Assembly: GCA_017307505.1 (NCBI GenBank)
Contig: JAFKEE010000030.1
Location: 124,001 to 188,000, forward strand
Source: Acidobacteriota bacterium
GTDB lineage: Bacteria; Acidobacteriota; Terriglobia; Bryobacterales; Bryobacteraceae
Length of the DNA: 64,000 bases
Reading direction: 5' to 3'
Part shown: positions 1 to 64,000 of the stretch, in pieces
How the letters are laid out: every line of letters begins with the position of its first letter
Position numbering within the stretch: position 1 is the first letter of the stretch
Notes under the pieces: model-generated
What the model was told of the DNA's origin: nothing
Database searches by the model: none
What the model saw: only the letters and a program-made list of their open reading frames with translations
Translations under genes and position numbers: made by a program

Positions 1-94
1 CAGCGTTGGCGGTGGTGGCGGCGCTTCGGTGGCGAGCCCGGCTGGCGCGGCAGGCGGCGGTGGCCGTGGCGGCTCCGGCGGCCGCGGCAACTAA
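1..94 (+). CDS. C-terminal end of a glycine-rich protein (partial)
   Basis: The last 30 codons of a gene that begins before the window are readable in frame 2 and end at TAA 92-94. The visible tail is almost only Gly, Ala, Ser and Arg, with runs such as GGGGG and a final GGRGN. Such low-complexity tails occur on RNA-binding proteins and on some surface proteins, and nothing here separates these. A strong terminator follows 25 bases after the stop, which supports a real gene end. Function unknown. Confidence 0.6.
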   Translation, partial: SVGGGGGASVASPAGAAGGGGRGGSGGRGN

Positions 95-118
95 CTGAAT
101 TTCGTGTGACACAGATGG

Positions 119-150
119 AAGAAGGGCGGCCTCAGGGCCGCCCTTCTTTT
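119..150 (+). terminator. Rho-independent terminator after the Gly-rich gene
   Basis: A perfect 11-bp stem (GAAGGGCGGCC at 121-131 with its complement at 136-146) encloses a 4-base loop and is followed by TTTT on the plus strand. The two A's at 119-120 can extend the stem. It lies between convergent genes, so it may also help end the minus-strand peptidase transcript, although the T-run on that side is poor. Confidence 0.85.
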
Positions 151-187
151 GTCTATGACGACTTCCGAATCAACAAGCTGCCGGGAC

Positions 188-2356
188 TCAGGGCTTCAGG
201 CTCTCCACGAAGAACCGGGTCTGCTTTTCCAGCATGTGCTGCCGGGCCTTGCCCATGACGCCGTGGCTTTTGCCTGAGTAAATCACCGTCTCGAAGTCCT
301 TACCAGCCACCTGGAGAGCGTTCATCATCTGCAAGGCATTGCCGAACAGCACGTTATCGTCTTCGATGTTATGCATCAGCAGGAGCTTGCCCTTGAGATT
401 GGCGGCGGAATGGACGGGTGAGCTGGATTTGTAGCCGTCCTCGTTCTCCTGGGGGCGGCCCAGATAGCGTTCCGTGTAGATGGTGTCATAGTTCCGCCAA
501 TCGGTGACGGCGGCGCCCGCGGCTCCGGCCTGGAAGACCTCGGGCGCGTTGAGCAGGGCGTAGAGGGTCATATAGCCGCCGTAGCTCCAGCCGTAGATGC
601 CCACGCGGCTGGTGTCGGCGAAGCCGAGTTTGGCAAGGTAGCCCACACCCTCCTTCTGGTCGTCGAGTTCCTGTTTGCCCAGGCGGCGGTTGATGGGGGC
701 TTCGAACTGATGGCCGCGCCCGTAGGAGCCCCGGTTGTCCATCTGCCAGATGAGGAAGCCTTTGTGGGCCATCACCTGTTCCCAGTTGAGCCCGCTGTAG
801 GCGTTGCGGACGGTCTGGGCGTGAGGGCCGCCGTAAATCGACACCAGGACCGGATACTTCTTCGCAGGATCAAAGCCGGCGGGTTTGATCAGGCGGCCGT
901 AGAAGAGGGTCCCGTCCGAGCCTTTGAAGGTGTGGATTTCGCTCTTGAGAATGTTGTACTCCTCCTCCTGCTTGCGGTCGGCCTCGCGCCAGACCTTGAC
1001 CTCGGAGCCGTCGTCGGCTTTGTTGAGAGTCGAGCGGGACGGGTTTTCGAGATTGGAGAAGGTATCGAGGTAATACTGGCAGCCGGGGCCCATGGAGATG
1101 CTGTGGGTACCTGCGCCTTTGGTGAGCTGGCGTTTGTCCTTGCCATTGAAGCCGATGACGTAGAGTTGCCGCTCCAGCGGGCTGGTCTCGCTGCTGGTGT
1201 ACCAGATTTTCTTTGCCTTTTCATCGATGCACGAGACCGCGGTCACTTCCCAGTCGCCCTTGGTGAGCTGCTTTTCGCGTTTGCCGTCGGCGTTGTAGAG
1301 GTAGATATGGCGGAAGCCGTCGCGCTCGGACGAGAGCAGGATGCGGCCGTCAGTCAGGAACTCGAAGTCGTCGCTGATGTTGATCCAGGCGGGATCGGAT
1401 TCCTCAATGAGAAGCTGCGATTTGCCGTTCCGGGCGTCGGCGGCCAGGATCCACAGATGGTTCTGGGTGCGATTGAGACGGTGGACGACGACGCGGTCGG
1501 AGTCGGGCGTCCAGTGGACCCGGGCCAGGAGGTAGTCGCGGTTTTCGCCGAAGTCCATCCAGCGAGTGAGTCCGCCGGTGATGCCGACGACCCCGATGCG
1601 CACGTCGGCATTGCTGGTGCCGGCTTTGGGGTAGCGCTGGGGCTCGGCGACGGCGTCGATTTTGAGATGGTCGGCCTGGGGATAGAGAGGCTCCCCGCTG
1701 ACGTCGAACTGCATGTATGCAATGGACTTGGAGTCCGGCGACCACCAGTGGGCGGTGCCCAGGTCGAGCTCCTCGGGGTAGACCCAGTCGAGGGTCGCGT
1801 TCCAGCGGGTGGCGGAGCTGTCGGTGGTCAACTGGGTGACCTTCTTTGTTGCCAGCTCCATGACGTAGAGCTCGTAGCCGCGGCGGAAACTCACTTTCTG
1901 CCCGTCAGGAGAGAGTTTGGGATCGCGTTCGGGGATTTCGGTCGCTGTGAGCTGTTCCAGTTTGTTGGATTCGTCTGTCCACAGGAACAGGTCGCCGTTG
2001 ACGATGACAAGCATCTTGTGGCCGTCCCTGGACCACTGGACGCGCGATTCGGAGACCCGGCGGTTCTCCCAGTCCATTTCCTTGGGGCCAGGCGCCTGAT
2101 GAGCCGTCTTACCCAGCTCGCCGGTGGTGAAGAGTTCCTTCTCGGTTTGGGTGGTGAGGTCGAAGAGCGCCACCTTGTCTCCGCGCCGGACGGCGAAGCG
2201 TTTCCCGTCGGGCGCCCAAATAGGCGCGCCGCCGAACTGGGCCATCATGCGTGCCATGCCGGCCGTGAGGCTTTCGAGGGTCACGGGCTTCTTCTGTTGC
2301 GCCGGCGCCAGTTGGGCGCTGAGGGCGAAGAGCGCCGCGGTTGCCTTCCAGGTCAT
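188..2356 (-). CDS. Secreted S9 family prolyl oligopeptidase, dipeptidyl-peptidase IV type
   Basis: 722 residues: a signal peptide (about 1-20, ending AQLAPAQ), an N-terminal beta-propeller domain and a C-terminal alpha/beta-hydrolase domain. The propeller carries the DPP-IV-like segment DWVYPEELDL, whose glutamates bind the substrate amino terminus in that family. The hydrolase part shows the nucleophile elbow GWSYGGY (Ser591), an acid in EDDNV (about Asp666) and the catalytic His in KSHGV (His698). It probably removes dipeptides from peptides in the periplasm or outside the cell. It starts 6 bases after the stop of the htrA-like gene upstream, so the two exported proteases likely share a transcript. 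Substrate preference cannot be read; acylaminoacyl peptidase is the main alternative. Confidence 0.93.
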   Translation of the reverse strand: MTWKATAALFALSAQLAPAQQKKPVTLESLTAGMARMMAQFGGAPIWAPDGKRFAVRRGDKVALFDLTTQTEKELFTTGELGKTAHQAPGPKEMDWENRRVSESRVQWSRDGHKMLVIVNGDLFLWTDESNKLEQLTATEIPERDPKLSPDGQKVSFRRGYELYVMELATKKVTQLTTDSSATRWNATLDWVYPEELDLGTAHWWSPDSKSIAYMQFDVSGEPLYPQADHLKIDAVAEPQRYPKAGTSNADVRIGVVGITGGLTRWMDFGENRDYLLARVHWTPDSDRVVVHRLNRTQNHLWILAADARNGKSQLLIEESDPAWINISDDFEFLTDGRILLSSERDGFRHIYLYNADGKREKQLTKGDWEVTAVSCIDEKAKKIWYTSSETSPLERQLYVIGFNGKDKRQLTKGAGTHSISMGPGCQYYLDTFSNLENPSRSTLNKADDGSEVKVWREADRKQEEEYNILKSEIHTFKGSDGTLFYGRLIKPAGFDPAKKYPVLVSIYGGPHAQTVRNAYSGLNWEQVMAHKGFLIWQMDNRGSYGRGHQFEAPINRRLGKQELDDQKEGVGYLAKLGFADTSRVGIYGWSYGGYMTLYALLNAPEVFQAGAAGAAVTDWRNYDTIYTERYLGRPQENEDGYKSSSPVHSAANLKGKLLLMHNIEDDNVLFGNALQMMNALQVAGKDFETVIYSGKSHGVMGKARQHMLEKQTRFFVESLKP

Positions 2357-2362
2357 TCTTTA

Positions 2363-3739
2363 CTACTCCAATCGGTACTCCAGGAATCGGGTCTTGCCAT
2401 CGCGCTCGATCTGGAGGACCACTTCTTCGCGCGATTTGATGGGCGCCATGAAGGACTTCAGGTCCTGCAGAGTGGCGACCGGTTTGCCGTTTAAGGCATG
2501 AATGATGTCTCCCGGGAGGAGGCCTTCCTCCTGGATGAGGGCGCCCGGGACGAGGCCCGCGACGAGGACTCCGTAGTTCTTCCGGACGGGCGGCATCTCC
2601 TTGAGGAGTGAGTCGTCGAGGGGGACGCCGAGGATTCTCAGGCGCCGGACCAGGTTTTCGTCGGAGAGCGCGAGGCGCCCGAAGTTGGGGCTCTTCTCGG
2701 TCCGGTCGACGACGACGGGCTGCAGTTTGAGGGTCTGGTCGCCGCGCAGGATTTCGACATTGATCAGCGAGGCGACGGGCTTGCGGTAGATGAGCACATG
2801 GAACTGGCGGGCGGTTTCCATGGGGCGGCCGTCGACGCTGAGGACAATGTCCCCGGTCTGGAAACCGGCGATGTCGCCCGTGCTTTTGGGTTCGACATCG
2901 GCGATGACGACACCGGTATCCCGCTTGAGGCCAAGGCCCTGGGCGATGCCGTAGGTGAGGGTCTGGGCGGTGAGGCCGATGTCTCCGCGGGTGACTTTGC
3001 CATCCTTCCTGAGCTGCTCGACGACGGGATTGGCGATGCGGGCGGGGACGGCGAAGCCGAGGCCTTCATTGCCGCCTGATTCGGACAGGATCATGGTGTT
3101 GATGCCGATGACCTTGCCGTCGAGGTCGACCAGCGCTCCGCCGCTGTTGCCGGGGTTGATGGCGGCATCGGTCTGGATGTAGACCATGCGGTCGTCGGGC
3201 TTCATCTGGCGCTGGGTGGAGCTGATGACGCCCATGGTGACGGAGTTCTCGAGACCGCGCGGATTGCCGATGGCCAGGACGAGCTGACCCTGCTGGAGCG
3301 CCTCGGAGTCGCCCCACTCCAGGAAATGGAGCCCGTGGGCATCTACTTTTACGAGGGCGATGTCGGCCTCGGTGTCCCGGCCGAGGACGCGGCCTTCCAG
3401 CAGGCGGCTGCGTTCCGGCGACGAGCGGGCGCCGACTGGCGGGGCCAGCAGGACTTCGACTGTCATGCTTTTGCCGACGACGTGCGCGTTGGTGACGATG
3501 TAGCCGTCTTCCGAGAGGATGACGCCGGAACCGGTGCCCGTCTGGCGGACGGCGAGGGCGGCTTCCCGGCTCACCGGCTCAAAGGACTCGCTGCGGATGA
3601 GGACGATGGCGGGATGGAGGCGGCCGGAGAGTGCCACGAGCTGGTCGTTCAGGCCGTTGAGGGGGCCGGTGGCTTTCTGGCCGAAAGCGAGTGCGGGCAA
3701 CAACAGCAAAGCGGACAGCAGCCTCATTGGAGTTAGCAT
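2363..3739 (-). CDS. HtrA/DegP-type periplasmic serine protease with two PDZ domains
   Basis: A signal peptide (RLLSALLLLPALAFG) precedes a trypsin-like domain with the HtrA triad: His86 in TNAHVVG, Asp126 in EADIALV and Ser199 in NPGNSGGAL, counting from ATG 3739. Two PDZ domains follow, the second around GVLVAGLVPGALIQEEGLLPG. Such proteins degrade or chaperone misfolded envelope proteins. ATG 3727 is an almost equal start; the longer frame to 3841 gives an unlikely Arg/Pro-rich leader that runs into ruvX. No good Shine-Dalgarno separates the choices. The gene is divergent from ruvX, so a very short shared promoter region lies near 3740-3753. The S9 peptidase gene follows after 6 bases. Confidence 0.92.
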   Translation of the reverse strand: MLTPMRLLSALLLLPALAFGQKATGPLNGLNDQLVALSGRLHPAIVLIRSESFEPVSREAALAVRQTGTGSGVILSEDGYIVTNAHVVGKSMTVEVLLAPPVGARSSPERSRLLEGRVLGRDTEADIALVKVDAHGLHFLEWGDSEALQQGQLVLAIGNPRGLENSVTMGVISSTQRQMKPDDRMVYIQTDAAINPGNSGGALVDLDGKVIGINTMILSESGGNEGLGFAVPARIANPVVEQLRKDGKVTRGDIGLTAQTLTYGIAQGLGLKRDTGVVIADVEPKSTGDIAGFQTGDIVLSVDGRPMETARQFHVLIYRKPVASLINVEILRGDQTLKLQPVVVDRTEKSPNFGRLALSDENLVRRLRILGVPLDDSLLKEMPPVRKNYGVLVAGLVPGALIQEEGLLPGDIIHALNGKPVATLQDLKSFMAPIKSREEVVLQIERDGKTRFLEYRLE

Positions 3740-3753
3740 GGCACAATCAGGGT

Positions 3754-4200
3754 GTGGCAACTGTGGACGGGCGAGTTCTGGCGCTGGATGTAGGGCGGAA
3801 GCGAATCGGGCTTGCCGTGAGCGATTCAATGGGGCTGGCACAGGGATTGGATACTCTCCTACGTAAAACGATGCGCGAAGACGTGGCGCGGCTCCGGCAG
3901 ATCGCGCTGGAGCGCAAAGTCTCGCTGTTTCTGGTGGGTTTGCCTCTGAATATGAGAGGCGATGAGGGGGAAATGGCCGAGTTTGTCCGGACCTTTGCCC
4001 GGAAGCTGGAAGAAGGGACGGGGCTGCCGGTGCAGTTTCAGGACGAGCGGCTGACGTCGGTCGAAGCTGAGTCGAGGTTGCAGGAGCGTGGGTTGAGCCT
4101 GGAGCGGATGCTCAAGGAGAAGCGGAAGGGCGCCGTGGACCGGCTGGCGGCGATCATCCTGCTGGAAGATTACCTGCGTGCGGGAGGCGAGGCTGAGTAG
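3754..4200 (+). CDS. ruvX: RuvX/YqgF family RNase H-fold nuclease (putative Holliday junction resolvase)
   Basis: About 148 residues with the YqgF opening RVLALDVGRKRIGLAVSD, whose Asp starts the RNase H-like metal site, the central FLVGLPLNMRGDEG and the later QDERLTSVEA and DRLAAIILLEDYL motifs. Members act in Holliday junction resolution and in pre-16S rRNA 5'-end processing; which applies here is not shown. GTG 3754 is chosen because the conserved domain begins a few residues later; GTG 3763 is also possible, and an upstream ATG would overlap the htrA-like gene. The stop is directly followed by the mltG start codon (4200/4201), so translation is probably coupled. ruvX next to mltG is a common bacterial pairing. 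Confidence 0.93.
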   Translation: MATVDGRVLALDVGRKRIGLAVSDSMGLAQGLDTLLRKTMREDVARLRQIALERKVSLFLVGLPLNMRGDEGEMAEFVRTFARKLEEGTGLPVQFQDERLTSVEAESRLQERGLSLERMLKEKRKGAVDRLAAIILLEDYLRAGGEAE

Positions 4201-5235
4201 ATGCGCCGGTTGATGAAGCTGTTTTTGTGGCTGATGGTCCTGGGGTTTCTGACCGCCGCCGGGGCGGGCTATTACTTCGCCTGGATGGACCCGTATCGCG
4301 GCTTTGACCAGCCCGTGTTTGTGGAGATCCCGCGCGGCACTTCCACGATGAGGATTGGCGAGCTGCTGGCGGAGTCGGGCGTCGTGCGGCATCCGATGCT
4401 GTTCGCGCTGGTGCGGGCGGTCCGGTTGAAGGGAAAGCCGCAGGCCGGCGAGTATGAGTTTTCGACGGCCGCGACACCGAACGAAGTGTTCGGGCGGATC
4501 GCGCGGGGCGACATCTTCCAGATCGAGGTCCGGGTGCCGGAGGGCAGCAACGTATTCGACATTGCCCGGATCGTACAGCAGGCCGGGCTGGGGCCGGAGG
4601 AAGAGTTCCTGAAGGTCGCGCTGCCGCAGGAAGGCTTTTTGTTTCCGTCGACCTACCGGTTCAAGCGCAAAACCACGGCGGAAGCGGTGTGCAAGGCGAT
4701 GCGGGCGCAGTTTGACAAAGTCTGGGCTGAGCTGAAGGCCCCGCAGGAGGCGCAGCGCCAGACAGTGATTCTGGCGTCCCTGGTAGAGACCGAGGCGGTG
4801 CTGCCGGAAGAGCGGGCCAGGATCGCGGGGGTCTATACAAAGCGGCTGGAGAAGGGGATCCGGCTGGAATGCGATCCCACGGTGGCCTATGCATCCATGT
4901 TGGACGGGCTCTGGCGCGGGACGATCTACAAGAGCGACCTGGCGAGCCGCAATCGCTACAATACATACCAACATGCGGGATTGCCGCCGGGGCCTGTCGC
5001 CAATCCGGGGCTGGCCTCGTTGAAAGCGGCCCTGCATCCGGAAGAGACGGACGATTTGTATTTCGTGGCCAAGGCCGACCACAGCGGCGGCCACGTGTTC
5101 AACAAAGATCTGGCCGGCCACCAGAAGGCGGTGGCCGCATATCGTCATGGCGAGCACAGGTCGGGCGGGACACAGAGCCAGGAAAAAGGAGCGGGTGCTG
5201 ACGTGGCTGCAAAGCCGAAGCGCCCGGTGCGTTGA
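4201..5235 (+). CDS. mltG: Endolytic murein transglycosylase MltG
   Basis: 344 residues with one N-terminal membrane helix (about 7-27), then the YceG domain. The catalytic Glu is probably Glu196 in LASLVETEA, followed by the family signature RARIAGVYTKRL, ECDPTVAYA and NTYQHAGLPPGPVANPG. MltG cuts nascent glycan strands at the inner membrane and so sets strand length. The polar tail after about residue 315 is Lys/Arg/Gly-rich and overlaps the next reading frame. ATG 4201 abuts the ruvX stop. Family assignment is firm. Confidence 0.95.
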   Translation: MRRLMKLFLWLMVLGFLTAAGAGYYFAWMDPYRGFDQPVFVEIPRGTSTMRIGELLAESGVVRHPMLFALVRAVRLKGKPQAGEYEFSTAATPNEVFGRIARGDIFQIEVRVPEGSNVFDIARIVQQAGLGPEEEFLKVALPQEGFLFPSTYRFKRKTTAEAVCKAMRAQFDKVWAELKAPQEAQRQTVILASLVETEAVLPEERARIAGVYTKRLEKGIRLECDPTVAYASMLDGLWRGTIYKSDLASRNRYNTYQHAGLPPGPVANPGLASLKAALHPEETDDLYFVAKADHSGGHVFNKDLAGHQKAVAAYRHGEHRSGGTQSQEKGAGADVAAKPKRPVR

Positions 5236-5629
5236 CGAAGCTCTGCGGCGCGCGCTGGCCCAGGAGATGCCGGATATCTCGACCAAGCTGCTGCGGCAGG
5301 CGCTGCTGGAATCGGGGCTGGCGTTGACGCCGATGGTGGAAGGAGTCCGGCAGGACTCGTTCGAGCACCTGGAACGCACCCTGCTGGCCCTGGGCGCGGA
5401 GTATGAAGCAGGGGACGCGGCACGGCGCAAAGAAGTGCGCGGTACTGTGATTACCGCGCGCCAGCATGCCGACTGGGCCACGCGTAATCCGAATAGCAGC
5501 GAGGCTCATCGCGCGGAAAAGGCGGAGATGGTGCTGTGGCTGCGTACCTGGCTGGAGAATCCACCGTTGTTTCCCTCCTGGCTCGTGTTGCGCAAACGGG
5601 CGCTGGGGCACCCGCACGGGCTTGATTGA
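5195..5629 (+). CDS. Conserved-looking protein of unknown function
   Basis: About 144 residues, mostly helical and charged, with no signal peptide or membrane segment. I do not recognise the family. Readable features are an amphipathic start (SARCVDEALRRALAQEM), a Glu/Arg-rich middle and a Trp-rich end (VLWLRTWLENPPLFPSWLVLRKR). The frame stays open from ATG 5147, which would overlap mltG by 89 bases. GTG 5195 shortens the overlap to 41 and has AAGGAG just upstream, although that spacing is short. Its position right after mltG suggests co-transcription but says little about its role. Confidence 0.6.
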   Translation: MLTWLQSRSARCVDEALRRALAQEMPDISTKLLRQALLESGLALTPMVEGVRQDSFEHLERTLLALGAEYEAGDAARRKEVRGTVITARQHADWATRNPNSSEAHRAEKAEMVLWLRTWLENPPLFPSWLVLRKRALGHPHGLD

Positions 5630-5656
5630 GCGCGCCGGATGCGGTGTGATATCCGC

Positions 5657-6787
5657 ATGACCATTTCCCGCCGTTCCCTGCTTGTGAGCCCTCTGCTGGC
5701 GGCTCCGGCTCTGCTGGCCGATCGCAATGATGCGCTGTTGTTCATTGGCGCCTACACGAGCGCGAAGAACAAAGGGATTACGGTGGCGCGATTCGACAAG
5801 TCGACGGGCGCCATCTCGGAGATGAGCACGGCGGCGGAGACGCCCAATCCAACCTTCCTGGAACTGCATCCGAACGGCAAGTGGCTGTACGCGATCAACG
5901 AAGTGAGTAACTTCGGCGGGAAGAAGGAAGGCTCGGTGGACGCCTATTCCATCGACCGGGCGAGCGGCAAGCTCACCTTGCTGAATCAGGTGAGCAGCAA
6001 GGGTGCGGGGCCGTGCCATGTCTCGCTGGACCGCAGCGGCCGGATGGTGATGATCGCCAATTACGGCAGCGGCAGCGTGGCGTCGTACAAAGTTTTGCCG
6101 GACGGGCAGTTGAGCGAAGCGGTCTCGTTCTTCCAGCACGAGGGGAAGGGCCCGGTGGCGGGGCGCCAGGCGGGTCCGCATGCGCATTCGATCAACGCCG
6201 CGCCGGACAATCGCTTTGCCGTGGCCTGCGACCTGGGGACGGATGAGCTCCGGGTTTACAAATTGGATCCGGGCAAGGGCTCGATGGAGAAGCACAAGGT
6301 GGCGAACGCCGCTCCGGGGGCGGGTCCGCGTCATTTTGCCTGGCATCCGAAGAAGATGTGGGGCTATGCGGTGAATGAGCTGAACTCCACCGTAACTGTG
6401 TTTCTTTACGCGCCGGACGGGCTGCTGGAAGAGATTCAGAGCGTCTCCACGCTGCCGGAAGGGTACAGGAACGAGAATGCTCCGGCCGAGATCCGCGTGC
6501 ATCCGACGGGCAAGTTCCTGTATGCCTCGAACCGGGGCGAGGATTCCATCGCCGTTTTCACGATCGATGCCGCGACGGGCAAGCTGACTTCGGTGGACCG
6601 TACCTTGACGCAAGGCGCGGTGCCCCGCAACTTCTACATCGAGCCCACGGGGCGGTGGCTGCTGGCCGCGAATCAGAAGACCGACAACATCATCGTCTTT
6701 GCGATCGAGCAGAAGACGGGCAAGCTGCAGAACACAGGCAAGGGGATCACGGTCGGGCAGCCGGTGTGTTTGCGAACGCTGGGTTAA
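5657..6787 (+). CDS. Exported lactonase-like seven-bladed beta-propeller (6-phosphogluconolactonase family PF10282)
   Basis: 376 residues starting MTISRRSLL, a twin-arginine-like signal, so the mature protein is probably periplasmic. Repeating blades contain the PF10282 hallmarks: FIGAYTS, NPTFLELHPNGKWLYAINE, GAGPCHVSLDRSG, GPHAHSINAAPDNRFA and GPRHFAWHPKKMWGYAVNE. Some relatives hydrolyse 6-phosphogluconolactone and many have no proven substrate. An exported copy is unlikely to serve the pentose phosphate pathway in the cytosol. ATG 5657 is preferred over an upstream ATG at 5639 because it puts the RR pair at the right place. It is monocistronic or loosely linked to the next gene 71 bases away. 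Confidence 0.85.
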   Translation: MTISRRSLLVSPLLAAPALLADRNDALLFIGAYTSAKNKGITVARFDKSTGAISEMSTAAETPNPTFLELHPNGKWLYAINEVSNFGGKKEGSVDAYSIDRASGKLTLLNQVSSKGAGPCHVSLDRSGRMVMIANYGSGSVASYKVLPDGQLSEAVSFFQHEGKGPVAGRQAGPHAHSINAAPDNRFAVACDLGTDELRVYKLDPGKGSMEKHKVANAAPGAGPRHFAWHPKKMWGYAVNELNSTVTVFLYAPDGLLEEIQSVSTLPEGYRNENAPAEIRVHPTGKFLYASNRGEDSIAVFTIDAATGKLTSVDRTLTQGAVPRNFYIEPTGRWLLAANQKTDNIIVFAIEQKTGKLQNTGKGITVGQPVCLRTLG

Positions 6788-6858
6788 CAACCCGCGGCTG
6801 AGGCCGTAGGGCTGCGTGCCGCACGGCCAGGCGCGGTGGCTGAGCTGGGGAGGAACAG

Positions 6859-7986
6859 ATGGCGGCAGGAACCATTCAACCAGTGTCCGCGGCTCAGCCG
6901 GCGGCGTCCCACGCGAGTACGGCGAAGAGCACGCGGCTGATGAGCCTCGATGCCTACCGGGGTTTCATCATGCTGATGCTGGTCTCCGGGGGCTTTGGAC
7001 TGGGCGCCCTGGAAGCCTACCCGGGCTGGAGCTGGCTCGCCGGGCAGGTGGAGCATGCGGCCTGGGAGGGCTGCACGTTCTGGGACCTCATCCAGCCGGC
7101 GTTCACGTTCATGGTGGGCGTGGCCATGCCGTTCTCGCTGGCGAGGCGGCGTGCGGTGGGCGATAGCCCGGCACGGGTGTTCGGGCATGTGGCGTGGCGG
7201 GCTTTGATCCTGATCGTCCTGAGCAATATCTATTCGAACTGGGGTGCGAAGCCAGGGGAACTGAAGCTGCAGTTCATCAACGTGCTGTGCCAGATCGCCT
7301 TCGGGTACGTGCTGTGCGCGCTGGTCCTGAGGCTGCCATTCCGCGCCCAGGTGGCCGTGGCACTGGCGATCTTCGCGGGCTACTGGGGGCTGTTCGTCGC
7401 GTTCCCGGGTCCGGACGGGCCGTGGTCGCAGACGGGCAATATCGGTGCGGTGATTGACCTGAAGGTCCTGGGGTACAACTACTCCGGTTACTACACGACC
7501 ATCAACTTCGTTGGGAACGCACTGACGATCCTATTTGGCTGCTGGGCGGGGCTGTTGCTGCAAAGCGGGCGCTCGCATGCGGACCGTTTGAAGATCCTGG
7601 GGCTGTGCTCGGCGGCCGGCTTCGCACTGGGGCTCGGCTTGCAGCCGTTCATCCCGATGGTGAAGCGGCTGTGGACCGGGTCGTTCGTGTTGTTCAGTGC
7701 GGGCTGGGTGATCCTGATGCTGATGGTGTTCTACTGGATCATCGAAGTGAAGCAGGTGAAGCGCTGGACGTTCCCGTTCCTGGTTCTGGGGATGAACTCG
7801 ATTTTCGTCTACTCGTTGGGGCAGATCGGGATCTCCGGCTGGCTGAACCGGGGGCTGGCGGGCTTTACGGGGAATTTCGCATTCCTGGGCGCCCTGGGCG
7901 CGATCCCGCAAAGGGTGCTCGTGCTGGCGGGGCTTTGGTATCTCTGCTACTGGCTGTATCAGCGCAAGATCTTCCTGAAGATCTGA
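6859..7986 (+). CDS. DUF5009/HGSNAT-like multi-spanning acyltransferase
   Basis: 375 residues with about ten hydrophobic helices. The N-terminal motif RLMSLDAYRGFIMLMLV, followed by DLIQPAFTFMVGVAMPFS, marks the family that includes heparan-alpha-glucosaminide N-acetyltransferase and bacterial NagX-like proteins. These are thought to move an acetyl group across the membrane onto amino sugars. The start ATG 6859 has a good Shine-Dalgarno (GGGAGG, 7 bases upstream). A 28-residue polar Ala/Ser-rich leader precedes the first helix. The substrate here is unknown, and neighbours give no sugar pathway. Confidence 0.8.
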   Translation: MAAGTIQPVSAAQPAASHASTAKSTRLMSLDAYRGFIMLMLVSGGFGLGALEAYPGWSWLAGQVEHAAWEGCTFWDLIQPAFTFMVGVAMPFSLARRRAVGDSPARVFGHVAWRALILIVLSNIYSNWGAKPGELKLQFINVLCQIAFGYVLCALVLRLPFRAQVAVALAIFAGYWGLFVAFPGPDGPWSQTGNIGAVIDLKVLGYNYSGYYTTINFVGNALTILFGCWAGLLLQSGRSHADRLKILGLCSAAGFALGLGLQPFIPMVKRLWTGSFVLFSAGWVILMLMVFYWIIEVKQVKRWTFPFLVLGMNSIFVYSLGQIGISGWLNRGLAGFTGNFAFLGALGAIPQRVLVLAGLWYLCYWLYQRKIFLKI

Positions 7987-8047
7987 TGCCGCGGTGTCCG
8001 ACGGTGCCGGACGCGGGCATCCGCGCCCATCGTGCGAGCATAGGAAG

Positions 8048-9238
8048 GTGAGTTCCCCGTCCACTCCTGCCAAGGGCGCACTTGGCGTCATCTTCCTGAT
8101 CGTTTTCCTCGACCTGATGGGCGCGGGGATTCTGATTCCGGTGATCCCCTATATCGTCGAGCCCTACCGCGCTGACGCCCTCACTGTGGGCATCCTGGCG
8201 ATGGCGTTCTCGGCGGCGCAGTTCCTCGCCAGCCCGCTGCTGGGGCTGCTCTCAGACCGCTTTGGACGACGTCCCGTGCTGCTGCTGAGCGTCCTGGGTA
8301 GCGCGGCCGGTTACTTCCTGTTCGGCTATGGCGGCTCGCTGGCAGTCCTTTTCATTGCCCGCATTATCGATGGGCTGACGGGCGGCAATATCTCCGCGGC
8401 GCAAGCCTATATCGCAGACATCTCCGAGCCAAAGGACCGGGCCAAGAACTTTGGACTGATCGGCGTGGCGTTCGGGCTGGGCTTCATCCTTGGTCCGGCG
8501 CTGGGCGGCGCCTTGAGCAAGATCAGCCTGTCGGCGCCGGCTTATGCGGCGGGCGGATTGTCGCTGATCACCTGCGCCGTAGGGTTCGCCCTGCTGAAGG
8601 AATCGTTACCCGCCGCGAGCCGGACCTCGGCGAAGACGCGCTGGCGCGATGTGAACCCCTTCTCGCAGATTCGAGCGGCTTTTGGCCGTGTAGGTTTCCG
8701 CGAGCTCATGCTGGCGACGTTCGCGATGAACTTTGGAATGACCGCGCTGCAGACGAACTTCGCGGTGTTCACCCACGCCCGGTTCGGCCTGGATGCGAGC
8801 CAGAACGCGGTCCTGTTTGCCTTTCTGGGCGTTGTGGCGTCGGTGACGCAGGGTTTGCTGCTGCGGAAGCTGGCGCCATCCCTGGGGGAGGGGAAGCTGG
8901 CGGTGGGAGGATCTCTCCTGCTGGCTCTGGGGTTTGTCGTGCTGGCGGTATCGAGCGCCATCTGGATGCTCTATTTGTGCCTGGTCCTCACGGCCCTGGG
9001 CTTTGGACTGGCGGGCCCCTCGCTGTCGGGGCTTGTCTCGCGCCGCGCGGCTCCGAGTGAGCAGGGTGTTCTGCTGGGCACGATGCAGTCGCTGGCGAGC
9101 TTTACGCGCGTCATCGGGCCTGTGTGGGCGGGCGCCTCCTTCGACCACATCGGGCAGGCGGCTCCGTACTGGACCGGGGCAGTCTGCGCCGCGCTCAGTA
9201 TGTTGTGGGCCCTACACTCCAGCCGCGACTCACTTTGA
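8048..9238 (+). CDS. MFS transporter, DHA1/TetA-like drug:H+ antiporter family
   Basis: About 397 residues with twelve predicted helices. The loop between helices 2 and 3 has the MFS motif [15 protein letters not shown], and helix 1 has [15 protein letters not shown], typical of TetA-like carriers. GTG 8048 lies directly before the first conserved residues. A GTG at 7994 would add an improbable 18-residue leader, and no ATG precedes helix 1, so the start is not certain. The stop overlaps the stop of the convergent dinB gene by 9 bases. The exported compound cannot be told. Confidence 0.88.
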
Positions 9239-10471
9239 TTTATCCCTGGGGCGCTTGCCGGGCAGGCCGACGGGATTCTCGTGCACGCGTTCGGCGTGGT
9301 CGGCCGTGAGGCCGGTGGCCAGCTTGACGCTCTTTTCTCCGTATTTGTCGCGGATGCGGTCGACCACGGCCAGCGCCTGGCGGGCGCGCTGATTCTTCTC
9401 GGAATCGAGCAGGCCGAGCTGGCCTTCGTGTGCTTCGAAGCCGGAGACGCCCGTGCCGATGAGGCGGATGGGGGTCTTGCCGTCCCACGCCTGGCGGAAG
9501 AGGTGGCGCGACTCGGCGATGAGCTCGTGATCGAGCTGCGTGGACTGGGGCAGGGTCCGGCTGCGCGTGAGCGTGGTGAAGTCCTTGTAGCGCAGCTTGA
9601 GATGGACGGTGTTGGCGTGCAACTCGTGCTCGCGCAGACGCCGGGCGACCTTCTCCGCGAGGCGGGCGAGGGTGGCTTCGAGTTCCAGCGGTTCCGCCGT
9701 GTCCGTGTCGAAGGTGTGTTCGTGGCTGATGGACTTGGGGTCGTCGTTGTCGCCGATGTCCCCGTCGAACCAGGAGCCGGCGTCCATGCCATGGGACTTA
9801 CCGGCAAGGGCCAGACCCCACTGGCCGAAGCGGCGGCGCAGGAAGGACTCCTCCAGCCGGGCGAGGTCGCCGACCTTGCGGATGCCGTAGTCCTTGAGCT
9901 TCTGCTCGGTCACCTTGCCGACGCCGGGAATGCGGCGGACGTCCAGGGGCGCCAGGAAATTGGCTTCCAGCCCGGGCTGGACCCAAAGGATGCCGTTGGG
10001 TTTGGCCTGGTCCGACGAGACCTTGGCGACGAGGCGGGACGTGGCGATGCCGACGGAACAGTTGAGTCCGGTGACCTGCTTCATGCGGTTGTGGAGGAGG
10101 TGGGCTGCCTGTAGCGGAGGGCCGAGGAGGCGCTCGGTGCCCGTGAGGTCCATGTAGGCTTCGTCGACCGAGGCCATCTCGACCTTCGGAGAGAATTCGT
10201 TGAGGACGGCGTGGACCTTGTGAGAGTAGTCGCGGTAGCGGTCGGGGTGGCCGTTCAGGAAGATGGCGTGCGGGCAGAGCTTGCCCGCCGTGCGCAGCGG
10301 CATGGCGGAGTGGACGCCGAACTTGCGGGCCTCGTAGGAGGCGGCAGAGACGACGCCGCGCGCGTCCTTGGGGCCGCCGACGACGACCGCTTTGCCTTTG
10401 AGGGACGGGTCGAAGAGCTCTTCCACGGAGACGAAGAAGGCGTCCATGTCGACGTGGAAGATCGTTTTCAC
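9230..10471 (-). CDS. dinB: DNA polymerase IV (Y-family translesion polymerase)
   Basis: 413 residues with Y-family landmarks: IFHVDMDAFFVSVE (first catalytic Asp), SYEARKFGVHSAMPLRTA, MASVDEAYMDLTG (second catalytic acidic pair), SVGIATSRLVAKVSSDQAKPNG and the helix-hairpin-helix IPGVGKVTEQKLKDYGI. The little-finger domain follows from about residue 240. GTG 10471 (VKTIFHVD) is chosen because it matches the family start and has GGA at good distance; the open frame continues upstream to 10540. It bypasses DNA lesions, often under SOS control, but I found no clear LexA box. The last 9 bases overlap the MFS gene tail to tail. Confidence 0.95.
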   Translation of the reverse strand: MKTIFHVDMDAFFVSVEELFDPSLKGKAVVVGGPKDARGVVSAASYEARKFGVHSAMPLRTAGKLCPHAIFLNGHPDRYRDYSHKVHAVLNEFSPKVEMASVDEAYMDLTGTERLLGPPLQAAHLLHNRMKQVTGLNCSVGIATSRLVAKVSSDQAKPNGILWVQPGLEANFLAPLDVRRIPGVGKVTEQKLKDYGIRKVGDLARLEESFLRRRFGQWGLALAGKSHGMDAGSWFDGDIGDNDDPKSISHEHTFDTDTAEPLELEATLARLAEKVARRLREHELHANTVHLKLRYKDFTTLTRSRTLPQSTQLDHELIAESRHLFRQAWDGKTPIRLIGTGVSGFEAHEGQLGLLDSEKNQRARQALAVVDRIRDKYGEKSVKLATGLTADHAERVHENPVGLPGKRPRDKSK

Positions 10472-10557
10472 TTCTGTTCCAGGATAGATCGAAGACGCGC
10501 GGCAGTGGGCCTTCCGGCCGGCGGCCGGGGCGTGGCACACTGGCGGGTAGAGGGCCT

Positions 10558-10944
10558 ATGTCGATCTTCATCGTGCAACTGGGTACGCCGCGCAGGGACG
10601 GGGAGGGGCCGCGTCTGGGCACGGTCCGCCGGCCGCCGCGCGGGGTGGCCAAGGCCGATTTCGCCAGGCTCGACTATTACGACGTCTGGTTCCCGAATCT
10701 GTCGCCCAGCGCTGAATTGGTGCAGGAGGCGCTGCATGCGGAGGATGAGCGGGCCTGGGCGGGCTTTGTGCGGAAGTTCCGGCATGAGATGAGTGCCCCG
10801 GACCGGAGCCGCGAATTGGATGTGCTGGCGACGCTGTCGCACCATACGAATCTCTCGCTGGGCTGCTATTGCAAGGAGGAGAGCCGCTGCCACCGGTCAG
10901 TTCTGCGCGCGCTGCTGGAGGAGCGGGACGCCCAGGTCGTTTGA
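10558..10944 (+). CDS. DUF488 family protein (YeaO-like)
   Basis: 128 residues. The C-terminal motif LGCYCKEESRCHRSVLRALL, with the paired Cys and His, is the DUF488 signature. The start MSIFIVQLGTPR and the segment YYDVWFPNLSPSAELV also fit. The family has no settled function. It is divergent from dinB and converges on prmC with 6 bases between stops. A free-standing cytosolic protein with no signal peptide. Confidence 0.8.
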   Translation: MSIFIVQLGTPRRDGEGPRLGTVRRPPRGVAKADFARLDYYDVWFPNLSPSAELVQEALHAEDERAWAGFVRKFRHEMSAPDRSRELDVLATLSHHTNLSLGCYCKEESRCHRSVLRALLEERDAQVV

Positions 10945-10950
10945 GCCGCA

Positions 10951-11781
10951 CTACGGGGTGTAGCGGCCGCGGAGCACTCTCGGCAGGCCGGCGAGATCGC
11001 AGGTGAGCGAGACTTCCTGCCAGGGGCCGTGGGCGAACGCGCCGCGGACTCCGGCCTCGCCCTGGTAGCCGATCTCGAAGATGAGCCAGCCACCGGGAGT
11101 CAGCAGCCGCTCGGCCTGCGGGACGATGCGGTGGTAGATCTCGGTGCCTTGCTCGCCGCCCAGCAGGGCCAGGTGCGGTTCATAGTCGCGGACCTCGGGT
11201 TGCAGCGTGGCCATTTCGGCGGCCGGGATATAGGGTGGATTCGAAACGACGAGATCGAACGGGCCCGTCAGGGCAGAGGCCAGATCGCACTGGACGAAGT
11301 CGACCGGGGCGGCCAGCGCCGCCGCGTTGTGGCGGGCCACCTGGAGGGCGTCGAAGCTGAGATCCGTGGCGACGGCACGAGCCCGCAATTCGAGCGCGAG
11401 CGTGATGGCCAGGGCGCCCGTGCCGGTACCGATGTCGAGCAGCGTACGTGCGCCGCCAGCGGTCTGCAGAGCCTGTTCGACAAGATGCTCGGTTTCGGGC
11501 CGGGGAATCAGCGTGGCTGGTGAGACGCGAAAGGGGCGCCCGTAGAATTCCTGGACGCGCGTGATGTGCTGGGTTGGGCGGCCCTTCAAGCGCTCGTGCA
11601 GGTAGCGGCCGTAGTGGAGCCACTCGAGTGTCGAGAGCTCGTGTTCGGGATGCGAGTAAAGATAGATGCGCTCTCTGTGGAGCGCGTGCAGGAGCAGAAC
11701 TTCGGCGGTCAGGCGCGGTTCGGCGAGCCCGGCTTCGGCCAGCAGGTCATACCCTTGCCGGAGCGCGGTCTTTACTGTCAT
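10951..11781 (-). CDS. prmC: Peptide chain release factor N5-glutamine methyltransferase
   Basis: 276 residues: an N-terminal helical domain that docks the release factor, then a class I SAM domain with [13 protein letters not shown] (SAM loop, about 114-126), the acidic ATDLS and the NPPYIP catalytic motif at 181-186. It methylates the Gln of the GGQ motif in RF1 and RF2. The start ATG 11781 lies inside the end of prfA (35-base overlap), so enzyme and substrate are made from one transcript. [12 protein letters not shown] at about 94-105 is also typical of the family. Confidence 0.96.
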
Positions 11782-12883
11782 CCTTCTGGGCCGCCGGTTC
11801 GGCGTGCGCCGAATCGGCCTGTTCCTTCAGCTTTTGCGCGTTGAAGTAGTTCACGCAGGCGCTGAGCAATTCTTCGATCTCGCCTTCCATGACACGGTCC
11901 AACTGGTGGACGGTGAGACCAATGCGGTGGTCGGTGACGCGGTTGTCCTTGAAGTTGTAGGTGCGGATCTTCTCCGAACGGTCACCGGTGCCGACCTGGC
12001 TGCGGCGGTCCGCGCCGATTGCCTGCTGCTGTTTTTCGAGTTCCAGCTCATAGAGACGCGAGCGGAGCACGCGTTCGGCCTTGGCGCGGTTCTTGATCTG
12101 CGACTTTTCGTCCTGGCAACTCACCACCAGGCCCGTAGGCAGGTGCGTAAGGCGCACGGCGGAGTAGGTGGTATTCACTGACTGGCCGCCGGGTCCGGAG
12201 GAGCAGAACGTGTCGACGCGAACGTCCTTCGCTTCGAGCTTAATTTCAACGTCGTCGGCTTCCGGCATGACGGCGACCGTGATGGTGGAGGTGTGGACGC
12301 GCCCCTGCTGTTCGGTGACAGGTACGCGCTGCACGCGGTGCACGCCGCTCTCGTACTTCAGCTTGGAGAAGACGCGATCGCCGCTCACCATGGCGATGAC
12401 TTCCTTGGCGCCGCCGGCTCCGGATTCGCTGGTGGAGATGACTTCCACCTTCCAGCGCTGGGTGTCGGCGTAGCGGGAGTAGACGCGGAAGATTTCGGCC
12501 GCGAAGAGGCTGGCCTCGTCACCGCCGGCGCCGGCGCGGATTTCGAGCAGGACGTTCTTTTCGTCGTTGGGATCCTTGGGCAGCAGCAGGATTTCGAGCT
12601 GGCGGGCGAGGTTCTCGACGGAAGGCTCCAGCCGGGCAATCTCCTCCTCGGCCATGGCCCGCAGATCGGCATCGTCTTCTGCCATCATCTGGCGAGCCTG
12701 TTCCAGGTCTTCGACGGCTTTCTTGTAGTCGCGATACACGCCGACTGTCTCTTCCAGATCGCGATGGCTCTTCGCGGTCTTGCGATATTTCTCCGGATCG
12801 TTGATGACGTCCGGATCCGCCATCTGCGCGGTGAGCGCGTTATAGCGTTTTTCGACTTCGTTCAACTGCTGCGTGAGGTCCAT
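11747..12883 (-). CDS. prfA: Peptide chain release factor 1 (UAA/UAG)
   Basis: 378 residues. RF1 is distinguished from RF2 by the codon-recognition tripeptide PVT (188-190, [14 protein letters not shown]), with the GGQ peptidyl-hydrolysis motif at 232-234 ([11 protein letters not shown]). The acidic [11 protein letters not shown] segment (118-128) is also conserved. ATG 12883 forms a TAATG junction with the stop of the upstream DUF1385 gene, and the 3' end overlaps prmC. Gene order DUF1385-prfA-prmC makes this a translationally coupled operon. No frameshift is needed, as expected for RF1. Confidence 0.97.
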
Positions 12884-13896
12884 TAAGCAATTACCAACTC
12901 GCCGCCCTGTTGTTTTTCGATCTCCATGGCGCCGTCGAGGGCTCGGATGGCGACGGCTGTCTGGTCGTCGGCGGGCGGCTGCGTCGTGATGCGCTGCAGC
13001 CACAGGCCGGGGGCGGTCATTAAGGCCAGAAGTCCGCTGCGATGCTTGGCGGCGAAGCGGATGAGTTCATAGCTCAGCCCGGCGATGACGGGCAACGCGA
13101 CGATGCGGAGCAGCATTTTGGCCCAGAAGGTATCCACCGGGATGATCGCGTAGACGGCGATCGAGACCATCATGACCACCAGCAGGAAGCTGGTGCCGCA
13201 ACGGGGGTGGAAGGTGACGAAGCGCTGGGCGTTCTCCACGGTGACGGGCTTGCCCGACTCGAAGTTGAAGACGACGCGATGCTCGGCGCCGTGGTATTCG
13301 AAGACGCGGTGGATGTCTTTCCAGCGGGAGATAATCCACAGGAACCCGAGGAAGATCACTAGCCGGATGAGGCCGTCCATCAGGTTGAACAGGATGCGGT
13401 TGCCCAGGCCCAGGCCTGGATACATGCGCTGCAACTGGGTGGTGAGCACCAGGGGCACAAACTTGTAGAGGGCGATGAAGAATGCGAACGAGAAGAGCAT
13501 GTTCAGCGTCATCACCCAACCGGGGATTTCGGTGGGCTTCTTTTCACCGGACTGCGCCTCGGCCTTGCCTTCCTTTTCCGCCTCCGCCTGCATGGCGACG
13601 TCGGCGGAGAAGCGAAGCGCTTTGACGCCGAGCGACATCGCCTGGCCCAGCGTGCCCACTCCGCGGAAGATCGGTAACTTGAAGATAGGGTACTTGTCGG
13701 AGACCTTCGCGAGCGGTTGTTCCTCGGTGACGATGACGCCGTCGGGGCGGCGCACGGCCACACAGTAGCTGTGCGGAGCGCGCATCATGACGCCCTCCAT
13801 CACAGCCTGACCGCCAACCAGGGTCTCTTCGCCGCTTTCGAGAATTGGCAGCATTTGGGTATGTGCGGCCAGGCGAAGGTAGCTCTTCCAGTTCAA
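12883..13896 (-). CDS. DUF1385 integral membrane protein (YqhQ-like)
   Basis: About 337 residues. The family signature [15 protein letters not shown] comes near the N-terminus; four or five hydrophobic segments follow, with [15 protein letters not shown] and [19 protein letters not shown] between them, both strongly conserved. Function is not established. TTG 13896 is chosen: an AGAGAGG lies 11 bases upstream and a promoter ends just before it. ATG 13854 is the next alternative, while the open frame further upstream lies beyond the promoter. It is co-transcribed with prfA and prmC, an association seen in many bacteria. Confidence 0.85.
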
Positions 13897-13922
13897 AATT
13901 GTGTGCGCCTCTCTTAAGTACC

Positions 13923-13950
13923 AGTATAGCGGTAGCTGAAAAGTAGTCCA
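13923..13950 (-). promoter_or_regulatory. Predicted promoter of the DUF1385-prfA-prmC operon
   Basis: On the minus strand a -35 TGGACT (13945-13950) and a -10 TATACT (13923-13928) are spaced by 16 bases, a good sigma70-type match. It would start transcription near 13916, just upstream of TTG 13896, which argues for that start and against the longer frame. It sits in the 61-base gap behind the TPR gene. Confidence 0.5.
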
Positions 13951-13957
13951 TGCTCCT

Positions 13958-14797
13958 CTAACGGGGAGGGCTGGACGGACGCAGCTGGTTGAGGATGCGG
14001 GCAGCGCTGGGGAAGAGTGGGGAGGCCTGCTGCAGCGCCTGTACTGTTTCTTCGCCCTGGTTGCCCAGGCGCAGATTGGTGACACCGAGGACGTAGTTGG
14101 CTTTCCGGTTGCCGGGATCGAGGCGCAGGGCCTGCCGGGCGAAGCTCAGCGCCTGGGCCGGTGACTCGGCCGCGAAGTGTCCGAAGGCGGCGTCGGCCAG
14201 GAAGTTCGGGTTCGATTCGTCGAGCGTGGCGGCGTGCGTGAGCAGGTTGCTCGCCAGAGCGAAGTCCTTTGCCTGCAAGGCATAGACGCCCCGCATGTGG
14301 AGCGCGTCCGCGAAGTGCTGGTCGCTGACCAGAGCCTTGTCGAGCAGTTCGGCCGATTCCTCGTGGTGGCCTGCCCGGGCGGCCTTCACCGCCTTCTGCC
14401 AGAGCTTCAGCGCCTTGTCGGGGACATGGTGAGAGAGGCGGTAATAGCTCACCGGCCCGGCCTTTCTCGGATCGATGCCGGTGAGGGCCGTGAGGTCGAA
14501 ACGGACGGGTGTCAGGGAGGGCACGTTGACGATCTGTTTGGCGAAGACTTCGCCCTGCAGGTTGGTGAGGCGCACTTCGTAGCTACCGGCCCGCAGCGAG
14601 CGGAATTCAAAGGAACCGTCGTTGCTGACGAAAGTGGAGGTTTGTGAAAGAGGAGAGGTGAGCTCGACCGCCGTGACCTGTAGGCGATCGGGGATTCCAT
14701 TCTCTGAGATCAAGTTTCCGGAGAGTTCACACAGCATTTCTCGAGACTGGGCGTGTAGAGACACTGCCAGCAGGAGAGATAGCAGGAGTCGAGGCAC
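13958..14797 (-). CDS. Exported TPR protein with a carboxypeptidase-regulatory-like domain
   Basis: 279 residues. A signal peptide (MPRLLLSLLLAVSLHAQ) is followed by a beta-sandwich of the carboxypeptidase-regulatory-like type (about 25-95; NDGSFEFRSLRAGSYEVRL), then tetratricopeptide repeats from about 130 (HHEESAELLDKALVSDQHFADALHMRG, NFLADAAFGHFAAESPAQALSFARQALRLDPGNRKANYVLG). It probably works as a periplasmic scaffold. It ends with a Pro/Ser/Arg tail. No enzymatic motif is present. It is followed by the DUF1385 operon, which has its own promoter. Confidence 0.75.
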   Translation of the reverse strand: MPRLLLSLLLAVSLHAQSREMLCELSGNLISENGIPDRLQVTAVELTSPLSQTSTFVSNDGSFEFRSLRAGSYEVRLTNLQGEVFAKQIVNVPSLTPVRFDLTALTGIDPRKAGPVSYYRLSHHVPDKALKLWQKAVKAARAGHHEESAELLDKALVSDQHFADALHMRGVYALQAKDFALASNLLTHAATLDESNPNFLADAAFGHFAAESPAQALSFARQALRLDPGNRKANYVLGVTNLRLGNQGEETVQALQQASPLFPSAARILNQLRPSSPPR

Positions 14798-14842
14798 GAA
14801 AGTCGGATCCTCCAGTGGATGTGGGTAGATGCGGACACAGAA

Positions 14843-14863
14843 CCTCCGCCTGAGTGGCGGAGG
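14843..14863 (-). terminator. Hairpin, possible terminator of the receiver-domain gene
   Basis: CCTCCGCC (14843-14850) and its perfect complement (14856-14863) enclose a 5-base loop, 45 bases past the stop of the minus-strand receiver gene. Only TT follows on that strand, so it is a weak candidate; it may equally shape the leader of the TPR transcript. Confidence 0.35.
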
Positions 14864-14907
14864 TGGCTGTTCAGCCGACTTGGCTGGGGGATGTTAAAGC
14901 AGCGGGA

Positions 14908-15279
14908 TCAGGCCGCGGCGAACGCTTTCCGGGCGCGGGCGTGGGTATCGAGCAACCAGCGGAGTTGAGTGGGCTCAAACGGGGCGGCACAGTAGTCGGC
15001 GGCACCGGCTTCCAATGCATCCAGCCATCCATCAACTTCAGGGAGACGGCTGACGACGACCACGGGGGTGTGTTTGAAGCGTTGCAGTACTGGCTGCAGC
15101 ACCTCGGGCGAAGGTGAACAGAAGACGATATCGGGCCGGGGGCGGTCCCGGTCCTGATCCTGATTGAAAATCAAGCAGTTGCAACGGGTGAGGGCGTCAG
15201 AGAGGGCATTCGAGAGAAGGCTCTCCAGACCAAAAAAGGTGGCTCTGTATTTGTTGTTCGATTTATTTGAGTCAAGCAT
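14908..15279 (-). CDS. Stand-alone degenerate response-regulator receiver domain
   Basis: 123 residues with the fold pattern of a CheY-like receiver: PDIVFCSPSPEV at the end of strand 3, TPVVVVSRLPEVDGWLDALEAGAADYCAAPFEPTQLRWLL at strands 4-5. The phospho-acceptor position is Ser55 instead of Asp, the N-terminal acidic pair is absent (ATFFGLES replaces the usual DD), and the Lys before PF is Ala (AAPF). It therefore cannot be phosphorylated in the ordinary way. ATG 15279 has GGAGGG 7 bases upstream, so it is expressed. No effector domain and no kinase lie nearby. Probably a pseudo-receiver that works by protein contact. Confidence 0.65.
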   Translation of the reverse strand: MLDSNKSNNKYRATFFGLESLLSNALSDALTRCNCLIFNQDQDRDRPRPDIVFCSPSPEVLQPVLQRFKHTPVVVVSRLPEVDGWLDALEAGAADYCAAPFEPTQLRWLLDTHARARKAFAAA

Positions 15280-15463
15280 TTGATCCCTCCAGCAAGACTT
15301 TGTCCTCGCACAGGGAAGTACTCGACCTCAGCAGGGAGAAACGGACCGTGTGACAACGTGATCGTTCCGTTCTGATGTCAGAATACGCCCGATGCGGGGC
15401 GCGGGTCCAATTGAAAAAAGTTATGGTTGCGATCTCGGTCCAGATTCCTGGGCGGCGGCTTGG

Positions 15464-15469
15464 TAAAAT
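15464..15469 (+). promoter_or_regulatory. Possible extended -10 promoter of ispG
   Basis: TAAAAT preceded by TGG gives an extended -10 element 19 bases before ATG 15489. No convincing -35 is present. The 209-base stretch 15280-15488 holds no gene I can support; it contains this element and the ispG Shine-Dalgarno GGAGG. Confidence 0.35.
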
Positions 15470-15488
15470 AGTATTTCCCGGAGGCAGA

Positions 15489-16727
15489 ATGGCGATCATT
15501 GCGCGGCGGAAGTCTGTAGTCGTGAACATCGGTGGTGTCAAGGTTGGCGGCAGCAACCCGGTTGTCGTCCAGTCGATGACAAACACGGACACGGCGGACG
15601 TGACCGGTACCGTCAACCAGGTGATGGCTTTAGCCAAAGCCGGGTCCGAGTTGGTGCGCGTTACGGTGAATACGGAAGAGGCGGCGAAGGCCGTCCCTCG
15701 AATCGTCGACACGCTGAACCTGTTCGGCATGAAGGTCCCCATCGTTGGAGACTTCCACTACAACGGCCACATACTTCTGAAGAAGTATCCGGAGTGTGCG
15801 AAAGCTCTCTCCAAATACAGGATTAACCCGGGCAACGTTAATATCGGCCGAAAGACAGATGACAATTACCGCACGATGATCGAATGTGCCATGGAGTATG
15901 GCAAACCGGTCAGAATCGGCGTCAATTGGGGCTCTTTGGACGGTGCGCTGCTGACCCGCATGATGGACGAGAACGCCAGGAGCGCCAATCCGTTGAATGC
16001 GGCGGACGTAACCAAGCGGGCCATTGTGGTGAGCGCGATCGAATCGGCGGCGATGGCGGAGTCGTACGGCCTGCCGCACGACAAAATCATACTTAGTGCG
16101 AAAGTTTCGGCGGTCCAGGATTTGATTGACGTCTACCGCATGCTGGCGGCCGAGTGCGACCTGCCTCTCCATCTGGGATTGACGGAAGCCGGGATGGGCG
16201 CCAAGGGCATCGTTGCCACGACCGCGGCTCTCTCGATCCTGTTGCAGGAAGGCATTGGCGACACGATCCGTGCGTCGCTCACGCCGCTGCCGAACGGCGA
16301 CCGTACCGAGGAAGTGCTGGTTTCCCAGCAGATTCTGCAGTCGCTGGGGATCCGCAGTTTCACGCCGCAAGTAACGGCTTGCCCCGGTTGCGGCCGCACG
16401 ACGAGCACGTTCTTCCAGGAACTGGCTGACCAGATCCAGACCTATCTGCGGGAGCAGATGCCGGTCTGGAAAGAGAAGTACTCCGGCGTGGAAGAGATGA
16501 AAGTGGCGGTGATGGGCTGTATCGTGAACGGCCCCGGCGAGTCGAAGCACGCCAACATTGGGATCTCATTGCCGGGCACGGCGGAGGATCCCAAGGCTCC
16601 CGTTTATGTCGACGGCAAGCTGGTGACGACGCTGAAGGGCGACGGGATTGTGGATGACTTCACCGGGATGGTGAATCAGTACGTCGAGCGTACGTATGGC
16701 GCCAACCAGCCGGCGGCGGTCAACTAA
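15489..16727 (+). CDS. ispG: 4-hydroxy-3-methylbut-2-enyl diphosphate synthase (flavodoxin/ferredoxin)
   Basis: 412 residues. It converts MEcPP to HMBPP, the sixth step of the MEP isoprenoid pathway, with a [4Fe-4S] cluster. The cluster Cys residues are visible in [10 protein letters not shown] and in the later [10 protein letters not shown]; the TIM barrel starts [22 protein letters not shown]. The length fits the short bacterial form without an inserted domain. ATG 15489 has GGAGG 6 bases upstream, and the conserved domain begins right after, so the longer frame from 15375 is rejected. It supplies precursors for the prenyl synthase at 22148. Confidence 0.97.
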
Positions 16728-16758
16728 GCAGCCGGCGGGTGATTGCGGTATCCTGAAA

Positions 16759-16776
16759 TTTGCGTGAAAACGCAAA
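16759..16776 (+). other. Short GAAA-tetraloop hairpin in the rpsU leader
   Basis: TTTGCGT (16759-16765), GAAA loop and ACGCAAA (16770-16776) form a perfect 7-bp stem between ispG and rpsU, 11 bases before the Shine-Dalgarno. There is no T-run, so it is unlikely to terminate; it may be a leader element of rpsU mRNA. Confidence 0.45.
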
Positions 16777-16787
16777 GTTCAAGCCGG

Positions 16788-16797
16788 AAGGAGGTGA
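16788..16797 (+). promoter_or_regulatory. Ten-base perfect Shine-Dalgarno of rpsU
   Basis: AAGGAGGTGA is complementary over ten bases to the 3' end of 16S rRNA (assuming the usual anti-Shine-Dalgarno) and lies 7 bases before ATG 16805. It is by far the strongest ribosome binding site noticed in the window. S21 contacts the anti-Shine-Dalgarno region of the ribosome, so autoregulation is conceivable. Confidence 0.8.
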
Positions 16798-16804
16798 GTA
16801 GGAA

Positions 16805-17002
16805 ATGGCGGAAGTTTACATCCAGGATGGTGAAACTCTGGAGAGCGCGTTGCGGCGGTTCAAGCGCAAGGTGCAGCAGGAAGACATCATCAAGGAGATC
16901 AAGAAACACTCCTACTACATGAAGCCCGGCGAAAAGAAGCGCGTGAAGGCGGCATTGGCGCGCAAGCGCAACCGTAAGAAGCGCAATAAGGACATGGACT
17001 AA
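16805..17002 (+). CDS. rpsU: 30S ribosomal protein bS21
   Basis: 65 residues, start to end typical of bS21: ESALRRFKRKVQQEDIIKEIKKHSYYMKPGEKKRVKAALARKR with a basic tail KRNRKKRNKDMD. It sits near the platform and the anti-Shine-Dalgarno of the small subunit. Its ATG has a perfect Shine-Dalgarno. It stands alone between ispG and a bidirectional terminator, not in the rpsU-dnaG-rpoD order of enterobacteria. Confidence 0.96.
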   Translation: MAEVYIQDGETLESALRRFKRKVQQEDIIKEIKKHSYYMKPGEKKRVKAALARKRNRKKRNKDMD

Positions 17003-17028
17003 CCGTCCAGTCACGGGTTCTGCAAAGA

Positions 17029-17058
17029 AAAAGGGCGTCCCTCGCGGGACGCCCTTTT
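17029..17058 (+). terminator. Bidirectional Rho-independent terminator
   Basis: A perfect 13-bp stem (17029-17041 with 17046-17058) around a TCGC loop starts with AAAA and ends with TTTT, followed by CGTTT. Because it begins in an A-rich run (AAAGAAAAA), it has a T-run on both strands. It ends rpsU from the left and the secreted protein gene at 17078 from the right. Confidence 0.9.
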
Positions 17059-17077
17059 CGTTTCTGCCGGCAGCGAG

Positions 17078-18187
17078 CTACTTGTTGGACTCGCGGATCA
17101 TCTTCTTCATCTCGCTCTCAACCTCTTTGAACCCGGCGGGCACATTGAGATTCGCGGCGTCCACGGCGCCGGCGGAGAACGAGGTCCATTCCGTCGTGAT
17201 TTCCATCAGAGCCTGCGGACCAGCGGCCTGCGGTTGAGCCGCCGGCTTGGGCTGTTCGGCAGCGGGAGGCGGATCCGCCTGCTTTTTCTTCCGGCCGAAA
17301 CCGCCCAGCATGCCGCCCGCGGCAGCGCCGGCCAACCCGCCGAAGCGTCCACCCGTGGCGCGTCCGGCGGCTGCACCGGCGGCATCGGTCTGGGCGGACT
17401 GAGCAACTTCCCCAGCACTGGGCGGAGGCGGGCCTTCCTGTTGCGGAGGCATTCCGCCGGGGCCACCCATGCCCTGCATCTTCATCACCTGGTAGACCGG
17501 GATGCCGTCCAGCTTCGAAGCTTCCTTGGCCAGTTTGGCCATGCCCTGACCCATGCCGGGCTGCATCGCCATCTGGGAAAACTTCATGGAATCGAGGTTA
17601 TAGGCGAGTTTCTGGGCCATCAGCGTATGGAACCGCTTCACCTCGTCATAACCGGGAATGTCCTTGGCCATCCACATGTCGGAGTCGAAGTTTATGTCAG
17701 CCGTCTGGCCGGACTTCTTATCTTTCGTCTCCATCGTCAGTTTCAGCAGGGTCTCCTGGGCGTTGAGTCCGCTCACGACCTTCACCTGGCCTGTCTTCTG
17801 GACATCCATCTTGAAGTTCATCTCGGCATCAGGCGATTGCTGGTTCCTGCCCGCCATGCGTTTCTGCATGGCGTCCATGGCCTGGCCGAATTCGGCGAAG
17901 GTCATTACCGAGTACGTCTTTTTATCAAGATTGACATCCGTCATGGTCTCCTTATCGAGATCGATGATGTGGATGCTGCGCTGGCTAACCGTCGCCATCC
18001 GGTTGCCTTTCAAATAGATGGTGCTGGTGGTGGGCTCCAGGGCCTTGCCTCCGCCGGGGACCATTCTCATCATCCTGGTCAAGGTTCCGCCGGTGACCTG
18101 AGTCTTCTGTTCGTATGTGAAGTCGGCCCACAGTGGACACAGCAGCAAACTGCCGGACAGGACAAGGCTTGCGCCTAAGAATCGCAT
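17078..18187 (-). CDS. Secreted protein of unknown function with Gly/Pro-rich segment
   Basis: 369 residues. A signal peptide (RFLGASLVLSGSLLLCPLWA) leads to a beta-rich domain (about 22-215; TSTIYLKGNRMATVS, IHIIDLDKETMTDVNLDKKTYSVMTF) that resembles the LolA/DUF4412-type fold in pattern only. A low-complexity part follows (about 240-320: Met/Gly/Pro, then Ala/Gly runs and GFGRKKKQ), and a short structured end. I do not recognise a characterised family. AAGGAGG lies 7 bases before ATG 18187, so it is well translated. It has its own terminator, and its promoter probably lies around 18230. Confidence 0.75.
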   Translation of the reverse strand: MRFLGASLVLSGSLLLCPLWADFTYEQKTQVTGGTLTRMMRMVPGGGKALEPTTSTIYLKGNRMATVSQRSIHIIDLDKETMTDVNLDKKTYSVMTFAEFGQAMDAMQKRMAGRNQQSPDAEMNFKMDVQKTGQVKVVSGLNAQETLLKLTMETKDKKSGQTADINFDSDMWMAKDIPGYDEVKRFHTLMAQKLAYNLDSMKFSQMAMQPGMGQGMAKLAKEASKLDGIPVYQVMKMQGMGGPGGMPPQQEGPPPPSAGEVAQSAQTDAAGAAAGRATGGRFGGLAGAAAGGMLGGFGRKKKQADPPPAAEQPKPAAQPQAAGPQALMEITTEWTSFSAGAVDAANLNVPAGFKEVESEMKKMIRESNK

Positions 18188-18225
18188 TCATTTCCTCCTT
18201 TGCACAGCGTAGAAGAAACCCCGCT

Positions 18226-18238
18226 GCTATACAATAGC
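18226..18238. promoter_or_regulatory. Symmetric, possibly bidirectional -10 element
   Basis: GCTAT-ACA-ATAGC is a perfect inverted repeat between divergent genes. Read to the right it contains TACAAT (5 of 6 bases of the -10 consensus), read to the left TATTGT (4 of 6). Both downstream genes begin with Shine-Dalgarno sequences at suitable distances (18187 on minus, 18257 on plus). No clear -35 is present on either side. Confidence 0.4.
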
Positions 18239-18256
18239 GTTCACTGGAGCTTCACT

Positions 18257-18712
18257 TTGCCATCAGAACTCGTTGTCCGGCCCACTCTCAAGCGAGCTAA
18301 GTTCTCGGCTGCTCTTTGCGTTCTGTTCCTGATTCTCGTGATCTGGTTATGGCGGAAGCTGGCTCCGGATGCCGCACCCTGGATAGTGACAGTCGGCGTA
18401 ATTCCGTTTCTCGCACCTATACTTAGTTGGCTGGATTCTACAAGGACCGAACTGACGATGGAAGCCGGCGTGGTCCGGTACCGGCATGGGTTGATGAATC
18501 AGACGACCCGGGCGCTGGATTTGAAGAAGCTGCAGGATGTCCGCGTGGAACGCTCCCTGACGCAGCGGCTGTGGGGCGTGGGTACGCTGGTGCTGGAAAC
18601 GGCGAACGAGTCAGGACGAATCACAGTCAACGATATCGACGGCGCGCAGCGTGTAGCCGATCGCATCATGACAGCCTCCCGAAGAGAAGGAAACACAACC
18701 AATAATGTCTGA
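18257..18712 (+). CDS. Bacterial PH-domain (bPH2/YdbS-like) membrane protein
   Basis: 151 residues from TTG 18257, which has GGAG 8 bases upstream; the frame is open back to TTG 18200, but that would sit upstream of the likely promoter. Two hydrophobic helices (SAALCVLFLILVIWLW and APWIVTVGVIPFLAPIL) are followed by a PH-like beta domain: RTELTMEAGVVRYRHGLMNQTTRALDLKKLQDVRVERSLTQRLWGVGTLVLETA. That pattern is typical of YdbS/YdbT proteins of unknown role. Its end overlaps the next start by 8 bases, and it opens the long plus-strand gene run. Confidence 0.75.
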   Translation: MPSELVVRPTLKRAKFSAALCVLFLILVIWLWRKLAPDAAPWIVTVGVIPFLAPILSWLDSTRTELTMEAGVVRYRHGLMNQTTRALDLKKLQDVRVERSLTQRLWGVGTLVLETANESGRITVNDIDGAQRVADRIMTASRREGNTTNNV

Positions 18713-19451
18713 AAGCCTGAAGGGTAAGATTGCCCTCATCACGGGTGCCTCCCGCGGCCTGGGCCGTGCCATGGCTATTGCGCTGGCGGGTGCGGGTGTC
18801 CGCGTCGCTCTAGTGGGCCGCGATGCCGCGAAGCTGGAAGAGACAGCGGCCGCCTGCGGCGAAGGCGCCTCGGTTTTCCCGTGCGACGTCACGAAAGAGG
18901 ACGAGATCGCAGAGTTGGAAAAGGGCGTGGCCGCGTCGATGGGAAAGGTGCAGATCCTCATCAATAACGCAGGCGTGAACCTGCGCAAGCCGGTGACCGA
19001 GTTTACCCTGCAGGAATGGAACTGGGTGATGGACACCAACCTCACCAGCGCGTTCCTCTGCGCACGCGCCTTCGTGCCGCACATGAAGGGGACCGGCTAT
19101 GGGCGCATCATCAACATGACCTCGATCATGAGCCATGTCTCGCTGCCTGGACGTTGTGCCTACTCGGCTTCAAAGACCGGCTTGCTGGGCCTGACGCGGG
19201 CGCTGGCGATGGAACTGGCCGGGGAAGGCGTGACGGTGAACGGCATCAGTCCGGGGCCTTTCGCGACGGAGATGAACACTCCGTTGATGAGCAATCCTGA
19301 GGCGAACGCCCAGTTCCTGTCGAAGATTCCGGTTGGCCAGTGGGGCGAGCCGGCGGATATCGGCACACTGGCGGTCTACCTGTGTTCTCCAGAAGCGCGC
19401 TTCATCACCGGAACGGACATCGTAATCGATGGGGGCTGGCTGGCGCAATGA
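18705..19451 (+). CDS. Short-chain dehydrogenase/reductase (SDR)
   Basis: 248 residues with the complete classical SDR set: TGASRGLG cofactor loop (14-21), NNAGV, Ser of MTSIMSH, the catalytic YSASK, and the C-terminal IVIDGGW. GRDAAK after strand 2 suggests NADP preference. Similar proteins are gluconate 5-dehydrogenases, 3-oxoacyl-ACP reductase-like enzymes and other sugar or alcohol dehydrogenases; the substrate cannot be decided. It overlaps both neighbours (8 bases before, ATGA after), so it is likely co-translated with the sugar-binding lipoprotein. Confidence 0.92.
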   Translation: MSESLKGKIALITGASRGLGRAMAIALAGAGVRVALVGRDAAKLEETAAACGEGASVFPCDVTKEDEIAELEKGVAASMGKVQILINNAGVNLRKPVTEFTLQEWNWVMDTNLTSAFLCARAFVPHMKGTGYGRIINMTSIMSHVSLPGRCAYSASKTGLLGLTRALAMELAGEGVTVNGISPGPFATEMNTPLMSNPEANAQFLSKIPVGQWGEPADIGTLAVYLCSPEARFITGTDIVIDGGWLAQ

Positions 19452-20398
19452 AGCGGCGCGTATTCCTGGCGGCCGGCGCGGCTGGTCTGGCCGCCTGCGG
19501 CCGCAGCGGGAAACGCCGGATCGCCGTGATCCCCAAAGGGACGTCGCACCTCTTCTGGGTCTCCGTGCAGGCCGGCGCGCTGGCGGCCGGCAAGCAGTTG
19601 AACGTGGAGATCCTCTGGAACGGGCCGGCGACGGAGACGGACTTCAACCGGCAGATCCAGATCATCGATTCGATGATCGCCCAGCGGGTGGACGGCATTG
19701 CCGTCGCGGTGAGTGAGCGGCAGGCGCTGGCCGGTCCCATCGACCGGGCCGTGGCTTCGGGCATCCCGGTGACGGTGTTCGATTCGGGCGTCGACACGCA
19801 GAGCTTCATGACCTACGTGGGCACGGACAACGTGCTGGCCGGGCGGATGGCGGCCCGGAAGCTGGCCGAGATCCTGGGCGGCAAAGGCAAAGTGGCCGTG
19901 GTGCTGCACATGCCAGGAAGCCTGTCGACGATGGACCGGGAGACGGGCTTCAAGGATGAAGTCGAGAAGAAGTTTCCGGGACTGAAGATTGTGGCCGAGC
20001 AGTTCGGCATGTCGGATCGCGCCAAATCGCGCGCCGCCGCTGAGAACATCCTGGCGGCCCAACCGGATCTGGATGCGTTCTTCACCTCGACCGAGCCCAG
20101 CGCGACGGGCACGATCCTGGCTCTGAAGAGCCGCGATTTGCAGAAGAAGGTCAAGCTGGTCACGGTGGATTCCAGCGACAACCTGGTGGAAGAGATGCGG
20201 GCGGGAGTGCTGAGCTGTATGATCGCGCAGGATCCCTTTGGGATGGCATTCCAAACCGTGAAAACTCTGGTGGACAAGCTGGACGGCAAACAGCCGCCGA
20301 AGCGAATTGACCTGGAGCCCAAAGTGATCACAGCGCCGGATCTGGATAAGCCGGAAGTACAAGAATTGCTAAAACCGGACATCCGGAAATACCTGTAG
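19448..20398 (+). CDS. Sugar-binding lipoprotein (PBP1/ribose-type ABC substrate-binding protein)
   Basis: 316 residues. The lipobox LAAC puts Cys17 at the lipid anchor after a Tat-like KRR start. The mature part is a type I periplasmic binding protein: IAVIPKGTSHLFWVSVQAGALAAGKQLNVEI, IIDSMIAQRVDGIAVAVSE, IPVTVFDSGVD, YVGTDNVLAGRMAARKLAE, DAFFTSTEPSATG. Such proteins bind ribose, allose, xylose or AI-2. No permease or ATPase gene lies next to it, so its partners must be elsewhere or it serves as a sensor. ATG 19448 overlaps the SDR stop (ATGA). Confidence 0.9.
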   Translation: MKRRVFLAAGAAGLAACGRSGKRRIAVIPKGTSHLFWVSVQAGALAAGKQLNVEILWNGPATETDFNRQIQIIDSMIAQRVDGIAVAVSERQALAGPIDRAVASGIPVTVFDSGVDTQSFMTYVGTDNVLAGRMAARKLAEILGGKGKVAVVLHMPGSLSTMDRETGFKDEVEKKFPGLKIVAEQFGMSDRAKSRAAAENILAAQPDLDAFFTSTEPSATGTILALKSRDLQKKVKLVTVDSSDNLVEEMRAGVLSCMIAQDPFGMAFQTVKTLVDKLDGKQPPKRIDLEPKVITAPDLDKPEVQELLKPDIRKYL

Positions 20399-20407
20399 AG
20401 AAGGCGC

Positions 20408-21877
20408 ATGAATCAGGACACCCGCTTCTTTGGCCACCCGGCCGGCTTGTCGACGCTGTTTTTCACGGAGCTATGGGAGCGGTTTGGCTACTATGGCATG
20501 CGTGCGCTGCTGGTCCTGTTCATGACCGCCTCCGTTTCCGCCGGCGGCATGGGCATGAGCACGACGACGGCCTTCGCCATCTACGGCCTCTATACGGCCA
20601 GCGTCTACGGTTTCAGTCTGCCGGGCGGATGGCTGGCCGACCGGATTCTGGGCCAGCGCCGAACAGTGATGTACGGCGGGCTGATCATCTCGGCCGGCTA
20701 CTTCATGCTGGCCGTACCGAATGAGTCTGTCTTCTTCCTGGGCCTGCCTGTGATCGTGCTGGGCACAGGCATGTTGAAGCCGAACATTTCAACGATTGTC
20801 GGGCAGATCTACCGGCCTGGCGACCCGCGCACGGATGCCGGATTCTCGATCTTCTACATGGGCATCAATATCGGCGCCACGGTGTCGCCGTTGATCTGCG
20901 GGTATGTCGGGGAACGGATCAACTGGCATTACGGCTTCGGCCTGGCGGGCGTCGGTATGCTCTGTGGCGTACTGACCTTCTGGATGGGCCGGCACCGTCT
21001 GGGCGAGGCGGGCGTGCATCCTGTGACTCCGCCAACCCCGGAGATCGGACAGCAGTGGCGCCGGCAGTTTCAGCTCTCGGTGGTCGGGCTGGTGGCCGCG
21101 ACCGCCGTGCTCGCCTTTCTCCACTTCAGTGGCACGATGCCGCTGGATGCGGAACGGCTGGTGAATGCGGCCGGGATTCTGCTGGCCATCATCACTCTGG
21201 GGCTGTTCGGCTGGATGTTCTTTGGTGGGGACTGGACGCCCGCGGAGCGCAAGCGGCTGATGGTGATCATCGTCCTGTTCTGCGGATCGTCTCTCTATTG
21301 GGCCGCCTTTGAGCAGGCGGGTTCGTCCTTCAACGTCTTCGCGAAACGCAATACAGAACGGGTGCTGTTCGGATTCGATTTTCCGGCGAGCTGGTTCCAG
21401 TCGCTGAACGCGGGTTTCATCATCTGTTTTGCGGCGGCGTTCGCCTGGTTGTGGCTGAAGATGGGTGACCGGCAGCCCTCCTCCGTGATGAAGTTCGCAC
21501 TCTCGTTGTTCTTCGCCACCGGGACCTTTGTCGTGATGATGGTGGCCTCCCAGCGGGCCGGAACCGACGGACGCGTCAGCCCCATGTGGCTGGTGGTGAC
21601 CTATCTGCTGCAGACTTTAGGAGAACTGCTGCTGAGCCCGGTGGGCCTTGGCGCGATGACCCGGTTGGCCCCCCAACGGGTAGCGGGCCTGATGATGGGG
21701 GTCTGGTTCCTCTCGATCTCCATGGGCAACTACCTGGCGGGCAAAACGGCCTCTCTCTATGGCAATCTGCCTCCCTTCGACCTGTTCCGGACGCTGGGCA
21801 TCACCATGCTGGTGGCCGCGATCATCCTGGCGCTCATCGCCCGTCCTGTCTCGAAGCTGATCGACGACGTAAAATAG
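20408..21877 (+). CDS. POT family proton-coupled di/tripeptide transporter
   Basis: 489 residues, 12 to 14 helices. The POT signature FFTELWERFGYYGMRALL holds the ExxER motif (Glu21, Glu24, Arg25) needed for proton coupling, and the second signature FSIFYMGINIGATVSPLICGYVGE is present. Loop GWLADRILGQRRTVMYGG matches the MFS motif. It likely imports peptides, which fits the secreted peptidases nearby (M14 in the same gene run; S9 at 188). GAAGG sits a few bases before ATG 20408. Confidence 0.93.
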   Translation: MNQDTRFFGHPAGLSTLFFTELWERFGYYGMRALLVLFMTASVSAGGMGMSTTTAFAIYGLYTASVYGFSLPGGWLADRILGQRRTVMYGGLIISAGYFMLAVPNESVFFLGLPVIVLGTGMLKPNISTIVGQIYRPGDPRTDAGFSIFYMGINIGATVSPLICGYVGERINWHYGFGLAGVGMLCGVLTFWMGRHRLGEAGVHPVTPPTPEIGQQWRRQFQLSVVGLVAATAVLAFLHFSGTMPLDAERLVNAAGILLAIITLGLFGWMFFGGDWTPAERKRLMVIIVLFCGSSLYWAAFEQAGSSFNVFAKRNTERVLFGFDFPASWFQSLNAGFIICFAAAFAWLWLKMGDRQPSSVMKFALSLFFATGTFVVMMVASQRAGTDGRVSPMWLVVTYLLQTLGELLLSPVGLGAMTRLAPQRVAGLMMGVWFLSISMGNYLAGKTASLYGNLPPFDLFRTLGITMLVAAIILALIARPVSKLIDDVK

Positions 21878-21881
21878 AACG

Positions 21882-22151
21882 ATGGCCGACAAAAAGCCGA
21901 AGGCGGGGGAGAGTGTGCCGCCTGCCGACGCGCAACCGTTCGAGCAGTCGCTGAGCGAGCTCGAGGGCGTGGTGCGCCAATTGGAGAGCGCGGAACTGCC
22001 TTTGGAGCAGGCCCTGGAACTCTTTGAAAAAGGAATGCTTCTCAGCGATTCCTGCCGTAAGCAGCTGACTGCGGCCGAGACCCGGGTGGAGATTCTCATG
22101 AAGAAGGGCGAGGACTTTGAAGCCCTGCCTTTCGATCCGGAAGAAGAATGA
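21882..22151 (+). CDS. xseB: Exodeoxyribonuclease VII small subunit
   Basis: 89 residues. FEQSLSELEGVVRQLESAELPLEQALELFEKGMLLSDSCRKQLTAAETRVEIL is the XseB coiled-coil pattern, preceded by a 17-residue polar leader. XseB binds the C-terminal helices of XseA to form the exonuclease that degrades single-stranded DNA. xseA is not in the window. The next gene starts at ATGA overlapping this stop; xseB-ispA is a widespread pair. Confidence 0.95.
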   Translation: MADKKPKAGESVPPADAQPFEQSLSELEGVVRQLESAELPLEQALELFEKGMLLSDSCRKQLTAAETRVEILMKKGEDFEALPFDPEEE

Positions 22152-23032
22152 CGTTTGCTGAACTGACTTTGAAGGATTACCTGGCCGAGCAGACGAAACT
22201 GATCGACCAGGAACTGGACCGGCTGGTGCCGGCCGAAGATGTGCCGCCGTCGACCATCCACAAGGCGATGCGCTACTCGCTGTTCGCGGGCGGGAAGCGG
22301 ATCCGGCCGATCCTGTGCCTGGAAGCGGCCAGGAGCATCGCGGGCCACGACGTGGAGGGGGCGGTGACCGTGGCGTGTCCCCTGGAACTGATCCACACCT
22401 ATTCGTTGATCCACGACGACCTGCCTGCCCTGGACAACGACGACCTGCGCCGCGGCCGGCCCACCTCGCACAAAGTCTTTGGCGAGGCGGTGGCGATCCT
22501 GGCGGGCGACTCGCTGCTGACGTTTGCGTTTGAAGTGCTGGGGCGGCTGGGCAATGCGCGGCTGGTGGCCGAGTTGGCCTCTGCCTCGGGCACCGTACGG
22601 GGCATGATCGCGGGCCAGGTGCACGACATTGAGGGCGAGAACCAGACGCCGACGGCGGAACTGCTGGATCAGATCCACCGGGCCAAGACCGGCGCGCTGC
22701 TGCGCTGCTCGCTGCGGCTGGGCGCTATTCACGCGGGCGCGACCGAAGATCAACTGGCGTCGATCTCGGCGTATGGCGAGCACATCGGACTCGCCTTCCA
22801 GATTGTCGACGACATCCTGGATGTGACTCAGACCAGTGAAGAATTAGGGAAGACAGCGGGCAAGGACGCCGAGCAGCACAAGATTACTTTTCCGGCGGTG
22901 TATGGCCTGGATGCTTCGCAGCGCATGGCGGAGGAACAGCGGGTGCTGGCGCACGCCGCGCTGGAGCAGTTTGGCGCCCGCGCCCGGCGGCTGCACGAAC
23001 TGGCCGACCTCATCGTCGACCGCAACTCATGA
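22148..23032 (+). CDS. ispA: Polyprenyl synthetase (farnesyl/geranylgeranyl diphosphate synthase)
   Basis: 294 residues. The first Asp-rich motif is in YSLIHDDLPALDNDDLRRGRPT and the second in FQIVDDILDVT. GGKRIRPIL and the residues before the first motif are those of the short-chain (C15-C20) IspA group rather than of long-chain synthases. It condenses DMAPP/IPP made by the MEP pathway (IspG at 15489). ATG overlaps the xseB stop and its stop overlaps tlyA, both as ATGA. Exact chain length is not readable with confidence. Confidence 0.94.
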   Translation: MTFAELTLKDYLAEQTKLIDQELDRLVPAEDVPPSTIHKAMRYSLFAGGKRIRPILCLEAARSIAGHDVEGAVTVACPLELIHTYSLIHDDLPALDNDDLRRGRPTSHKVFGEAVAILAGDSLLTFAFEVLGRLGNARLVAELASASGTVRGMIAGQVHDIEGENQTPTAELLDQIHRAKTGALLRCSLRLGAIHAGATEDQLASISAYGEHIGLAFQIVDDILDVTQTSEELGKTAGKDAEQHKITFPAVYGLDASQRMAEEQRVLAHAALEQFGARARRLHELADLIVDRNS

Positions 23033-23787
23033 AACAGGCCAGGCAGCGCATCGACCAGTTGTTATGCGATCGAGGCCTGGTCGAATCCAAAGACAAAGCC
23101 CGGGCGATGCTGCTGGCCGGCGCCGTGATGGTGAACGGGCAGCGCGTCGACAAAGCTGGGGCGCTGGTCTCCACCGGCGCCGTGATCGAACTGATCGCGC
23201 GCATGCCGTGGGTGAGCCGCGGCGCCTACAAGCTTCTGGGCGCGCTGGATCACTGGAAGATCGATGTGACGGGCCGCGTGTGCCTGGATGTCGGGTCCTC
23301 CACCGGCGGCTTCACCGATGTGCTGCTCAGCCGCGGCGCTGCCCGGGTGCACTGCATCGACGTCGGGACCGGCCAACTGGATTGGAAGCTGCGCAACGAC
23401 CCGCGGGTGGCCGTCCACGAAGGAGTGAACGCGCGGTTCCTGGAGCCGGCTCTGACAGGCGAACTGGCGGGGCTGGCCGTCTGCGACGTCAGCTTCATAT
23501 CGGTTACACTCATCCTTCCGGCCTTGAAGCCGATGCTCACCGCGCCGCGTGAGTTCGTTATTCTAGTCAAACCACAGTTTGAGGTTGGCCGCGACCAGGT
23601 GGGCCGGGGTGGGATCGTGCGCGATCCGGCCCTTCACCAGGCATCGGTGGAGCGAGTCCGTTCCGCTGCCGCGATGCTGGGCTTTGAGACGGATGTAATT
23701 GAAAGTCCCGTACTGGGCGCTGAGGGAAATAAGGAGTTCCTGCTGTATGGAACCGATTCGCACGGTCGGCATCATCTCGAAGCCTGA
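23029..23787 (+). CDS. tlyA: TlyA family rRNA 2'-O-methyltransferase
   Basis: 252 residues: an N-terminal S4 RNA-binding domain (RIDQLLCDRGLVESKDKARAMLLAGAVMVNG) and an FtsJ-like SAM domain (SRGAYKLLGALD, LDVGSSTGGFTDVLL, VILVKPQFEVGR). The Lys-Asp-Lys-type catalytic residues of the FtsJ fold can be traced (Lys of AYKLL, Asp of CDVSFIS, Lys of LVKPQ). Homologues methylate cytidines in 16S and 23S rRNA; the name haemolysin is historical. tlyA followed by nadK is a common order. Its last 41 bases overlap the nadK start. Confidence 0.92.
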   Translation: MKQARQRIDQLLCDRGLVESKDKARAMLLAGAVMVNGQRVDKAGALVSTGAVIELIARMPWVSRGAYKLLGALDHWKIDVTGRVCLDVGSSTGGFTDVLLSRGAARVHCIDVGTGQLDWKLRNDPRVAVHEGVNARFLEPALTGELAGLAVCDVSFISVTLILPALKPMLTAPREFVILVKPQFEVGRDQVGRGGIVRDPALHQASVERVRSAAAMLGFETDVIESPVLGAEGNKEFLLYGTDSHGRHHLEA

Positions 23788-24613
23788 GGTCAAGCAGGCT
23801 GAGCAGCTTGTGCCCGCCCTGCTGGCATGGCTCGATTCGCATGGCGTCAGCTATCGGGTGGATGAAGCGACACAGCAGTATTCCTCCAGGGGCCTGACGG
23901 CGCTATCGCGCGAAGAGGTCCCGGATGGCTGTCAACTGGTGATCGTGCTGGGCGGCGACGGCACGCTGCTTTCGGCGGCAAGAGCCATCGCCGGCCGCGA
24001 GATCCCCCTGTTTGCCGTGAATCTGGGCGGACTCGGCTTCCTGACCGCGATTTCGACCGAAGAGCTTTTTCCCGAACTGGAGCGTGCGCTCCGCAACGAG
24101 CACCGGATCGCGAAGCGCCGCATGCTGTCGTGCGAAGTGCAGCGCCACGGCGACGTGGTCGCACATTACGAAGCGCTGAACGACGTGGTGATCACCAAGG
24201 TGAACATCGCCCGTATGATCGACCTGGTGTGCAACGTGGACGCCCACTTTGTCTGCCGCTACAAGGCGGACGGGCTGATCCTGTCCACGCCCACGGGTTC
24301 CACCGCCTACTCGCTCAGCGCCGGTGGCCCCATCGTTTTCCCTTCCGTGGGCGCACTGTGTATCACGCCCATCTGCCCGCATACGCTCACCAACCGGCCC
24401 GTCCTGGTGTCGGATGCGAGCGTGATCCAGATTTTGAACCTGGCTTCCGACGACGTGGCTTACCTCACGATCGACGGCCAAGTAGGAGAGCCGCTTAAAG
24501 AACAGGACCGAGTGATCTGCCGTAGCAGCCAACATGCCCTGTCGCTGATCAGGCCGCCGCGGATGCTGTTTTTCGATGTACTGCGACAGAAACTCAAGTG
24601 GGGTGAACGTTGA
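23747..24613 (+). CDS. nadK: NAD kinase
   Basis: 288 residues from ATG 23747, which has AAGGAG 10 bases upstream; the frame is open to 23699 but the domain starts TVGIISKPE. Family motifs: VLGGDGTLLSAAR, the ligand segment ALNDVVITK and the Gly-rich YKADGLILSTPTGSTAYSLSAGGPIV. It phosphorylates NAD to NADP with ATP or polyphosphate. It overlaps tlyA by 41 bases, and its stop overlaps the TTG start of the next gene. Confidence 0.96.
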   Translation: MEPIRTVGIISKPEVKQAEQLVPALLAWLDSHGVSYRVDEATQQYSSRGLTALSREEVPDGCQLVIVLGGDGTLLSAARAIAGREIPLFAVNLGGLGFLTAISTEELFPELERALRNEHRIAKRRMLSCEVQRHGDVVAHYEALNDVVITKVNIARMIDLVCNVDAHFVCRYKADGLILSTPTGSTAYSLSAGGPIVFPSVGALCITPICPHTLTNRPVLVSDASVIQILNLASDDVAYLTIDGQVGEPLKEQDRVICRSSQHALSLIRPPRMLFFDVLRQKLKWGER

Positions 24614-25842
24614 AGAAGCTCTCTCTGACCAGCTGGATCTTTATCGCCATGGCGCTGGGCATCGCCGTGGGCCACTTTCTCCCGGATGTCGGGAAACAGC
24701 TCACGCCTGTTTCCAACATCTTTATCCGCATGATCAAGTCGATCATCGCGCCATTGCTGTTCGCCACTCTGGTGGTGGGCATAGCCGGGTCTGGTTCCGC
24801 CAAGGCGATGGGCCGCATCGGAGCCAAGGCGATTATCTATTTCGAGATCGTGACCACCGCGGCATTGGTGGTGGGGCTGATGTTCGTGAATCTGCTGAAG
24901 CCAGGCGTGGGCGTGGCGCTGCAGTCCGGCGCGCCGGATCCGAATCTGCCTACCACGCACCTGACGTTCGCCTCGATCCTGGAGCACACGTTCCCGAACT
25001 CCATCTTCGACTCGATGGCCAAAGGTGAAGTGCTGCAGATGGTGGTGTTCTGCTTCCTCTTCGGCACTGCCTGCACGGCTCTGGGCGCTCGGGCGGAACC
25101 GGTGGTGAAGTTCCTGCAGTCTCTCGCCGAGATCATGTTCGAGTACACGAAGTACGTGATGTACCTGGCTCCCTTCGGTGTGGGCGCGGCGATGGCGGCG
25201 ACCATTGGCAACAAGGGCATCAACGTCCTGGGCAACCTGGGCAAGCTGGTGCTGACGCTTTACGGCGCTCTCGCCTTCTTCGTCATCATCGTGCTGGGCC
25301 TGGTGGTGGTGATCACGCGCATTCCAGCCCGGCGGTTCTGGCACTGGGTGAAGGAGCCGTACATTCTGGCTTTCTCGACCGCATCGAGCGAAGCGGCCCT
25401 GCCCATGGCGCTGGAAAACATGCAGCGCTTCGGAGTGCCGAAGCACATCGTGGCGTTTGTCCTGCCCACGGGGTATAGCTTCAATCTGGATGGCTCCACC
25501 CTTTACCTGTCGCTGGCCTCGGTATTCGTGGCCCAGGCAGCTGGGGTGGACATGCCGCTCTCGCAGCAGATCATGATGATGCTGACCCTGATGCTGACTT
25601 CGAAGGGCGTGGCCGCCGTACCCCGTGCCTCGTTGATCGTGCTGGCGGGTACGCTGGCCACATTCAAGTTGCCGTTGGAAGGCATTGCCATCATTCTCGG
25701 TGTGGACACATTGATGGATATGGCGCGCACCTCTGTGAACCTGCTGGGCAACTGCCTGGCAAGCGCAGTGGTGGCGCGTTGGGAAGGCTACGACCTGTCG
25801 CAGCCGCCCGCTGAACTGGAAGTAGAGCCGGCCGTTCACTAG
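24610..25842 (+). CDS. Dicarboxylate/amino acid:cation symporter (DAACS family, GltP/DctA-like)
   Basis: 410 residues, eight helices plus re-entrant loops. IFIRMIKSIIAPLLFATLVVGIAG (helix 2), the hairpin-1 region FSTASSEAALPMALENMQRFGVP and VLPTGYSFNLDGSTLYLSLASVFVAQ (helix 7) identify the glutamate/aspartate/C4-dicarboxylate carriers. The start is TTG, overlapping the nadK TGA as TTGA, with GGGG upstream; no ATG fits. The usual serine-rich hairpin motif is STASSEA here. Substrate not determined. Confidence 0.92.
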   Translation: MKKLSLTSWIFIAMALGIAVGHFLPDVGKQLTPVSNIFIRMIKSIIAPLLFATLVVGIAGSGSAKAMGRIGAKAIIYFEIVTTAALVVGLMFVNLLKPGVGVALQSGAPDPNLPTTHLTFASILEHTFPNSIFDSMAKGEVLQMVVFCFLFGTACTALGARAEPVVKFLQSLAEIMFEYTKYVMYLAPFGVGAAMAATIGNKGINVLGNLGKLVLTLYGALAFFVIIVLGLVVVITRIPARRFWHWVKEPYILAFSTASSEAALPMALENMQRFGVPKHIVAFVLPTGYSFNLDGSTLYLSLASVFVAQAAGVDMPLSQQIMMMLTLMLTSKGVAAVPRASLIVLAGTLATFKLPLEGIAIILGVDTLMDMARTSVNLLGNCLASAVVARWEGYDLSQPPAELEVEPAVH

Positions 25843-25863
25843 GCCGGCGGGGAGGTTGGAGCC

Positions 25864-26625
25864 ATGATGCTCGGAGCGGTGACGTACAACGTCCTGAAGG
25901 ATTGGGATCTTGAGACCGTCATTACACGGTTGGAGGAGGCCGGCTTCGAAGCGGTCGAGCTCCGCACCACGCACAAGCATGGTGTCGAGCCCACCCTCAC
26001 CGTGGACGAGCGGGCCAAGGTGCGGGCCCGCTTCGAGCGCAGCAAAGTCCGGCTGCTGAGCTTCGGGACTACCTGCGAGTTCCACTCCGCCGATGAGGCG
26101 GTCCGCCGCAAGAACGTAGCGGACGGCAAGGCCTTCGTCGACCTTGCCCACGACACGGGAGCGTGGGGTGTAAAGGTGCGTCCCAACGGTTTTCCCAAGG
26201 AAGTGAGCCGCGAGCAGACCATCCAGAACATCGGCGCCTGCCTGCGGGAACTGGGTGAGTATGGGGCAGGGAAGGGCGTGGAGATCTGGCTGGAAGTGCA
26301 CGGGTCCCAAACCCAGGTTCCGCCGGTGTGCGCGGCGATCATGCGCGCCACGAAGCACGACAGCGTCGGCCTGTGCTGGAACTCGAATCCCACCGACGTG
26401 GTCGACGGCAGCGTCAAACAGTCCTTTGAGCTGCTGAAGCCCTGGATCAAGAGCTGCCACATCAACGACCTGGTCAACGAGAAGTATCCGTGGCGCGAGC
26501 TGTTCACGCTGCTGCGCCAGGCTAAGTTCGAGCGCTACACCCTGATGGAGGTAGCCGAAAGCAAAGAGCCCGAGCGGTTTCTCCGCTATTACCGGGCCTT
26601 GTGGAAGGAGTTGAATCGCGGATGA
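25864..26625 (+). CDS. Sugar phosphate isomerase/epimerase-like TIM barrel (AP endonuclease 2 fold)
   Basis: 253 residues with the PF01261 pattern: GAVTYNVLKDWDLETVITRLEEAGFEAVELR, the metal-site GVEIWLEVHG, the later VGLCWNSNPTD and SCHINDLVN. Members isomerise or epimerise sugars and inositol derivatives, or act as hydroxypyruvate isomerases. There is no signal peptide. GGGGAGG and GGAG precede ATG 25864. It overlaps the M14 peptidase gene by ATGA, which is an unusual partner, so its pathway is unknown. Confidence 0.82.
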   Translation: MMLGAVTYNVLKDWDLETVITRLEEAGFEAVELRTTHKHGVEPTLTVDERAKVRARFERSKVRLLSFGTTCEFHSADEAVRRKNVADGKAFVDLAHDTGAWGVKVRPNGFPKEVSREQTIQNIGACLRELGEYGAGKGVEIWLEVHGSQTQVPPVCAAIMRATKHDSVGLCWNSNPTDVVDGSVKQSFELLKPWIKSCHINDLVNEKYPWRELFTLLRQAKFERYTLMEVAESKEPERFLRYYRALWKELNRG

Positions 26626-29009
26626 GGATTTGGGCGCGTTTGTGGTGGGTGACGGTTCTCCTTGCTTCCACCCTGCTGGCTGAGCCGCCTTCGCCGGAGG
26701 CCTTTTTCGGGCACAAGATTGGCGCTGACCGCACTGTCCTCGACTGGTCGAAGGTGGTGGAGTACTTCCAGGCGCTGGAGAAGGGCAGCGATCGCGTCCG
26801 GTTCCGGGAGTACGGGCGCAGCACGGAAGGCCGGCCCATGGTGATGGCCGTCATCAGCGCTCCTGAGAATCTGAAGCGCCTCGACCGCTACCGGGAAATC
26901 CAGAACAAGCTTTCCGATCCCCGCGTGACTTCCGCCGAGGAGATGCGCAAGCTGGCGGCCGAAGGCAAGGTGGTGGTGCTCATCACGTGCAGCGTCCACG
27001 CCACCGAGATCGCCTCCACTCACGCCGCCGTCGAGTTCGCGCACCGCCTGGCCACCTCCGACGACGCCAGAGTTCAGGGAATCCTGAACAACGTCATCCT
27101 GCTCCTGGCGCCCTCCATCAATCCGGATGGGCTGGACATCGTGACGAACTGGTACCGGAAGACTCTGAATACGCCGTATGAAGGCACCAGCCCGCCGGAA
27201 CTCTACCAGAAGTATGTGGGCCACGACAATAACCGCGACTGGTACATCTTCTCGCAGTCGGAAACGCGGGCCGTAGTCAGCCAGTTACACAACGTCTGGC
27301 ATCCTCAGATCGTCTACGACGTCCATCAGATGGGGCCCACCGGGGCCAGGATGTTTGTTCCGCCATGGCTCGATCCGATCGAGCCCAATATCGACCCGCT
27401 CATCGCGCAGCAGTGCAACATGGTGGGCATGACCATGGCGGCCGACCTGACCGCCGCGGGCCGCAAAGGCGTAGCCGTAAACGCCGTCTATGATTTCTGG
27501 ACGCCCGCTCGCCATTACCAGAGCTACCACGGGGGCCTGCGGATCCTCAGCGAATCGGCGAGTGCCAGAATTGCATCGCCCGTCAACATCAAGGCCGAGC
27601 AGATCTCGAATCTGGCCCTGGGGTTCAATCCGCGGGAGAAGTCGTGGAACTATCTGGAGCCCTGGATGGGCGGGGACTGGAAGCTGCGGGACATCATCGA
27701 CGATCAGTTGATTGCGATGGAGAGCCTGCTGAACACAGCCGCGCTGCGGCGCGAGGATTTCCTGAAGAACTTCTACGCGATCAACCAGCGGGCGGCGCAA
27801 CGGCGGGCTCCCTATTCGTTTGTGCTGCCGCCCAACCAGGCGGATCCCGGAGCGGCCAGGAAGCTGCTCGAGACGCTGGATTTTGGCGCTGTCGAGATCG
27901 AGAAGGCGGCCGAGGCGTTCCAGGTGGGGTCGAAGTCCTATCCGGCGGGGACCTTCGTCGTGAAGATGCAGCAGCCGTGGTCGGGCTTCGCGAAGGCGCT
28001 GCTGGAGCGTCAGAAGTATCCTGATCTGCGGGTCTACCCTGGTGGCCCTCCGCGGCGGCCCTATGACGTCACCGCGCAGACGCTGCCGCTGTTGATGGGT
28101 GTGCAGGTGGATACCATCGACGATCAGTTCCAGGCCAATCTCGCGCCAGTGAAGGATTTCAAGTTCCCGGCCCAGGGCTTGAGCGCGAGCGACAGCGACT
28201 CCTGGAAAAAGGTGAACCAGGCGTGGAAGGCGGGCACTCCGGTGTGGCGCAACATGCAGACGGGGGACTTCTCGCTGGGCGCCCGGCGCGCCGGCTTTAC
28301 CGCGCTGAAGCGCCCGAGAGTCGGAATCTACAAGTCGTTTGTGCCTTCCATGGACGAAGGCTGGACGCGCTGGCTGGTGGAACAGTTTGGCTGGGAGTAT
28401 TCGAGCGTTAGCAACTCGGAGATCCGCGGCGGCAAGCTGAACGACAAGTACGACGTCATTCTGTTTGCCGACCAGTCGGCGGGGTCGATCCAAAGCGGCT
28501 ACCGGCAGGGTTCGATGCCGGAAGAATACACCGGCGGATTGGGCTCTGAGGGCGCCGATACCTTGAAGCAGTTTGTGGAAGCGGGTGGCCGGCTGGTGTT
28601 CCTGAACGATTCCACGGACTATGCGGTGGAGCAGTTGGGCGTCAAGGCGAAGAATGCCCTGAAGGGCGTCTCGAACCGCGATTTCTATTGTCCCGGCTCG
28701 CTGTTGAATGTGAAGCTGGAGCCGGGGTCTCCGCTCGGCCTGGGCCTGCCCCAGGAGTTCACCATCTGGAACGAGCAGAGCCCGGTGTGGGAACCCGAGG
28801 AGTCTTCTGCGAAGGCGGTCGTCAAGTATGCGCAGGCTCCGGTGTTGGCCTCAGGTTGGCTGCTGGGGGAGAAGTATCTCGCCGGGAAGCCCGCGCTGCT
28901 GGACGTAGCCCAGGGCAAGGGCCACATCTTCCTCTTTGGCATGCGGCCGCAGTACCGCGCGCAGAGCTGGCTGACGTTGAAGCTGCTGTTTAACGCAATG
29001 GCGTACTGA
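26622..29009 (+). CDS. Secreted M14 family zinc carboxypeptidase-like protein with C-terminal GATase-like domain
   Basis: 795 residues. A signal peptide (RIWARLWWVTVLLASTLLA) precedes an M14 domain with the zinc pair in CSVHATEIAS (HxxE), substrate residues in PSINPDGLDIV and HDNNRDWY, the third ligand in IVYDVHQMGP and a probable catalytic Glu in LRILSESAS. From about residue 560 the sequence changes to a Rossmann-like domain (RVGIYKSFVPSMDEGWTRWLVEQFGWEY, YDVILFADQ, LKQFVEAGGRLVFLND) like the class I glutamine amidotransferase/ThuA fold, probably without activity. This two-domain form is common among large M14 proteins of Acidobacteriota and Bacteroidota. It ends the long plus-strand run and overlaps the HDAC-like gene by 20 bases tail to tail. 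Confidence 0.88.
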   Translation: MRIWARLWWVTVLLASTLLAEPPSPEAFFGHKIGADRTVLDWSKVVEYFQALEKGSDRVRFREYGRSTEGRPMVMAVISAPENLKRLDRYREIQNKLSDPRVTSAEEMRKLAAEGKVVVLITCSVHATEIASTHAAVEFAHRLATSDDARVQGILNNVILLLAPSINPDGLDIVTNWYRKTLNTPYEGTSPPELYQKYVGHDNNRDWYIFSQSETRAVVSQLHNVWHPQIVYDVHQMGPTGARMFVPPWLDPIEPNIDPLIAQQCNMVGMTMAADLTAAGRKGVAVNAVYDFWTPARHYQSYHGGLRILSESASARIASPVNIKAEQISNLALGFNPREKSWNYLEPWMGGDWKLRDIIDDQLIAMESLLNTAALRREDFLKNFYAINQRAAQRRAPYSFVLPPNQADPGAARKLLETLDFGAVEIEKAAEAFQVGSKSYPAGTFVVKMQQPWSGFAKALLERQKYPDLRVYPGGPPRRPYDVTAQTLPLLMGVQVDTIDDQFQANLAPVKDFKFPAQGLSASDSDSWKKVNQAWKAGTPVWRNMQTGDFSLGARRAGFTALKRPRVGIYKSFVPSMDEGWTRWLVEQFGWEYSSVSNSEIRGGKLNDKYDVILFADQSAGSIQSGYRQGSMPEEYTGGLGSEGADTLKQFVEAGGRLVFLNDSTDYAVEQLGVKAKNALKGVSNRDFYCPGSLLNVKLEPGSPLGLGLPQEFTIWNEQSPVWEPEESSAKAVVKYAQAPVLASGWLLGEKYLAGKPALLDVAQGKGHIFLFGMRPQYRAQSWLTLKLLFNAMAY

Positions 29010-29892
29010 AGACCGACAGCGCGTTGAGAAACGTATTGGCGTGGGCTTCGGCCGTGCGCTCCAGCGGCGAAGAGTAGCCGCCGCCCAGGGTGATCACAAA
29101 AGGAATCCCGGCCGCGTGGACGGCCCGCATGACCATCCCGTCGCGTGCCGAGAGGCCGGCGAGGGAGAGGTTCAGGCGGCCCAGCGTGTCCGTGTCCAGT
29201 GCGTCGACGCCCGACTGGTAGAAGATGATCTCCGGCCGGAACTCCAGCACCCGGGGTAGGACCTCTTCCAGCGTTCGCAGGTACTCCTCATCGCCCGTTC
29301 CGTCCGGCAGTGCGATGTCGATCCGGCTCCGCTGCTTGCGGAAGGGGAAGTTCTTCTCTCCATGGAGGGAGAGCGTCAGGACATCTTCGTCGCCCTCGAA
29401 AATGAGGGCGGTTCCGTCCCCCTGATGGACGTCGAGATCGACAATCGCGGCGCGGCGGATGCGGCCTTCCTGGCGCAGGAGCTGGATGGCCACGGCCATG
29501 TCGTTGAACACGCAATAGCCGGAGCCTTCGGCGCGAAACGCATGATGGGTGCCTCCGGCGAGATTGCCGCCCCAGCCACGCTTCAGGGCGTCGGCGGAGG
29601 CGCCTAGGGTGCCGCCGACACTGGCCAGCGAGCGGAGCACGAGGGCAGGGGACCAAGGGAAACCGATGCGCCGAATGGCAGCAGGGGGCAGGGAACCGTC
29701 GAGGATCTGCTGGACGTAAGCTGCGTCGTGGGCGAGCGCCACGACATCGGCCGGGGCCGGCTCGGCGCACTGGAAGGTGAAGACTCCGGTACGCTCGAGC
29801 CGGTCCCGGACCATACGGTACTTGGGCATCGGGAACTTATGTCCCCGCGGCAGTTCAATCGCGTAATGGTCGCAGTAGAAGAGCCGAGGCAA
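28990..29892 (-). CDS. Histone deacetylase-like amidohydrolase (class II arginase/deacetylase fold)
   Basis: 300 residues. The zinc and catalytic residues are readable: GGTHHAF (His pair), VDLDVHQGDGT (Asp and His ligands), a later Asp in SGVDALDTDTLG and LGGGYSSPLE with the catalytic Tyr. Bacterial members deacetylate acetylpolyamines or acetoin-related compounds, or small acetyl-lysines, and true histones are absent. It is the last gene of the minus run that starts at cdaA, 4 bases after the DUF1080 gene. Confidence 0.9.
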   Translation of the reverse strand: MPRLFYCDHYAIELPRGHKFPMPKYRMVRDRLERTGVFTFQCAEPAPADVVALAHDAAYVQQILDGSLPPAAIRRIGFPWSPALVLRSLASVGGTLGASADALKRGWGGNLAGGTHHAFRAEGSGYCVFNDMAVAIQLLRQEGRIRRAAIVDLDVHQGDGTALIFEGDEDVLTLSLHGEKNFPFRKQRSRIDIALPDGTGDEEYLRTLEEVLPRVLEFRPEIIFYQSGVDALDTDTLGRLNLSLAGLSARDGMVMRAVHAAGIPFVITLGGGYSSPLERTAEAHANTFLNALSVFSTPLR

Positions 29893-29896
29893 GCAG

Positions 29897-30532
29897 CTAT
29901 TTCTTGGTCAGGTCGCGAACCCAGATGTCCTTGAACTGCATGTGGCCGTCGCCGCCGGAGTGCAGTTGCAAGGCAATGGTGCCCTGGATGAACGGGGCGC
30001 GCGGATCGGTGAAGTCGACCATCTGGACGCCGTTCAGACGCGACGTGTAGTGGTTGCCTTCCACGGTGACCAGCATTTCGTTCCAGTCGCTCTGGCGCAC
30101 CACGGTTTCGTTCTGGGGCGACGGCCACACGATCCAGGCGCGGCCGAAGCCGTAGACGCCGGCGGTGTGCTGACCGATGCGGCAGTCGATTTCAAACTGG
30201 GCGCCCTGGCTGACGTCGGCGGTGCCGGGCTTGAACTTGGTGTGGAAATAGACGCCGGAGTTGCCGGAGCCCACGCACTTAAAGCGGAGGGAGAGCTGGA
30301 AATCCTTGTAGTCGCGAGGGGTCTCCAGGTAGCCGTAGCTCTTGTTCACGGCTTTTCCCGTAAGGATGCCGTCTTCCGAGGTCCACTGCTGCCCGCCAAC
30401 ACTATTCCAGTTGGAGACATCTTTGCCGTTATAGAGCTGAATCCAGTCCTCGCCAGGGGGCTTTGTGCCGGCGGGTAGCTGCGCGAACACAGTGGTCGCG
30501 GAAAAGGCTAACAGGAGAAGCGCACTCTTCAT
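29897..30532 (-). CDS. Exported DUF1080 protein (3-keto-disaccharide hydrolase-like, concanavalin fold)
   Basis: 211 residues with a signal peptide (KSALLLLAFSATTVFAQ). The mature part follows PF06439: DWIQLYNGKDVSNWNSVGGQQWTSEDGILTGK, DFQLSLRFKCVGSGNSGVYFHT, DWNEMLVTVEGN and GTIALQLHSGGDGHMQFKDIWVRDL. Some relatives act on 3-keto-glycosides; others are lectin-like. ATG 30532 is placed at the signal peptide; the longer frame to 30595 overlaps glmM. No clear Shine-Dalgarno. Confidence 0.85.
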   Translation of the reverse strand: MKSALLLLAFSATTVFAQLPAGTKPPGEDWIQLYNGKDVSNWNSVGGQQWTSEDGILTGKAVNKSYGYLETPRDYKDFQLSLRFKCVGSGNSGVYFHTKFKPGTADVSQGAQFEIDCRIGQHTAGVYGFGRAWIVWPSPQNETVVRQSDWNEMLVTVEGNHYTSRLNGVQMVDFTDPRAPFIQGTIALQLHSGGDGHMQFKDIWVRDLTKK

Positions 30533-30575
30533 AGAAGACAGGATAGCGTTGATGCCACCATGCCGGGAATCGAAT

Positions 30576-31892
30576 TTAGGAGAGCGCTGCTTCAATCGCG
30601 CTGGCGATCGTGTGCGCGCGGTGCGAGACCCGCTCCAGGGTCGGACCTTCCACCATCACGCGCGCCAGGGGTTCCGTGCCGGAAAAACGGACCAGGACCC
30701 GTCCGGCATCGCCGAATTCCGCCTCGGTGGATTGGATCTCCGCCTGGACGGAAGGTAGTTCCTCCAGCGGGCGCTTGTTCTTGAAGCGGACATTGACGAG
30801 CTTCTGCGGGTACACGGTGAAGCCTTCGGCGAGTTCATCGAGTCCGCGCTGCTGCTGAACCGCAATCTCGAAGATGCGCAGTGCGGTGAGCAGCCCGTCG
30901 CCGGTTGTGGCGTAGTCGCGGAAGATCACGTGGCCGCTCTGCTCGCCGCCCAGGTTCAGGTCGCTCCGCAACATCTCCTCGATGACATAGCGGTCGCCGA
31001 CGGCGGTGCGCACCAGTTTCAGGCCGTCTTTTTCGAGCGCGCGTTCCAGGCCGAGGTTGGACATGACCGTGGCCACCACGGCCGCGGGCCGCATCTGGCG
31101 CGCCGCGATCAGCAGGGCATGGTCGCCGTCAATGATGCGGCCGGAACCGGAGACCAGCATGCAGCGATCGGCGTCCCCGTCAAAGGCCGCACCGAAGTGG
31201 GCCTTCTCCACGAGAACGCGCTCGCGCAACGCTTCCACATGCAGCGCGCCGCAGTCCTTGTTGATGTTCCTGCCGTCCGGGGTGCACGCGGTAGCAATAA
31301 CGTCGGCGCCCAGCATGCGGAAGAGCTCTGGTCCAATATGACTGGCCGCGCCGTTGGCGCAGTCGAGAACGATCCTGTAGCCCTTCAGGGACGCGTGGAA
31401 TGTAGAGGCCAGGTAGTCGACATAGTGACGGTCGTAGGCCGGGTCCACGGTCTGGACCAGACGCTGGGGTTCCGGCTTTTGGCTGAGGATCGAGAAGATG
31501 CGCTCCTCCATCCTGCGCTCCTCTTCGTCGGGCAGCTTGAAGCCCGAGTGATCGAATGCCTTCAGCCCGTTGTCCTCGTACGGATTGTGGGAAGCGGAGA
31601 TCATGACGCCGGCCACGAAATCCTCAGTTCTGGTGAGGTAGGCCACGCCGGGCGTCGTAGTCAGGCCCGCGCAGCAGACCTGTGCGCCGGAGTGAACCAG
31701 GCCGCCGGCCAGGGTCTCGGCCAGCCAGGGGCCGGACTCTCTCGTATCCATTCCGATTACCACGCGAGGGGTCGTATGATGGGCCACCCACTCGCCCAGC
31801 GCCGCTCCGAAGGCAAACACGGTGGCTTCGTCGAGCGGCGGTTTCCCCGCCACGCCTCTGATTCCGTCCGTGCCAAACAGTTTTCTCGACAT
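30576..31892 (-). CDS. glmM: Phosphoglucosamine mutase
   Basis: 438 residues. LFGTDGIRGVAG opens the protein, the phosphoserine is Ser101 in MISASHNPYEDNG, the Mg2+ loop is FDGDADRCML and the sugar loop GGEQSGHVI. It interconverts glucosamine 6- and 1-phosphate for UDP-GlcNAc, feeding peptidoglycan and lipid A. It lies 18 bases after cdaR in a cdaA-cdaR-glmM cluster; in Gram-positive bacteria GlmM binds and inhibits CdaA, so the linkage is likely functional. Confidence 0.96.
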   Translation of the reverse strand: MSRKLFGTDGIRGVAGKPPLDEATVFAFGAALGEWVAHHTTPRVVIGMDTRESGPWLAETLAGGLVHSGAQVCCAGLTTTPGVAYLTRTEDFVAGVMISASHNPYEDNGLKAFDHSGFKLPDEEERRMEERIFSILSQKPEPQRLVQTVDPAYDRHYVDYLASTFHASLKGYRIVLDCANGAASHIGPELFRMLGADVIATACTPDGRNINKDCGALHVEALRERVLVEKAHFGAAFDGDADRCMLVSGSGRIIDGDHALLIAARQMRPAAVVATVMSNLGLERALEKDGLKLVRTAVGDRYVIEEMLRSDLNLGGEQSGHVIFRDYATTGDGLLTALRIFEIAVQQQRGLDELAEGFTVYPQKLVNVRFKNKRPLEELPSVQAEIQSTEAEFGDAGRVLVRFSGTEPLARVMVEGPTLERVSHRAHTIASAIEAALS

Positions 31893-31910
31893 TACTTTCA
31901 GTTGCTCCGA

Positions 31911-32552
31911 TTATTTAGGTGCCAGCTTCACATGCACGGTGACTGCCGGCGAGGTAGTGAAGTTTACCTGAGCGTCGCCCGAGTAAGCGGACGAGGCGGC
32001 GTTTCCCTTGGCGTCCAGGATCCGCAGGTCCACCGCATCCGTCAGGACTTCCTGTATGTGCCGGACCCTGCTTTGGGGTCCGACTACTGTCAATTTCGCC
32101 GGATTGACCTCGGCGGATACCACTTGCATCCCTTCAGGGATGTTCTCGAACTGGGGCTTCACGGGGACATCGCGGGAGATACGGGTCTCCAGCCGGATCT
32201 GGAGTTGAGCGGGCACCGCCCGTTCGAGCGTCACTCCGGCCGGCAGGTTGACGTTGCGGCTGTCGAGCGTGAAGGTGCGTTGCCCGGGGGTACGCACGTC
32301 GCTCAAATCCACGATGAGCGGCATTTCGTTATGCGACAGGCGCGACAGCAGCGGCGACGGACCCCGCAGGATCAGATGGACCTGCTCCATCATGTCCGAG
32401 CTGATCTCCAGGTTCTTGGGGATGTTGCGGTACTGGACTGGCACGGTGATCGAAGTCGTCAGTTCCCTGGCGCCGCTGATCATCAGCCACATCACGCAAG
32501 CAGCGCCCACAGAGGCGATTTTCCAGCCCAGATTTCGAGTGAAGGGCTTCAT
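31911..32552 (-). CDS. cdaR: YbbR-domain protein, CdaA regulator
   Basis: 213 residues: one N-terminal membrane helix (KIASVGAACVMWLMISGA), then about two YbbR repeats in the periplasm (TTSITVPVQYRNIPKNLEISSDMMEQVHLILRG; SRDVPVKPQFENIPEGMQVVSAEVNPAKLTVVGPQSRV). In Firmicutes CdaR binds the membrane part of CdaA and tunes c-di-AMP synthesis. Its ATG overlaps the cdaA stop (ATGA). Firmicute CdaR often has four repeats, so this is a short form. Confidence 0.88.
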   Translation of the reverse strand: MKPFTRNLGWKIASVGAACVMWLMISGARELTTSITVPVQYRNIPKNLEISSDMMEQVHLILRGPSPLLSRLSHNEMPLIVDLSDVRTPGQRTFTLDSRNVNLPAGVTLERAVPAQLQIRLETRISRDVPVKPQFENIPEGMQVVSAEVNPAKLTVVGPQSRVRHIQEVLTDAVDLRILDAKGNAASSAYSGDAQVNFTTSPAVTVHVKLAPK

Positions 32553-33385
32553 CGCGGTCTCGACACCTCTCGGGAGGAACCCGCGGCGGCCGCTGTCGCC
32601 ACATGCCGGGGGGAAGGACCCGTCGCGCGGCCCAGGCGTTGAGCTACGCGCTCAATCGGGATATCCATCTCCAGGTCCCCAAGGGCGGCAATGGAGACCG
32701 TGCCACGCTCCTCACTCACCACGATGGCGAGGCAGTCGGCTTCTTCCGTGACACCGATGGCCGCGCGGTGGCGGGTGCCCAGTTTCCGCGACAATTCAGG
32801 ATTCATGGTCAACGGCAGGAAGCAGGCACCCGCGGCCAGACGGCCCCCTTGCACGATCACAGCTCCGTCGTGCATGGCTCCGCCCGGCTGGAAAATGGCA
32901 AGCAGCAGGTCTCTGGTGACGCGCGCGTCCACCGGGACTCCACTCTCGATGAAGGTGCGAAGGCCAATGTCCCGCTCCACCACGATGAGGGCGCCGATCT
33001 TGTGGGCGGCGAGATGGGTGATGGCCAGCAGGATCTCGTCCGTCACCTCGCGCGTTTCCAGCCTCGACCCAAAACCGACCCAGCGGCGCTCGCCAATGCG
33101 GGCGAGCAGCCGGCGAATCTCGCTCTGAAACATGACAATCAGGGCGAAGGCCGTATACGGGGCAAGCGTTTCAAGAATTGTCCGCAGAACGGTCAAACCG
33201 GCAAAAACTGAAACGACGTAGATCAGGAGGACGACCCCAATCCCCGACAGGATGTGGGCGGCGCGCCGGCCGCGAATCAGCATGACGGCCTGATACAACA
33301 ACAACGCGACCAGCAGGATGTCCAGCGCCGCCACCGGCGTAAGCCGCGGCAGCGTGTCCATGAACTGGTCGAGCAGGGCCCGCAC
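32549..33385 (-). CDS. cdaA: Membrane diadenylate cyclase CdaA (c-di-AMP synthase)
   Basis: 278 residues. Three hydrophobic helices (about 20-85) are followed by a DAC domain with both catalytic motifs, DGA at 173-175 (AMHDGAVIV) and RHR at 205-207 (LGTRHRAAIG). Two ATP give one c-di-AMP, which controls potassium and osmolyte balance in other phyla. GTG 33385 has GGAGG 9 bases upstream. An Ala/Ser/Arg-rich tail of about 30 residues follows the catalytic domain. First gene of the minus-strand run cdaA-cdaR-glmM-DUF1080-HDAC. Confidence 0.95.
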   Translation of the reverse strand: MRALLDQFMDTLPRLTPVAALDILLVALLLYQAVMLIRGRRAAHILSGIGVVLLIYVVSVFAGLTVLRTILETLAPYTAFALIVMFQSEIRRLLARIGERRWVGFGSRLETREVTDEILLAITHLAAHKIGALIVVERDIGLRTFIESGVPVDARVTRDLLLAIFQPGGAMHDGAVIVQGGRLAAGACFLPLTMNPELSRKLGTRHRAAIGVTEEADCLAIVVSEERGTVSIAALGDLEMDIPIERVAQRLGRATGPSPRHVATAAAAGSSREVSRPR

Positions 33386-33502
33386 GTAATGATCCTCCGT
33401 GTAACTGCGCTTGCAGTCAGCGCTTACTCTTCAGTCTACCTGATCGCTTTGCGGATCGATTTTACAAACCTCGGGCGGACGGGGAGCGTCCTACCATCAA
33501 TC

Positions 33503-34339
33503 ATGCGTACGGGCTGGGCGATTGCAATTCCTTTTCTCACTGGGACTGCCCTCCTGGAAGCACAGCAGGGCGATGCGGTCCGCCCGCTGCTGCGGACGGC
33601 GGTTGAGCAGTATCTCCGTAACTCCAGCAGCCTGCAGGAGTTTCGTTTTGTTCGCCGGGTGGCTCGAGCTGAGTTGGACGCCACCGGCAAACAGAAAACC
33701 TGGACCGCGGCCACGAGCAAAGTTGATTTCGAGGACGGAGTGCGCGCCACCTGGCTGGTAGCCCGTGATGATCGGCCGCTAGCTGCCGATGAGCTGAGGA
33801 AAGAGGAAGAGGAAGCACGCCGGGCGGCTCGGGAGTGGCGCGACAAGTCTCCGCTGGAGCGGAAAGAGATCGAAGAGAAGAAGGAGAAGAGGGCGCGCCT
33901 CGAACGGGCGCTGCTTGGCGAACTGCCTGAGGCGCTGGTTTTCCGGAGCCGCGCGCCGGAGATTCGCGCCGGACGGACGACTCTGGTCTACGACTTCGAA
34001 CCAAGACCCGGTTATTCGCCCAAGTCCCGGGAGGCGCAGGTCTACACCGGCGCTAAAGGAACGATCTGGATCGATCGCGACGATGGGCAACTGGTCCGGC
34101 TCAAGGCAGAGACGTTTCGCGACGTGAGCATGGGTTTGTTCCTGGCCAGTGTTTCTCAAGGTTCCCGGATCGAGGTGAACCAGACGCGGCTGGAGTCCGG
34201 GGCCTGGGTGCCCTTGAATCAGTCAGTTCACTACGCAGCCCGCATCGTGTTCAGGAACGTCCGGCGGCAGGTGGAGACCCAGTATCGCGACTTCCAGCCG
34301 TATGAAGGCCCCGTCTGGCGCTCAACCGGGGCGTACTAG
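33503..34339 (+). CDS. Secreted protein of unknown function with charged coiled-coil segment
   Basis: 278 residues from ATG 33503 (MRTGWAIAIPFLTGTALLEAQ, signal peptide). The rest resembles acidobacterial secreted proteins with a LolA-like beta pattern (RATWLVARDDRPLA; GTIWIDRDDGQLVRLKAETF; SRIEVNQTRLESGAWVPLNQSVHYAARI). Between about 95 and 135 comes a very charged helix (RKEEEEARRAAREWRDK, EIEEKKEKRARLERALL) likely to form a coiled coil. I do not recognise a named family. The frame is open to 33254, but that part overlaps cdaA. Its stop shares four bases with the potD stop. Confidence 0.7.
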   Translation: MRTGWAIAIPFLTGTALLEAQQGDAVRPLLRTAVEQYLRNSSSLQEFRFVRRVARAELDATGKQKTWTAATSKVDFEDGVRATWLVARDDRPLAADELRKEEEEARRAAREWRDKSPLERKEIEEKKEKRARLERALLGELPEALVFRSRAPEIRAGRTTLVYDFEPRPGYSPKSREAQVYTGAKGTIWIDRDDGQLVRLKAETFRDVSMGLFLASVSQGSRIEVNQTRLESGAWVPLNQSVHYAARIVFRNVRRQVETQYRDFQPYEGPVWRSTGAY

Positions 34340-35367
34340 GCGGATTTCAGTTCAGTCCAGAGACGATCCCGAAGCCGCTGCGCCTGCGCGGCCAGCGGCG
34401 CGAACCATTCACCGCGCGCCAGGGTTTCTGAGTCCGGATAGAGGGTCTTCAGACTGCTGATTGCCGCCGGAATCCTCGTGCGGGCCGCTGCGTTGGCCGT
34501 CGCTGTTCTGGAGTAGGTCACGATGCCGGCCGCGACATCCGCTCTGAGCAGGTAGTCGAGAAACTGGTGCGCCAGGTCTGCCCGGCGCGACTCGCGCAGC
34601 AGGGCCGCGCAGTCCGCGTAGAGTGCATAGCCTTCCAGCGGATAGACGTAGTGGAGATGGGGCGCTGCGTCGATGGCCTGTTGCGCCGTGGTAGCCCAGG
34701 TCTGACATGCGGCAATATCGCCGGCCACAATCTGGTCCCGCACCTCGGCGTTGAGGTAGGCACGGAGCAGCGGCTTCTGGCGCAGGGCCTCCTGCAGGGC
34801 AGCGCGCAGGTCTCGCTCGGAGCTCGCATTCAGCGAACGGCCGAGCTTCTTCAGCGCGGCGCCGAAGACTTCCGCCGGATCGTCGAGCATCGTCATGCGT
34901 CCCTGGAATCGCGATGTCCAGAGCTCCGCCCACGTCCGGGGTGATGGCCCCGATTTGGTGTTGAAGAGGATTCCGCTGGAGCCCCACATGTAAGGCATAC
35001 TCCAGTGCAGGTTTCTGTCCCATTCCGGTTTTTGGAAGATCGAATCCAGATTGCCCAGTTGCCCGAGACGCGAATGATCCAGCGGAGCGAGCAGTTCCAT
35101 CTCCCGCATGGGGCCGATGAAGTAGTTTGACGGAAAGACCACATCCCAGCCGGAGTTGCCGGTCATGACCCGGGCCAGCATCTCCTCGTTGCTTTCGTAG
35201 ATGGCGTAGCGGACACGGATCCCTGTCTCCGCTTCGAAGGCGGGCAGGGTATTCTCCCCGACGTAGTTGGACCAGTTGAAGACATTCAACCGCAGCCGGT
35301 TTGCGCGGCTGCAGCCCGCCACCCCGGTCAGCCCGAGAAAGAACAGCGTCTTGCGGCGCGAGATCAT
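34336..35367 (-). CDS. potD: Spermidine/putrescine-binding lipoprotein
   Basis: 343 residues. Lipobox VAGC gives Cys19, after an SRRK Tat-like start. The mature protein is of the PotD/PotF group: LNVFNWSNYVGENTLPAFEAETGIRVRYAIYESNEEML, WDVVFPSNYFIGPM, MPYMWGSSGILFNTK. It delivers polyamine to PotABC. ATG 35367 overlaps the potC stop. The longer frame upstream lies inside potC and is discarded. The stop codons of this gene and the convergent one at 33503 overlap in the palindrome CTAG (34336-34339). Confidence 0.93.
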   Translation of the reverse strand: MISRRKTLFFLGLTGVAGCSRANRLRLNVFNWSNYVGENTLPAFEAETGIRVRYAIYESNEEMLARVMTGNSGWDVVFPSNYFIGPMREMELLAPLDHSRLGQLGNLDSIFQKPEWDRNLHWSMPYMWGSSGILFNTKSGPSPRTWAELWTSRFQGRMTMLDDPAEVFGAALKKLGRSLNASSERDLRAALQEALRQKPLLRAYLNAEVRDQIVAGDIAACQTWATTAQQAIDAAPHLHYVYPLEGYALYADCAALLRESRRADLAHQFLDYLLRADVAAGIVTYSRTATANAAARTRIPAAISSLKTLYPDSETLARGEWFAPLAAQAQRLRDRLWTELKSA

Positions 35368-36122
35368 GACTCTTTCAGCCGCTCCGAGGCCAGAATCATG
35401 ACACCCAGACCCAGCACGATGATGGTGGAAATCGCGTTCACCATCGGATTGGCTCCGCGGCGCGCAATCGCGTAGAGCACCATCGGCAGGGTTTCTGAGT
35501 CCACCCCCGCTACCATCGACGTGATCACATAGTCGTCGAACGAAATCGTAAACGCCAGCAGCGCCGCGGAGACGATGGCAGGCATGAGATTCGGCAGCGT
35601 CACATGGCGGAAGGCTTGCCACTCCGTCGCACCGAGGTCTACGGCCGCCTCTTCCAGGGAGTTATCGAAGGTGCGCAGCCTGGCCAGGACAACGATCACC
35701 ACGAACGAGATGCAGAAGGAAACGTGCGCCAGGATCACGGTGTGCAGGCCCAGGTGGACGTTCAGGAAGCGGAAGATCCACTGGAAGAGAGCCAGCAGCG
35801 AGATGCCGGCCACAATCTCCGGTGTCACCAGGGACAGAGAGAGGCTCATCGTGATGATCGGCGCGTCCTTCTTCCACAAGGCGTGGGCGCAAAGGGTTCC
35901 AATCACAGCCGCCGCTGCGGTGGCGACGGCGGCGATCAGCAGGCTGTTCACCGTCGCTTCGATCAGTTGCTGATCCTGAAACGCGGCCTGATACCAGCGA
36001 AGGGAAAACCCTTCCCAAAGAGTGAACCGCGAGCTGTTCACGCTGAACACCGCCAGCACCAGCAAGGGCAGATGCAGGAACGCGTAGATACCCGTGGCGG
36101 CCAGGGGCAGCAGCCTCTTCAT
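35364..36122 (-). CDS. potC: Spermidine/putrescine ABC transporter permease PotC
   Basis: 252 residues with six helices and the permease EAA loop (LEEAAVDLGATEWQAFRHVTLPNLMPAI). FSVNSSRFTLWEGFSLRWYQAAF near the N-terminus is typical of PotC. It pairs with PotB to form the channel. ATG 36122 overlaps the potB stop by 4 bases and its own stop overlaps potD by 4, so the operon is tightly coupled. Confidence 0.94.
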   Translation of the reverse strand: MKRLLPLAATGIYAFLHLPLLVLAVFSVNSSRFTLWEGFSLRWYQAAFQDQQLIEATVNSLLIAAVATAAAAVIGTLCAHALWKKDAPIITMSLSLSLVTPEIVAGISLLALFQWIFRFLNVHLGLHTVILAHVSFCISFVVIVVLARLRTFDNSLEEAAVDLGATEWQAFRHVTLPNLMPAIVSAALLAFTISFDDYVITSMVAGVDSETLPMVLYAIARRGANPMVNAISTIIVLGLGVMILASERLKES

Positions 36123-36949
36123 AGCAGGGGCTCTCCCTTCCGCCGCACCTGGATCCAGAGCATCACCATCACCAGCGCCATGAGCGCCAGGGAAATGGCG
36201 GAACCGAAGGGCCAGTCGCGTGAGTTCGAAAACTGGTTCTGGATCAAGGTGCCGATCAGGATGGTCCGCCCGCCGCCCAGCAGGTCGGGCGTGAGGTAGG
36301 CCCCCAGACACGGGATGAACACCAGAATGGCGCCCGCGCGGATGCCCGGCGCGGAGAGCGGCAGCAGCACGCGCAGCAGGCTCTGGGAAGGACGCGCGCC
36401 CAGATCGCCGGCGGCCTCCATCAGTGCCGGATCGAGCCGCTCTAAGGTGGAGAACAACGGCAGCACCATGAAGGGCAGGTATCCGTACACCAGCCCCAGA
36501 ATCACCGCCCACCAGTTGTAGAGCAGGGGCAGCGGTTCGCGGATCAAGCCCAGCGACTGCAGCGCCGTATTGATCAGGCCCGTGTCGCGAAGCAGGAACA
36601 TCCAGGCATAGGTGCGCACCAGAAAGCTGGTCCAGAACGGCAGCATGACCAGCGAGAGATAGAGGTTCTTGCGTGGACCGGACCTGGAAATAAACAGGGC
36701 CAGCGGGAAGCCCAGGACCACACAAATCAAGGTGGAAATCCCGGCCACCAGGAACGACCGGCCCACGATGCCGAGGTAGAGCGGGTCCAGCACCCGCAGC
36801 CAGCTCTCGCCGGTGAACGGCGGCATGGTTCCGCCGTAGGCTCCGCGCGTCATGCACGCATAAACCAGCAGGATGCCCAGAGGCACGGCGAAGAGCAGCA
36901 GCAGGATGCTGGCGGTGGGGAACAGGAACAACAGCCTCAGGCGTCTCAT
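36119..36949 (-). CDS. potB: Spermidine/putrescine ABC transporter permease PotB
   Basis: 276 residues, six helices. PotB features: LLFLFPTASILLLLFAVPLGILLVYA, the segment MLPFWTSFLVRTYAWMFLLRDTGLIN and the EAA loop MEAAGDLGARPSQSLLRVLLPLSAPGI. The product inserts with PotC. It overlaps potA (upstream) and potC (downstream) by 4 bases each. Confidence 0.94.
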   Translation of the reverse strand: MRRLRLLFLFPTASILLLLFAVPLGILLVYACMTRGAYGGTMPPFTGESWLRVLDPLYLGIVGRSFLVAGISTLICVVLGFPLALFISRSGPRKNLYLSLVMLPFWTSFLVRTYAWMFLLRDTGLINTALQSLGLIREPLPLLYNWWAVILGLVYGYLPFMVLPLFSTLERLDPALMEAAGDLGARPSQSLLRVLLPLSAPGIRAGAILVFIPCLGAYLTPDLLGGGRTILIGTLIQNQFSNSRDWPFGSAISLALMALVMVMLWIQVRRKGEPLL

Positions 36950-37914
36950 GACGGATCGCAGCGAATCTCGTCGTGCCTGGACCAGAAAGCGTGCACAGCC
37001 TGGCCGCGCTCATAGGTGCATTCTTCCCGGGCGACCTCCGCAACAATGGTCTGGCCGTCCGCCGTCCTGGTTTCGACGTGCAGGCAGTTGCCCAGGAACA
37101 TGAGCTCCTGCACCGTGCCCGGAATGCTCTGGAGGCCCGTCTCCTGGGGAGCATGGAGGGACAGCCTGGTGGATTCCGGCCGGATGCCGAAGCCGTTGAC
37201 CCAGTTGACCGGGCCGAGGAAGCCGGCCGCGAAGCGTGTGCGCGGTGCGAGATATAAGTCGCGCGGCGTGCCCAGTTGTTCCAGCCGCCCTTTGTACAGC
37301 AGCGCGATCCGGTCCGAGACCGACAGTGCCTCCTCCTGGTCGTGCGTGATGAAGATGAAGGTAATGCCTACGCGCCGCTGCAGCGCCTTCAGTTCCGTGC
37401 GCACCTGCTTGCGCAGATTCGGATCCAGGGCGGAGAGCGGCTCGTCGAGCAGTAACACGTCGGGTCTCAGTACGAGAGAACGGGCCAGGGCCACGCGCTG
37501 CTTTTCCCCGCCGCTCAACTGGGCCGGTTTGCGGTCCTGCTTGCCATCCAGGCGCATCATCTCGATGCATTCGCGGACGCTCTCTTTTGCGTCGGGGCGC
37601 GGATGATAGCGCAGGCCGAATTCGATGTTTTGCTGAACCGTGAGGTGAGGGAAGAGTGCGTAGTTCTGGAAGACCGTCGAGACCTTCCGCTGATGCGGCG
37701 GCAGGGCAGCCTGCGGTTTGCCGCGCAGCAGGATCTCGCCGCTGGTCGGAGCCTCGAAGCCCGCGATCAGGCGCAGGGTCGTCGTCTTGCCGCAGCCCGA
37801 AGGGCCAAGCAGAGAAAAGAATTCTCCCTCGCTAATCTCGAGCGAAAGATCGTCGAGCGCGACGTGATTCGGGAAGTGTTTGGAGAGCCCGCGTAGCTCC
37901 AGGACATGGCCCAT
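36946..37914 (-). CDS. potA: Spermidine/putrescine ABC transporter ATPase PotA
   Basis: 322 residues. Walker A GPSGCGKTT (about 38-46), Q-loop FQNYALFPHLTV, signature LSGGEKQRVALARSL, Walker B VLLLDEPLSALD and switch His in THDQEEAL. From about 240 a short TOBE-like regulatory domain follows (RPESTRLSLHAP, VQELMFLGNCLHVETRT). First gene of potABCD, all four present, so a complete polyamine importer is encoded. Confidence 0.95.
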   Translation of the reverse strand: MGHVLELRGLSKHFPNHVALDDLSLEISEGEFFSLLGPSGCGKTTTLRLIAGFEAPTSGEILLRGKPQAALPPHQRKVSTVFQNYALFPHLTVQQNIEFGLRYHPRPDAKESVRECIEMMRLDGKQDRKPAQLSGGEKQRVALARSLVLRPDVLLLDEPLSALDPNLRKQVRTELKALQRRVGITFIFITHDQEEALSVSDRIALLYKGRLEQLGTPRDLYLAPRTRFAAGFLGPVNWVNGFGIRPESTRLSLHAPQETGLQSIPGTVQELMFLGNCLHVETRTADGQTIVAEVAREECTYERGQAVHAFWSRHDEIRCDPS

Positions 37915-37966
37915 TGCTTTCCAAGCATGGTAGCGCGAAAGCCCCGGGCTGTGATCCAGGCTGCCG

Positions 37967-38302
37967 TCAGGCCAGGATGACGGCCGTGCCGGCTGCGGTG
38001 ACCATCAACATGCCGCCGCCATGGCTCGTGGAAATCGTCTCGTAGTCGAGGTCCACGGCGATCACGGCATTGCCGCCCATCTGGCGCGCCTGCTGGCACA
38101 TCTCCTCGATGGCGATGTCCTTGGCTTTCCGCAATTCCGCCTCATAGGAGGCGGAGCGTCCGCCGACAATGTCGCGGATACCGGCGAAAAAGTCCTTGAA
38201 GATATTGGCACCCAGGATTGCCTCGCCGCTGACAATCCCCAGATATTGGCGAATCTCCTTGCCCTGGAGCGTGGAGGTGGTGACAACGAGCATGTTGGAC
38301 AT
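37967..38302 (-). CDS. YbjQ family (UPF0145/DUF74) protein
   Basis: 111 residues. Signature: [48 protein letters not shown], then [20 protein letters not shown]. The family forms pentameric rings of uncertain function and is linked to heavy-metal or stress responses in name only. Its ATG directly follows the stop of the deaminase gene (38302/38303). Confidence 0.9.
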
Positions 38303-38770
38303 TCAGTAAGGTATTTTGTTCACACTTGCCCGCCAAATGGCAAACGGGCGGTCGCCCTCGTCCTTCAGCAGCCTCTGTGTCGGCAGGGACCGGTCCTTCT
38401 CCGCCAGCGGGATCTGAACATAGAGGAAGGAGTCATCAAACCCGGCGGCTGAAGCCTCGTCCTTGGAGGCGGCGTAGTAGAGGGAGTCGAGCCTGGCCCA
38501 GTAAATGGCGGAAAGGCACATCGGGCAGGGTTCGCAGGACGCGAAGATCGTACAGCCCCGCAGCTCAAAGGAATTCAGTTTGCGGCAGGCTTCCCGGATG
38601 GCGACCACCTCCGCATGCGCGGTGGGATCATTCAGCGTGGTGACATGATTGGCCCCCTCGGCGACAATCGCGCCGTCTTTCACAATGAGGGCCCCAAAGG
38701 GGCCGCCGCGCCCCGACTCGACGTTTTCGACGGCGAGTTGAATGGCGCGGCGGAGGAACTCTTCATGCAT
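38303..38770 (-). CDS. Nucleoside/guanine deaminase (CDA fold)
   Basis: 155 residues. Zinc site: THAEVVAIREA (His and catalytic Glu) and CEPCPMCLSAIYWA (two Cys). The start EEFLRRAIQLAVENVESGRGGPFGALIVKDG and the end of about 155 residues match guanine deaminases of the GuaD type more than tRNA adenosine deaminases (TadA). The likely reaction is guanine to xanthine. Immediate neighbour of ybjQ without spacing. Confidence 0.87.
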   Translation of the reverse strand: MHEEFLRRAIQLAVENVESGRGGPFGALIVKDGAIVAEGANHVTTLNDPTAHAEVVAIREACRKLNSFELRGCTIFASCEPCPMCLSAIYWARLDSLYYAASKDEASAAGFDDSFLYVQIPLAEKDRSLPTQRLLKDEGDRPFAIWRASVNKIPY

Positions 38771-38802
38771 ATGTTTTGCGTGCGCAGGAGCGCCCGCGCG
38801 GA

Positions 38803-39408
38803 TTACTTGGTGAAGTGCTCTTCAGCCTTGTCCCAGTTCACCACACCCCACCAGTTGGTGATGTATTCCGGCCGGCGGTTCTGATACTTGAGGTAGTAGG
38901 CGTGTTCCCAAACGTCCAAACCCAACACCGCCGTCTTTCCTTCCATCAGCGGGTTGTCCTGGTTCGGAGTCGACATGATGTCCACGCCATTGCCGGACTT
39001 GATCAGCCAGGCCCAGCCGGAGCCGAAACGCCCCACGGCCGCGGCCGCGAACTTTTCCTTGAACGCATCAAATGAGCCGAACTTCGCATCGATCGCGGCA
39101 GCCAGCTTGCCCACCGGAGCGCCGCCCTTGCCCGGTCCCATCACTTCCCAGAAGAAAGTGTGATTCCAGTGGCCCCCGCCATTGTTGCGCACCGCGGTAC
39201 GGATCGCTTCCGGCACCCCGGCCACGCCATTGGCCAGTAACTCTTCCAAGCTCTTCCCGGCCAGATCTGGAGCGGATTCCAGTGCCTTGTTCAGGTTGGT
39301 CACGTAAGCCTGATGATGCTTTCCGTGGTGGATCTCCATCGTCAGTTTGTCGATGTAAGGCTCCAGCGCGTCGTGGGCATACGGAAGCGTCGGCAAAGTA
39401 AACGCCAT
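38803..39408 (-). CDS. sodA: Superoxide dismutase, Mn-type of the Fe/Mn family
   Basis: 201 residues. Metal ligands are His27 (EIHHGKHH), His83 ([11 protein letters not shown]), Asp165 and His169 ([15 protein letters not shown]). Gln150 in TPNQDNP and Gly at the position where Fe enzymes have Gln point to a manganese enzyme. No signal peptide, so cytosolic. AAGGAG lies 11 bases before ATG 39408. A possible promoter (TTGAGC, 16 bases, GATAGC on the minus strand near 39429-39456) is weak. Confidence 0.95.
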
Positions 39409-39460
39409 TGTGTTTGAGTCTCCTTCAGCTATCCCAGATGATTGAAAAGGCTCAAAGGAT

Positions 39461-39492
39461 GCGGTTCGATTCCCTCGAATCGACCCGCCTCC
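39461..39492. other. tRNA/tmRNA-like 3'-end fragment forming a hairpin
   Basis: Between gatA and sodA the plus strand reads GCGGTTCGATTCCC (39461-39474), matching the T-arm of tmRNA and tRNA, then about 10 extra bases and CCGCCTCC (39485-39492), like an acceptor 3' end. The part 39463-39485 is also an imperfect hairpin (GGTTCGATTC against GAATCGACC, one bulge). No complete RNA gene fits in the 117-base gap. It could be a remnant, an old attachment site, or just the gatA terminator without a T-run. Confidence 0.3.
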
Positions 39493-39525
39493 TCGACTTC
39501 TGAATTTTAGAACGAAATGACCGTG

Positions 39526-40968
39526 CTAGAGGGTGAAGCCGCCCGCCTGCTCAAAAGCGGACGCCAGGCGAAACATGCCGGATTCGTCAAAATGACGCGT
39601 GAGGATCTGCAGCCCCACCGGCAGGCCCTCTGCGGTGCTGCCGCACGGCACGCTCATGCACGGAATGCCTGCCAGATCACCCGTAATGGTGTAAATGTCG
39701 GACAGGTACATCTGGATGGGGTCGTCCAGTTTCTCACCCAGTTTGAAGGCAGGGAACGGCGAGACCGGCGTCACCAGCGCATCCACCTGAGTGAAAGCCT
39801 GCTGGAAGTCGCGGGCGATGAGAGAACGAACTTTCTGCGCCTTCAGGTAGTAGGCGTCGTAGTAGCCCGAACTCAGCACATAAGTGCCCAGCATGATGCG
39901 CCGTTTGCACTCAGCTCCAAAGCCCTCGCCGCGGGTCATGCGGTACATGTCCTGCAGCGTCTTCGCCTGGGCCGAACGCTTCGTGTACCGCACGCCGTCA
40001 TACCGCGCCAGGTTGGCGCTCGCCTCGGCGGTACAAATAATGTAGTAGCAGGCCACCGCATAGTCGGTGTGCGGCAGGCTGATGTCCACAATCTCGCAGC
40101 CCTGCCGCTTCAGCAGTTCGACGCCCTTGTGGATCTGGTCTCCACTCTCACTGTCCAGGTGCGCGAAGTACTCCTTCGGCAGTCCGACACGCAGGCCGCG
40201 GACGTCCTTGCCCAGGCTCTCGCGATAATCGGCCACAGGAGCAAAGGCGCTCGTCGCATCTTTGGGGTCCCGTCCGGCGATGGTCTGCAGCAGAACCGCC
40301 GCGTCTTCCACATTCCGCGCGAACGGCCCGATGTGGTCCAGGGAACTCGCGAAGGCAACCAGACCGTACCGGGAAACCCGGCCGTAGGTAGGAGTCACGC
40401 CAACGACCCCGCAGAAACTTGCCGGCTGGCGGATGCTGCCGCCCGTATCCGAACCCAAAGAGACAACCGCCGTGCCCTGCGCCACGACCGCGGCCGATCC
40501 GCCGGAACTGCCGCCGGGCACGCGGTCGAGCGCGACCGGATTCCGGACGGGGCCATAGGCGGAATTCTCGTTCGAGGAACCCATCGCGAACTCGTCGCAG
40601 TTCGCTTTCCCGAGGATCACGCCCCCCGCGGCCTCGAGCCGCTGAACCGCCGTGGCGTCGTAAGGCGGAATGAAGTGTTCCAGCATCCTGGAGCCGCAGG
40701 TCGTGCGCAGCCCCTTGGTGACGATGACATCCTTCACCGCGATAGGCACGCCCGCCAGTGCGCCGGGGGTCTCGCCCCGCGAGAGCTTCTCATCCACGGC
40801 CGCGGCGCTCTGCCGGGCCCGCTCTTCGCTGAAGGTGAGGTAGGCGTTGGTCTTCGGATTCTCGCCCCGGGCAAATGCCAGGGCCTCTTCGGTCAGCTCG
40901 GCGGCGCTGAACTGACGGGTACGCAGGCCTTCCTGAATGCCGGCGATAGTGAGTTTGGCGATGTCCAT
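39526..40968 (-). CDS. gatA: Asp-tRNA(Asn)/Glu-tRNA(Gln) amidotransferase subunit A
   Basis: 480 residues. The amidase Ser-cisSer-Lys triad is visible: Lys in PIAVKDVI, cis-Ser in VPGGSSGGSAA, nucleophile Ser in LGSDTGGSIRQPA. ALAGVPIAVKD and the C-terminal QILTRHFDESGMFRLASAFEQA agree with GatA. It releases ammonia from glutamine for GatB to amidate mischarged tRNA. gatC is upstream; gatB is not in the window. 42 bases separate gatC and gatA. Confidence 0.96.
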   Translation of the reverse strand: MDIAKLTIAGIQEGLRTRQFSAAELTEEALAFARGENPKTNAYLTFSEERARQSAAAVDEKLSRGETPGALAGVPIAVKDVIVTKGLRTTCGSRMLEHFIPPYDATAVQRLEAAGGVILGKANCDEFAMGSSNENSAYGPVRNPVALDRVPGGSSGGSAAVVAQGTAVVSLGSDTGGSIRQPASFCGVVGVTPTYGRVSRYGLVAFASSLDHIGPFARNVEDAAVLLQTIAGRDPKDATSAFAPVADYRESLGKDVRGLRVGLPKEYFAHLDSESGDQIHKGVELLKRQGCEIVDISLPHTDYAVACYYIICTAEASANLARYDGVRYTKRSAQAKTLQDMYRMTRGEGFGAECKRRIMLGTYVLSSGYYDAYYLKAQKVRSLIARDFQQAFTQVDALVTPVSPFPAFKLGEKLDDPIQMYLSDIYTITGDLAGIPCMSVPCGSTAEGLPVGLQILTRHFDESGMFRLASAFEQAGGFTL

Positions 40969-41010
40969 TTCGATTGCAATTCCAACTGCTGGATCGGTCT
41001 TCGGCGGCCT

Positions 41011-41310
41011 CTATCGTTCAATGATCTTCGGTACTTTGAACTGCCCCGCACCCGACAGCGGAGCGTTGGCCAGCGCCGCCTGGTTGTCCAGGGACGGCTC
41101 GATTACGTCTTCGCGCAAGGTGTCGGTCTCACCCGCGTCGTAGAGAACCTGCGCCATCGGCTCGACCCCGGTGACGTCCAGTTCATTCAACTTGTCGATG
41201 TGGGAGAGAATGCCGTCCAGGTCATGCGCCATCCGGGACGTTTCCTCGGCGCTTAACTGCAGGTTCGCCAGGTCGGCGACGTACTTGACCTCTTGTTCTG
41301 TAATCTTCAA
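41011..41310 (-). CDS. gatC: Asp-tRNA(Asn)/Glu-tRNA(Gln) amidotransferase subunit C
   Basis: 99 residues. KITEQEVKYVADLANLQLSAEETSRMAHDLDGILSHIDKLNELDVTGVEP is the GatC N-terminal helix pair, and LREDVIEPSLDNQAALANAP the tail that wraps GatA. It stabilises the GatA-GatB complex. ATG 41310 overlaps the stop of the DUF721 gene (ATGA). Confidence 0.95.
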   Translation of the reverse strand: MKITEQEVKYVADLANLQLSAEETSRMAHDLDGILSHIDKLNELDVTGVEPMAQVLYDAGETDTLREDVIEPSLDNQAALANAPLSGAGQFKVPKIIER

Positions 41311-41756
41311 GACGCACGGGCCTTTCTGCGGGAGTTCACGTAGATACGGCGCAGGACAGGATCCGCGATACCGTCCGCGTCATCCTTCGGCCGGAGCGCC
41401 GGAGCTGTCAGGGAGAAACTGGGCGGCGCCTCTTCGCGCTGCGGCGGACGGCGGGCCACGCCGATCCGGAATTCAATGCCCTGGGGGGCGGCGCCTTCCA
41501 GCAGATCGGTCAGGTTCTTCAGAATCTGTTGGCGGAGTCCATACAGATTGCGCTTCCACTGATCGTCCTCCACCAGCACCACGAGATTGTTGCCCTGAAC
41601 CGCCACCGCCCTGGTCCGCCCGGCCAGCCTCTTGCCAATGGCCGCCGGCCAGGCAGCAAGGGTCAACTCCTCTTGCGTGAAGTGTTTCTGGGCCGTTCTG
41701 AGTCTGGCGATGATGCGCCCGGCGCGTTCCATTCCGGAGTTTCCTGGAACGGTCAT
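41307..41756 (-). CDS. DUF721 (DciA-like) protein
   Basis: About 149 residues. LRTAQKHFTQEELTLAAWPAAIGKRLAGRTRAVAVQGNNLVVLVEDDQWKRNLYGLRQQILKNL is the DUF721 domain, known from DciA, the replicative helicase loader of bacteria without DnaC. A disordered C-terminal part follows. ATG 41756 or ATG 41732 are both possible; the longest frame starts on the same bases as maf and is unlikely. First gene of DUF721-gatC-gatA, divergent from maf. Confidence 0.8.
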   Translation of the reverse strand: MTVPGNSGMERAGRIIARLRTAQKHFTQEELTLAAWPAAIGKRLAGRTRAVAVQGNNLVVLVEDDQWKRNLYGLRQQILKNLTDLLEGAAPQGIEFRIGVARRPPQREEAPPSFSLTAPALRPKDDADGIADPVLRRIYVNSRRKARAS

Positions 41757-41803
41757 TTTAACATGCGAAGTGCCGCCGGCCCCCATGCTAGTCTGAACTT
41801 CCA

Positions 41804-42370
41804 ATGATCGTCTTGGCTTCGCAATCGCCGCGCCGTAAGGAGATTCTGCGGATGGCCGGCATACCGTTCGTCGTGCGCGTTCCTGGTGTGGAAGAGGTCC
41901 GGCAGAACGGGGAAAACGCCCACGCTTACGTGGAGCGCCTGGCCCGCGACAAAGCCCTCGCGGTCGAAGCCTCGGCCGATGAGTTCGTTGTCGCCGCAGA
42001 CACTACGGTTGTCGTTGACGATGACGTCCTCGAGAAGCCCGAATCCGAAGCGGTCGCTGCCGGCATGTTGAGACGGCTCAGCGGACGCCAGCATGTCGTG
42101 CTCACCGGGGTCTGCGTCCGTCGGGGCAGCCAGTTGTGGAGCGGCGTCGAATCGACGCTCGTCACGTTTAAGCAACTGACCGATGCGGACATCCACGCCT
42201 ATGCCGCCAGCGGCGAACCCTTCGACAAGGCCGGGGGCTATGCCATCCAGGGACTGGCTTCGAAGTACATCACCCGCGTCGACGGCTGCTTCTTCAACGT
42301 TGTTGGCCTGCCGGTCGCCAGGGTTTATGAGATGCTTCTGGCCGCCGGTTATAGCTTGGCTTTGGGGTAG
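41804..42370 (+). CDS. maf: Maf family nucleotide pyrophosphatase
   Basis: 188 residues. The family start IVLASQSPRRKEIL, the acidic ADTTVVVDD with catalytic Asp, GRQHVVLTGV and EPFDKAGGYAIQG are all present; ASQSPRR and QG point to the dTTP/UTP-hydrolysing (YhdE) subgroup. It removes non-canonical nucleotides. ATG 41804 begins directly at the motif. The last 22 bases overlap the EVE-domain gene tail to tail. Confidence 0.93.
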   Translation: MIVLASQSPRRKEILRMAGIPFVVRVPGVEEVRQNGENAHAYVERLARDKALAVEASADEFVVAADTTVVVDDDVLEKPESEAVAAGMLRRLSGRQHVVLTGVCVRRGSQLWSGVESTLVTFKQLTDADIHAYAASGEPFDKAGGYAIQGLASKYITRVDGCFFNVVGLPVARVYEMLLAAGYSLALG

Positions 42371-42759
42371 CGCTGCTTCATCCAGTCCACGAAGGTCTGC
42401 GGAACACTCATCGTCGAAAGCCGGCCCTGGCGGATCAGCGCCCAATCGTCAAACAGGCCGGTGGCCTTGATCTCGGCCAGGGTGACAGGCGGATCGATCT
42501 CACCGGCGTATTCCAGGTCAACCACCGCGGATTTCGGATTCGTCTGGTCGGGCCGCGGAGCTGACGTGATCCTGGCAAGTCCGAGAATCTTCGACTGCCC
42601 GCCGCTGTGATAGATGAACACCTTGTCGCCCGGCCTCATGGATCGGATCACTGCCGCGGCCTGGGCGTTCGTTACTCCGTCCCATGTGGTTTTTCTGTCC
42701 TGCTTCAGTTGGTCGATGGAGTAGGTGTCTGGATCGGTTTTGGCAAGGAAGTAGGCCAT
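42349..42759 (-). CDS. EVE domain protein
   Basis: 136 residues, a single EVE (PUA-like) domain: MAYFLAKTDPDTYSIDQL, TTWDGVTNAQAAAVIRSMRPGDKVFIYHSGG, ILGLARITSAPRPD, AVVDLEYAGEIDPPVTLAEIK. EVE domains bind modified bases in DNA or RNA and occur both as stand-alone housekeeping proteins and fused in modification-dependent restriction systems. Here it stands alone and converges on maf with a 22-base overlap. Confidence 0.88.
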   Translation of the reverse strand: MAYFLAKTDPDTYSIDQLKQDRKTTWDGVTNAQAAAVIRSMRPGDKVFIYHSGGQSKILGLARITSAPRPDQTNPKSAVVDLEYAGEIDPPVTLAEIKATGLFDDWALIRQGRLSTMSVPQTFVDWMKQRYPKAKL

Positions 42760-42794
42760 TATTCGCCGCCTTTGTGCTGGGAATGCAGGATTTG

Positions 42795-42831
42795 TCCACA
42801 GGCCAGAAGTCCCAGGACTGGACCCTGTGGA
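42795..42831. repeat. Nested inverted repeats upstream of the polysaccharide export genes
   Basis: An outer perfect 8-bp repeat, TCCACAGG (42795-42802) with CCTGTGGA (42824-42831), encloses an inner perfect 5-bp one, AGTCC (42808-42812) with GGACT (42815-42819). It lies in the 270-base divergent gap 42760-43029 between the EVE gene and the exporter gene. Nothing else certain is seen there; a TACAAT (42921-42926) could be a -10 but has no -35. The structure may be an operator or leader hairpin. Confidence 0.45.
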
Positions 42832-43029
42832 AATTCGGACAGCTTCGTATGCTTCATCGTATCAGTGAGTTGCCGGGACCGCCTGTCTTTTGGAAGCCCG
42901 GTGGGCCCACGTTGCTGTTGTACAATAGATTGAACAATAAACTGGGGCTCGTCAATGATCGTGGATTGCTGGAAGTCCAGGAAGTAGCCCCGGTGAGTTA
43001 AAGTTTCGTGGTCGAGCGGAGGGTGACGA

Positions 43030-43677
43030 ATGTGGTCGAACTGGAAGCTGTCGTTTGGACGGCTCCTGTCTGTGTTCCTGATGCTGGCGGCCGGAGGGAT
43101 TCTCTCCGGGCAGCAGGAAAATAAAGGCGCCGGCGGCCAGAAGGCTCCCGAGCAGGCGAAGCCGGCTCCAGGTGCAGAGGACTCAAACGTTGCGGCGCCG
43201 GTGGACCCCAAAAGCTACAAGATCGGTGCGGAGGATGTGCTGAACATCCGTGTCTGGCGGGAGAACGACCTCAGCGGAAACGTCGTGGTTCGTCCCGACG
43301 GAAAAATCACCGTGCCCCTGGCCGGCGAAATGGAAGCGGCCGGTCTCACTCCCGAACAGCTCACCACCAAGGTCAGCGAAGCCCTCTCGAAGTTCCTCAC
43401 GAAGCCCGAGGTGATCATCTCGGTCGTCTCCGTGATGAGCAAACGCTACTACCTGTCCGGCAATGTCAGCCGTTCGGGACCGACGCCGTTGGTCACCCCC
43501 ACCACCATCCTGCAGGCTCTCAGTTCCGCCGGCTTGGGACAGTGGGCGAAGAAGGGCAAAATCGTCGTGATGCGCGGCACCGAGCGCATTAAGTTTAATT
43601 ACAACGATGTGATCAAGGGCAAACACCTGGAGCAGAATATCTACCTCCAGGACGGTGACCACATCTACGTGCCGTAG
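43030..43677 (+). CDS. Polysaccharide export protein (Wza-like, Poly_export plus SLBB)
   Basis: 215 residues. A signal peptide (LLSVFLMLAAGGILSGQ) and a 30-residue polar linker precede the Poly_export domain (YKIGAEDVLNIRVWRENDLSGNVVVRPDGKITVPLAGEMEAAGLTPEQLTTKVSEALSKF) and one SLBB domain (RYYLSGNVSRSGPTPLVTPTTILQALSSAG) that ends at the stop. It is shorter than Wza and lacks the Cys for lipidation and the C-terminal helix, so it resembles the periplasmic part only. First gene of an exopolysaccharide module with the next two. Confidence 0.9.
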   Translation: MWSNWKLSFGRLLSVFLMLAAGGILSGQQENKGAGGQKAPEQAKPAPGAEDSNVAAPVDPKSYKIGAEDVLNIRVWRENDLSGNVVVRPDGKITVPLAGEMEAAGLTPEQLTTKVSEALSKFLTKPEVIISVVSVMSKRYYLSGNVSRSGPTPLVTPTTILQALSSAGLGQWAKKGKIVVMRGTERIKFNYNDVIKGKHLEQNIYLQDGDHIYVP

Positions 43678-43700
43678 GCTGTCACTCGGAGGATCCAACC

Positions 43701-45401
43701 ATGACGACAGCATCCATGCAACCGAATCAGGGTCTTCAAGACCAGCCGCTGTCAGTACCCCGGCGCGCCCTCGACATCGAGGACTACATTGATATTCTGC
43801 GCCGCCACCGGTCCTGGATCCTGGGGCCTTCGTTCATCGGGCTTGTTGCCGGCGTTGTGACTGCTTTCCTGTGGCCCAACTCCTACATGGCGCAGGGCAT
43901 GATCCGCGTGGTTCCGCCGCAGGTCTCGTCCAAGCTGGTCCGCACCAACGTCACGGAGGAGATGTCCAGCAAGATCGCCTCTACCTACCAGAACATCGTC
44001 AGCCGCCCGAATCTGCTCAATCTCATTCAGACCTACAACCTCTACCCGGATGACCGGAAGCGGTTGCCCACGGAAGATGTGATCGAGAACATGCGCAAGG
44101 ACATCCAGTTGGGCCAGATGCAGTCTGTGTCCCGCGGCATGGGCAGCCGGTCCAACAACGTCAGCGCATTTACCGTCAGCTTCTCTTACTCCGACCGCCG
44201 CCTGGCTCAGAAGGTCACCATCGACCTGATGTCCCGGTTCATCGACGAGAGCATCAAATCCCGCTCGAACCAGAACCTGATGACCACTGAGTTCTTCAAG
44301 GACCAGTTCGACACCGCAAAGCGCGAGTTGGAGGAGATCGACAGCAAGATCTCCGCCTTCCGCGGCAGCAACATGGGGACCCTGCCCGAGCAGGAGCAGA
44401 TCGCACTGGGCCGCATTACGGCGTTGGAGTCCTCCGTCCAGACTGTGAATAGCGAGATCAGCCGGGCCCACCAGGACAAGCTCCAGCTCGAATCGCAGCT
44501 CCGGGATCTGAGAGATCAGGCGCAATCGCTGGCTCAGCCTGTGGCCGAGTCCTCGATGCCCGGTTCCGCCCGCAACGATCGCCTGGCGGAAGTGAATCGC
44601 GACATCGAACGGACCGAAGCTCAGGTCGCCGCCCTGCGCGAGTCCTATAAGGACACCCACCCGGATGTTCAGCGGGCCCTGGCCTTCCTGCAGGCCAAGG
44701 TCAAGCTCCGCGACCAGATTCTCCGCGAGGCGGAGAGCGCCAGGATCGATACGCCCACCGCGAAGCCGAGGATGGTGATTCCTCCGGCAAATGCCAGCAA
44801 ATTGCGGGACGTCAACAGTTCGATTTCCCGCGTCCAGACGAGTCTCCAGTCCAAGGATATGGAGATCGAGGATTTGAACCGCCAGCTGGCTGACCTGCGC
44901 GGCAAGCTGCGGAATGCCCAGTCCCGGCTGGAATCCAGCCCCTCGGCCAACCAGGAATACCTTCAGCTCATGCGCGACCGGAGCCTGGTCGCCACCCGCT
45001 ACGATAATTTGAGCAAGAGCATGCAGGAGTCCGCGATGGCCACGGACATCGAGACCCGCAAGCAGGGCGAACTGCTGGAAGTGCTGGAGCAGCCTGCCTT
45101 GCCCGAAGAGCCGTACGCCCCCAAGCGCCCGCTCATCGTCGGCGTTGGTGTACTGCTCGGCATCGGCCTGGGCTTCTCTCTCGCCGGCGCGCGAGAGTTG
45201 AAGGATACGTCCCTCAAGAACCTGAAGGATGTCAGGGCCTACACCCGTCTCACCGTTTTGGGCAGCATCCCGCTGCTCGAGAATGACTTTGTGGTCCGCC
45301 GCCGCCGCCGCATCGGCTGGCTCGCCTGGACCGCTACCTTCCTGGTCGGCGTCCTTCTCATGGCCGGCGCGGTGGCCTACTATTACACCTCGAAGGCTTA
45401 G
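43701..45401 (+). CDS. Chain-length determinant/GumC-like polysaccharide co-polymerase
   Basis: 566 residues. The Wzz domain starts LDIEDYIDILRRHRSWILGPSFIGLVAGVVTAF (first helix about 36-55) and a second helix lies near the end (IGWLAWTATFLVGVLLMAGAVAYYY). Between them is a long helical, coiled-coil part (about 170-440; repeated Glu/Gln/Arg heptads). There is no fused kinase domain; the kinase is the next gene. It controls the length and export of a surface polysaccharide. A Shine-Dalgarno (CGGAGG) precedes ATG 43701. Confidence 0.9.
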   Translation: MTTASMQPNQGLQDQPLSVPRRALDIEDYIDILRRHRSWILGPSFIGLVAGVVTAFLWPNSYMAQGMIRVVPPQVSSKLVRTNVTEEMSSKIASTYQNIVSRPNLLNLIQTYNLYPDDRKRLPTEDVIENMRKDIQLGQMQSVSRGMGSRSNNVSAFTVSFSYSDRRLAQKVTIDLMSRFIDESIKSRSNQNLMTTEFFKDQFDTAKRELEEIDSKISAFRGSNMGTLPEQEQIALGRITALESSVQTVNSEISRAHQDKLQLESQLRDLRDQAQSLAQPVAESSMPGSARNDRLAEVNRDIERTEAQVAALRESYKDTHPDVQRALAFLQAKVKLRDQILREAESARIDTPTAKPRMVIPPANASKLRDVNSSISRVQTSLQSKDMEIEDLNRQLADLRGKLRNAQSRLESSPSANQEYLQLMRDRSLVATRYDNLSKSMQESAMATDIETRKQGELLEVLEQPALPEEPYAPKRPLIVGVGVLLGIGLGFSLAGARELKDTSLKNLKDVRAYTRLTVLGSIPLLENDFVVRRRRRIGWLAWTATFLVGVLLMAGAVAYYYTSKA

Positions 45402-45454
45402 TGCGTAGCCGCCAATTGCCGTAGGAATATGACAGGTAGAAATCGGAGAGATCT

Positions 45455-46303
45455 ATGAGCCGAGTGCACGATGCCCTAAGACGCGTCGAATCCACAGTAA
45501 TGGGCACGCCGCCGCCGCCGTCAGAGACAACTCCCGCCGGACGCGTGGTTGCGCCCGAGCCGGCCAATGCTCTACGAGGTCTGTTGGACCGCATCCAGAC
45601 CATCCCGTTTACCCCGTCTCCAGACGCCTCGCTGCTGGACTCCAGTCGTCCCAGCGAGTCGCCCGCTGAGGAATTCCGCAGTCTTCGCACCCGGCTGAAC
45701 CACCTGCAGTCCCTCCAGCCGATCCACAATATCGTCCTCACTTCCGCCTCGCCCGCCGAAGGGAAGTCGTTCTCCGCAACCAATCTGGCGCTGGCCCAAG
45801 CCCAGTTGGAAGGGAATATGACCCTCCTCGCCGACTTCGATTTCCGGCGGCCCGTGATCCATACCTTCTTCCAGGTGCCCAGAAGCCCGGGCATTACGGA
45901 TTACCTGCAGGGCAAAGCCACCCTGGAGGAGGTCGTCAAGCGGATCGAAGGCACCAACCTCTGCATCATGCCGGCCGGTGAGGCCGTCCTGAACCCCCTC
46001 GAGCTGTTGAACCTGCCGGAGGTCAAGCACATGCTTGATCTGCTGCCGTCGATTTTCAACTGGGTGATCCTCGACACGCCCCCGCTGCTGTTCGCCGCCG
46101 ACGCCAACCTGCTGGCAACGCTTTGCCACGGCCTGGTCATGGTGGTCCGCATCGGGAATACGACAATCGACGCTGTGACCCGCGCGATGGGTTCGCTCTG
46201 CCAGAACAATATTCTGGGCATCATTGTGAACGGAGCCCACCGCGGCGAGCTCTACAGTAAGTACACTTACTACCACTCTTATTACTACTCGAAGCCCGAC
46301 TAG
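45455..46303 (+). CDS. BY-kinase (CpsD/CapB-type bacterial tyrosine kinase)
   Basis: 282 residues. P-loop variant TSASPAEGKSFSATNLALAQA, Walker A' LLADFDFRRP and Walker B VILDTPPLLF form the BY-kinase site. The C-terminus is a Tyr cluster (seven Tyr within YSKYTYYHSYYYSK), the usual autophosphorylation tail. An N-terminal helix (SRVHDALRRVE) is common in this group. It phosphorylates itself and tunes polysaccharide assembly with the GumC-like protein. The conserved Thr after GKS is Phe, a minor change. Confidence 0.9.
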   Translation: MSRVHDALRRVESTVMGTPPPPSETTPAGRVVAPEPANALRGLLDRIQTIPFTPSPDASLLDSSRPSESPAEEFRSLRTRLNHLQSLQPIHNIVLTSASPAEGKSFSATNLALAQAQLEGNMTLLADFDFRRPVIHTFFQVPRSPGITDYLQGKATLEEVVKRIEGTNLCIMPAGEAVLNPLELLNLPEVKHMLDLLPSIFNWVILDTPPLLFAADANLLATLCHGLVMVVRIGNTTIDAVTRAMGSLCQNNILGIIVNGAHRGELYSKYTYYHSYYYSKPD

Positions 46304-46324
46304 CCGCCTCGCGGTTATTGCCTG

Positions 46325-47170
46325 ATGACGCAAGAACCAACCGGTGCTCTTACTAGGCAGGGCTTCTCCGAGCGAACGTGCCGGTTGCTTGCCGGCATGG
46401 ATACAGGAATAGCCGGCGCAATTGTTGTCGTCGGCTGGTTTATGTTCCACTCCTGGCTCACCGGCGAGTTCTGGTGGGCCAAGCTCAACGTCGCCGGCGG
46501 CCTCTTCTATGGCAGCTCCGTCTATACGATGGGCTTCGGGCGCGCCTCGCTCGCCGGCGCGGCTCTTCTGCTGGTGGTCTACTCCCTCCTGGGCGCCCTC
46601 TTCGGCCTGATTGCCCGTCCCAGCGGGTTCACCCGCAACCTGCTGCTGGGGATGCTGCTCGCCATGACATGGCACGTCTTCTCGCAGCGCTACTTCTGGC
46701 GCCGTCTGGATTCGTTCGGCCTGGCCTATTTCCCCGTCCTGTCCACCCTACCGGCGCACCTTATCTTTGGACTGAGCCTGTCGCGATACGCCAATCGATT
46801 CCAGCGCCTGGCCGTGGCCCTGGGCGATTCCTCCTGGGTGCTGGCCTTGCTGGAGCGTCTGCAGCCTCCACCCGAGGAAACCGTCGAGAACCCGCCGGCC
46901 CCCGCCGAATCATCCACGCCTGAGGACCAGCCGGCCACGCCGCCGGAGCCACCAGGCCATGACCCCGCGGACGAGCCGGCACCGCCTGCATCCATGGAAG
47001 GATCGGCGCCCCCTCACGAAGCCATGCCCGAGTCCTCCCCAGACCGGCCGCCGGACAGTGTGGAATCCCACCCGGCTCCCTCGGAAGCACCACCTTCTCC
47101 GGCGCCACCCGGAGAGTCCAAACCTCTCGGCAACGAGGAATCTTCGCCTTCGGTGAAGTCCGATTGTTGA
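46325..47170 (+). CDS. Membrane protein of unknown function with Pro/Glu-rich tail
   Basis: 281 residues. Four to five hydrophobic helices occupy about residues 27-155 (GIAGAIVVVGWFMFHSWL, SLAGAALLLVVYSLLGALFGLIA, NLLLGMLLAMTWHVF, AYFPVLSTLPAHLIFGLSL). A low-complexity tail from about 178 is rich in Pro, Glu, Ser and Ala. I do not recognise a family. It follows the BY-kinase after 21 bases and may belong to that module. ATG 46325 is the first start of the frame. Confidence 0.7.
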   Translation: MTQEPTGALTRQGFSERTCRLLAGMDTGIAGAIVVVGWFMFHSWLTGEFWWAKLNVAGGLFYGSSVYTMGFGRASLAGAALLLVVYSLLGALFGLIARPSGFTRNLLLGMLLAMTWHVFSQRYFWRRLDSFGLAYFPVLSTLPAHLIFGLSLSRYANRFQRLAVALGDSSWVLALLERLQPPPEETVENPPAPAESSTPEDQPATPPEPPGHDPADEPAPPASMEGSAPPHEAMPESSPDRPPDSVESHPAPSEAPPSPAPPGESKPLGNEESSPSVKSDC

Positions 47171-47193
47171 TCCATTCCAGATTCCGCTAGAAT
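47164..47193 (+). promoter_or_regulatory. Possible bamA promoter
   Basis: TTGTTG (47164-47169) and TAGAAT (47188-47193) are 18 bases apart, just overlapping the stop of the preceding gene and about 105 bases before bamA. TAGAAT fits five of six -10 bases; TTGTTG fits the -35 poorly. Confidence 0.35.
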
Positions 47194-47297
47194 GGAGGCT
47201 TGTGCCTGCGTGCAGCGATGTTTCTTCCATGTAACGGCGCCGGACTCCGGCGCGTCTGAGGCGAAGGCGCAGAAAGAAAGGATCTTGACTGTTCACG

Positions 47298-50297
47298 ATG
47301 ACCCGCAGGCGTAGAAGCCTGAAAGCCGTACCGCTTTGCCTCGTTGTCCTTTCGATGATCATCGCGGGCGCGGCGGGAACTGTGCAGGCAGAACCCCAGG
47401 CCGCGCCTCCACAGGCGCAGGCTCCCAAACCGGCTGAGCCTAAGAAGGCAAGTCCTTTCGAGAACGTATCCCCAGCGCCGGAGGCTCAACCCCCGAAGCC
47501 CGCTGAACCTAAACCGGCGCCCCCGTTCGAGACCGTGCCCGCTCCCAAAGAAGAGCCGGCCAAACCGCCCGCCGGCACGCCGCCCACGGCGGAGCCCTCC
47601 AAGGCTCCGCAGGCCCTGCCCGACGTCATTGAAGCCATTGAGTTTCGCGGCGCACGCCGCGTGCCGCAGGACACCCTCAAGGCCCTGATCATGACGAAGA
47701 AGGGTGACTACTACGACGCCGATGGCCTGCACCGCGACTTCATGCGGCTTTGGAACACCGGCCGCTTCGACGACATCACCATCGAACGCGAGGCCGGCAA
47801 AGTCGGCTGGATCATCCGCTTCCTGGTGACGGAACGCCGTGTCGTTCGTTCCATCAAGTACGAAGGCAACAAGTCGATTACCGTATCGGAAATTCTGGAC
47901 CGCTTCAAAGAGCGGCGCGTCGGTCTGTCGGTGGAACAGCAGTATGAACAGGGCCGCGTCCAGCGAGCCACGAACGTACTCAAGGAGTTCCTCTCTGAGC
48001 GCGGTCGCCAGTTTGCCACAGTGACGCCCGAAATCCGGCAGATCCCCCCCTCCTCAGTCGAAGTGACGTTCAAGATTCAGGAAGGCGCGAAGGTCAAGGT
48101 CGGCAAGATCGACATCCAGGGCAACAAGGTGTATGCGGACCGGGCTGTCATCCGGGCCATGAAGAACCTGCGGCCCATCGGAATTCCCCACTCCGTCATC
48201 CTCGAAAGCCTGTTTGCGAAGACGTTCGATTCCACCAAGTTGGAAGAGGACAAAGAGCGCATCCGGCAGTTCTACGCGTCCAACGGCTACTTCCTGGCCC
48301 GCGTCACCGATCATAAGGTGACGATGCGCGACAAGGCCGGCGCCGCCATGCCATTCACCAAGGCCAAGGCCGGCAAAGTGGCCGATGTCACGATGAACAT
48401 GGACGAAGGCGTTCTCTACCGCCTCAACAACATCAACTTCGTCGGCGTGAAGTTGTTCCGCACGCCGGAGACTCTGATGCGTCCTCTGTTCGGAATGGAC
48501 AAGGGCGACGTCTTCTCCACGGAGAAGCTGCAGAAGGGCTTCAAGAACCTCACCAAACTCTACGGTGAGTTCGGCTACATCGATGCCGTGCCTGAGCCGG
48601 ATTTCAACCCGCTCCCCGACGGCAAAATCGATCTCACCCTCAATGTCGACGAGGGCAAGCAGTTCTTCGTCCGCCGCATCGACTTCCAGGGCAACACCAC
48701 CACGCGCGATAAGGTCATCCGCCGCGAACTGCTGGTGGATGAAGGCGACATGTACAACACGCGGTTGTGGGACCTCAGCATTCTCCGCCTGAACCAGCTC
48801 GGCTACTTCGAGGCGTTGAAGGAGAACGAGTCCACCAACGTCACCCGCGACACCAAGAACAACACGGTGGACCTCACGGTGAAGGTGAAGGAACGCGGCA
48901 AGAACTCGATCAGCCTCAACGGCGGTGTGTCGGGTATCGCCGGCAGCTTCATCGGCTTCGGTTACTCCACGAACAACTTCCTTGGTCTCGGTGAGACGCT
49001 GAGCCTCAGCGCCGAACTCGGCGACCGCATGAAGAACGTGACGTTCGGCTTCACCGAACCCTACCTCTTCGACAAGCCGATCCAGGCCGGCTTCACGATT
49101 TACACGCAGCACTTCAACTACGACCAGGCTCGCGAAGTGTCGCTGTTCTCCGGCCGCAACCTGATCCCACTCTATGACGCCCTCGGCCGTGACAACCTGT
49201 TGAACTACACCTCCAACGGCTACGGCGCGACAGTCTTCGTCAGCTATCCGCTGAAGCGTTCCTTCGCCCGTCTGAGCATGACGTACGGTATCGACCGCTC
49301 GAACATCGTTCCGAACAACAACGGTTCCAAGAGCTACTTCGACTACTCGAACTTCCTCAACTTCGACGGCCCGAACTCGCTGAACGGCATTGTGACCAGC
49401 CGCATCATCCCGGCCTACACATACAACACGGTGGATCACCCCATCACGCCGAGCCGCGGCCGCAGCCTGTACGCTTCGTTCTCGTTCGCCGGCGGCCCCA
49501 TCGGCGGCAATGTGAACCTGATCGAGCCGACAGTGTCCGCCACCTATTTCCGGAGAGGCTTCTCACCCAAGCATGTCATCGGTATGCGAGCCCTGGGCCG
49601 CTACATCTCCGGCTATGGCGACCGCGTAGCGCCTCCCTTCAACCGCGTCTTCATGGGCGGCGAACAGGACGTCCGCGGTTTCGAAATCTGGGGCATCGGG
49701 CCCTTCGCCTACATTCCCAGTTCGGCCGCCGTCAACGTTCGGAACAACGATGGCTCGGCGCGCACCCAACAGGTCATCGTCAACGGTGTCCTGCAGTCGC
49801 AGAACGTCACCCAGAACATCCCGATCTATCAGTTGGTGTTCCCGGGCGGCGACACCCAAGGAGTCGGCAACTTCGAGTACCGCATCCCGATCGTTGGACC
49901 GCTCGTCCTCGCTGCCTTCTTCGATGCGGGCGTCAACCGCATCAGCAGGGATAGCCAGTTGCGCCTGAATGCCAGCCGTGTGGATACCCTCAACGGCGCG
50001 TTCCCGCAGGCCGGCTTCGATAACAAGGCTTTCATCGTTGGAGAGAGCCAGAAAATTCGCACCTCCACCGGCCTCGAACTGCAGATCATGATGCCGGTAG
50101 TCAATGCGCCGTTCCGTCTCTACTGGGCCTACAACCCGACGGTTGTCAGGCAATACTTCGTCCCCCCCATCGCTGTAACGCCCGCCATGTTCCCGAACTA
50201 TGCGACCTATGCCTACGCTTCGCAGACCTTCGCGAATCCCGCGCCGTACTACGAAAAGAGAACGATGTTCCGGTTCACCATCAGCCGTACCTTCTGA
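47298..50297 (+). CDS. bamA: Outer membrane protein assembly factor BamA
   Basis: 999 residues. Signal peptide (VPLCLVVLSMIIAGAAGTVQA), a Pro/Ala/Lys-rich linker (about 31-108), POTRA domains from about 109 (IEAIEFRGARRVPQDTLKALI; RSIKYEGNKSITVSEIL; KVGKIDIQGNKVYADRAVI; VRRIDFQGNTTTRDKVIRRELL) and the Omp85 barrel from about 535 (NSISLNGGVSGIAGSFIGFGYSTNNFLG; MGGEQDVRGFEIWGIGP; VGNFEYRIPIVGPLVLAAFFDAG), ending in Phe as outer-membrane barrels do. It is longer than E. coli BamA (810) because of the linker and barrel loops. VRGF is the conserved loop-6 motif. Followed by a Skp/OmpH gene, the classic order. Confidence 0.95.
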   Translation: MTRRRRSLKAVPLCLVVLSMIIAGAAGTVQAEPQAAPPQAQAPKPAEPKKASPFENVSPAPEAQPPKPAEPKPAPPFETVPAPKEEPAKPPAGTPPTAEPSKAPQALPDVIEAIEFRGARRVPQDTLKALIMTKKGDYYDADGLHRDFMRLWNTGRFDDITIEREAGKVGWIIRFLVTERRVVRSIKYEGNKSITVSEILDRFKERRVGLSVEQQYEQGRVQRATNVLKEFLSERGRQFATVTPEIRQIPPSSVEVTFKIQEGAKVKVGKIDIQGNKVYADRAVIRAMKNLRPIGIPHSVILESLFAKTFDSTKLEEDKERIRQFYASNGYFLARVTDHKVTMRDKAGAAMPFTKAKAGKVADVTMNMDEGVLYRLNNINFVGVKLFRTPETLMRPLFGMDKGDVFSTEKLQKGFKNLTKLYGEFGYIDAVPEPDFNPLPDGKIDLTLNVDEGKQFFVRRIDFQGNTTTRDKVIRRELLVDEGDMYNTRLWDLSILRLNQLGYFEALKENESTNVTRDTKNNTVDLTVKVKERGKNSISLNGGVSGIAGSFIGFGYSTNNFLGLGETLSLSAELGDRMKNVTFGFTEPYLFDKPIQAGFTIYTQHFNYDQAREVSLFSGRNLIPLYDALGRDNLLNYTSNGYGATVFVSYPLKRSFARLSMTYGIDRSNIVPNNNGSKSYFDYSNFLNFDGPNSLNGIVTSRIIPAYTYNTVDHPITPSRGRSLYASFSFAGGPIGGNVNLIEPTVSATYFRRGFSPKHVIGMRALGRYISGYGDRVAPPFNRVFMGGEQDVRGFEIWGIGPFAYIPSSAAVNVRNNDGSARTQQVIVNGVLQSQNVTQNIPIYQLVFPGGDTQGVGNFEYRIPIVGPLVLAAFFDAGVNRISRDSQLRLNASRVDTLNGAFPQAGFDNKAFIVGESQKIRTSTGLELQIMMPVVNAPFRLYWAYNPTVVRQYFVPPIAVTPAMFPNYATYAYASQTFANPAPYYEKRTMFRFTISRTF

Positions 50298-50357
50298 GCC
50301 TCAGCCGGACCCTGCAGCGGCATGTTAGGATCATATAGTTTGAGGAGTTTGACACAA

Positions 50358-50981
50358 GTGAGATTCGACGCGAAGCAGATGGGCCTCTCTGTCCTGGCCC
50401 TCATCCTGACGGCCCCGGCCCTCCCGGCGCAAGCGCCCACCAAGGTGGCCATTATCAACATCCAGAGTGCCATCTTAGCCACGAAGGACGGTGAGAAGGC
50501 CCGCGCAGCACTGACGGCAAAGTTCGAGCCCCGCGCAAAGGACCTCGAAAGCCGTGGTGGTGAGTTGCAGAAGAAGCGGGAAACCCTCAACAAGGGCGCC
50601 AATATGATGTCCGCCGAGGCCCGCGAAAAGCTCACTCGCGAGATCGACGACTTCCAGAAAAAGCTGCAATGGGATAGCGAAGACATGCAGCAGGAAGTGC
50701 AGCAGGAGCAGGGCAAGCTCGTCAACGATATCGGTCAGCGCATGATCCAGGTCCTCGACGAGTACTCCAAGGCTCAGGGCTTCACCATCGTGCTCGACGT
50801 CAGCACCCAGCAGAGCCCCGTCCTCTGGGCTGCCAACGGCATCGATGTCACCCAGCAGATCATCGACCTCTACGACAAAAAGTACGGTGCCGGCGCACCG
50901 GCGGCCTCTCCGGCAGCCCCTGCCGCCAAGCCCGCCGCTCCGCCCGCTGCCGCTCCGAAGAAGCCGGCTGGCGCAAAGTAA
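50358..50981 (+). CDS. OmpH/Skp family periplasmic chaperone
   Basis: About 207 residues. A signal peptide (MGLSVLALILTAPALPAQA), the strand TKVAIINIQSAILATKDGEKARAALTAKFEPR, long coiled-coil helices, and the returning strand YSKAQGFTIVLDVSTQQSPVLWA match OmpH/Skp. The tail is Ala/Pro/Lys-rich and about 35 residues long. It should escort outer-membrane proteins to BamA. GTG 50358 is chosen with GAGGAG 11 bases upstream; ATG 50322 in the same frame is the alternative. Confidence 0.88.
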   Translation: MRFDAKQMGLSVLALILTAPALPAQAPTKVAIINIQSAILATKDGEKARAALTAKFEPRAKDLESRGGELQKKRETLNKGANMMSAEAREKLTREIDDFQKKLQWDSEDMQQEVQQEQGKLVNDIGQRMIQVLDEYSKAQGFTIVLDVSTQQSPVLWAANGIDVTQQIIDLYDKKYGAGAPAASPAAPAAKPAAPPAAAPKKPAGAK

Positions 50982-51002
50982 GGCAATCTTCGGATAGCTA
51001 AT

Positions 51003-51037
51003 GAAAGAGCCCGGTGAAAACCGGGCTCTTTCTATTT
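51003..51037 (+). terminator. Rho-independent terminator after the Skp gene
   Basis: A perfect 13-bp stem (GAAAGAGCCCGGT at 51003-51015, complement at 51020-51032) with GAAA loop is followed by TATTT. It lies between convergent genes and probably also stops the epimerase transcript. Confidence 0.85.
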
Positions 51038-51076
51038 GGATCTTCCTGCGGCGGCAAAGGCCGCCTCCTTCCCTTC

Positions 51077-52129
51077 TCAGTACCCGCTGGGCACGATCCG
51101 GAAACTCTCTTTCCACTGTCCGTTCGACGCGATGCTCTGCAGTCCCTTGTACCAGCCGTCGTGTGCCGCGTTGAACGCGTTCGTCGGGCCGGTCATCGGT
51201 TCAAAGCAGACGAACCCACGGCCCGGAGGCGCGTACACCACCGCCACTTCAAAATGGGGTCCGTACTCCACCGTGATCTTCTGCTTCTGCCCTTCCACCC
51301 AGAAACGCGCCTTGCCGTCCGCGTCCCGCACCAGTCCGTCGAAAACATCGTCCAGCGTCACGCCCTGCAGCGGTTGCGGGTCCTTGTATGGGTTGGCCGC
51401 GCGCTCACCTGTCGGGATCAGCCGGTTCGACAAGGCCAGCCGGTCCTTCGCCGGAAGGTGAACCTTCCAGGCATCGCGAGGAGCATCGGTCAGCTGGAAG
51501 TAGGGGTGATAGCCCAGGGAAACCGGCATCGGTTCCGCGCTCAGATTCTCGATGGCTGTCTCCACTTCCAAGGCACCATCGGCCAACCGGTAAGTCATCT
51601 CAATGTTGTGTGCAAAGGGGAACTGCGCCATCAACTCCGGATGCCGCCAGAACTCCAGGCGGGACGTGAGCGAGGCGGATTTCCCGTCGGCCTTCGCACT
51701 CTTCACGCGCCAGAGATTCGTATAGACCAGCAAACCGTGGATCGGCGTGTTGTTCGGCCCCGGCTTCACATTGCCGACCTCGAGGTCGAGCGAATACTTT
51801 CGGCCGGACGCATAATAAGTCGTCCCGTCGATCCGGTTGGCCCAGGGCCACAACAGCGGGTTTCCGAGATGCGCGGGTTTGGCCGCAAACTCTCCTACGC
51901 TGGTGTACGGCGACCAGAAGACCTTCTGGCCCTTCACCGTCATTTCATAGGAGTTGTTGCCCAACCCCGGAGCGACCCGAACTTCTGTCGCGTGCGCCTG
52001 ATCACGCAGGACGTAGACTTCGACCGAGTCGACTGTCGTCTTTTCAATGGAGTAGTTGGCAGCTTGTGTCATGGAGGTGGCGCCGAACAGGCAGAGTCCG
52101 GCTGCGAGTGGAACGAGCGCGTTGCGCAT
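51077..52129 (-). CDS. Exported aldose 1-epimerase (galactose mutarotase-like)
   Basis: 350 residues with a signal peptide (VPLAAGLCLFGATSMTQA). Active-site residues of the mutarotase fold: the sugar-binding NRI (WANRIDGTTY), His in NNTPIHGLL, His in SLGYHPYFQ and the catalytic Glu in FEPMTGPTNAF. It should interconvert sugar anomers in the periplasm. It stands 10 bases after the Cys-rich protein gene at 52140, so it may share the transcript of the metal locus, though no functional link is evident. Confidence 0.87.
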   Translation of the reverse strand: MRNALVPLAAGLCLFGATSMTQAANYSIEKTTVDSVEVYVLRDQAHATEVRVAPGLGNNSYEMTVKGQKVFWSPYTSVGEFAAKPAHLGNPLLWPWANRIDGTTYYASGRKYSLDLEVGNVKPGPNNTPIHGLLVYTNLWRVKSAKADGKSASLTSRLEFWRHPELMAQFPFAHNIEMTYRLADGALEVETAIENLSAEPMPVSLGYHPYFQLTDAPRDAWKVHLPAKDRLALSNRLIPTGERAANPYKDPQPLQGVTLDDVFDGLVRDADGKARFWVEGQKQKITVEYGPHFEVAVVYAPPGRGFVCFEPMTGPTNAFNAAHDGWYKGLQSIASNGQWKESFRIVPSGY

Positions 52130-52139
52130 GTTCCTGAGT

Positions 52140-52571
52140 TTAGTTCGTTGGATCCGTATCTTCCAGTGCCGGGTCCCGCAAATCCAGTTTCATGGGGCGT
52201 TGACAACATTGGCAGTTACCCGGTGTCCAGGCACGGATGGAGCAGATCTCGCACCAATAGGTGACCATCAGCCGCTTACCTCCGCTCCAGGCGAAGAGCG
52301 CCTTCTTGTAGATCGGATCGGCTTCGAACTGCGCTGGTCCCGTAAAGTGCCCCATCGCTTCGAAATCGGCATCTTTGAGCCGCTGGTCGCGCAGGACGCC
52401 CAAAGTGGCCGCGTCGCCGCTCACGTCGATCGATTTACCTTCGCGGGTGATGATTCCAGGCTTGGAGTCTTCCCCCTGGCGCAGGCGCCCCCTGAGGGGA
52501 ATACTCTGTTCGGCGGCCATCATCCGGAATGGCAGCAAAGTGGTTGCCAGAAGAAGTCCGCGGCGCGTCAT
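52140..52571 (-). CDS. Small exported Cys-rich protein resembling a heavy-metal-binding domain
   Basis: 143 residues. The start MTRRGLLLATTLLPFRMMA looks like a twin-arginine or Sec signal, so the protein is exported. The C-terminus YWCEICSIRAWTPGNCQCCQ has Cys107, 110, 120, 122 and 123 in the spacing of the heavy-metal-binding domains YxCPMHP...PGxCPxCGMxL, with the His and Met replaced. The middle (about 25-100) is unknown. ATG 52571 shares one base with the stop of the ATPase gene (TGATG), so the two are translationally coupled. Probably a metal-binding partner of that protein; no homology search could be run. Confidence 0.65.
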   Translation of the reverse strand: MTRRGLLLATTLLPFRMMAAEQSIPLRGRLRQGEDSKPGIITREGKSIDVSGDAATLGVLRDQRLKDADFEAMGHFTGPAQFEADPIYKKALFAWSGGKRLMVTYWCEICSIRAWTPGNCQCCQRPMKLDLRDPALEDTDPTN

Positions 52572-54586
52572 CAACCAGTTGGATGCGTTTTGCTTCGCAA
52601 GAGTCGCAGGCCGTTGAGCGTAACCACGAAAGTTGCGCCCATATCCGCCGCCACTGCCATCCACAGCGTGGCCATTCCGGCCATGGCAGCCGCCAGGAAC
52701 AGCACCTTCGCCCCTAAAGCGAAGAGAATGTTACCCCGGATCACCCGCAGGGTGCGCCGCGCGTGGTCCACCAGAAAAACAAGCCGCCCCAGATCATTCG
52801 TCATCAGGACGCCGTCAGCCGTCTCGCGCGCCATGTCCGCGCCCTGGCTGCCCATCGTGATGCCCAGGCTGGCCTCGGCAAGCGCCTCCGCGTCCGTGAG
52901 CCCGTCCGCCACCATGCCGACATGGCCGTAAAGACGCCGCAGGTCCTGCACTCGCGCCGCCTTCTCCATCGGGTATAGATCGGCTTCCACCTCGCTGATG
53001 CCCGCGGCCGACGCCGCGTCCCAGCCGGCCTGGCACGGGTCGCCGGTCAGTACGAGGACCCTCTCCAAGCCGCGCTGCTTCAACTTCTGGAGGACCTCAC
53101 CGGCGCCGGCGCGCCGGGCGTCACAATACGCTTCGAGCACGACAGAACCCGCCTCTTCCCGCACAGCCGCGGTCCACCCCTTGCCGGCGATCTGCTCGAC
53201 ACTCCGCAGCACACTACCGCGCGCTCCGGACTCGCTCAAGGTTCGCGGGGTCAAGGGCCAGTCCACACCCTGCTCCCCTTTCCAGGCCTGCCAGTTCCGG
53301 ATCTCCTCGATCTCCGGCTCGCTCAGCACCCGTTGATCCGCCAGTTCCGGAACACCACGCGTCAGCACCCCGGCCCGTCCCAATACCAGCACACGCATCC
53401 GCGCCGCTTCCTCCAGGAACGTTCCGCCTTTCAGCAGCACCCCCTGCTTCGCCGCGCACGTCAGGGCCGCCACAATCGACACTGGAGTTGAGATGACCAG
53501 CGCACACGGGCAGGCAATCAGCAGGACAACCATGCCCTGGTAGAACCACTCGCTCCAGCCTCCGCCCTTCCACAAGGGAGGCAGCGTGCTGATGCAGAAG
53601 GCCAGCAGCAGAACAGTGGGCGTGTAATAGCGTGTGAACCGCTCGACAATCTGCTCGCTCGGCGCCCGTCTCGAGTGCGATTCCTCCACCATGCGGATCA
53701 TTCGAGCCAGGGTGCTGTCCGAGGCTTCCCGGCTGGTTTCCACCTCCAGCGTGCCGCTCTCGTTGATCGTGCCCGCGAAGACCTCCTCGCCGGCATGCTT
53801 CTCCACCGCCACCGACTCCCCGGTAATCAGTGCCTGGTTCACGAACGAGACGCCCGCCACAATCCTGCCGTCCGCCGGGATCCGTTCGCCCGGGCGGACC
53901 CGCACCCTGGCGCCGACGCCAACCGTCTCTACCGCCACCCGGTGTTCATGACTCCCGTGGATGACCGAAGCTTCCGGCGGGGCTACCGACAGCAGGCGCG
54001 CAATCGCATCCCGTGCGCGAACCATGCTCCAATGCTCCATCCGCCCGGCCAGCGCAAACAGGAACGAAAGGGTGGCCGCCTCAGTCCATTCACCCAGAAC
54101 GCTGGCGCCCACCACGGAGAGCACCACCAGCAGATTCATGTCTGCCCGGAGTCCGCGCAGTGCCGCCCACGCCTTGGGCAGCGCCGGGATCACGCCCGCG
54201 CAGATTGCAGCCCAGAACAGCAGTTGGACGGCCAGCGGCAGCGCATGCCCGGAATGCTCGTGCACCAGAATTGCGTGCACCAGGTCGCCCGATTGCCACG
54301 CCTCTACGCCCATGCCGGCAGCCAGTGCCAGCCCGCTAGCCCAGGTGAATAGCAATGAACTATCGAGCCTTCGTTGTTTCCTGTCGCCCGCCTGGCCGGC
54401 TCGCACCCACTTCTCACAGCGCATCCCAATCGAGGCCACGGCTGCTTCGATCTCTTCTGCCGATGTCTTCTCCGCCGAGTACTCCACATCCATACGGGCC
54501 TGGACCACGTCAAAGCGCAGGTCCCGCACACCATTCACCCGGCTGAGCCGCGAGCGGAGCAGCGATACCTCCTGCGCGCAGTCCAT
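52571..54586 (-). CDS. P1B-type (ZntA-like) metal ATPase lacking the phosphorylation Asp
   Basis: 671 residues from ATG 54586. Order: an HMA domain with DCAQE (CxxE type), helices with the CPC motif (359-361), A-domain with GERIPADG and TGES (255-258), P/N-domain, and last helices with Lys627 and Asp648 where ZntA has Lys693 and Asp714. The phosphorylation motif DKTGTLT is GRAGVLT at 403-409, TGDN is TGDP, NDAP is TDAE, the HP motif is missing and the N-domain is short. The family name says Zn/Cd/Pb export, but this protein cannot form an aspartyl-phosphate. The frame is open for 11 more codons whose sequence (KTAHFRVHG) belongs to the HMA domain, with AUU 54619 as a possible start. The Cys-rich gene follows. 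Confidence 0.9.
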   Translation of the reverse strand: MDCAQEVSLLRSRLSRVNGVRDLRFDVVQARMDVEYSAEKTSAEEIEAAVASIGMRCEKWVRAGQAGDRKQRRLDSSLLFTWASGLALAAGMGVEAWQSGDLVHAILVHEHSGHALPLAVQLLFWAAICAGVIPALPKAWAALRGLRADMNLLVVLSVVGASVLGEWTEAATLSFLFALAGRMEHWSMVRARDAIARLLSVAPPEASVIHGSHEHRVAVETVGVGARVRVRPGERIPADGRIVAGVSFVNQALITGESVAVEKHAGEEVFAGTINESGTLEVETSREASDSTLARMIRMVEESHSRRAPSEQIVERFTRYYTPTVLLLAFCISTLPPLWKGGGWSEWFYQGMVVLLIACPCALVISTPVSIVAALTCAAKQGVLLKGGTFLEEAARMRVLVLGRAGVLTRGVPELADQRVLSEPEIEEIRNWQAWKGEQGVDWPLTPRTLSESGARGSVLRSVEQIAGKGWTAAVREEAGSVVLEAYCDARRAGAGEVLQKLKQRGLERVLVLTGDPCQAGWDAASAAGISEVEADLYPMEKAARVQDLRRLYGHVGMVADGLTDAEALAEASLGITMGSQGADMARETADGVLMTNDLGRLVFLVDHARRTLRVIRGNILFALGAKVLFLAAAMAGMATLWMAVAADMGATFVVTLNGLRLLRSKTHPTG

Positions 54587-54613
54587 CCCGTGGACTCGAA
54601 AGTGGGCTGTTTT

Positions 54614-54639
54614 GTTAATGAGAATCTATCCTCAATAAC
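54614..54639. promoter_or_regulatory. Imperfect 26-bp palindrome, candidate operator
   Basis: GTTAATGAGAAT (left) and ATCCTCAATAAC (right) around a CT centre match their complement at 20 of 26 positions. It lies between the divergent ATPase and His-rich genes and overlaps the probable Shine-Dalgarno of the ATPase. AATGAGAAT-type half-sites resemble Fur/Zur boxes. A minus-strand -10-like TACAAT adjoins it (54640-54645). Confidence 0.5.
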
Positions 54640-54691
54640 ATTGTATCCGAAGTTGCCTCAGACTGGGTAACAATGGAGACAGAGGGTTACC

Positions 54692-55039
54692 ATGGCAGCG
54701 CATAAGATCCACGGCAATCATTCGCATGTGCACGGCGAGGATTGCGGGCACACCGCCATCCGTCACGCGGGGCACGTCGACTACTTGCACGATGGCTGCC
54801 TGCACACCGCGCACGGCGACCATTTTGACGAGTGCCGTATTCAGGTTTCAGATGCGAACCCGGATGGATGCACGCCAGGCCACGCCTGCACCGGGCACGC
54901 GCCTGGGCACCAGCATGGGGAAGGGTGCGGACATGAGCCCGTACCCCACGGCGATCATGTGGACTATCTGGTCGACGGTCACCTGCACCACCCGCACGGA
55001 TCACACTGCGATGATCACGGCGCCGTCGAGCTCACCTGA
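54692..55039 (+). CDS. Small His/Cys-rich metal-binding protein with internal duplication
   Basis: 115 residues, 25 of them His and 7 Cys, with no signal peptide. Two copies of one unit, residues 14-48 (HGEDCGHTAIRHAGHVDYL...) and 75-109 (HGEGCGHEPVPHGDHVDYL...), are joined by a linker with further His/Cys. It probably binds zinc, nickel, cobalt or copper as a cytosolic buffer or chaperone; similar His-rich small proteins accompany metal transport genes elsewhere. GAGGG precedes ATG 54692. It is divergent from the ATPase and converges on the Crp-type gene with 6 bases between stops. Confidence 0.8.
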   Translation: MAAHKIHGNHSHVHGEDCGHTAIRHAGHVDYLHDGCLHTAHGDHFDECRIQVSDANPDGCTPGHACTGHAPGHQHGEGCGHEPVPHGDHVDYLVDGHLHHPHGSHCDDHGAVELT

Positions 55040-55045
55040 TTCCGC

Positions 55046-55711
55046 CTAGTCGTCGCCGTTCTTCGCCAGCAGCTCCCGCAACGGGTCCAGGTCCGGAATG
55101 CTCACACGGTTTTTGCCCAGCCGCACCAGATCCATCTTCTCCAGGCGGTTGAGCTGGGTCGAGACCGTCTCGCGCGTCGACCCGGCCAGGCCCGCAATCT
55201 GAATCTGCGAGATGCCGATATGCGCCTGCATGGGGTCGCTGGCCGGAGCTGGAAATACTGTTGCCAGCTCCAGCAAAGCAGCGAGCAGCCGCTGCTCCAC
55301 ACCCATTTGCGAATGCTGGCTCATGCGCAACAGCAGAGAGCGCCGCTGCAGTGCGAACCGTTCCGCCAGCCATAGCCCGACGTTGGGGTCTTCTGTTCTT
55401 GCCTTGAGAAGGTTGGCCCGCTTGATGCGCCACACGAGCGACGGATCCATGAGAGCTGCGCTTGTCTCTCGCTTCCGCTTGCCGAAGATTGCTTCGTCGC
55501 CCAGGACTTCACCGGGATGCACGAGCGTCAAGACATACTCAAGACTGCCGCGCCGCTGTTGGAAGAGCCGCGCGGCCCCACTTTCTACAAAATAGAAGCT
55601 GTCCGCGGCGTCTCCAGCCTGGTAGAGGGCTGAAGGATATTTCCAGGACGCCAGACGCTCTCCATCCATCGCCTGCACAAATTGCAAACCTGCGTGAACA
55701 CTGGGTTTCAT
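55046..55711 (-). CDS. Crp/Fnr family transcriptional regulator
   Basis: 221 residues: an N-terminal cyclic-nucleotide-binding-like beta-barrel (YPSALYQAGDAADSFYFVESGAARLFQ; LTLVHPGEVLGDEAIFGKRKRETSA), a long helix and a winged helix-turn-helix (HIGISQIQIAGLAGSTRETVSTQLNRLEKMDLVRLGKNRVSIPD). The cAMP-binding Arg/Ser signature is not clear (GDEAIFGKR), and it has no N-terminal Cys cluster as in Fnr. Effector unknown. It ends 6 bases from the His-rich gene, so it might regulate the metal locus, but that is inference from position only. Confidence 0.88.
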   Translation of the reverse strand: MKPSVHAGLQFVQAMDGERLASWKYPSALYQAGDAADSFYFVESGAARLFQQRRGSLEYVLTLVHPGEVLGDEAIFGKRKRETSAALMDPSLVWRIKRANLLKARTEDPNVGLWLAERFALQRRSLLLRMSQHSQMGVEQRLLAALLELATVFPAPASDPMQAHIGISQIQIAGLAGSTRETVSTQLNRLEKMDLVRLGKNRVSIPDLDPLRELLAKNGDD

Positions 55712-55778
55712 GGATCCAAACTGCGAAGCTGAGCTGGATTGGCCGCTTCGACAGGCGGCTGCTTAAAATCTAAGAGCC

Positions 55779-55784
55779 ATTATA
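55779..55784 (-). promoter_or_regulatory. Perfect -10 element of the Crp-type regulator gene
   Basis: On the minus strand the sequence is TATAAT, a perfect -10, 67 bases before the start codon at 55711. The hexamer 17 bases further upstream (TAAGCA) is a weak -35. It would start a leader of about 60 bases. Confidence 0.5.
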
Positions 55785-55848
55785 GTCGAAATACAGGAAG
55801 GTGCTTATCCCGCGGTAGTCTATTTTGCCAGCTGTTCGCTTTTGCCCA

Positions 55849-56691
55849 TCAGCGCGAATTCCGCAGCCGCAGGGCAAATTCTTTCCCGTCGGCGAAGTCG
55901 GCCTCCAATTCGGAGGTAACGTACCGCGCCCGAAGGGCTTGCGCTTCGGCTATGAAAGTGTCCAGCGCCTCTAAAATGGATGGACGATTGGTCTCCAGAA
56001 TATCTCGCCAAATATCCCAGCCGCTCAAGGCGAGCCGTGTGGAATCCACCAATCCGGGGCCGGCGGCCGCTGCAATTTGTTCTGAATCAGGATGCTTGCC
56101 CAAAGTTCCCGACAATGCCGTAGACAACAACTGTGGCAAATGCGAAGAATGAGCGACGATCCGGTCGTGTTCATCCGGCGATAGTACTCTTGGAACCGCG
56201 CCTATCTTCCTGATCCAGGCCAGAAAATCCAATGCAGCCGGAGTCTCCATGTCCGAGGGTCGGCTGGGTGTCAAAAGGTAGGGCCGCCCGGCGAACAATC
56301 GAGCTTCCGCGGCCTGAACGCCCCGGGTTTCCTTGCCCGCCATGGGATGCCCGCCCAGGAACTGAGCGCGGCGCAACTTCGCCCCCGCGGCCGCAATCTT
56401 CTGCTTCGTGCTGCCCGCGTCCGTGACCAAAGCCCCCTCGCGTGCATATTCGTCCAATTGGGGGATGGTATCCAAAATCGAGTGAATCGGCCCTGCCAGA
56501 TAGATCAGGTCAGCCTGCTCACACGCCCGGTCCAGCGTGAGGCCTTCATCAATGACACGGTGGCGCAGCGCCTCGGCAATGGTCCGCTCCGAGCTGACCC
56601 CCAGGATCCGCCCGCCAAATCCGGCCTCCCTCAAGGCAAGCGCGAATGAGCCGCCGATCAGTCCGACTCCGACAATGGCCACCGTCTCCAT
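55849..56691 (-). CDS. tyrA: Prephenate dehydrogenase
   Basis: 280 residues. NAD loop VAIVGVGLIGGSFALAL, VTDAGSTK, the substrate His in GGHPMAGKE and the helical dimer domain with AHSSHLPQLLSTAL are diagnostic. It oxidatively decarboxylates prephenate to 4-hydroxyphenylpyruvate for tyrosine. There is no ACT domain. It is the last gene of the trpC...tyrA operon, 7 bases after aroF. Confidence 0.94.
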   Translation of the reverse strand: METVAIVGVGLIGGSFALALREAGFGGRILGVSSERTIAEALRHRVIDEGLTLDRACEQADLIYLAGPIHSILDTIPQLDEYAREGALVTDAGSTKQKIAAAGAKLRRAQFLGGHPMAGKETRGVQAAEARLFAGRPYLLTPSRPSDMETPAALDFLAWIRKIGAVPRVLSPDEHDRIVAHSSHLPQLLSTALSGTLGKHPDSEQIAAAAGPGLVDSTRLALSGWDIWRDILETNRPSILEALDTFIAEAQALRARYVTSELEADFADGKEFALRLRNSR

Positions 56692-56698
56692 GGCGTGC

Positions 56699-57727
56699 CT
56701 AGATCGTCCTTCCCACGGCCGGCGCGATGTTCTGGAGCTGCGCCATCAATTCCGAGAACTGCTCAAAACTCAACGACTGCGCTCCATCCACCAGTGCGGC
56801 GTCCGGATCCGGATGAACGTCGATCAGCAACCCGTCCGCGCCCGCGGCGACGGAGGCGCGCGCCATGGGCGTCACTTTGTCGCGCCGTCCGGTGGCATGC
56901 GATGGATCGGCCATGATCGGGAGATGGGACAGCTTGTGTGCCACCGGAATGGCCGCGATGTCCATCGTGCTGCGGGTATCGGCTTCGAATGTGCGAATGC
57001 CTCGTTCACACAGCACCACTTCGTAATTGCCACCCAGCAGGATGTACTCCGCCGAAAGCAGCAGTTCCTCCATGGTGGAAGCCACACCCCGCTTCAGCAA
57101 AACGGGCTTGCGCACTTCGCCCAGGCCGCGCAGCAGGACGTAATTCTGCATGTGGCGCGAGCCCACCATAAACATGTCGGAGTATGCGTCCACTAAGCTG
57201 AGCTGCGACAGGTCAATCACCTCGGAGCAGACGAACAAGCCGAACTCATCCGCCGCCTGGCGGACGAGCTTCAGGCCGGCCTCGCCCAGCCCCTGGAACT
57301 GGTACGGGGAGTTTCTTGGCCGGAAGGCGCCCGCCCGCAGAAAACGCGCCCCTGACTTTGCCACGGCCTCGGCGGTCCGCCGCACCTGGTCTTCACTCTC
57401 CACGCTGGGCGGGCCGGCCATCACAACCACCTGCTGGCCGCCAATCTCCACCGTGCCCGCGCCCTTCCGCTCCAGCCTCACCACCGTGCCTTCCGGCCGG
57501 AAGCGCCGGCTGGCCAGCTTGTACGGCGACATCACCCGCAGGCATTCCTTGACGCCATCCATTACCCGGAACTCCTCCGGGTCCACCACCTCGGCCGGGC
57601 CGACACCGCCGAGTACCGTGTGCACCACGCCCGTCGAGCGGTGCACGGAGAAATCGAGGTTCACCAGTTTGGTGATAACGTTCTGAATCTGCTCCTCGGT
57701 TGCGCCTTGCTCCATCACGACGATCAT
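56699..57727 (-). CDS. aroF: DAHP synthase-like protein (type I beta) with altered metal ligands
   Basis: 342 residues: an N-terminal ferredoxin-like regulatory domain (1-70) and a TIM barrel. Family landmarks: AFRPRNSPYQFQG (usual KPRTSPY), KPVLLKRG, CERGIRTFEADTR, ADPSHATGRRD (His277) and Asp314 in DGAQSL. The metal-binding Cys of AGPCSVES is Pro107 (AGPPSVES), and the Glu of IEVHPNP is Asp303 (IDVHPDP). It would condense PEP and erythrose 4-phosphate, the first shikimate step, but loss of the Cys is unusual for this metal enzyme. Overlaps aroQ by 4 bases. Confidence 0.85.
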   Translation of the reverse strand: MIVVMEQGATEEQIQNVITKLVNLDFSVHRSTGVVHTVLGGVGPAEVVDPEEFRVMDGVKECLRVMSPYKLASRRFRPEGTVVRLERKGAGTVEIGGQQVVVMAGPPSVESEDQVRRTAEAVAKSGARFLRAGAFRPRNSPYQFQGLGEAGLKLVRQAADEFGLFVCSEVIDLSQLSLVDAYSDMFMVGSRHMQNYVLLRGLGEVRKPVLLKRGVASTMEELLLSAEYILLGGNYEVVLCERGIRTFEADTRSTMDIAAIPVAHKLSHLPIMADPSHATGRRDKVTPMARASVAAGADGLLIDVHPDPDAALVDGAQSLSFEQFSELMAQLQNIAPAVGRTI

Positions 57728-58026
57728 TTGGTCTTGTCCCTTTCCATGCGCTCACGTTGCAGGGTGCGCATCTCGTCAATGATGCGTTCGAAGAGCCGGC
57801 GCACCGCGCCCTCCGACAGCGGACCGCGGTTGCCCTGCAGCACGTTGCGGAATACTTCATCTTCCCGCTTTGGCTCATAGATTGGCATGGTCATCGTCTT
57901 CTTGATGTCGCCGATGCGGGAGACGACATCGGCGCGCTCGTTGAAGAGAGCCAGGATTCTCAGGTCGACGTCGTCGATCAGGGTTCGCAGGTCGGCTAAC
58001 GCTGCCTGTGCTTCTTCATTCGTCAT
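57724..58026 (-). CDS. Chorismate mutase, AroQ class
   Basis: 100 residues, all-helical. LRTLIDDVDLRILALFNERADVVSRIGDIKK has the AroQ Arg/Lys pattern, followed by PIYEPKREDEVF and RLFERIIDEMRTLQ. It turns chorismate into prephenate, the substrate of TyrA two genes on. Its start and end overlap trpA and aroF by 4 bases each. Confidence 0.93.
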   Translation of the reverse strand: MTNEEAQAALADLRTLIDDVDLRILALFNERADVVSRIGDIKKTMTMPIYEPKREDEVFRNVLQGNRGPLSEGAVRRLFERIIDEMRTLQRERMERDKTK

Positions 58027-58823
58027 GACCGGCCGCTCAACTCCCGCGTGAAGGATTCCAACTGCGCCGCCAGGTCAGGCGCTGAGCCGTACTTCTCCAC
58101 CACCCGCATGAACGCACTGCCTACGACAACACCATCGGCGTAGCCGCCAATCGCCTCCACGTGCTCGCGCCGCGAAATGCCAAAACCCACGGCCAGCGGC
58201 AGGGAGGTCAGCGATTTCAACTGATCCACCAGTTCGTGAACCCCGCCCGCTACGGTCGCCTGTTCGCCGGTAACGCCTGTCCGTGAGACCACATAGACAA
58301 ACCCCGTCGAGTACTCGGCCACCAGTTTCAGACGCCGCTCCGTGCTTGTGGGTGCAGCCAGGAATACCGTGTCGAGCCCATGCTTCTTCATTGCCGCCAC
58401 GGTCGCATCGGCCTCTTCCACACTCAGATCGGTGAACAGGCATCCGTCCACGCCCGCTGCCCGGGCGTCGGTGCAGAGCCGGTCGAAGCCGTAGCGCAGC
58501 AGCGGGTTCATGTAGCTGAAGAGGATGATCGGCATCGAGCTGTGCGCCCGGATCTCCCTGGCGATCTCCAGCACCCGCGCCACTGTAGTGCCCGCGTGCA
58601 GGGCCCGGTCGGAAGCATGCTGGATCACGGGGCCATCCGCGATGGGATCGGAGAAGGGAACACCCAGTTCCAGCAGATCGGCCCCGCCGCGTTCCATCGC
58701 CAGTGCCAGTTCCACCGTGCGGTCCGGATGAGGATCTCCCGCGGTCAGGTACGCCACCAGTGCGGGCCGTCCCGCTTGCTTGCACGCTTCGAAACAGCGC
58801 GCGATCCGTTCACTACTCGGCAT
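58023..58823 (-). CDS. trpA: Tryptophan synthase alpha subunit
   Basis: 266 residues. The catalytic Glu and Asp are in [19 protein letters not shown], and the family loop [27 protein letters not shown] and SRTGVTGEQ follow. It splits indoleglycerol phosphate and passes indole to TrpB. ATG 58823 lies 11 bases inside the end of trpB. Confidence 0.97.
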
Positions 58824-60027
58824 TGTCTTGATCCAGTTCTGGGAAGTTCTCGCGGTAGATGTCCGTATCCTTGTCGCCGCGGCCGGAAAGATTGATCAGG
58901 AACACTTCGTCCTTGGCGGCCGGCGCCCTGCGCAGCGCTTCCGCGATGGCATGAGACGATTCGAGCGCGGGGATGATGCCTTCGGTCCGCGCCAGTGTCT
59001 TCGCCGCGTTCAGGGCGGAAGAGTCCGTCGCCGACACATACTCGGCCCTGCCCTGGTCGTGCAGCCACGCGTGTTCCGGGCCGACCAGCGCATAGTCCAG
59101 GCCGGCTGAAACGGAGTGCGTCAGAGAGACCTGGCCGTCCTCGTCCTGCAGCAGATAGCTGTATGCGCCTTGCAGTACACCCGGGGAGCCGCCTGAGAAC
59201 CGCGCCGCGTGCTCGCCCAGTTTGCCGCTGCGCCCGCCTGCTTCCACACCCACCAGCTTCACTCCGGCATCTCCGATGAAGGCCGTGAAGATCCCGATTG
59301 CGTTGGAGCCACCGCCCACACAGGCGAAGATCGTGTCCGGCAGGCGTCCGATCCGCTCCAGGATCTGTGCCCGTGCTTCGTCGCCTGTGCAGCGGTGAAA
59401 GTCACGCACCAGCATCGGGTAAGGATGCGAGCCCAGCGCGGAACCGAGCAGATAGTGGGTGCTCGACACGTTGGTGACCCAATCGCGCATCGCCTCGCTC
59501 ACTGCGTCCTTCAGCGTCCGGCTGCCGCTGGTCACGCTGACGACTTTCGCGCCCAGCATGCGCATGCGGAACACGTTCAGCCGCTGCCGCCGCATGTCTT
59601 CCTCGCCCATGTAGACGACGCACTCCAGCCCGAACAGCGCGCAGACGGTGGCCGTGGCCACGCCGTGCTGCCCGGCGCCGGTCTCGGCGATGATCCGTTT
59701 CTTGCCCATGCGCCGCGCCAGCAGGATCTGGCCCAGGCAATTGTTGATCTTGTGAGCGCCGGTATGCAGCAGGTCTTCACGCTTGATGAAGATCCGCGCT
59801 CCCCCCAGGGTCTGGCTGAGCCTTTTCGCTTCATACAGCGGGGTTGGACGTCCGGCGAAGTTCGCCAGCAGGTCCTTCAACTCCGCCCGGAAGCTCTCGT
59901 CCTGCTGGGCTTCGTGGAAGGCACGCTCCAACTCCTCCAGCGGAGCCATCAGCGTCTCCGGGACATAGCGCCCGCCGTAGGGCCCGAAATGACCGCCGGC
60001 GTCCGGTGTTTTTATTGTTGTGCTCAT
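58813..60027 (-). CDS. trpB: Tryptophan synthase beta subunit
   Basis: 404 residues. The PLP Lys is in [15 protein letters not shown], the phosphate loop is [10 protein letters not shown], and [21 protein letters not shown] starts the protein. It is the TrpB1 type that partners TrpA. It joins indole and serine. The start overlaps trpF by 4 bases. Confidence 0.97.
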
Positions 60028-60626
60028 AATCTCGTTTGCCGCACGGCCCTCAGGAACGCGGAGACCTTTCCATGGTCTTTACGGCCCGGTTCCGACTCCA
60101 GCCGGGAACAGGCATCCACGCCCCACGGCCTCACCTGTTCAATTGCCTCGGCCACATTCTCCGGACCCAGGCCGCCTGCCAGCACGATCCGGCCCGGCAG
60201 ATTCTTTGCGAGTGACCAGTCGAACGTCTTCCCAGTTCCCCCGCGCAGTGCTCCGCTGGGGGTATCGATCAGGTACGCTTCCGCGCCGCCTGCTTCTATT
60301 CTCTCCCGCAGGCCGTCGCTTGTGGCGGACCAGGCCTGCCACAACCTCAGCCCTTCCATCTCTAGTGGCTGGCCATGCAGCTGCGCGACATCCAGCCCGG
60401 CGGACTCAACCACAGCGCGAACATGGCCGGCTTCCGCGTCCACGAAGACGCCGACTCGCAGGACTCGCCCCGCCAGCGCGTCAGAGATCACCCTGGCGGA
60501 CGCCGGCGCGATGTAGCGCGGGCTCCGCGGCCAGAAGTTGAAACCCAGCGCGTCGGCCCCGGCTTCCAGGGCCTGTACGGCATCTTCCATGTTCGTAATG
60601 CCGCAGATCTTGACGAACGTACTCAT
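60024..60626 (-). CDS. trpF: Phosphoribosylanthranilate isomerase
   Basis: 200 residues. [13 protein letters not shown] has the catalytic Cys, the later Asp in FDWSLA and [14 protein letters not shown] are family motifs, and [17 protein letters not shown] is typical. ATGA overlap with trpC on the upstream side. Confidence 0.95.
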
Positions 60627-61408
60627 CCGATCAGCGCCTTTAGCGCCGCCGTCGGATCGTTGGATTTCATCAGGTGCTCGCCGACCAGAAAGGCCTGGAA
60701 ACCCGAGGCCATCAGCCGTTCCACATCCGCGCGCGAGTGGATCCCGCTTTCGGCCACCTTCAGCATCGACTCCGGCATACGGGCCGCCAGCCGTTCGCTG
60801 GTCTCCAGGCTCACCTCGAAGGTGCGCAGGTTGCGGTTGTTCACGCCGATGATCTCCGCGCCGCTCTCCAACGCCGTGTCCAGTTCCTTCTCATCGTGGA
60901 CTTCCACCAGGCTCGCGAGCTCAAACCGCGCCGCCAGTTCCCGCAGGTGCTGCAGTTCTTCGCGTGAAAGGATCGCCGCAATGAGCAGGATCGCGTCCGC
61001 GCCGCTTGCCGCTGCCTCCAGCACATCGACTTCATCGATCGTGAAGTCTTTCCGTAACACCGGCAGGACCACCGTCGCCCGCGCAGTCTTCAAGTCGCTC
61101 AGGGATCCCTGGAAGAACTGCTTATCGGTCAGCACGGAGAGAGCCGCCGCCCCGCCGTCAAAATACTGCTTCGCCTGCTGTCCCGGGTTAAAGTCCGCGG
61201 TCAGCAACCCCCGGCTGGGTGAGGCCTTCTTGATTTCAGAGATGATCGCGGGCGTCTTCTTTTGCAGCGCTTTGCGGAAGTCACGCCGCTGCCCCATCTG
61301 GAAGCGGGCACTCTGCTCTATGCTCTTCCGGAGCTTCGCCTTTTCAGCGACTTCGTGGCGCTTCACTTCTACAATGCGGGCGAGGATGTCGGGGATGTCA
61401 GAAGCCAT
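60623..61408 (-). CDS. trpC: Indole-3-glycerol phosphate synthase
   Basis: 261 residues. SEIKKASPSRGLL, LSVLTDKQFFQGSL, VLRKDFTIDEVDVLEA and IGVNNRNLRTFEVSLE are the TrpC sequence blocks with the catalytic Lys and Glu. First gene of trpC-trpF-trpB-trpA-aroQ-aroF-tyrA. trpE, trpG and trpD are not in the window, so the first steps are encoded elsewhere. The ATG has only a weak Shine-Dalgarno. Confidence 0.97.
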   Translation of the reverse strand: MASDIPDILARIVEVKRHEVAEKAKLRKSIEQSARFQMGQRRDFRKALQKKTPAIISEIKKASPSRGLLTADFNPGQQAKQYFDGGAAALSVLTDKQFFQGSLSDLKTARATVVLPVLRKDFTIDEVDVLEAAASGADAILLIAAILSREELQHLRELAARFELASLVEVHDEKELDTALESGAEIIGVNNRNLRTFEVSLETSERLAARMPESMLKVAESGIHSRADVERLMASGFQAFLVGEHLMKSNDPTAALKALIG

Positions 61409-61463
61409 CTGGGGAAAGTACTAAGATATCAGACCGGCGCCAAACTCCGCTGTTTCTAAAGAG

Positions 61464-61499
61464 GAAACGCCCTCGGAGCAACTGCTCCGAGGGCGTTTC
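61464..61499 (-). terminator. Terminator hairpin between the DUF4397 gene and trpC
   Basis: A perfect 15-bp stem (61464-61478 with 61485-61499) with a 6-base loop lies 26 bases past the DUF4397 stop and 56 bases before trpC. On the minus strand it is followed by CTCTTT. It probably ends the DUF4397 transcript; an attenuator role for trpC is possible, but no Trp-rich leader peptide is seen. Confidence 0.8.
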
Positions 61500-61524
61500 A
61501 GCAATTCCGGATTCAGTCAGTATT

Positions 61525-62208
61525 CTAGTTCCGGTCCGGCAACACCAGCAGTTGGAACGGACCACCGCCGCCGGTCGCATCAACCGCAATGATCGTGCGG
61601 ACCATGTTGTTCCAGGTGACGAGCCTGCCGCTGTCGATAGCGACGGTCTGCGTCCCTGCCACGGCGACCCGTGCCTGATACATGCCTGTGGGCACCTGCA
61701 GGTAACCCGAGGCTGCCTTGAACGGAACCCCGGAGAGCACCGGAGTCTTGCCCATCAGAGTCTCGAAGGGCGATGTGGCGTAGACATCCACCGCGGGCGC
61801 TCCTGGCGCGGCGTGGACCACCCGGAGCTTCACGCCATTGTTGTTGGGCAGGGAGTTGTCGTCTTCCAGCAGCATCACGTCAAAACCCGGGCTGCCTCCG
61901 CCGGCGTAGCCGGCTGCAATCGCACTGTAATCTTTTCCTGCAGCCACCGTGACCGGCACAGTCTTCACTGTGGTATCCGTGCCGGCCACTTTGATGTCGA
62001 TGGAGTAACTTGCGGCAGGCAGGGACAGGTACTCTGAATACTCACGAAATGGCAACTTCTCCAAAACCTTGCCGCCATTTACGTAGATATCCACCGCTGG
62101 GGCATCGGGGGAGGCGTGGATGACGCGAATCCGTCCGTTCGTGCCTTGCGCGAGAACCAGGCCCGCGGACACACTTAGGGCCGCAAGAATGAGTAGCACT
62201 CTCTTCAT
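61525..62208 (-). CDS. Secreted protein with two DUF4397 domains
   Basis: 227 residues. Signal peptide (RVLLILAALSVSAGLVLAQ) and two DUF4397 repeats, starting IRVIHASPDAPAVDIYVNGG (about 27) and LRVVHAAPGAPAVDVYATS (about 128). Such domains occur in surface or anti-sigma-linked proteins of unknown role. The mature protein ends at the second repeat. GGAG precedes ATG 62208 by about 8 bases. No Cys for anchoring. Confidence 0.88.
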   Translation of the reverse strand: MKRVLLILAALSVSAGLVLAQGTNGRIRVIHASPDAPAVDIYVNGGKVLEKLPFREYSEYLSLPAASYSIDIKVAGTDTTVKTVPVTVAAGKDYSAIAAGYAGGGSPGFDVMLLEDDNSLPNNNGVKLRVVHAAPGAPAVDVYATSPFETLMGKTPVLSGVPFKAASGYLQVPTGMYQARVAVAGTQTVAIDSGRLVTWNNMVRTIIAVDATGGGGPFQLLVLPDRN

Positions 62209-62324
62209 GGAACACTCCTGGATTGTGGTTTTGTTGTGTTAAGTCAAGCGTTAGCAGTGACTGCCAGCACTCTCCTGATGGCAGCGCACTATCCAGAGAT
62301 TTAAAAGTTAAGTTTCCTTCGGGC

Positions 62325-64000
62325 TCAACGCAGATTCCAGCGCAGCCCCAACCGCCAAAGCCGGGGGGCTCCCGTCAGGACCGTGGGGCTGAAGCCCACG
62401 GCGTACTCCCGGTTGAGCGCATTCTCCAGGGCAAAGGTGGCCGTCACAGTCTGCGTCAGTTGCTGCCGGGCGGACATATGGAGCACGGCAAAGCCGGGCA
62501 AAAGGAAGGAATTCCGGTCGTCCTCGAACTGCAGTCCCGCGGCGCGCAGACCGCCGCTCAGCAGCGTCCGGCCGCGCGAGTAGGTGAGCAGCGCCGATCC
62601 CTGATGTTTGGGAATCTGTGGCACTCGCTCCCCCGTCGCATACCGCGAATCGGCCAGCAGGTAGGAGGCCTCGCCACGCCAGGCGCCCCAGCGGTGAGAC
62701 GCCGTCGCTTCCACGCCCCGGGCGGTCGCGGCTGCGGCATTGAACCGTTGTCTGGTGATCAGGGTGGGCGTCACCGACAAGGTCACGTTTGTGACTAGGC
62801 CGTCCAGGCGGTTATCGAAGCCCGTTACGGAGATCTTCGTCGTTCCGGCATTGAAGTCCGCTCCGGCTTCCACGCCGCGCAGCGACTCCGGCTGAAGCGC
62901 CGGATTGGCCAGCGTCAGGGCATTGCCTACTCGGAACTGACGGTAGAGTTCATTCAAGGTGGGAGCCCGGAACGCTCGGTACGCTGAGGTCCGGAAACGC
63001 CATCGCTCCAGCCCCACGGTCACGCCGCCGCTGGGACTCCAGAAAGCCGTTCCGTTGCCCGCATCGCTGCCGCGCAGACCGCCGAAGAACCTCAGTATTC
63101 CCAGGGACAAATCGCCCTGGCTGAAGAGCCCGAATTGAAGCTGAGTCCCGCCGCCCACCCGCGAGCCCGCCGGATACACGCGTTCCAGCGAGTAGCCTTC
63201 TGAGCGGACAAAGTCGCCGCCCGAAAGCAGGTTCCACTTCACGCCCGACTTGCGCCAGAGGCCCGCGCCACCGGTCGACTCCGCCGGCACGCTCTGCCGC
63301 AGCGTCAGCGACTCCGTCAGGCGGCCTGCCCCGATGGAGGAGAACGTCGCATGGAACTCTTCCCTGTTGTGGAAGCCCAGCAACGTATAGGTGGACGAGC
63401 CCTGCTCCCTCGTGTAGTTGGCCGCCACGGTTCCGAGGAGGGTCGAGTTCTGGGTAAGGGTCGAGCCGTTGTCCCGCTCTTCGCTCAAGGCGTCCAGGCG
63501 CAGGAACAGCTTGTCGTGCTGGGTGAAGTAGTCGGCGCGCACGGTGCCGGTGGCGAACTTGATATTCGCCTTGGTGTCGATGGGTCCTCGTGCATAGGCC
63601 GGGACAATGTAATACCCGTCAGTGCTGAAGCCTCGCCCGTTGCCGGAAATCGCCCAACTCTGACCCAGGTAGAGGGAACCCGCGCCTTCCACCATGTGGC
63701 TCTGCTGATTGCCGCCCTCGTAGCCGAGCCAGGCGCGGCTCTTCTGCGGCTCTTTTGAGAAGAGCGTCACCGCGCCGCCCATAGCCTTATCGCCAAAGAC
63801 GCTGGTGGACGCGCCGCGGGAGACTTCCACGCGGTCCAGTTCCTCGGGGTTCACGCGCGTCCAGTAGATCCAGCCGCCGAACGGGCTGTTCAGCGGGACA
63901 CCGTCCCACAGGACCACGCTGCGGCTGGCTCCGCTCGAGCCGATCCCGCGAAGACTCACCCCCTGCGTCGTCGGATTGGCCACCAGGGACGAGGATCGCC
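62325..64000 (-). CDS. TonB-dependent outer membrane receptor (start outside window)
   Basis: About 558 residues are visible, the rest lying beyond 64000. The plug domain is recognisable (TTQGVSLRGIGSSGASRSVVLWDGVPLNSPFGGWIYW; VNPEELDRVEVSRGASTSVFGDKAMGGAV), followed by the 22-strand barrel with TonB-dependent features and a last strand RLWRLGLRWNLR. The frame continues unbroken to the window edge, so it is not truncated biologically. The transported compound (siderophore, vitamin, saccharide) cannot be told. Confidence 0.9.
   Translation of the reverse strand, partial: RSSSLVANPTTQGVSLRGIGSSGASRSVVLWDGVPLNSPFGGWIYWTRVNPEELDRVEVSRGASTSVFGDKAMGGAVTLFSKEPQKSRAWLGYEGGNQQSHMVEGAGSLYLGQSWAISGNGRGFSTDGYYIVPAYARGPIDTKANIKFATGTVRADYFTQHDKLFLRLDALSEERDNGSTLTQNSTLLGTVAANYTREQGSSTYTLLGFHNREEFHATFSSIGAGRLTESLTLRQSVPAESTGGAGLWRKSGVKWNLLSGGDFVRSEGYSLERVYPAGSRVGGGTQLQFGLFSQGDLSLGILRFFGGLRGSDAGNGTAFWSPSGGVTVGLERWRFRTSAYRAFRAPTLNELYRQFRVGNALTLANPALQPESLRGVEAGADFNAGTTKISVTGFDNRLDGLVTNVTLSVTPTLITRQRFNAAAATARGVEATASHRWGAWRGEASYLLADSRYATGERVPQIPKHQGSALLTYSRGRTLLSGGLRAAGLQFEDDRNSFLLPGFAVLHMSARQQLTQTVTATFALENALNREYAVGFSPTVLTGAPRLWRLGLRWNLR

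Follow-up and report, generated by a model that had tools for sequence, protein, structure and literature searches.

The defining trait of a P-type ATPase is that the aspartate of its DKTGT motif becomes phosphorylated, and the locus described here raises the question of what remains of such a pump, and what it might still do, when that motif has been replaced. The locus lies in the window, the whole 64,000-nucleotide stretch of Acidobacteriota DNA that was analysed, on whose minus strand an open frame encodes a protein that has the domains of a heavy-metal P-type ATPase (HMA, A, P and membrane). The features of this frame and its surroundings are as follows.

52571..54619, minus strand: P1B-2-like pseudo-ATPase, an open frame of 682 residues from an ATT at 54619, or of 671 residues if the first ATG, at 54586, is the start
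54410..54619, minus strand: N-terminal HMA domain (Pfam PF00403) with GMDCAQE, a CxxE metal motif
54080..54082, minus strand: E180 in M2, aligned with ZntA E202 (4umv alignment) and invariant
53942..53959, minus strand: A-domain His cluster HGSHEH (H221, H224, H226), specific to the subfamily
53813..53824, minus strand: TGES motif of the A domain, kept
53504..53512, minus strand: CPC metal motif in M4 (ZntA 392-394)
53360..53380, minus strand: GRAGVLT replacing DKTGTLT, the phosphorylatable Asp changed to Gly (read from the sequence)
53105..53353, minus strand: shortened remnant of the N domain, with the SEHP and GxG parts gone and new residues W443, W446, T457, P458 and C499
53036..53047, minus strand: TGDP replacing TGDN (read from the sequence)
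52886..52906, minus strand: DGLTDAE, in which the Asn of GDGxND is lost and both Asp are kept (alignment)
52706..52708, minus strand: K638, the M5 lysine (ZntA K693)
52643..52645, minus strand: D659, the M6 aspartate (ZntA D714)
52140..52571, minus strand: F9, a small signal-peptide-like protein with CxxC...CxCC, whose start codon shares one base with the stop codon of the pump
54692..55039, plus strand: F13, a His-rich divergent neighbour of 115 aa, found beside 12 of the 14 pseudo-pumps and several active ones
54615..54635, minus strand: conserved leader TTGAGGANNNRTTCTCATTAA, with the Shine-Dalgarno sequence GAGGA and the ATT start

By family, the window protein is a Zn/Cd-type (P1B-2-like) heavy-metal ATPase. 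Pfam recognizes an HMA domain, an E1-E2_ATPase domain and a partial hydrolase domain, and the score against TIGR01512, the NCBIfam cadmium family, is 406.5 bits, above the cut-off of 313.5. The solved structure closest to it by sequence is the zinc pump 4umv, in the alignment to which E180, C370, C372, position 414, K638 and D659 of the window protein fall on residues 202, 392, 394, 436, 693 and 714. We take these six to be functional residues of ZntA, with 436 as the phosphorylated Asp. Position 414, which aligns with it, is Gly.

The first-pass annotation had proposed a loss of catalytic motifs alongside a preserved metal pathway, and the codons GGA CGG GCC GGG GTG CTG ACG do spell GRAGVLT at 53360-53380, exactly as claimed there, just as TGDP stands where TGDN was said to have changed. 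No HP motif is present in the window protein, and the stretch from the P motif to TGD, in the region of the nucleotide domain described as short, has 99 residues as opposed to 131 to 142 in the 29 active proteins used for comparison. GDGxND reads ADGLTD, and here the claimed change of NDAP to TDAE needs to be divided: the loss of the Asn is special to this protein, but NDAE and NDAQ are common in active relatives as well. The elements that were said to remain, namely CPC, TGES, the HMA CxxE (MDCAQE), K638 and D659, are all in place.

Relatives were drawn from searches of 61 genomes and of 237 genomes of the family, and from a scan of named genomes in which 80 of 115 loci were kept. Partial or weak loci (L009-L011, L013-L020 and L120) and nine exact copies were dropped before the comparison of 102 distinct proteins, and seven further exact copies (L132-L138) were removed before the tree was built. 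The 29 active rows are the subfamily rows of that tree minus the 14 orthologues described next and one altered relative, G013; seven outgroup rows are not counted.

DKTG is present in 92 of the 102 proteins; of the ten that lack it, nine belong to the window's genus and the tenth is G013. Another genus of that family contributed five more orthologues (G184-G188), giving 14 orthologues without DKTG in two genera (9 and 5 genomes), all with open frames. DKTG, HP and GDGxND are each absent from all 14, as compared with the active rows, among which DKTG, GDGxND and TGE are universal (29 of 29) and HP occurs in 26. The first-pass annotation had suggested searching homologues for a recurrence of GRAG-like changes, and it is the absence of DKTG that recurs in 14 of 14, with GRAG itself confined to 3; the remaining P motifs are DRQG (4), DRAG (3), DRHG (1), DRSG (1) and HGEG (2). 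The Asp at the motif position is consequently kept in nine members, those with DR[Q/A/H/S]G, and is Gly or His in the other five. In a search of 257 genomes of the order, these 14 are the only ones, among the matches listed, whose profile match breaks off near the P motif; in this search at most four candidates were scored in each genome and the threshold for listing was E<=1e-150, and weaker cases may be missed. One member of the window's genus bears the submitters' label Paludibaculum sp.: its protein, L047, is identical to that of G007. G013 is a separately altered relative, with DKTAALL, GDSVHD and a full N domain.

The losses are concentrated in the headpiece. The HP helix and the GxG stretch are missing from the alignment of all 14 proteins, and in the 12 longer members, the alignment places the gap over the N-domain segments that carry the SEHP helix and GxG, with a new linker in common that contains two Trp and a TP. 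The two HGEG members (G001 and G002) have lost the entire N domain together with some of the P domain, and their frame is still open, at 571 aa and 63% identity to the window protein. P528, the proline of TGDP, occurs in all 12 longer members and both HGEG members and in none of the 29 active rows. The absence of HP alone does not prove inactivity, because no HP could be detected in 3 of the 29 active rows either. The Asn of GDGxND is found in 0 of 14 members; all 14 retain D572 and D576, and the 12 in which the stretch exists all retain K553, which is odd for a fully dead P domain.

The metal path, in contrast to the headpiece, is intact. E180, C370, C372 (the CPC motif), K638 and D659 are present in 14 of 14 orthologues, and C14 and E17 of the HMA domain, like TGE, in all 14 pseudo rows and all 29 active rows. 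The A-domain His cluster occurs in 14 of 14 pseudo and 28 of 29 active rows and is missing from L002 and L003, two paralogues in the window's own genome. Positions that are invariant across all 29 active rows number 109 (residues 71-84 and 677-682 are omitted from the count), and pseudo members retain 69 of the 80 such positions lying outside residues 396-612, as opposed to 10 of the 29 lying inside. Conversely, the 12 longer members have 13 invariant positions whose residue is found in at most a fifth of active rows, and nine of these are in the headpiece.

Rates of substitution point to constraint throughout. Across eight pseudo pairs, dN/dS ranges from 0.064 to 0.194, as against 0.103 to 0.221 in seven active pairs. 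These values, obtained by the Nei-Gojobori method with our own script, are rough because dS is often near 1; pairs share rows, and one active pair comes from the ZntA-like paralogue. The A domain is among the lowest-dN/dS parts in most pseudo pairs, and the remnant of the headpiece is also constrained (P1+N dN/dS, 0.05 to 0.29). In the three GRAG genomes, LGRAGVLT is identical although synonymous changes have occurred in five of the eight codons. A sequencing error would not recur in 14 genomes, and the open frames in these genomes rule out both an error and a single-strain oddity. The window protein is neither an artefact nor a decaying copy.

The surroundings of the gene are conserved along with it. 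The stop of the pump and the ATG of the next gene share one base (TGATG), which agrees with the earlier description of an open frame coupled to its neighbour, and that neighbour, F9, lies directly 3' of the pump at all 16 syntenic loci (the 14 pseudo loci, G013 and G205). According to a crude gene map, F9 is followed by an aldose-epimerase-like gene (Pfam Aldose_epim) in 13 of 14 pseudo loci, 10 of 14 have OmpH- and BamA-like genes, and 11 of 14 have tyrA- or aroF-like genes on the opposite side; the names OmpH, BamA, tyrA, aroF and trp are our own reading of the sequences. Several of the missing neighbours are contig ends. In G001, G002 and G004, the opposite side carries a long gene that was read as a peptide synthetase. 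G013 shares the BamA-to-F9 side of the locus, and G205, from a third genus, has the full gene arrangement of the pseudo loci around a relative with DKTGILT. Since an active-type motif occupies the same locus in G205, the motor was lost in place. The catalytic and ATP-binding motifs have been lost, the rest is conserved, and the loss occurred at this site. The outcome that the first-pass annotation would have accepted as refutation, a normal DKTG at the locus together with sequencing error, does not obtain: G205 has DKTG, yet the change is found in 14 genomes. The 14 open orthologues, their synteny, the dN/dS values and the contrast between lost headpiece and kept membrane part all support its central proposal of a pseudo-pump under selection with a preserved metal pathway.

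Neither the neighbours nor the leader point to a dedicated system. F9 was found in 152 of the 257 genomes of the order, far more than have this pump, and is not supported as a dedicated partner; in several other genomes, it lies on another contig or far from the pump (coordinates compared by eye, not systematically). A Crp-type gene is near only 3 of the 14 pseudo-pumps. The palindromic leader TGAGRANNNNTYCTCA occurs at two genomic places only, the second of them intergenic and upstream of a gene read as dxr, and a metal regulon is not supported on this basis. A longer leader pattern, allowing up to 3 mismatches, had one occurrence, and the backward control was likewise single (1 forward, 1 reverse).

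The order in which the motifs were lost is less clear than the loss itself. The 14 orthologues and G013 form a clade (support 100/99) next to G023 and L070, the latter being the named-scan copy of the G205 protein. Within this clade, G013 is sister to the two HGEG proteins (93/86), and a grouping of the 14 that excludes it is disfavoured by an AU test (P = 0.019). G013 is a long branch, and the linker common to the GRAG and DRxG members argues for a branching order different from that of the tree, so the order of losses is uncertain. Either G013 underwent its own loss of function, or its position in the tree is wrong. Its motif is altered too, and the site has therefore changed more than once in the group; one clean origin for all 14 is not settled.

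AlphaFold2 models built with 52 sequences were confident, with a pLDDT of 88.1 and a pTM of 0.84 for the window protein and of 87.4 and 0.83 for the N-less protein of G002. The best structural matches of both are P1B ATPases. Both models gave TM scores of 0.63 to 0.76 against structures with E1 or uptake in their titles and the D1027A ATP7B structure, versus 0.43 to 0.51 against those titled E2; in the absence of an active control, no resting state is inferred from this.

Other metal pumps in the host genomes were sought by reading the motifs of all TIGR01525 matches at E<=1e-60 in the 13 other hosts. Matches other than the pseudo-pumps were copper-type by their M5/M6 motifs, KdpB-like, or Zn-type, and those of Zn-type occurred only in G008 and G186; one frame in G184 is cut, and its visible part has the M4 context of the copper-type ones. 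The window's genome (G000) has two active Zn-type pumps, L002 and L003. At this threshold, no second Zn-type P1B pump was found in 11 of the 14 hosts, which include G005, G006 and G187 (1 to 3 contigs, 100% complete); the genome of G001 is just 78% complete. CDF exporters occur in all eight genomes checked, seven of which are hosts, and zinc export therefore need not depend on the pseudo-pump gene.

Among known systems, ZntA-type P1B-2 pumps (PDB 4umv and 4umw) share with the pseudo-pumps the HMA, A and P domains, CPC, the M2 Glu, M5 Lys and M6 Asp, and TGE; they differ in that the phosphorylatable Asp is absent from 5 of the 14 pseudo-pumps, DKTG from all 14, and the N domain is halved or absent. 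The active Acidobacterial subfamily represented by G205 has the same locus, leader, ATT start, A-domain HEH, F9, F13, F1 and OmpH- and BamA-like genes, but retains DKTGILT, SGDN, GDGVND and SEHP. As a P-type fold whose catalytic motifs are damaged, human TMEM94/ERMA is the closest precedent; it likewise has a noncanonical P motif (DKQGIL), an altered GDGxND and doubtful ATP chemistry (PMC13322241; PMC12134183). Unlike the pseudo-pumps, it is a eukaryotic, ten-helix protein with a reported link to Mg2+, a large N-like domain and a retained Asp, and it lacks the TGES that is present in the window protein (PMC12134183). One report describes ATP-dependent Mg uptake requiring the Asp of DKQGIL (PMC13322241); this is disputed by another, in which neither ATPase activity nor a nucleotide at the proposed site was found (PMC12134183). 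A review asks whether eukaryotic P1B pumps are transceptors (PMC10654040). No description of a bacterial P1B pseudo-ATPase family was found in the open-licence literature searched.

That the protein is a pseudo-ATPase is very likely part of the best explanation. It is likely, though there are no data on transport, binding or expression and the metal is unknown, that this pseudo-ATPase was inherited vertically, lost its motor, has its metal path under selection and works without ATP. Under this reading, the gene at this fixed locus once encoded an ordinary P1B pump of the Zn/Cd/Co type, which lost ATP binding and aspartyl phosphorylation in two related genera while purifying selection held the metal path (HMA Cys, A-domain His cluster, M4 CPC, M2 Glu, M5 Lys and M6 Asp) and the TGE A domain. 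We infer that a transition metal may still be bound, and that the switch between cytoplasm-facing and outward-facing states still takes place, with the binding of metal and its gradient as the driving force in place of ATP. The loss of the Asp rules out a normal cycle in GRAG and HGEG members, and the lost ATP-binding motifs make one unlikely in DRxG members. The pseudo-pump thus probably handles metal without ATP, by a mechanism that is inferred. The kept exit-side residues and TGE loop suggest that switching still matters. In ZntA, the equivalents of E180 and K638 presumably serve metal release on the far side, and because E180, K638 and the TGE loop never vary, we infer, tentatively, that a passive gradient-driven carrier is slightly likelier than a pure receptor or buffer. 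It is slightly more likely than not that an ATP-driven pump was converted step by step, at its original locus, into a metal carrier or transceptor that works without ATP, from DKTG to DRxG with loss of half the N domain and then to GRAG, with HGEG as a side branch from which the N domain was removed and with the metal path and A-domain switch kept throughout.

A metal receptor, buffer or docking platform, which would bind cytoplasmic metal, change shape and signal to or load a partner without passage of the metal, is possible, if on the unlikely side. The protein retains several potential metal sites (HMA CxxE, A-domain HxxHEH and CPC), the A domain evolves among the slowest parts in most pseudo pairs, a His-rich neighbour adjoins 12 of 14 loci, and the new invariant headpiece residues W443, W446, T457, P458, C499 and P528 suggest a new contact surface; but a receptor would not need the far-side release residues E180 and K638, which are invariant, and no dedicated partner was found, F9 being widespread and a Crp-type gene only rarely nearby. 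Pseudoenzymes often serve as regulatory subunits, and the window's genome has the active pumps L002 and L003, yet Zn-type P1B paralogues were seen only in G000, G008 and G186 among the 14 hosts. This role is accordingly doubtful, and the earlier suggestion of a partner of another pump is weak if that partner is a second Zn-type P1B pump. Other kinds of partner, such as CDF exporters, are not excluded. Very little speaks for slow decay in which translational coupling to the downstream F9 alone keeps the frame open: the TGATG overlap, the three motif classes and the loss-prone site seen in G013 fit it, but coupling would not preserve CPC, E180, K638, D659, TGE and the Cys of the HMA domain in every one of the 14, nor does decay fit the low dN/dS or a LGRAGVLT fixed against synonymous change. 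Equally improbable is that ATP still drives the pump by some unusual chemistry, at least in the nine proteins with a retained Asp. D572, D576 and K553 are kept, DRQGIL resembles the DKQGIL of ERMA, and because ERMA is reported to need its Asp (PMC13322241), the nine DRxG members could retain some activity. However, none of the 14 has an HP motif or the central part of the N domain, the Asp is Gly or His in five, two members are N-less, and the activity of ERMA is itself contested (PMC12134183).

For annotation, the pseudo-ATPase reading carries a warning that not every high-scoring P1B match is an exporter, the window protein being one that exceeds the NCBIfam cut-off. For the family, a naturally selected clade without the DKTGT Asp, together with a DKTG relative at the same locus, constitutes a natural series in which the metal core is left without its motor, and this series lets one ask whether a primary pump can turn into a passive carrier or sensor.

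The window's genome carries 11 matches to the NCBIfam profile TIGR01525 at E<=1e-60, compared with 1 to 5 in each of the 16 other genomes searched. Separately, it encodes half a P-type ATPase of 330 aa, which comprises a P/N domain with the motif DKTSTLT and the last two helices. This half ATPase looks like a truncated remnant, and we read the stretch adjoining it as an RND-like fragment. The features of the two loci and of the pump's surroundings are as follows.

L013 1483-2475 (minus strand), half P-type ATPase of the window's genome
L157 109-2346, pump at the syntenic locus of a third genus (G013), with DKTAALL, GDSVHD and a full N domain
Window 52140-52571, small protein F9, signal-peptide-like and with CxxC...CxCC at its end
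Window 53942-53959, HxxHEH, a His cluster in the A domain of the pump
Window 54615-54635, pump leader TTGAGGANNNRTTCTCATTAA
Window 54692-55039, F13, 115 aa with His/Cys-rich repeats

Judged from its motifs, the G013 pump has perhaps lost activity separately. The HxxHEH cluster, possibly an extra metal site, is retained in active and pseudo members of the subfamily alike, but the paralogues L002 and L003 (active Zn-type pumps of the window's genome) lack it. Of the neighbouring genes, F13 has no match in Pfam or NCBIfam and adjoins many P1B pumps of this subfamily as well as some from Gemmatimonadetes. F9 was found in 152 of the 257 genomes of the order, with a single match in each genome listed, and its only Pfam hits, to DUF5818 and one other family, fall below the cut-off.

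The pump leader is identical in 11 of the 14 pseudo members, carries one mismatch in two others (G004 and G184) and differs in the last (G188). It is also identical in G013 and in G205, a DKTGILT relative at the same locus, and in many cases a TACAAT/TAGAAT-like hexamer lies immediately 5' of it.

From the sequence, the pump itself seems to start at ATT (window 54617-54619), a codon present at this position in 13 of the 14 pseudo members, with ATG in G188. Among the 95 distinct frames listed, 23, all from this subfamily, have no ATG, GTG or TTG after the upstream stop until the first HMA strand is reached (the limit in this comparison being codon -6 and up). In the same 23 frames codon -10 is ATT or ATC, and a Shine-Dalgarno-like stretch lies 5 to 10 bases upstream of it. 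A near-cognate start shared across a pump subfamily may indicate translational control.
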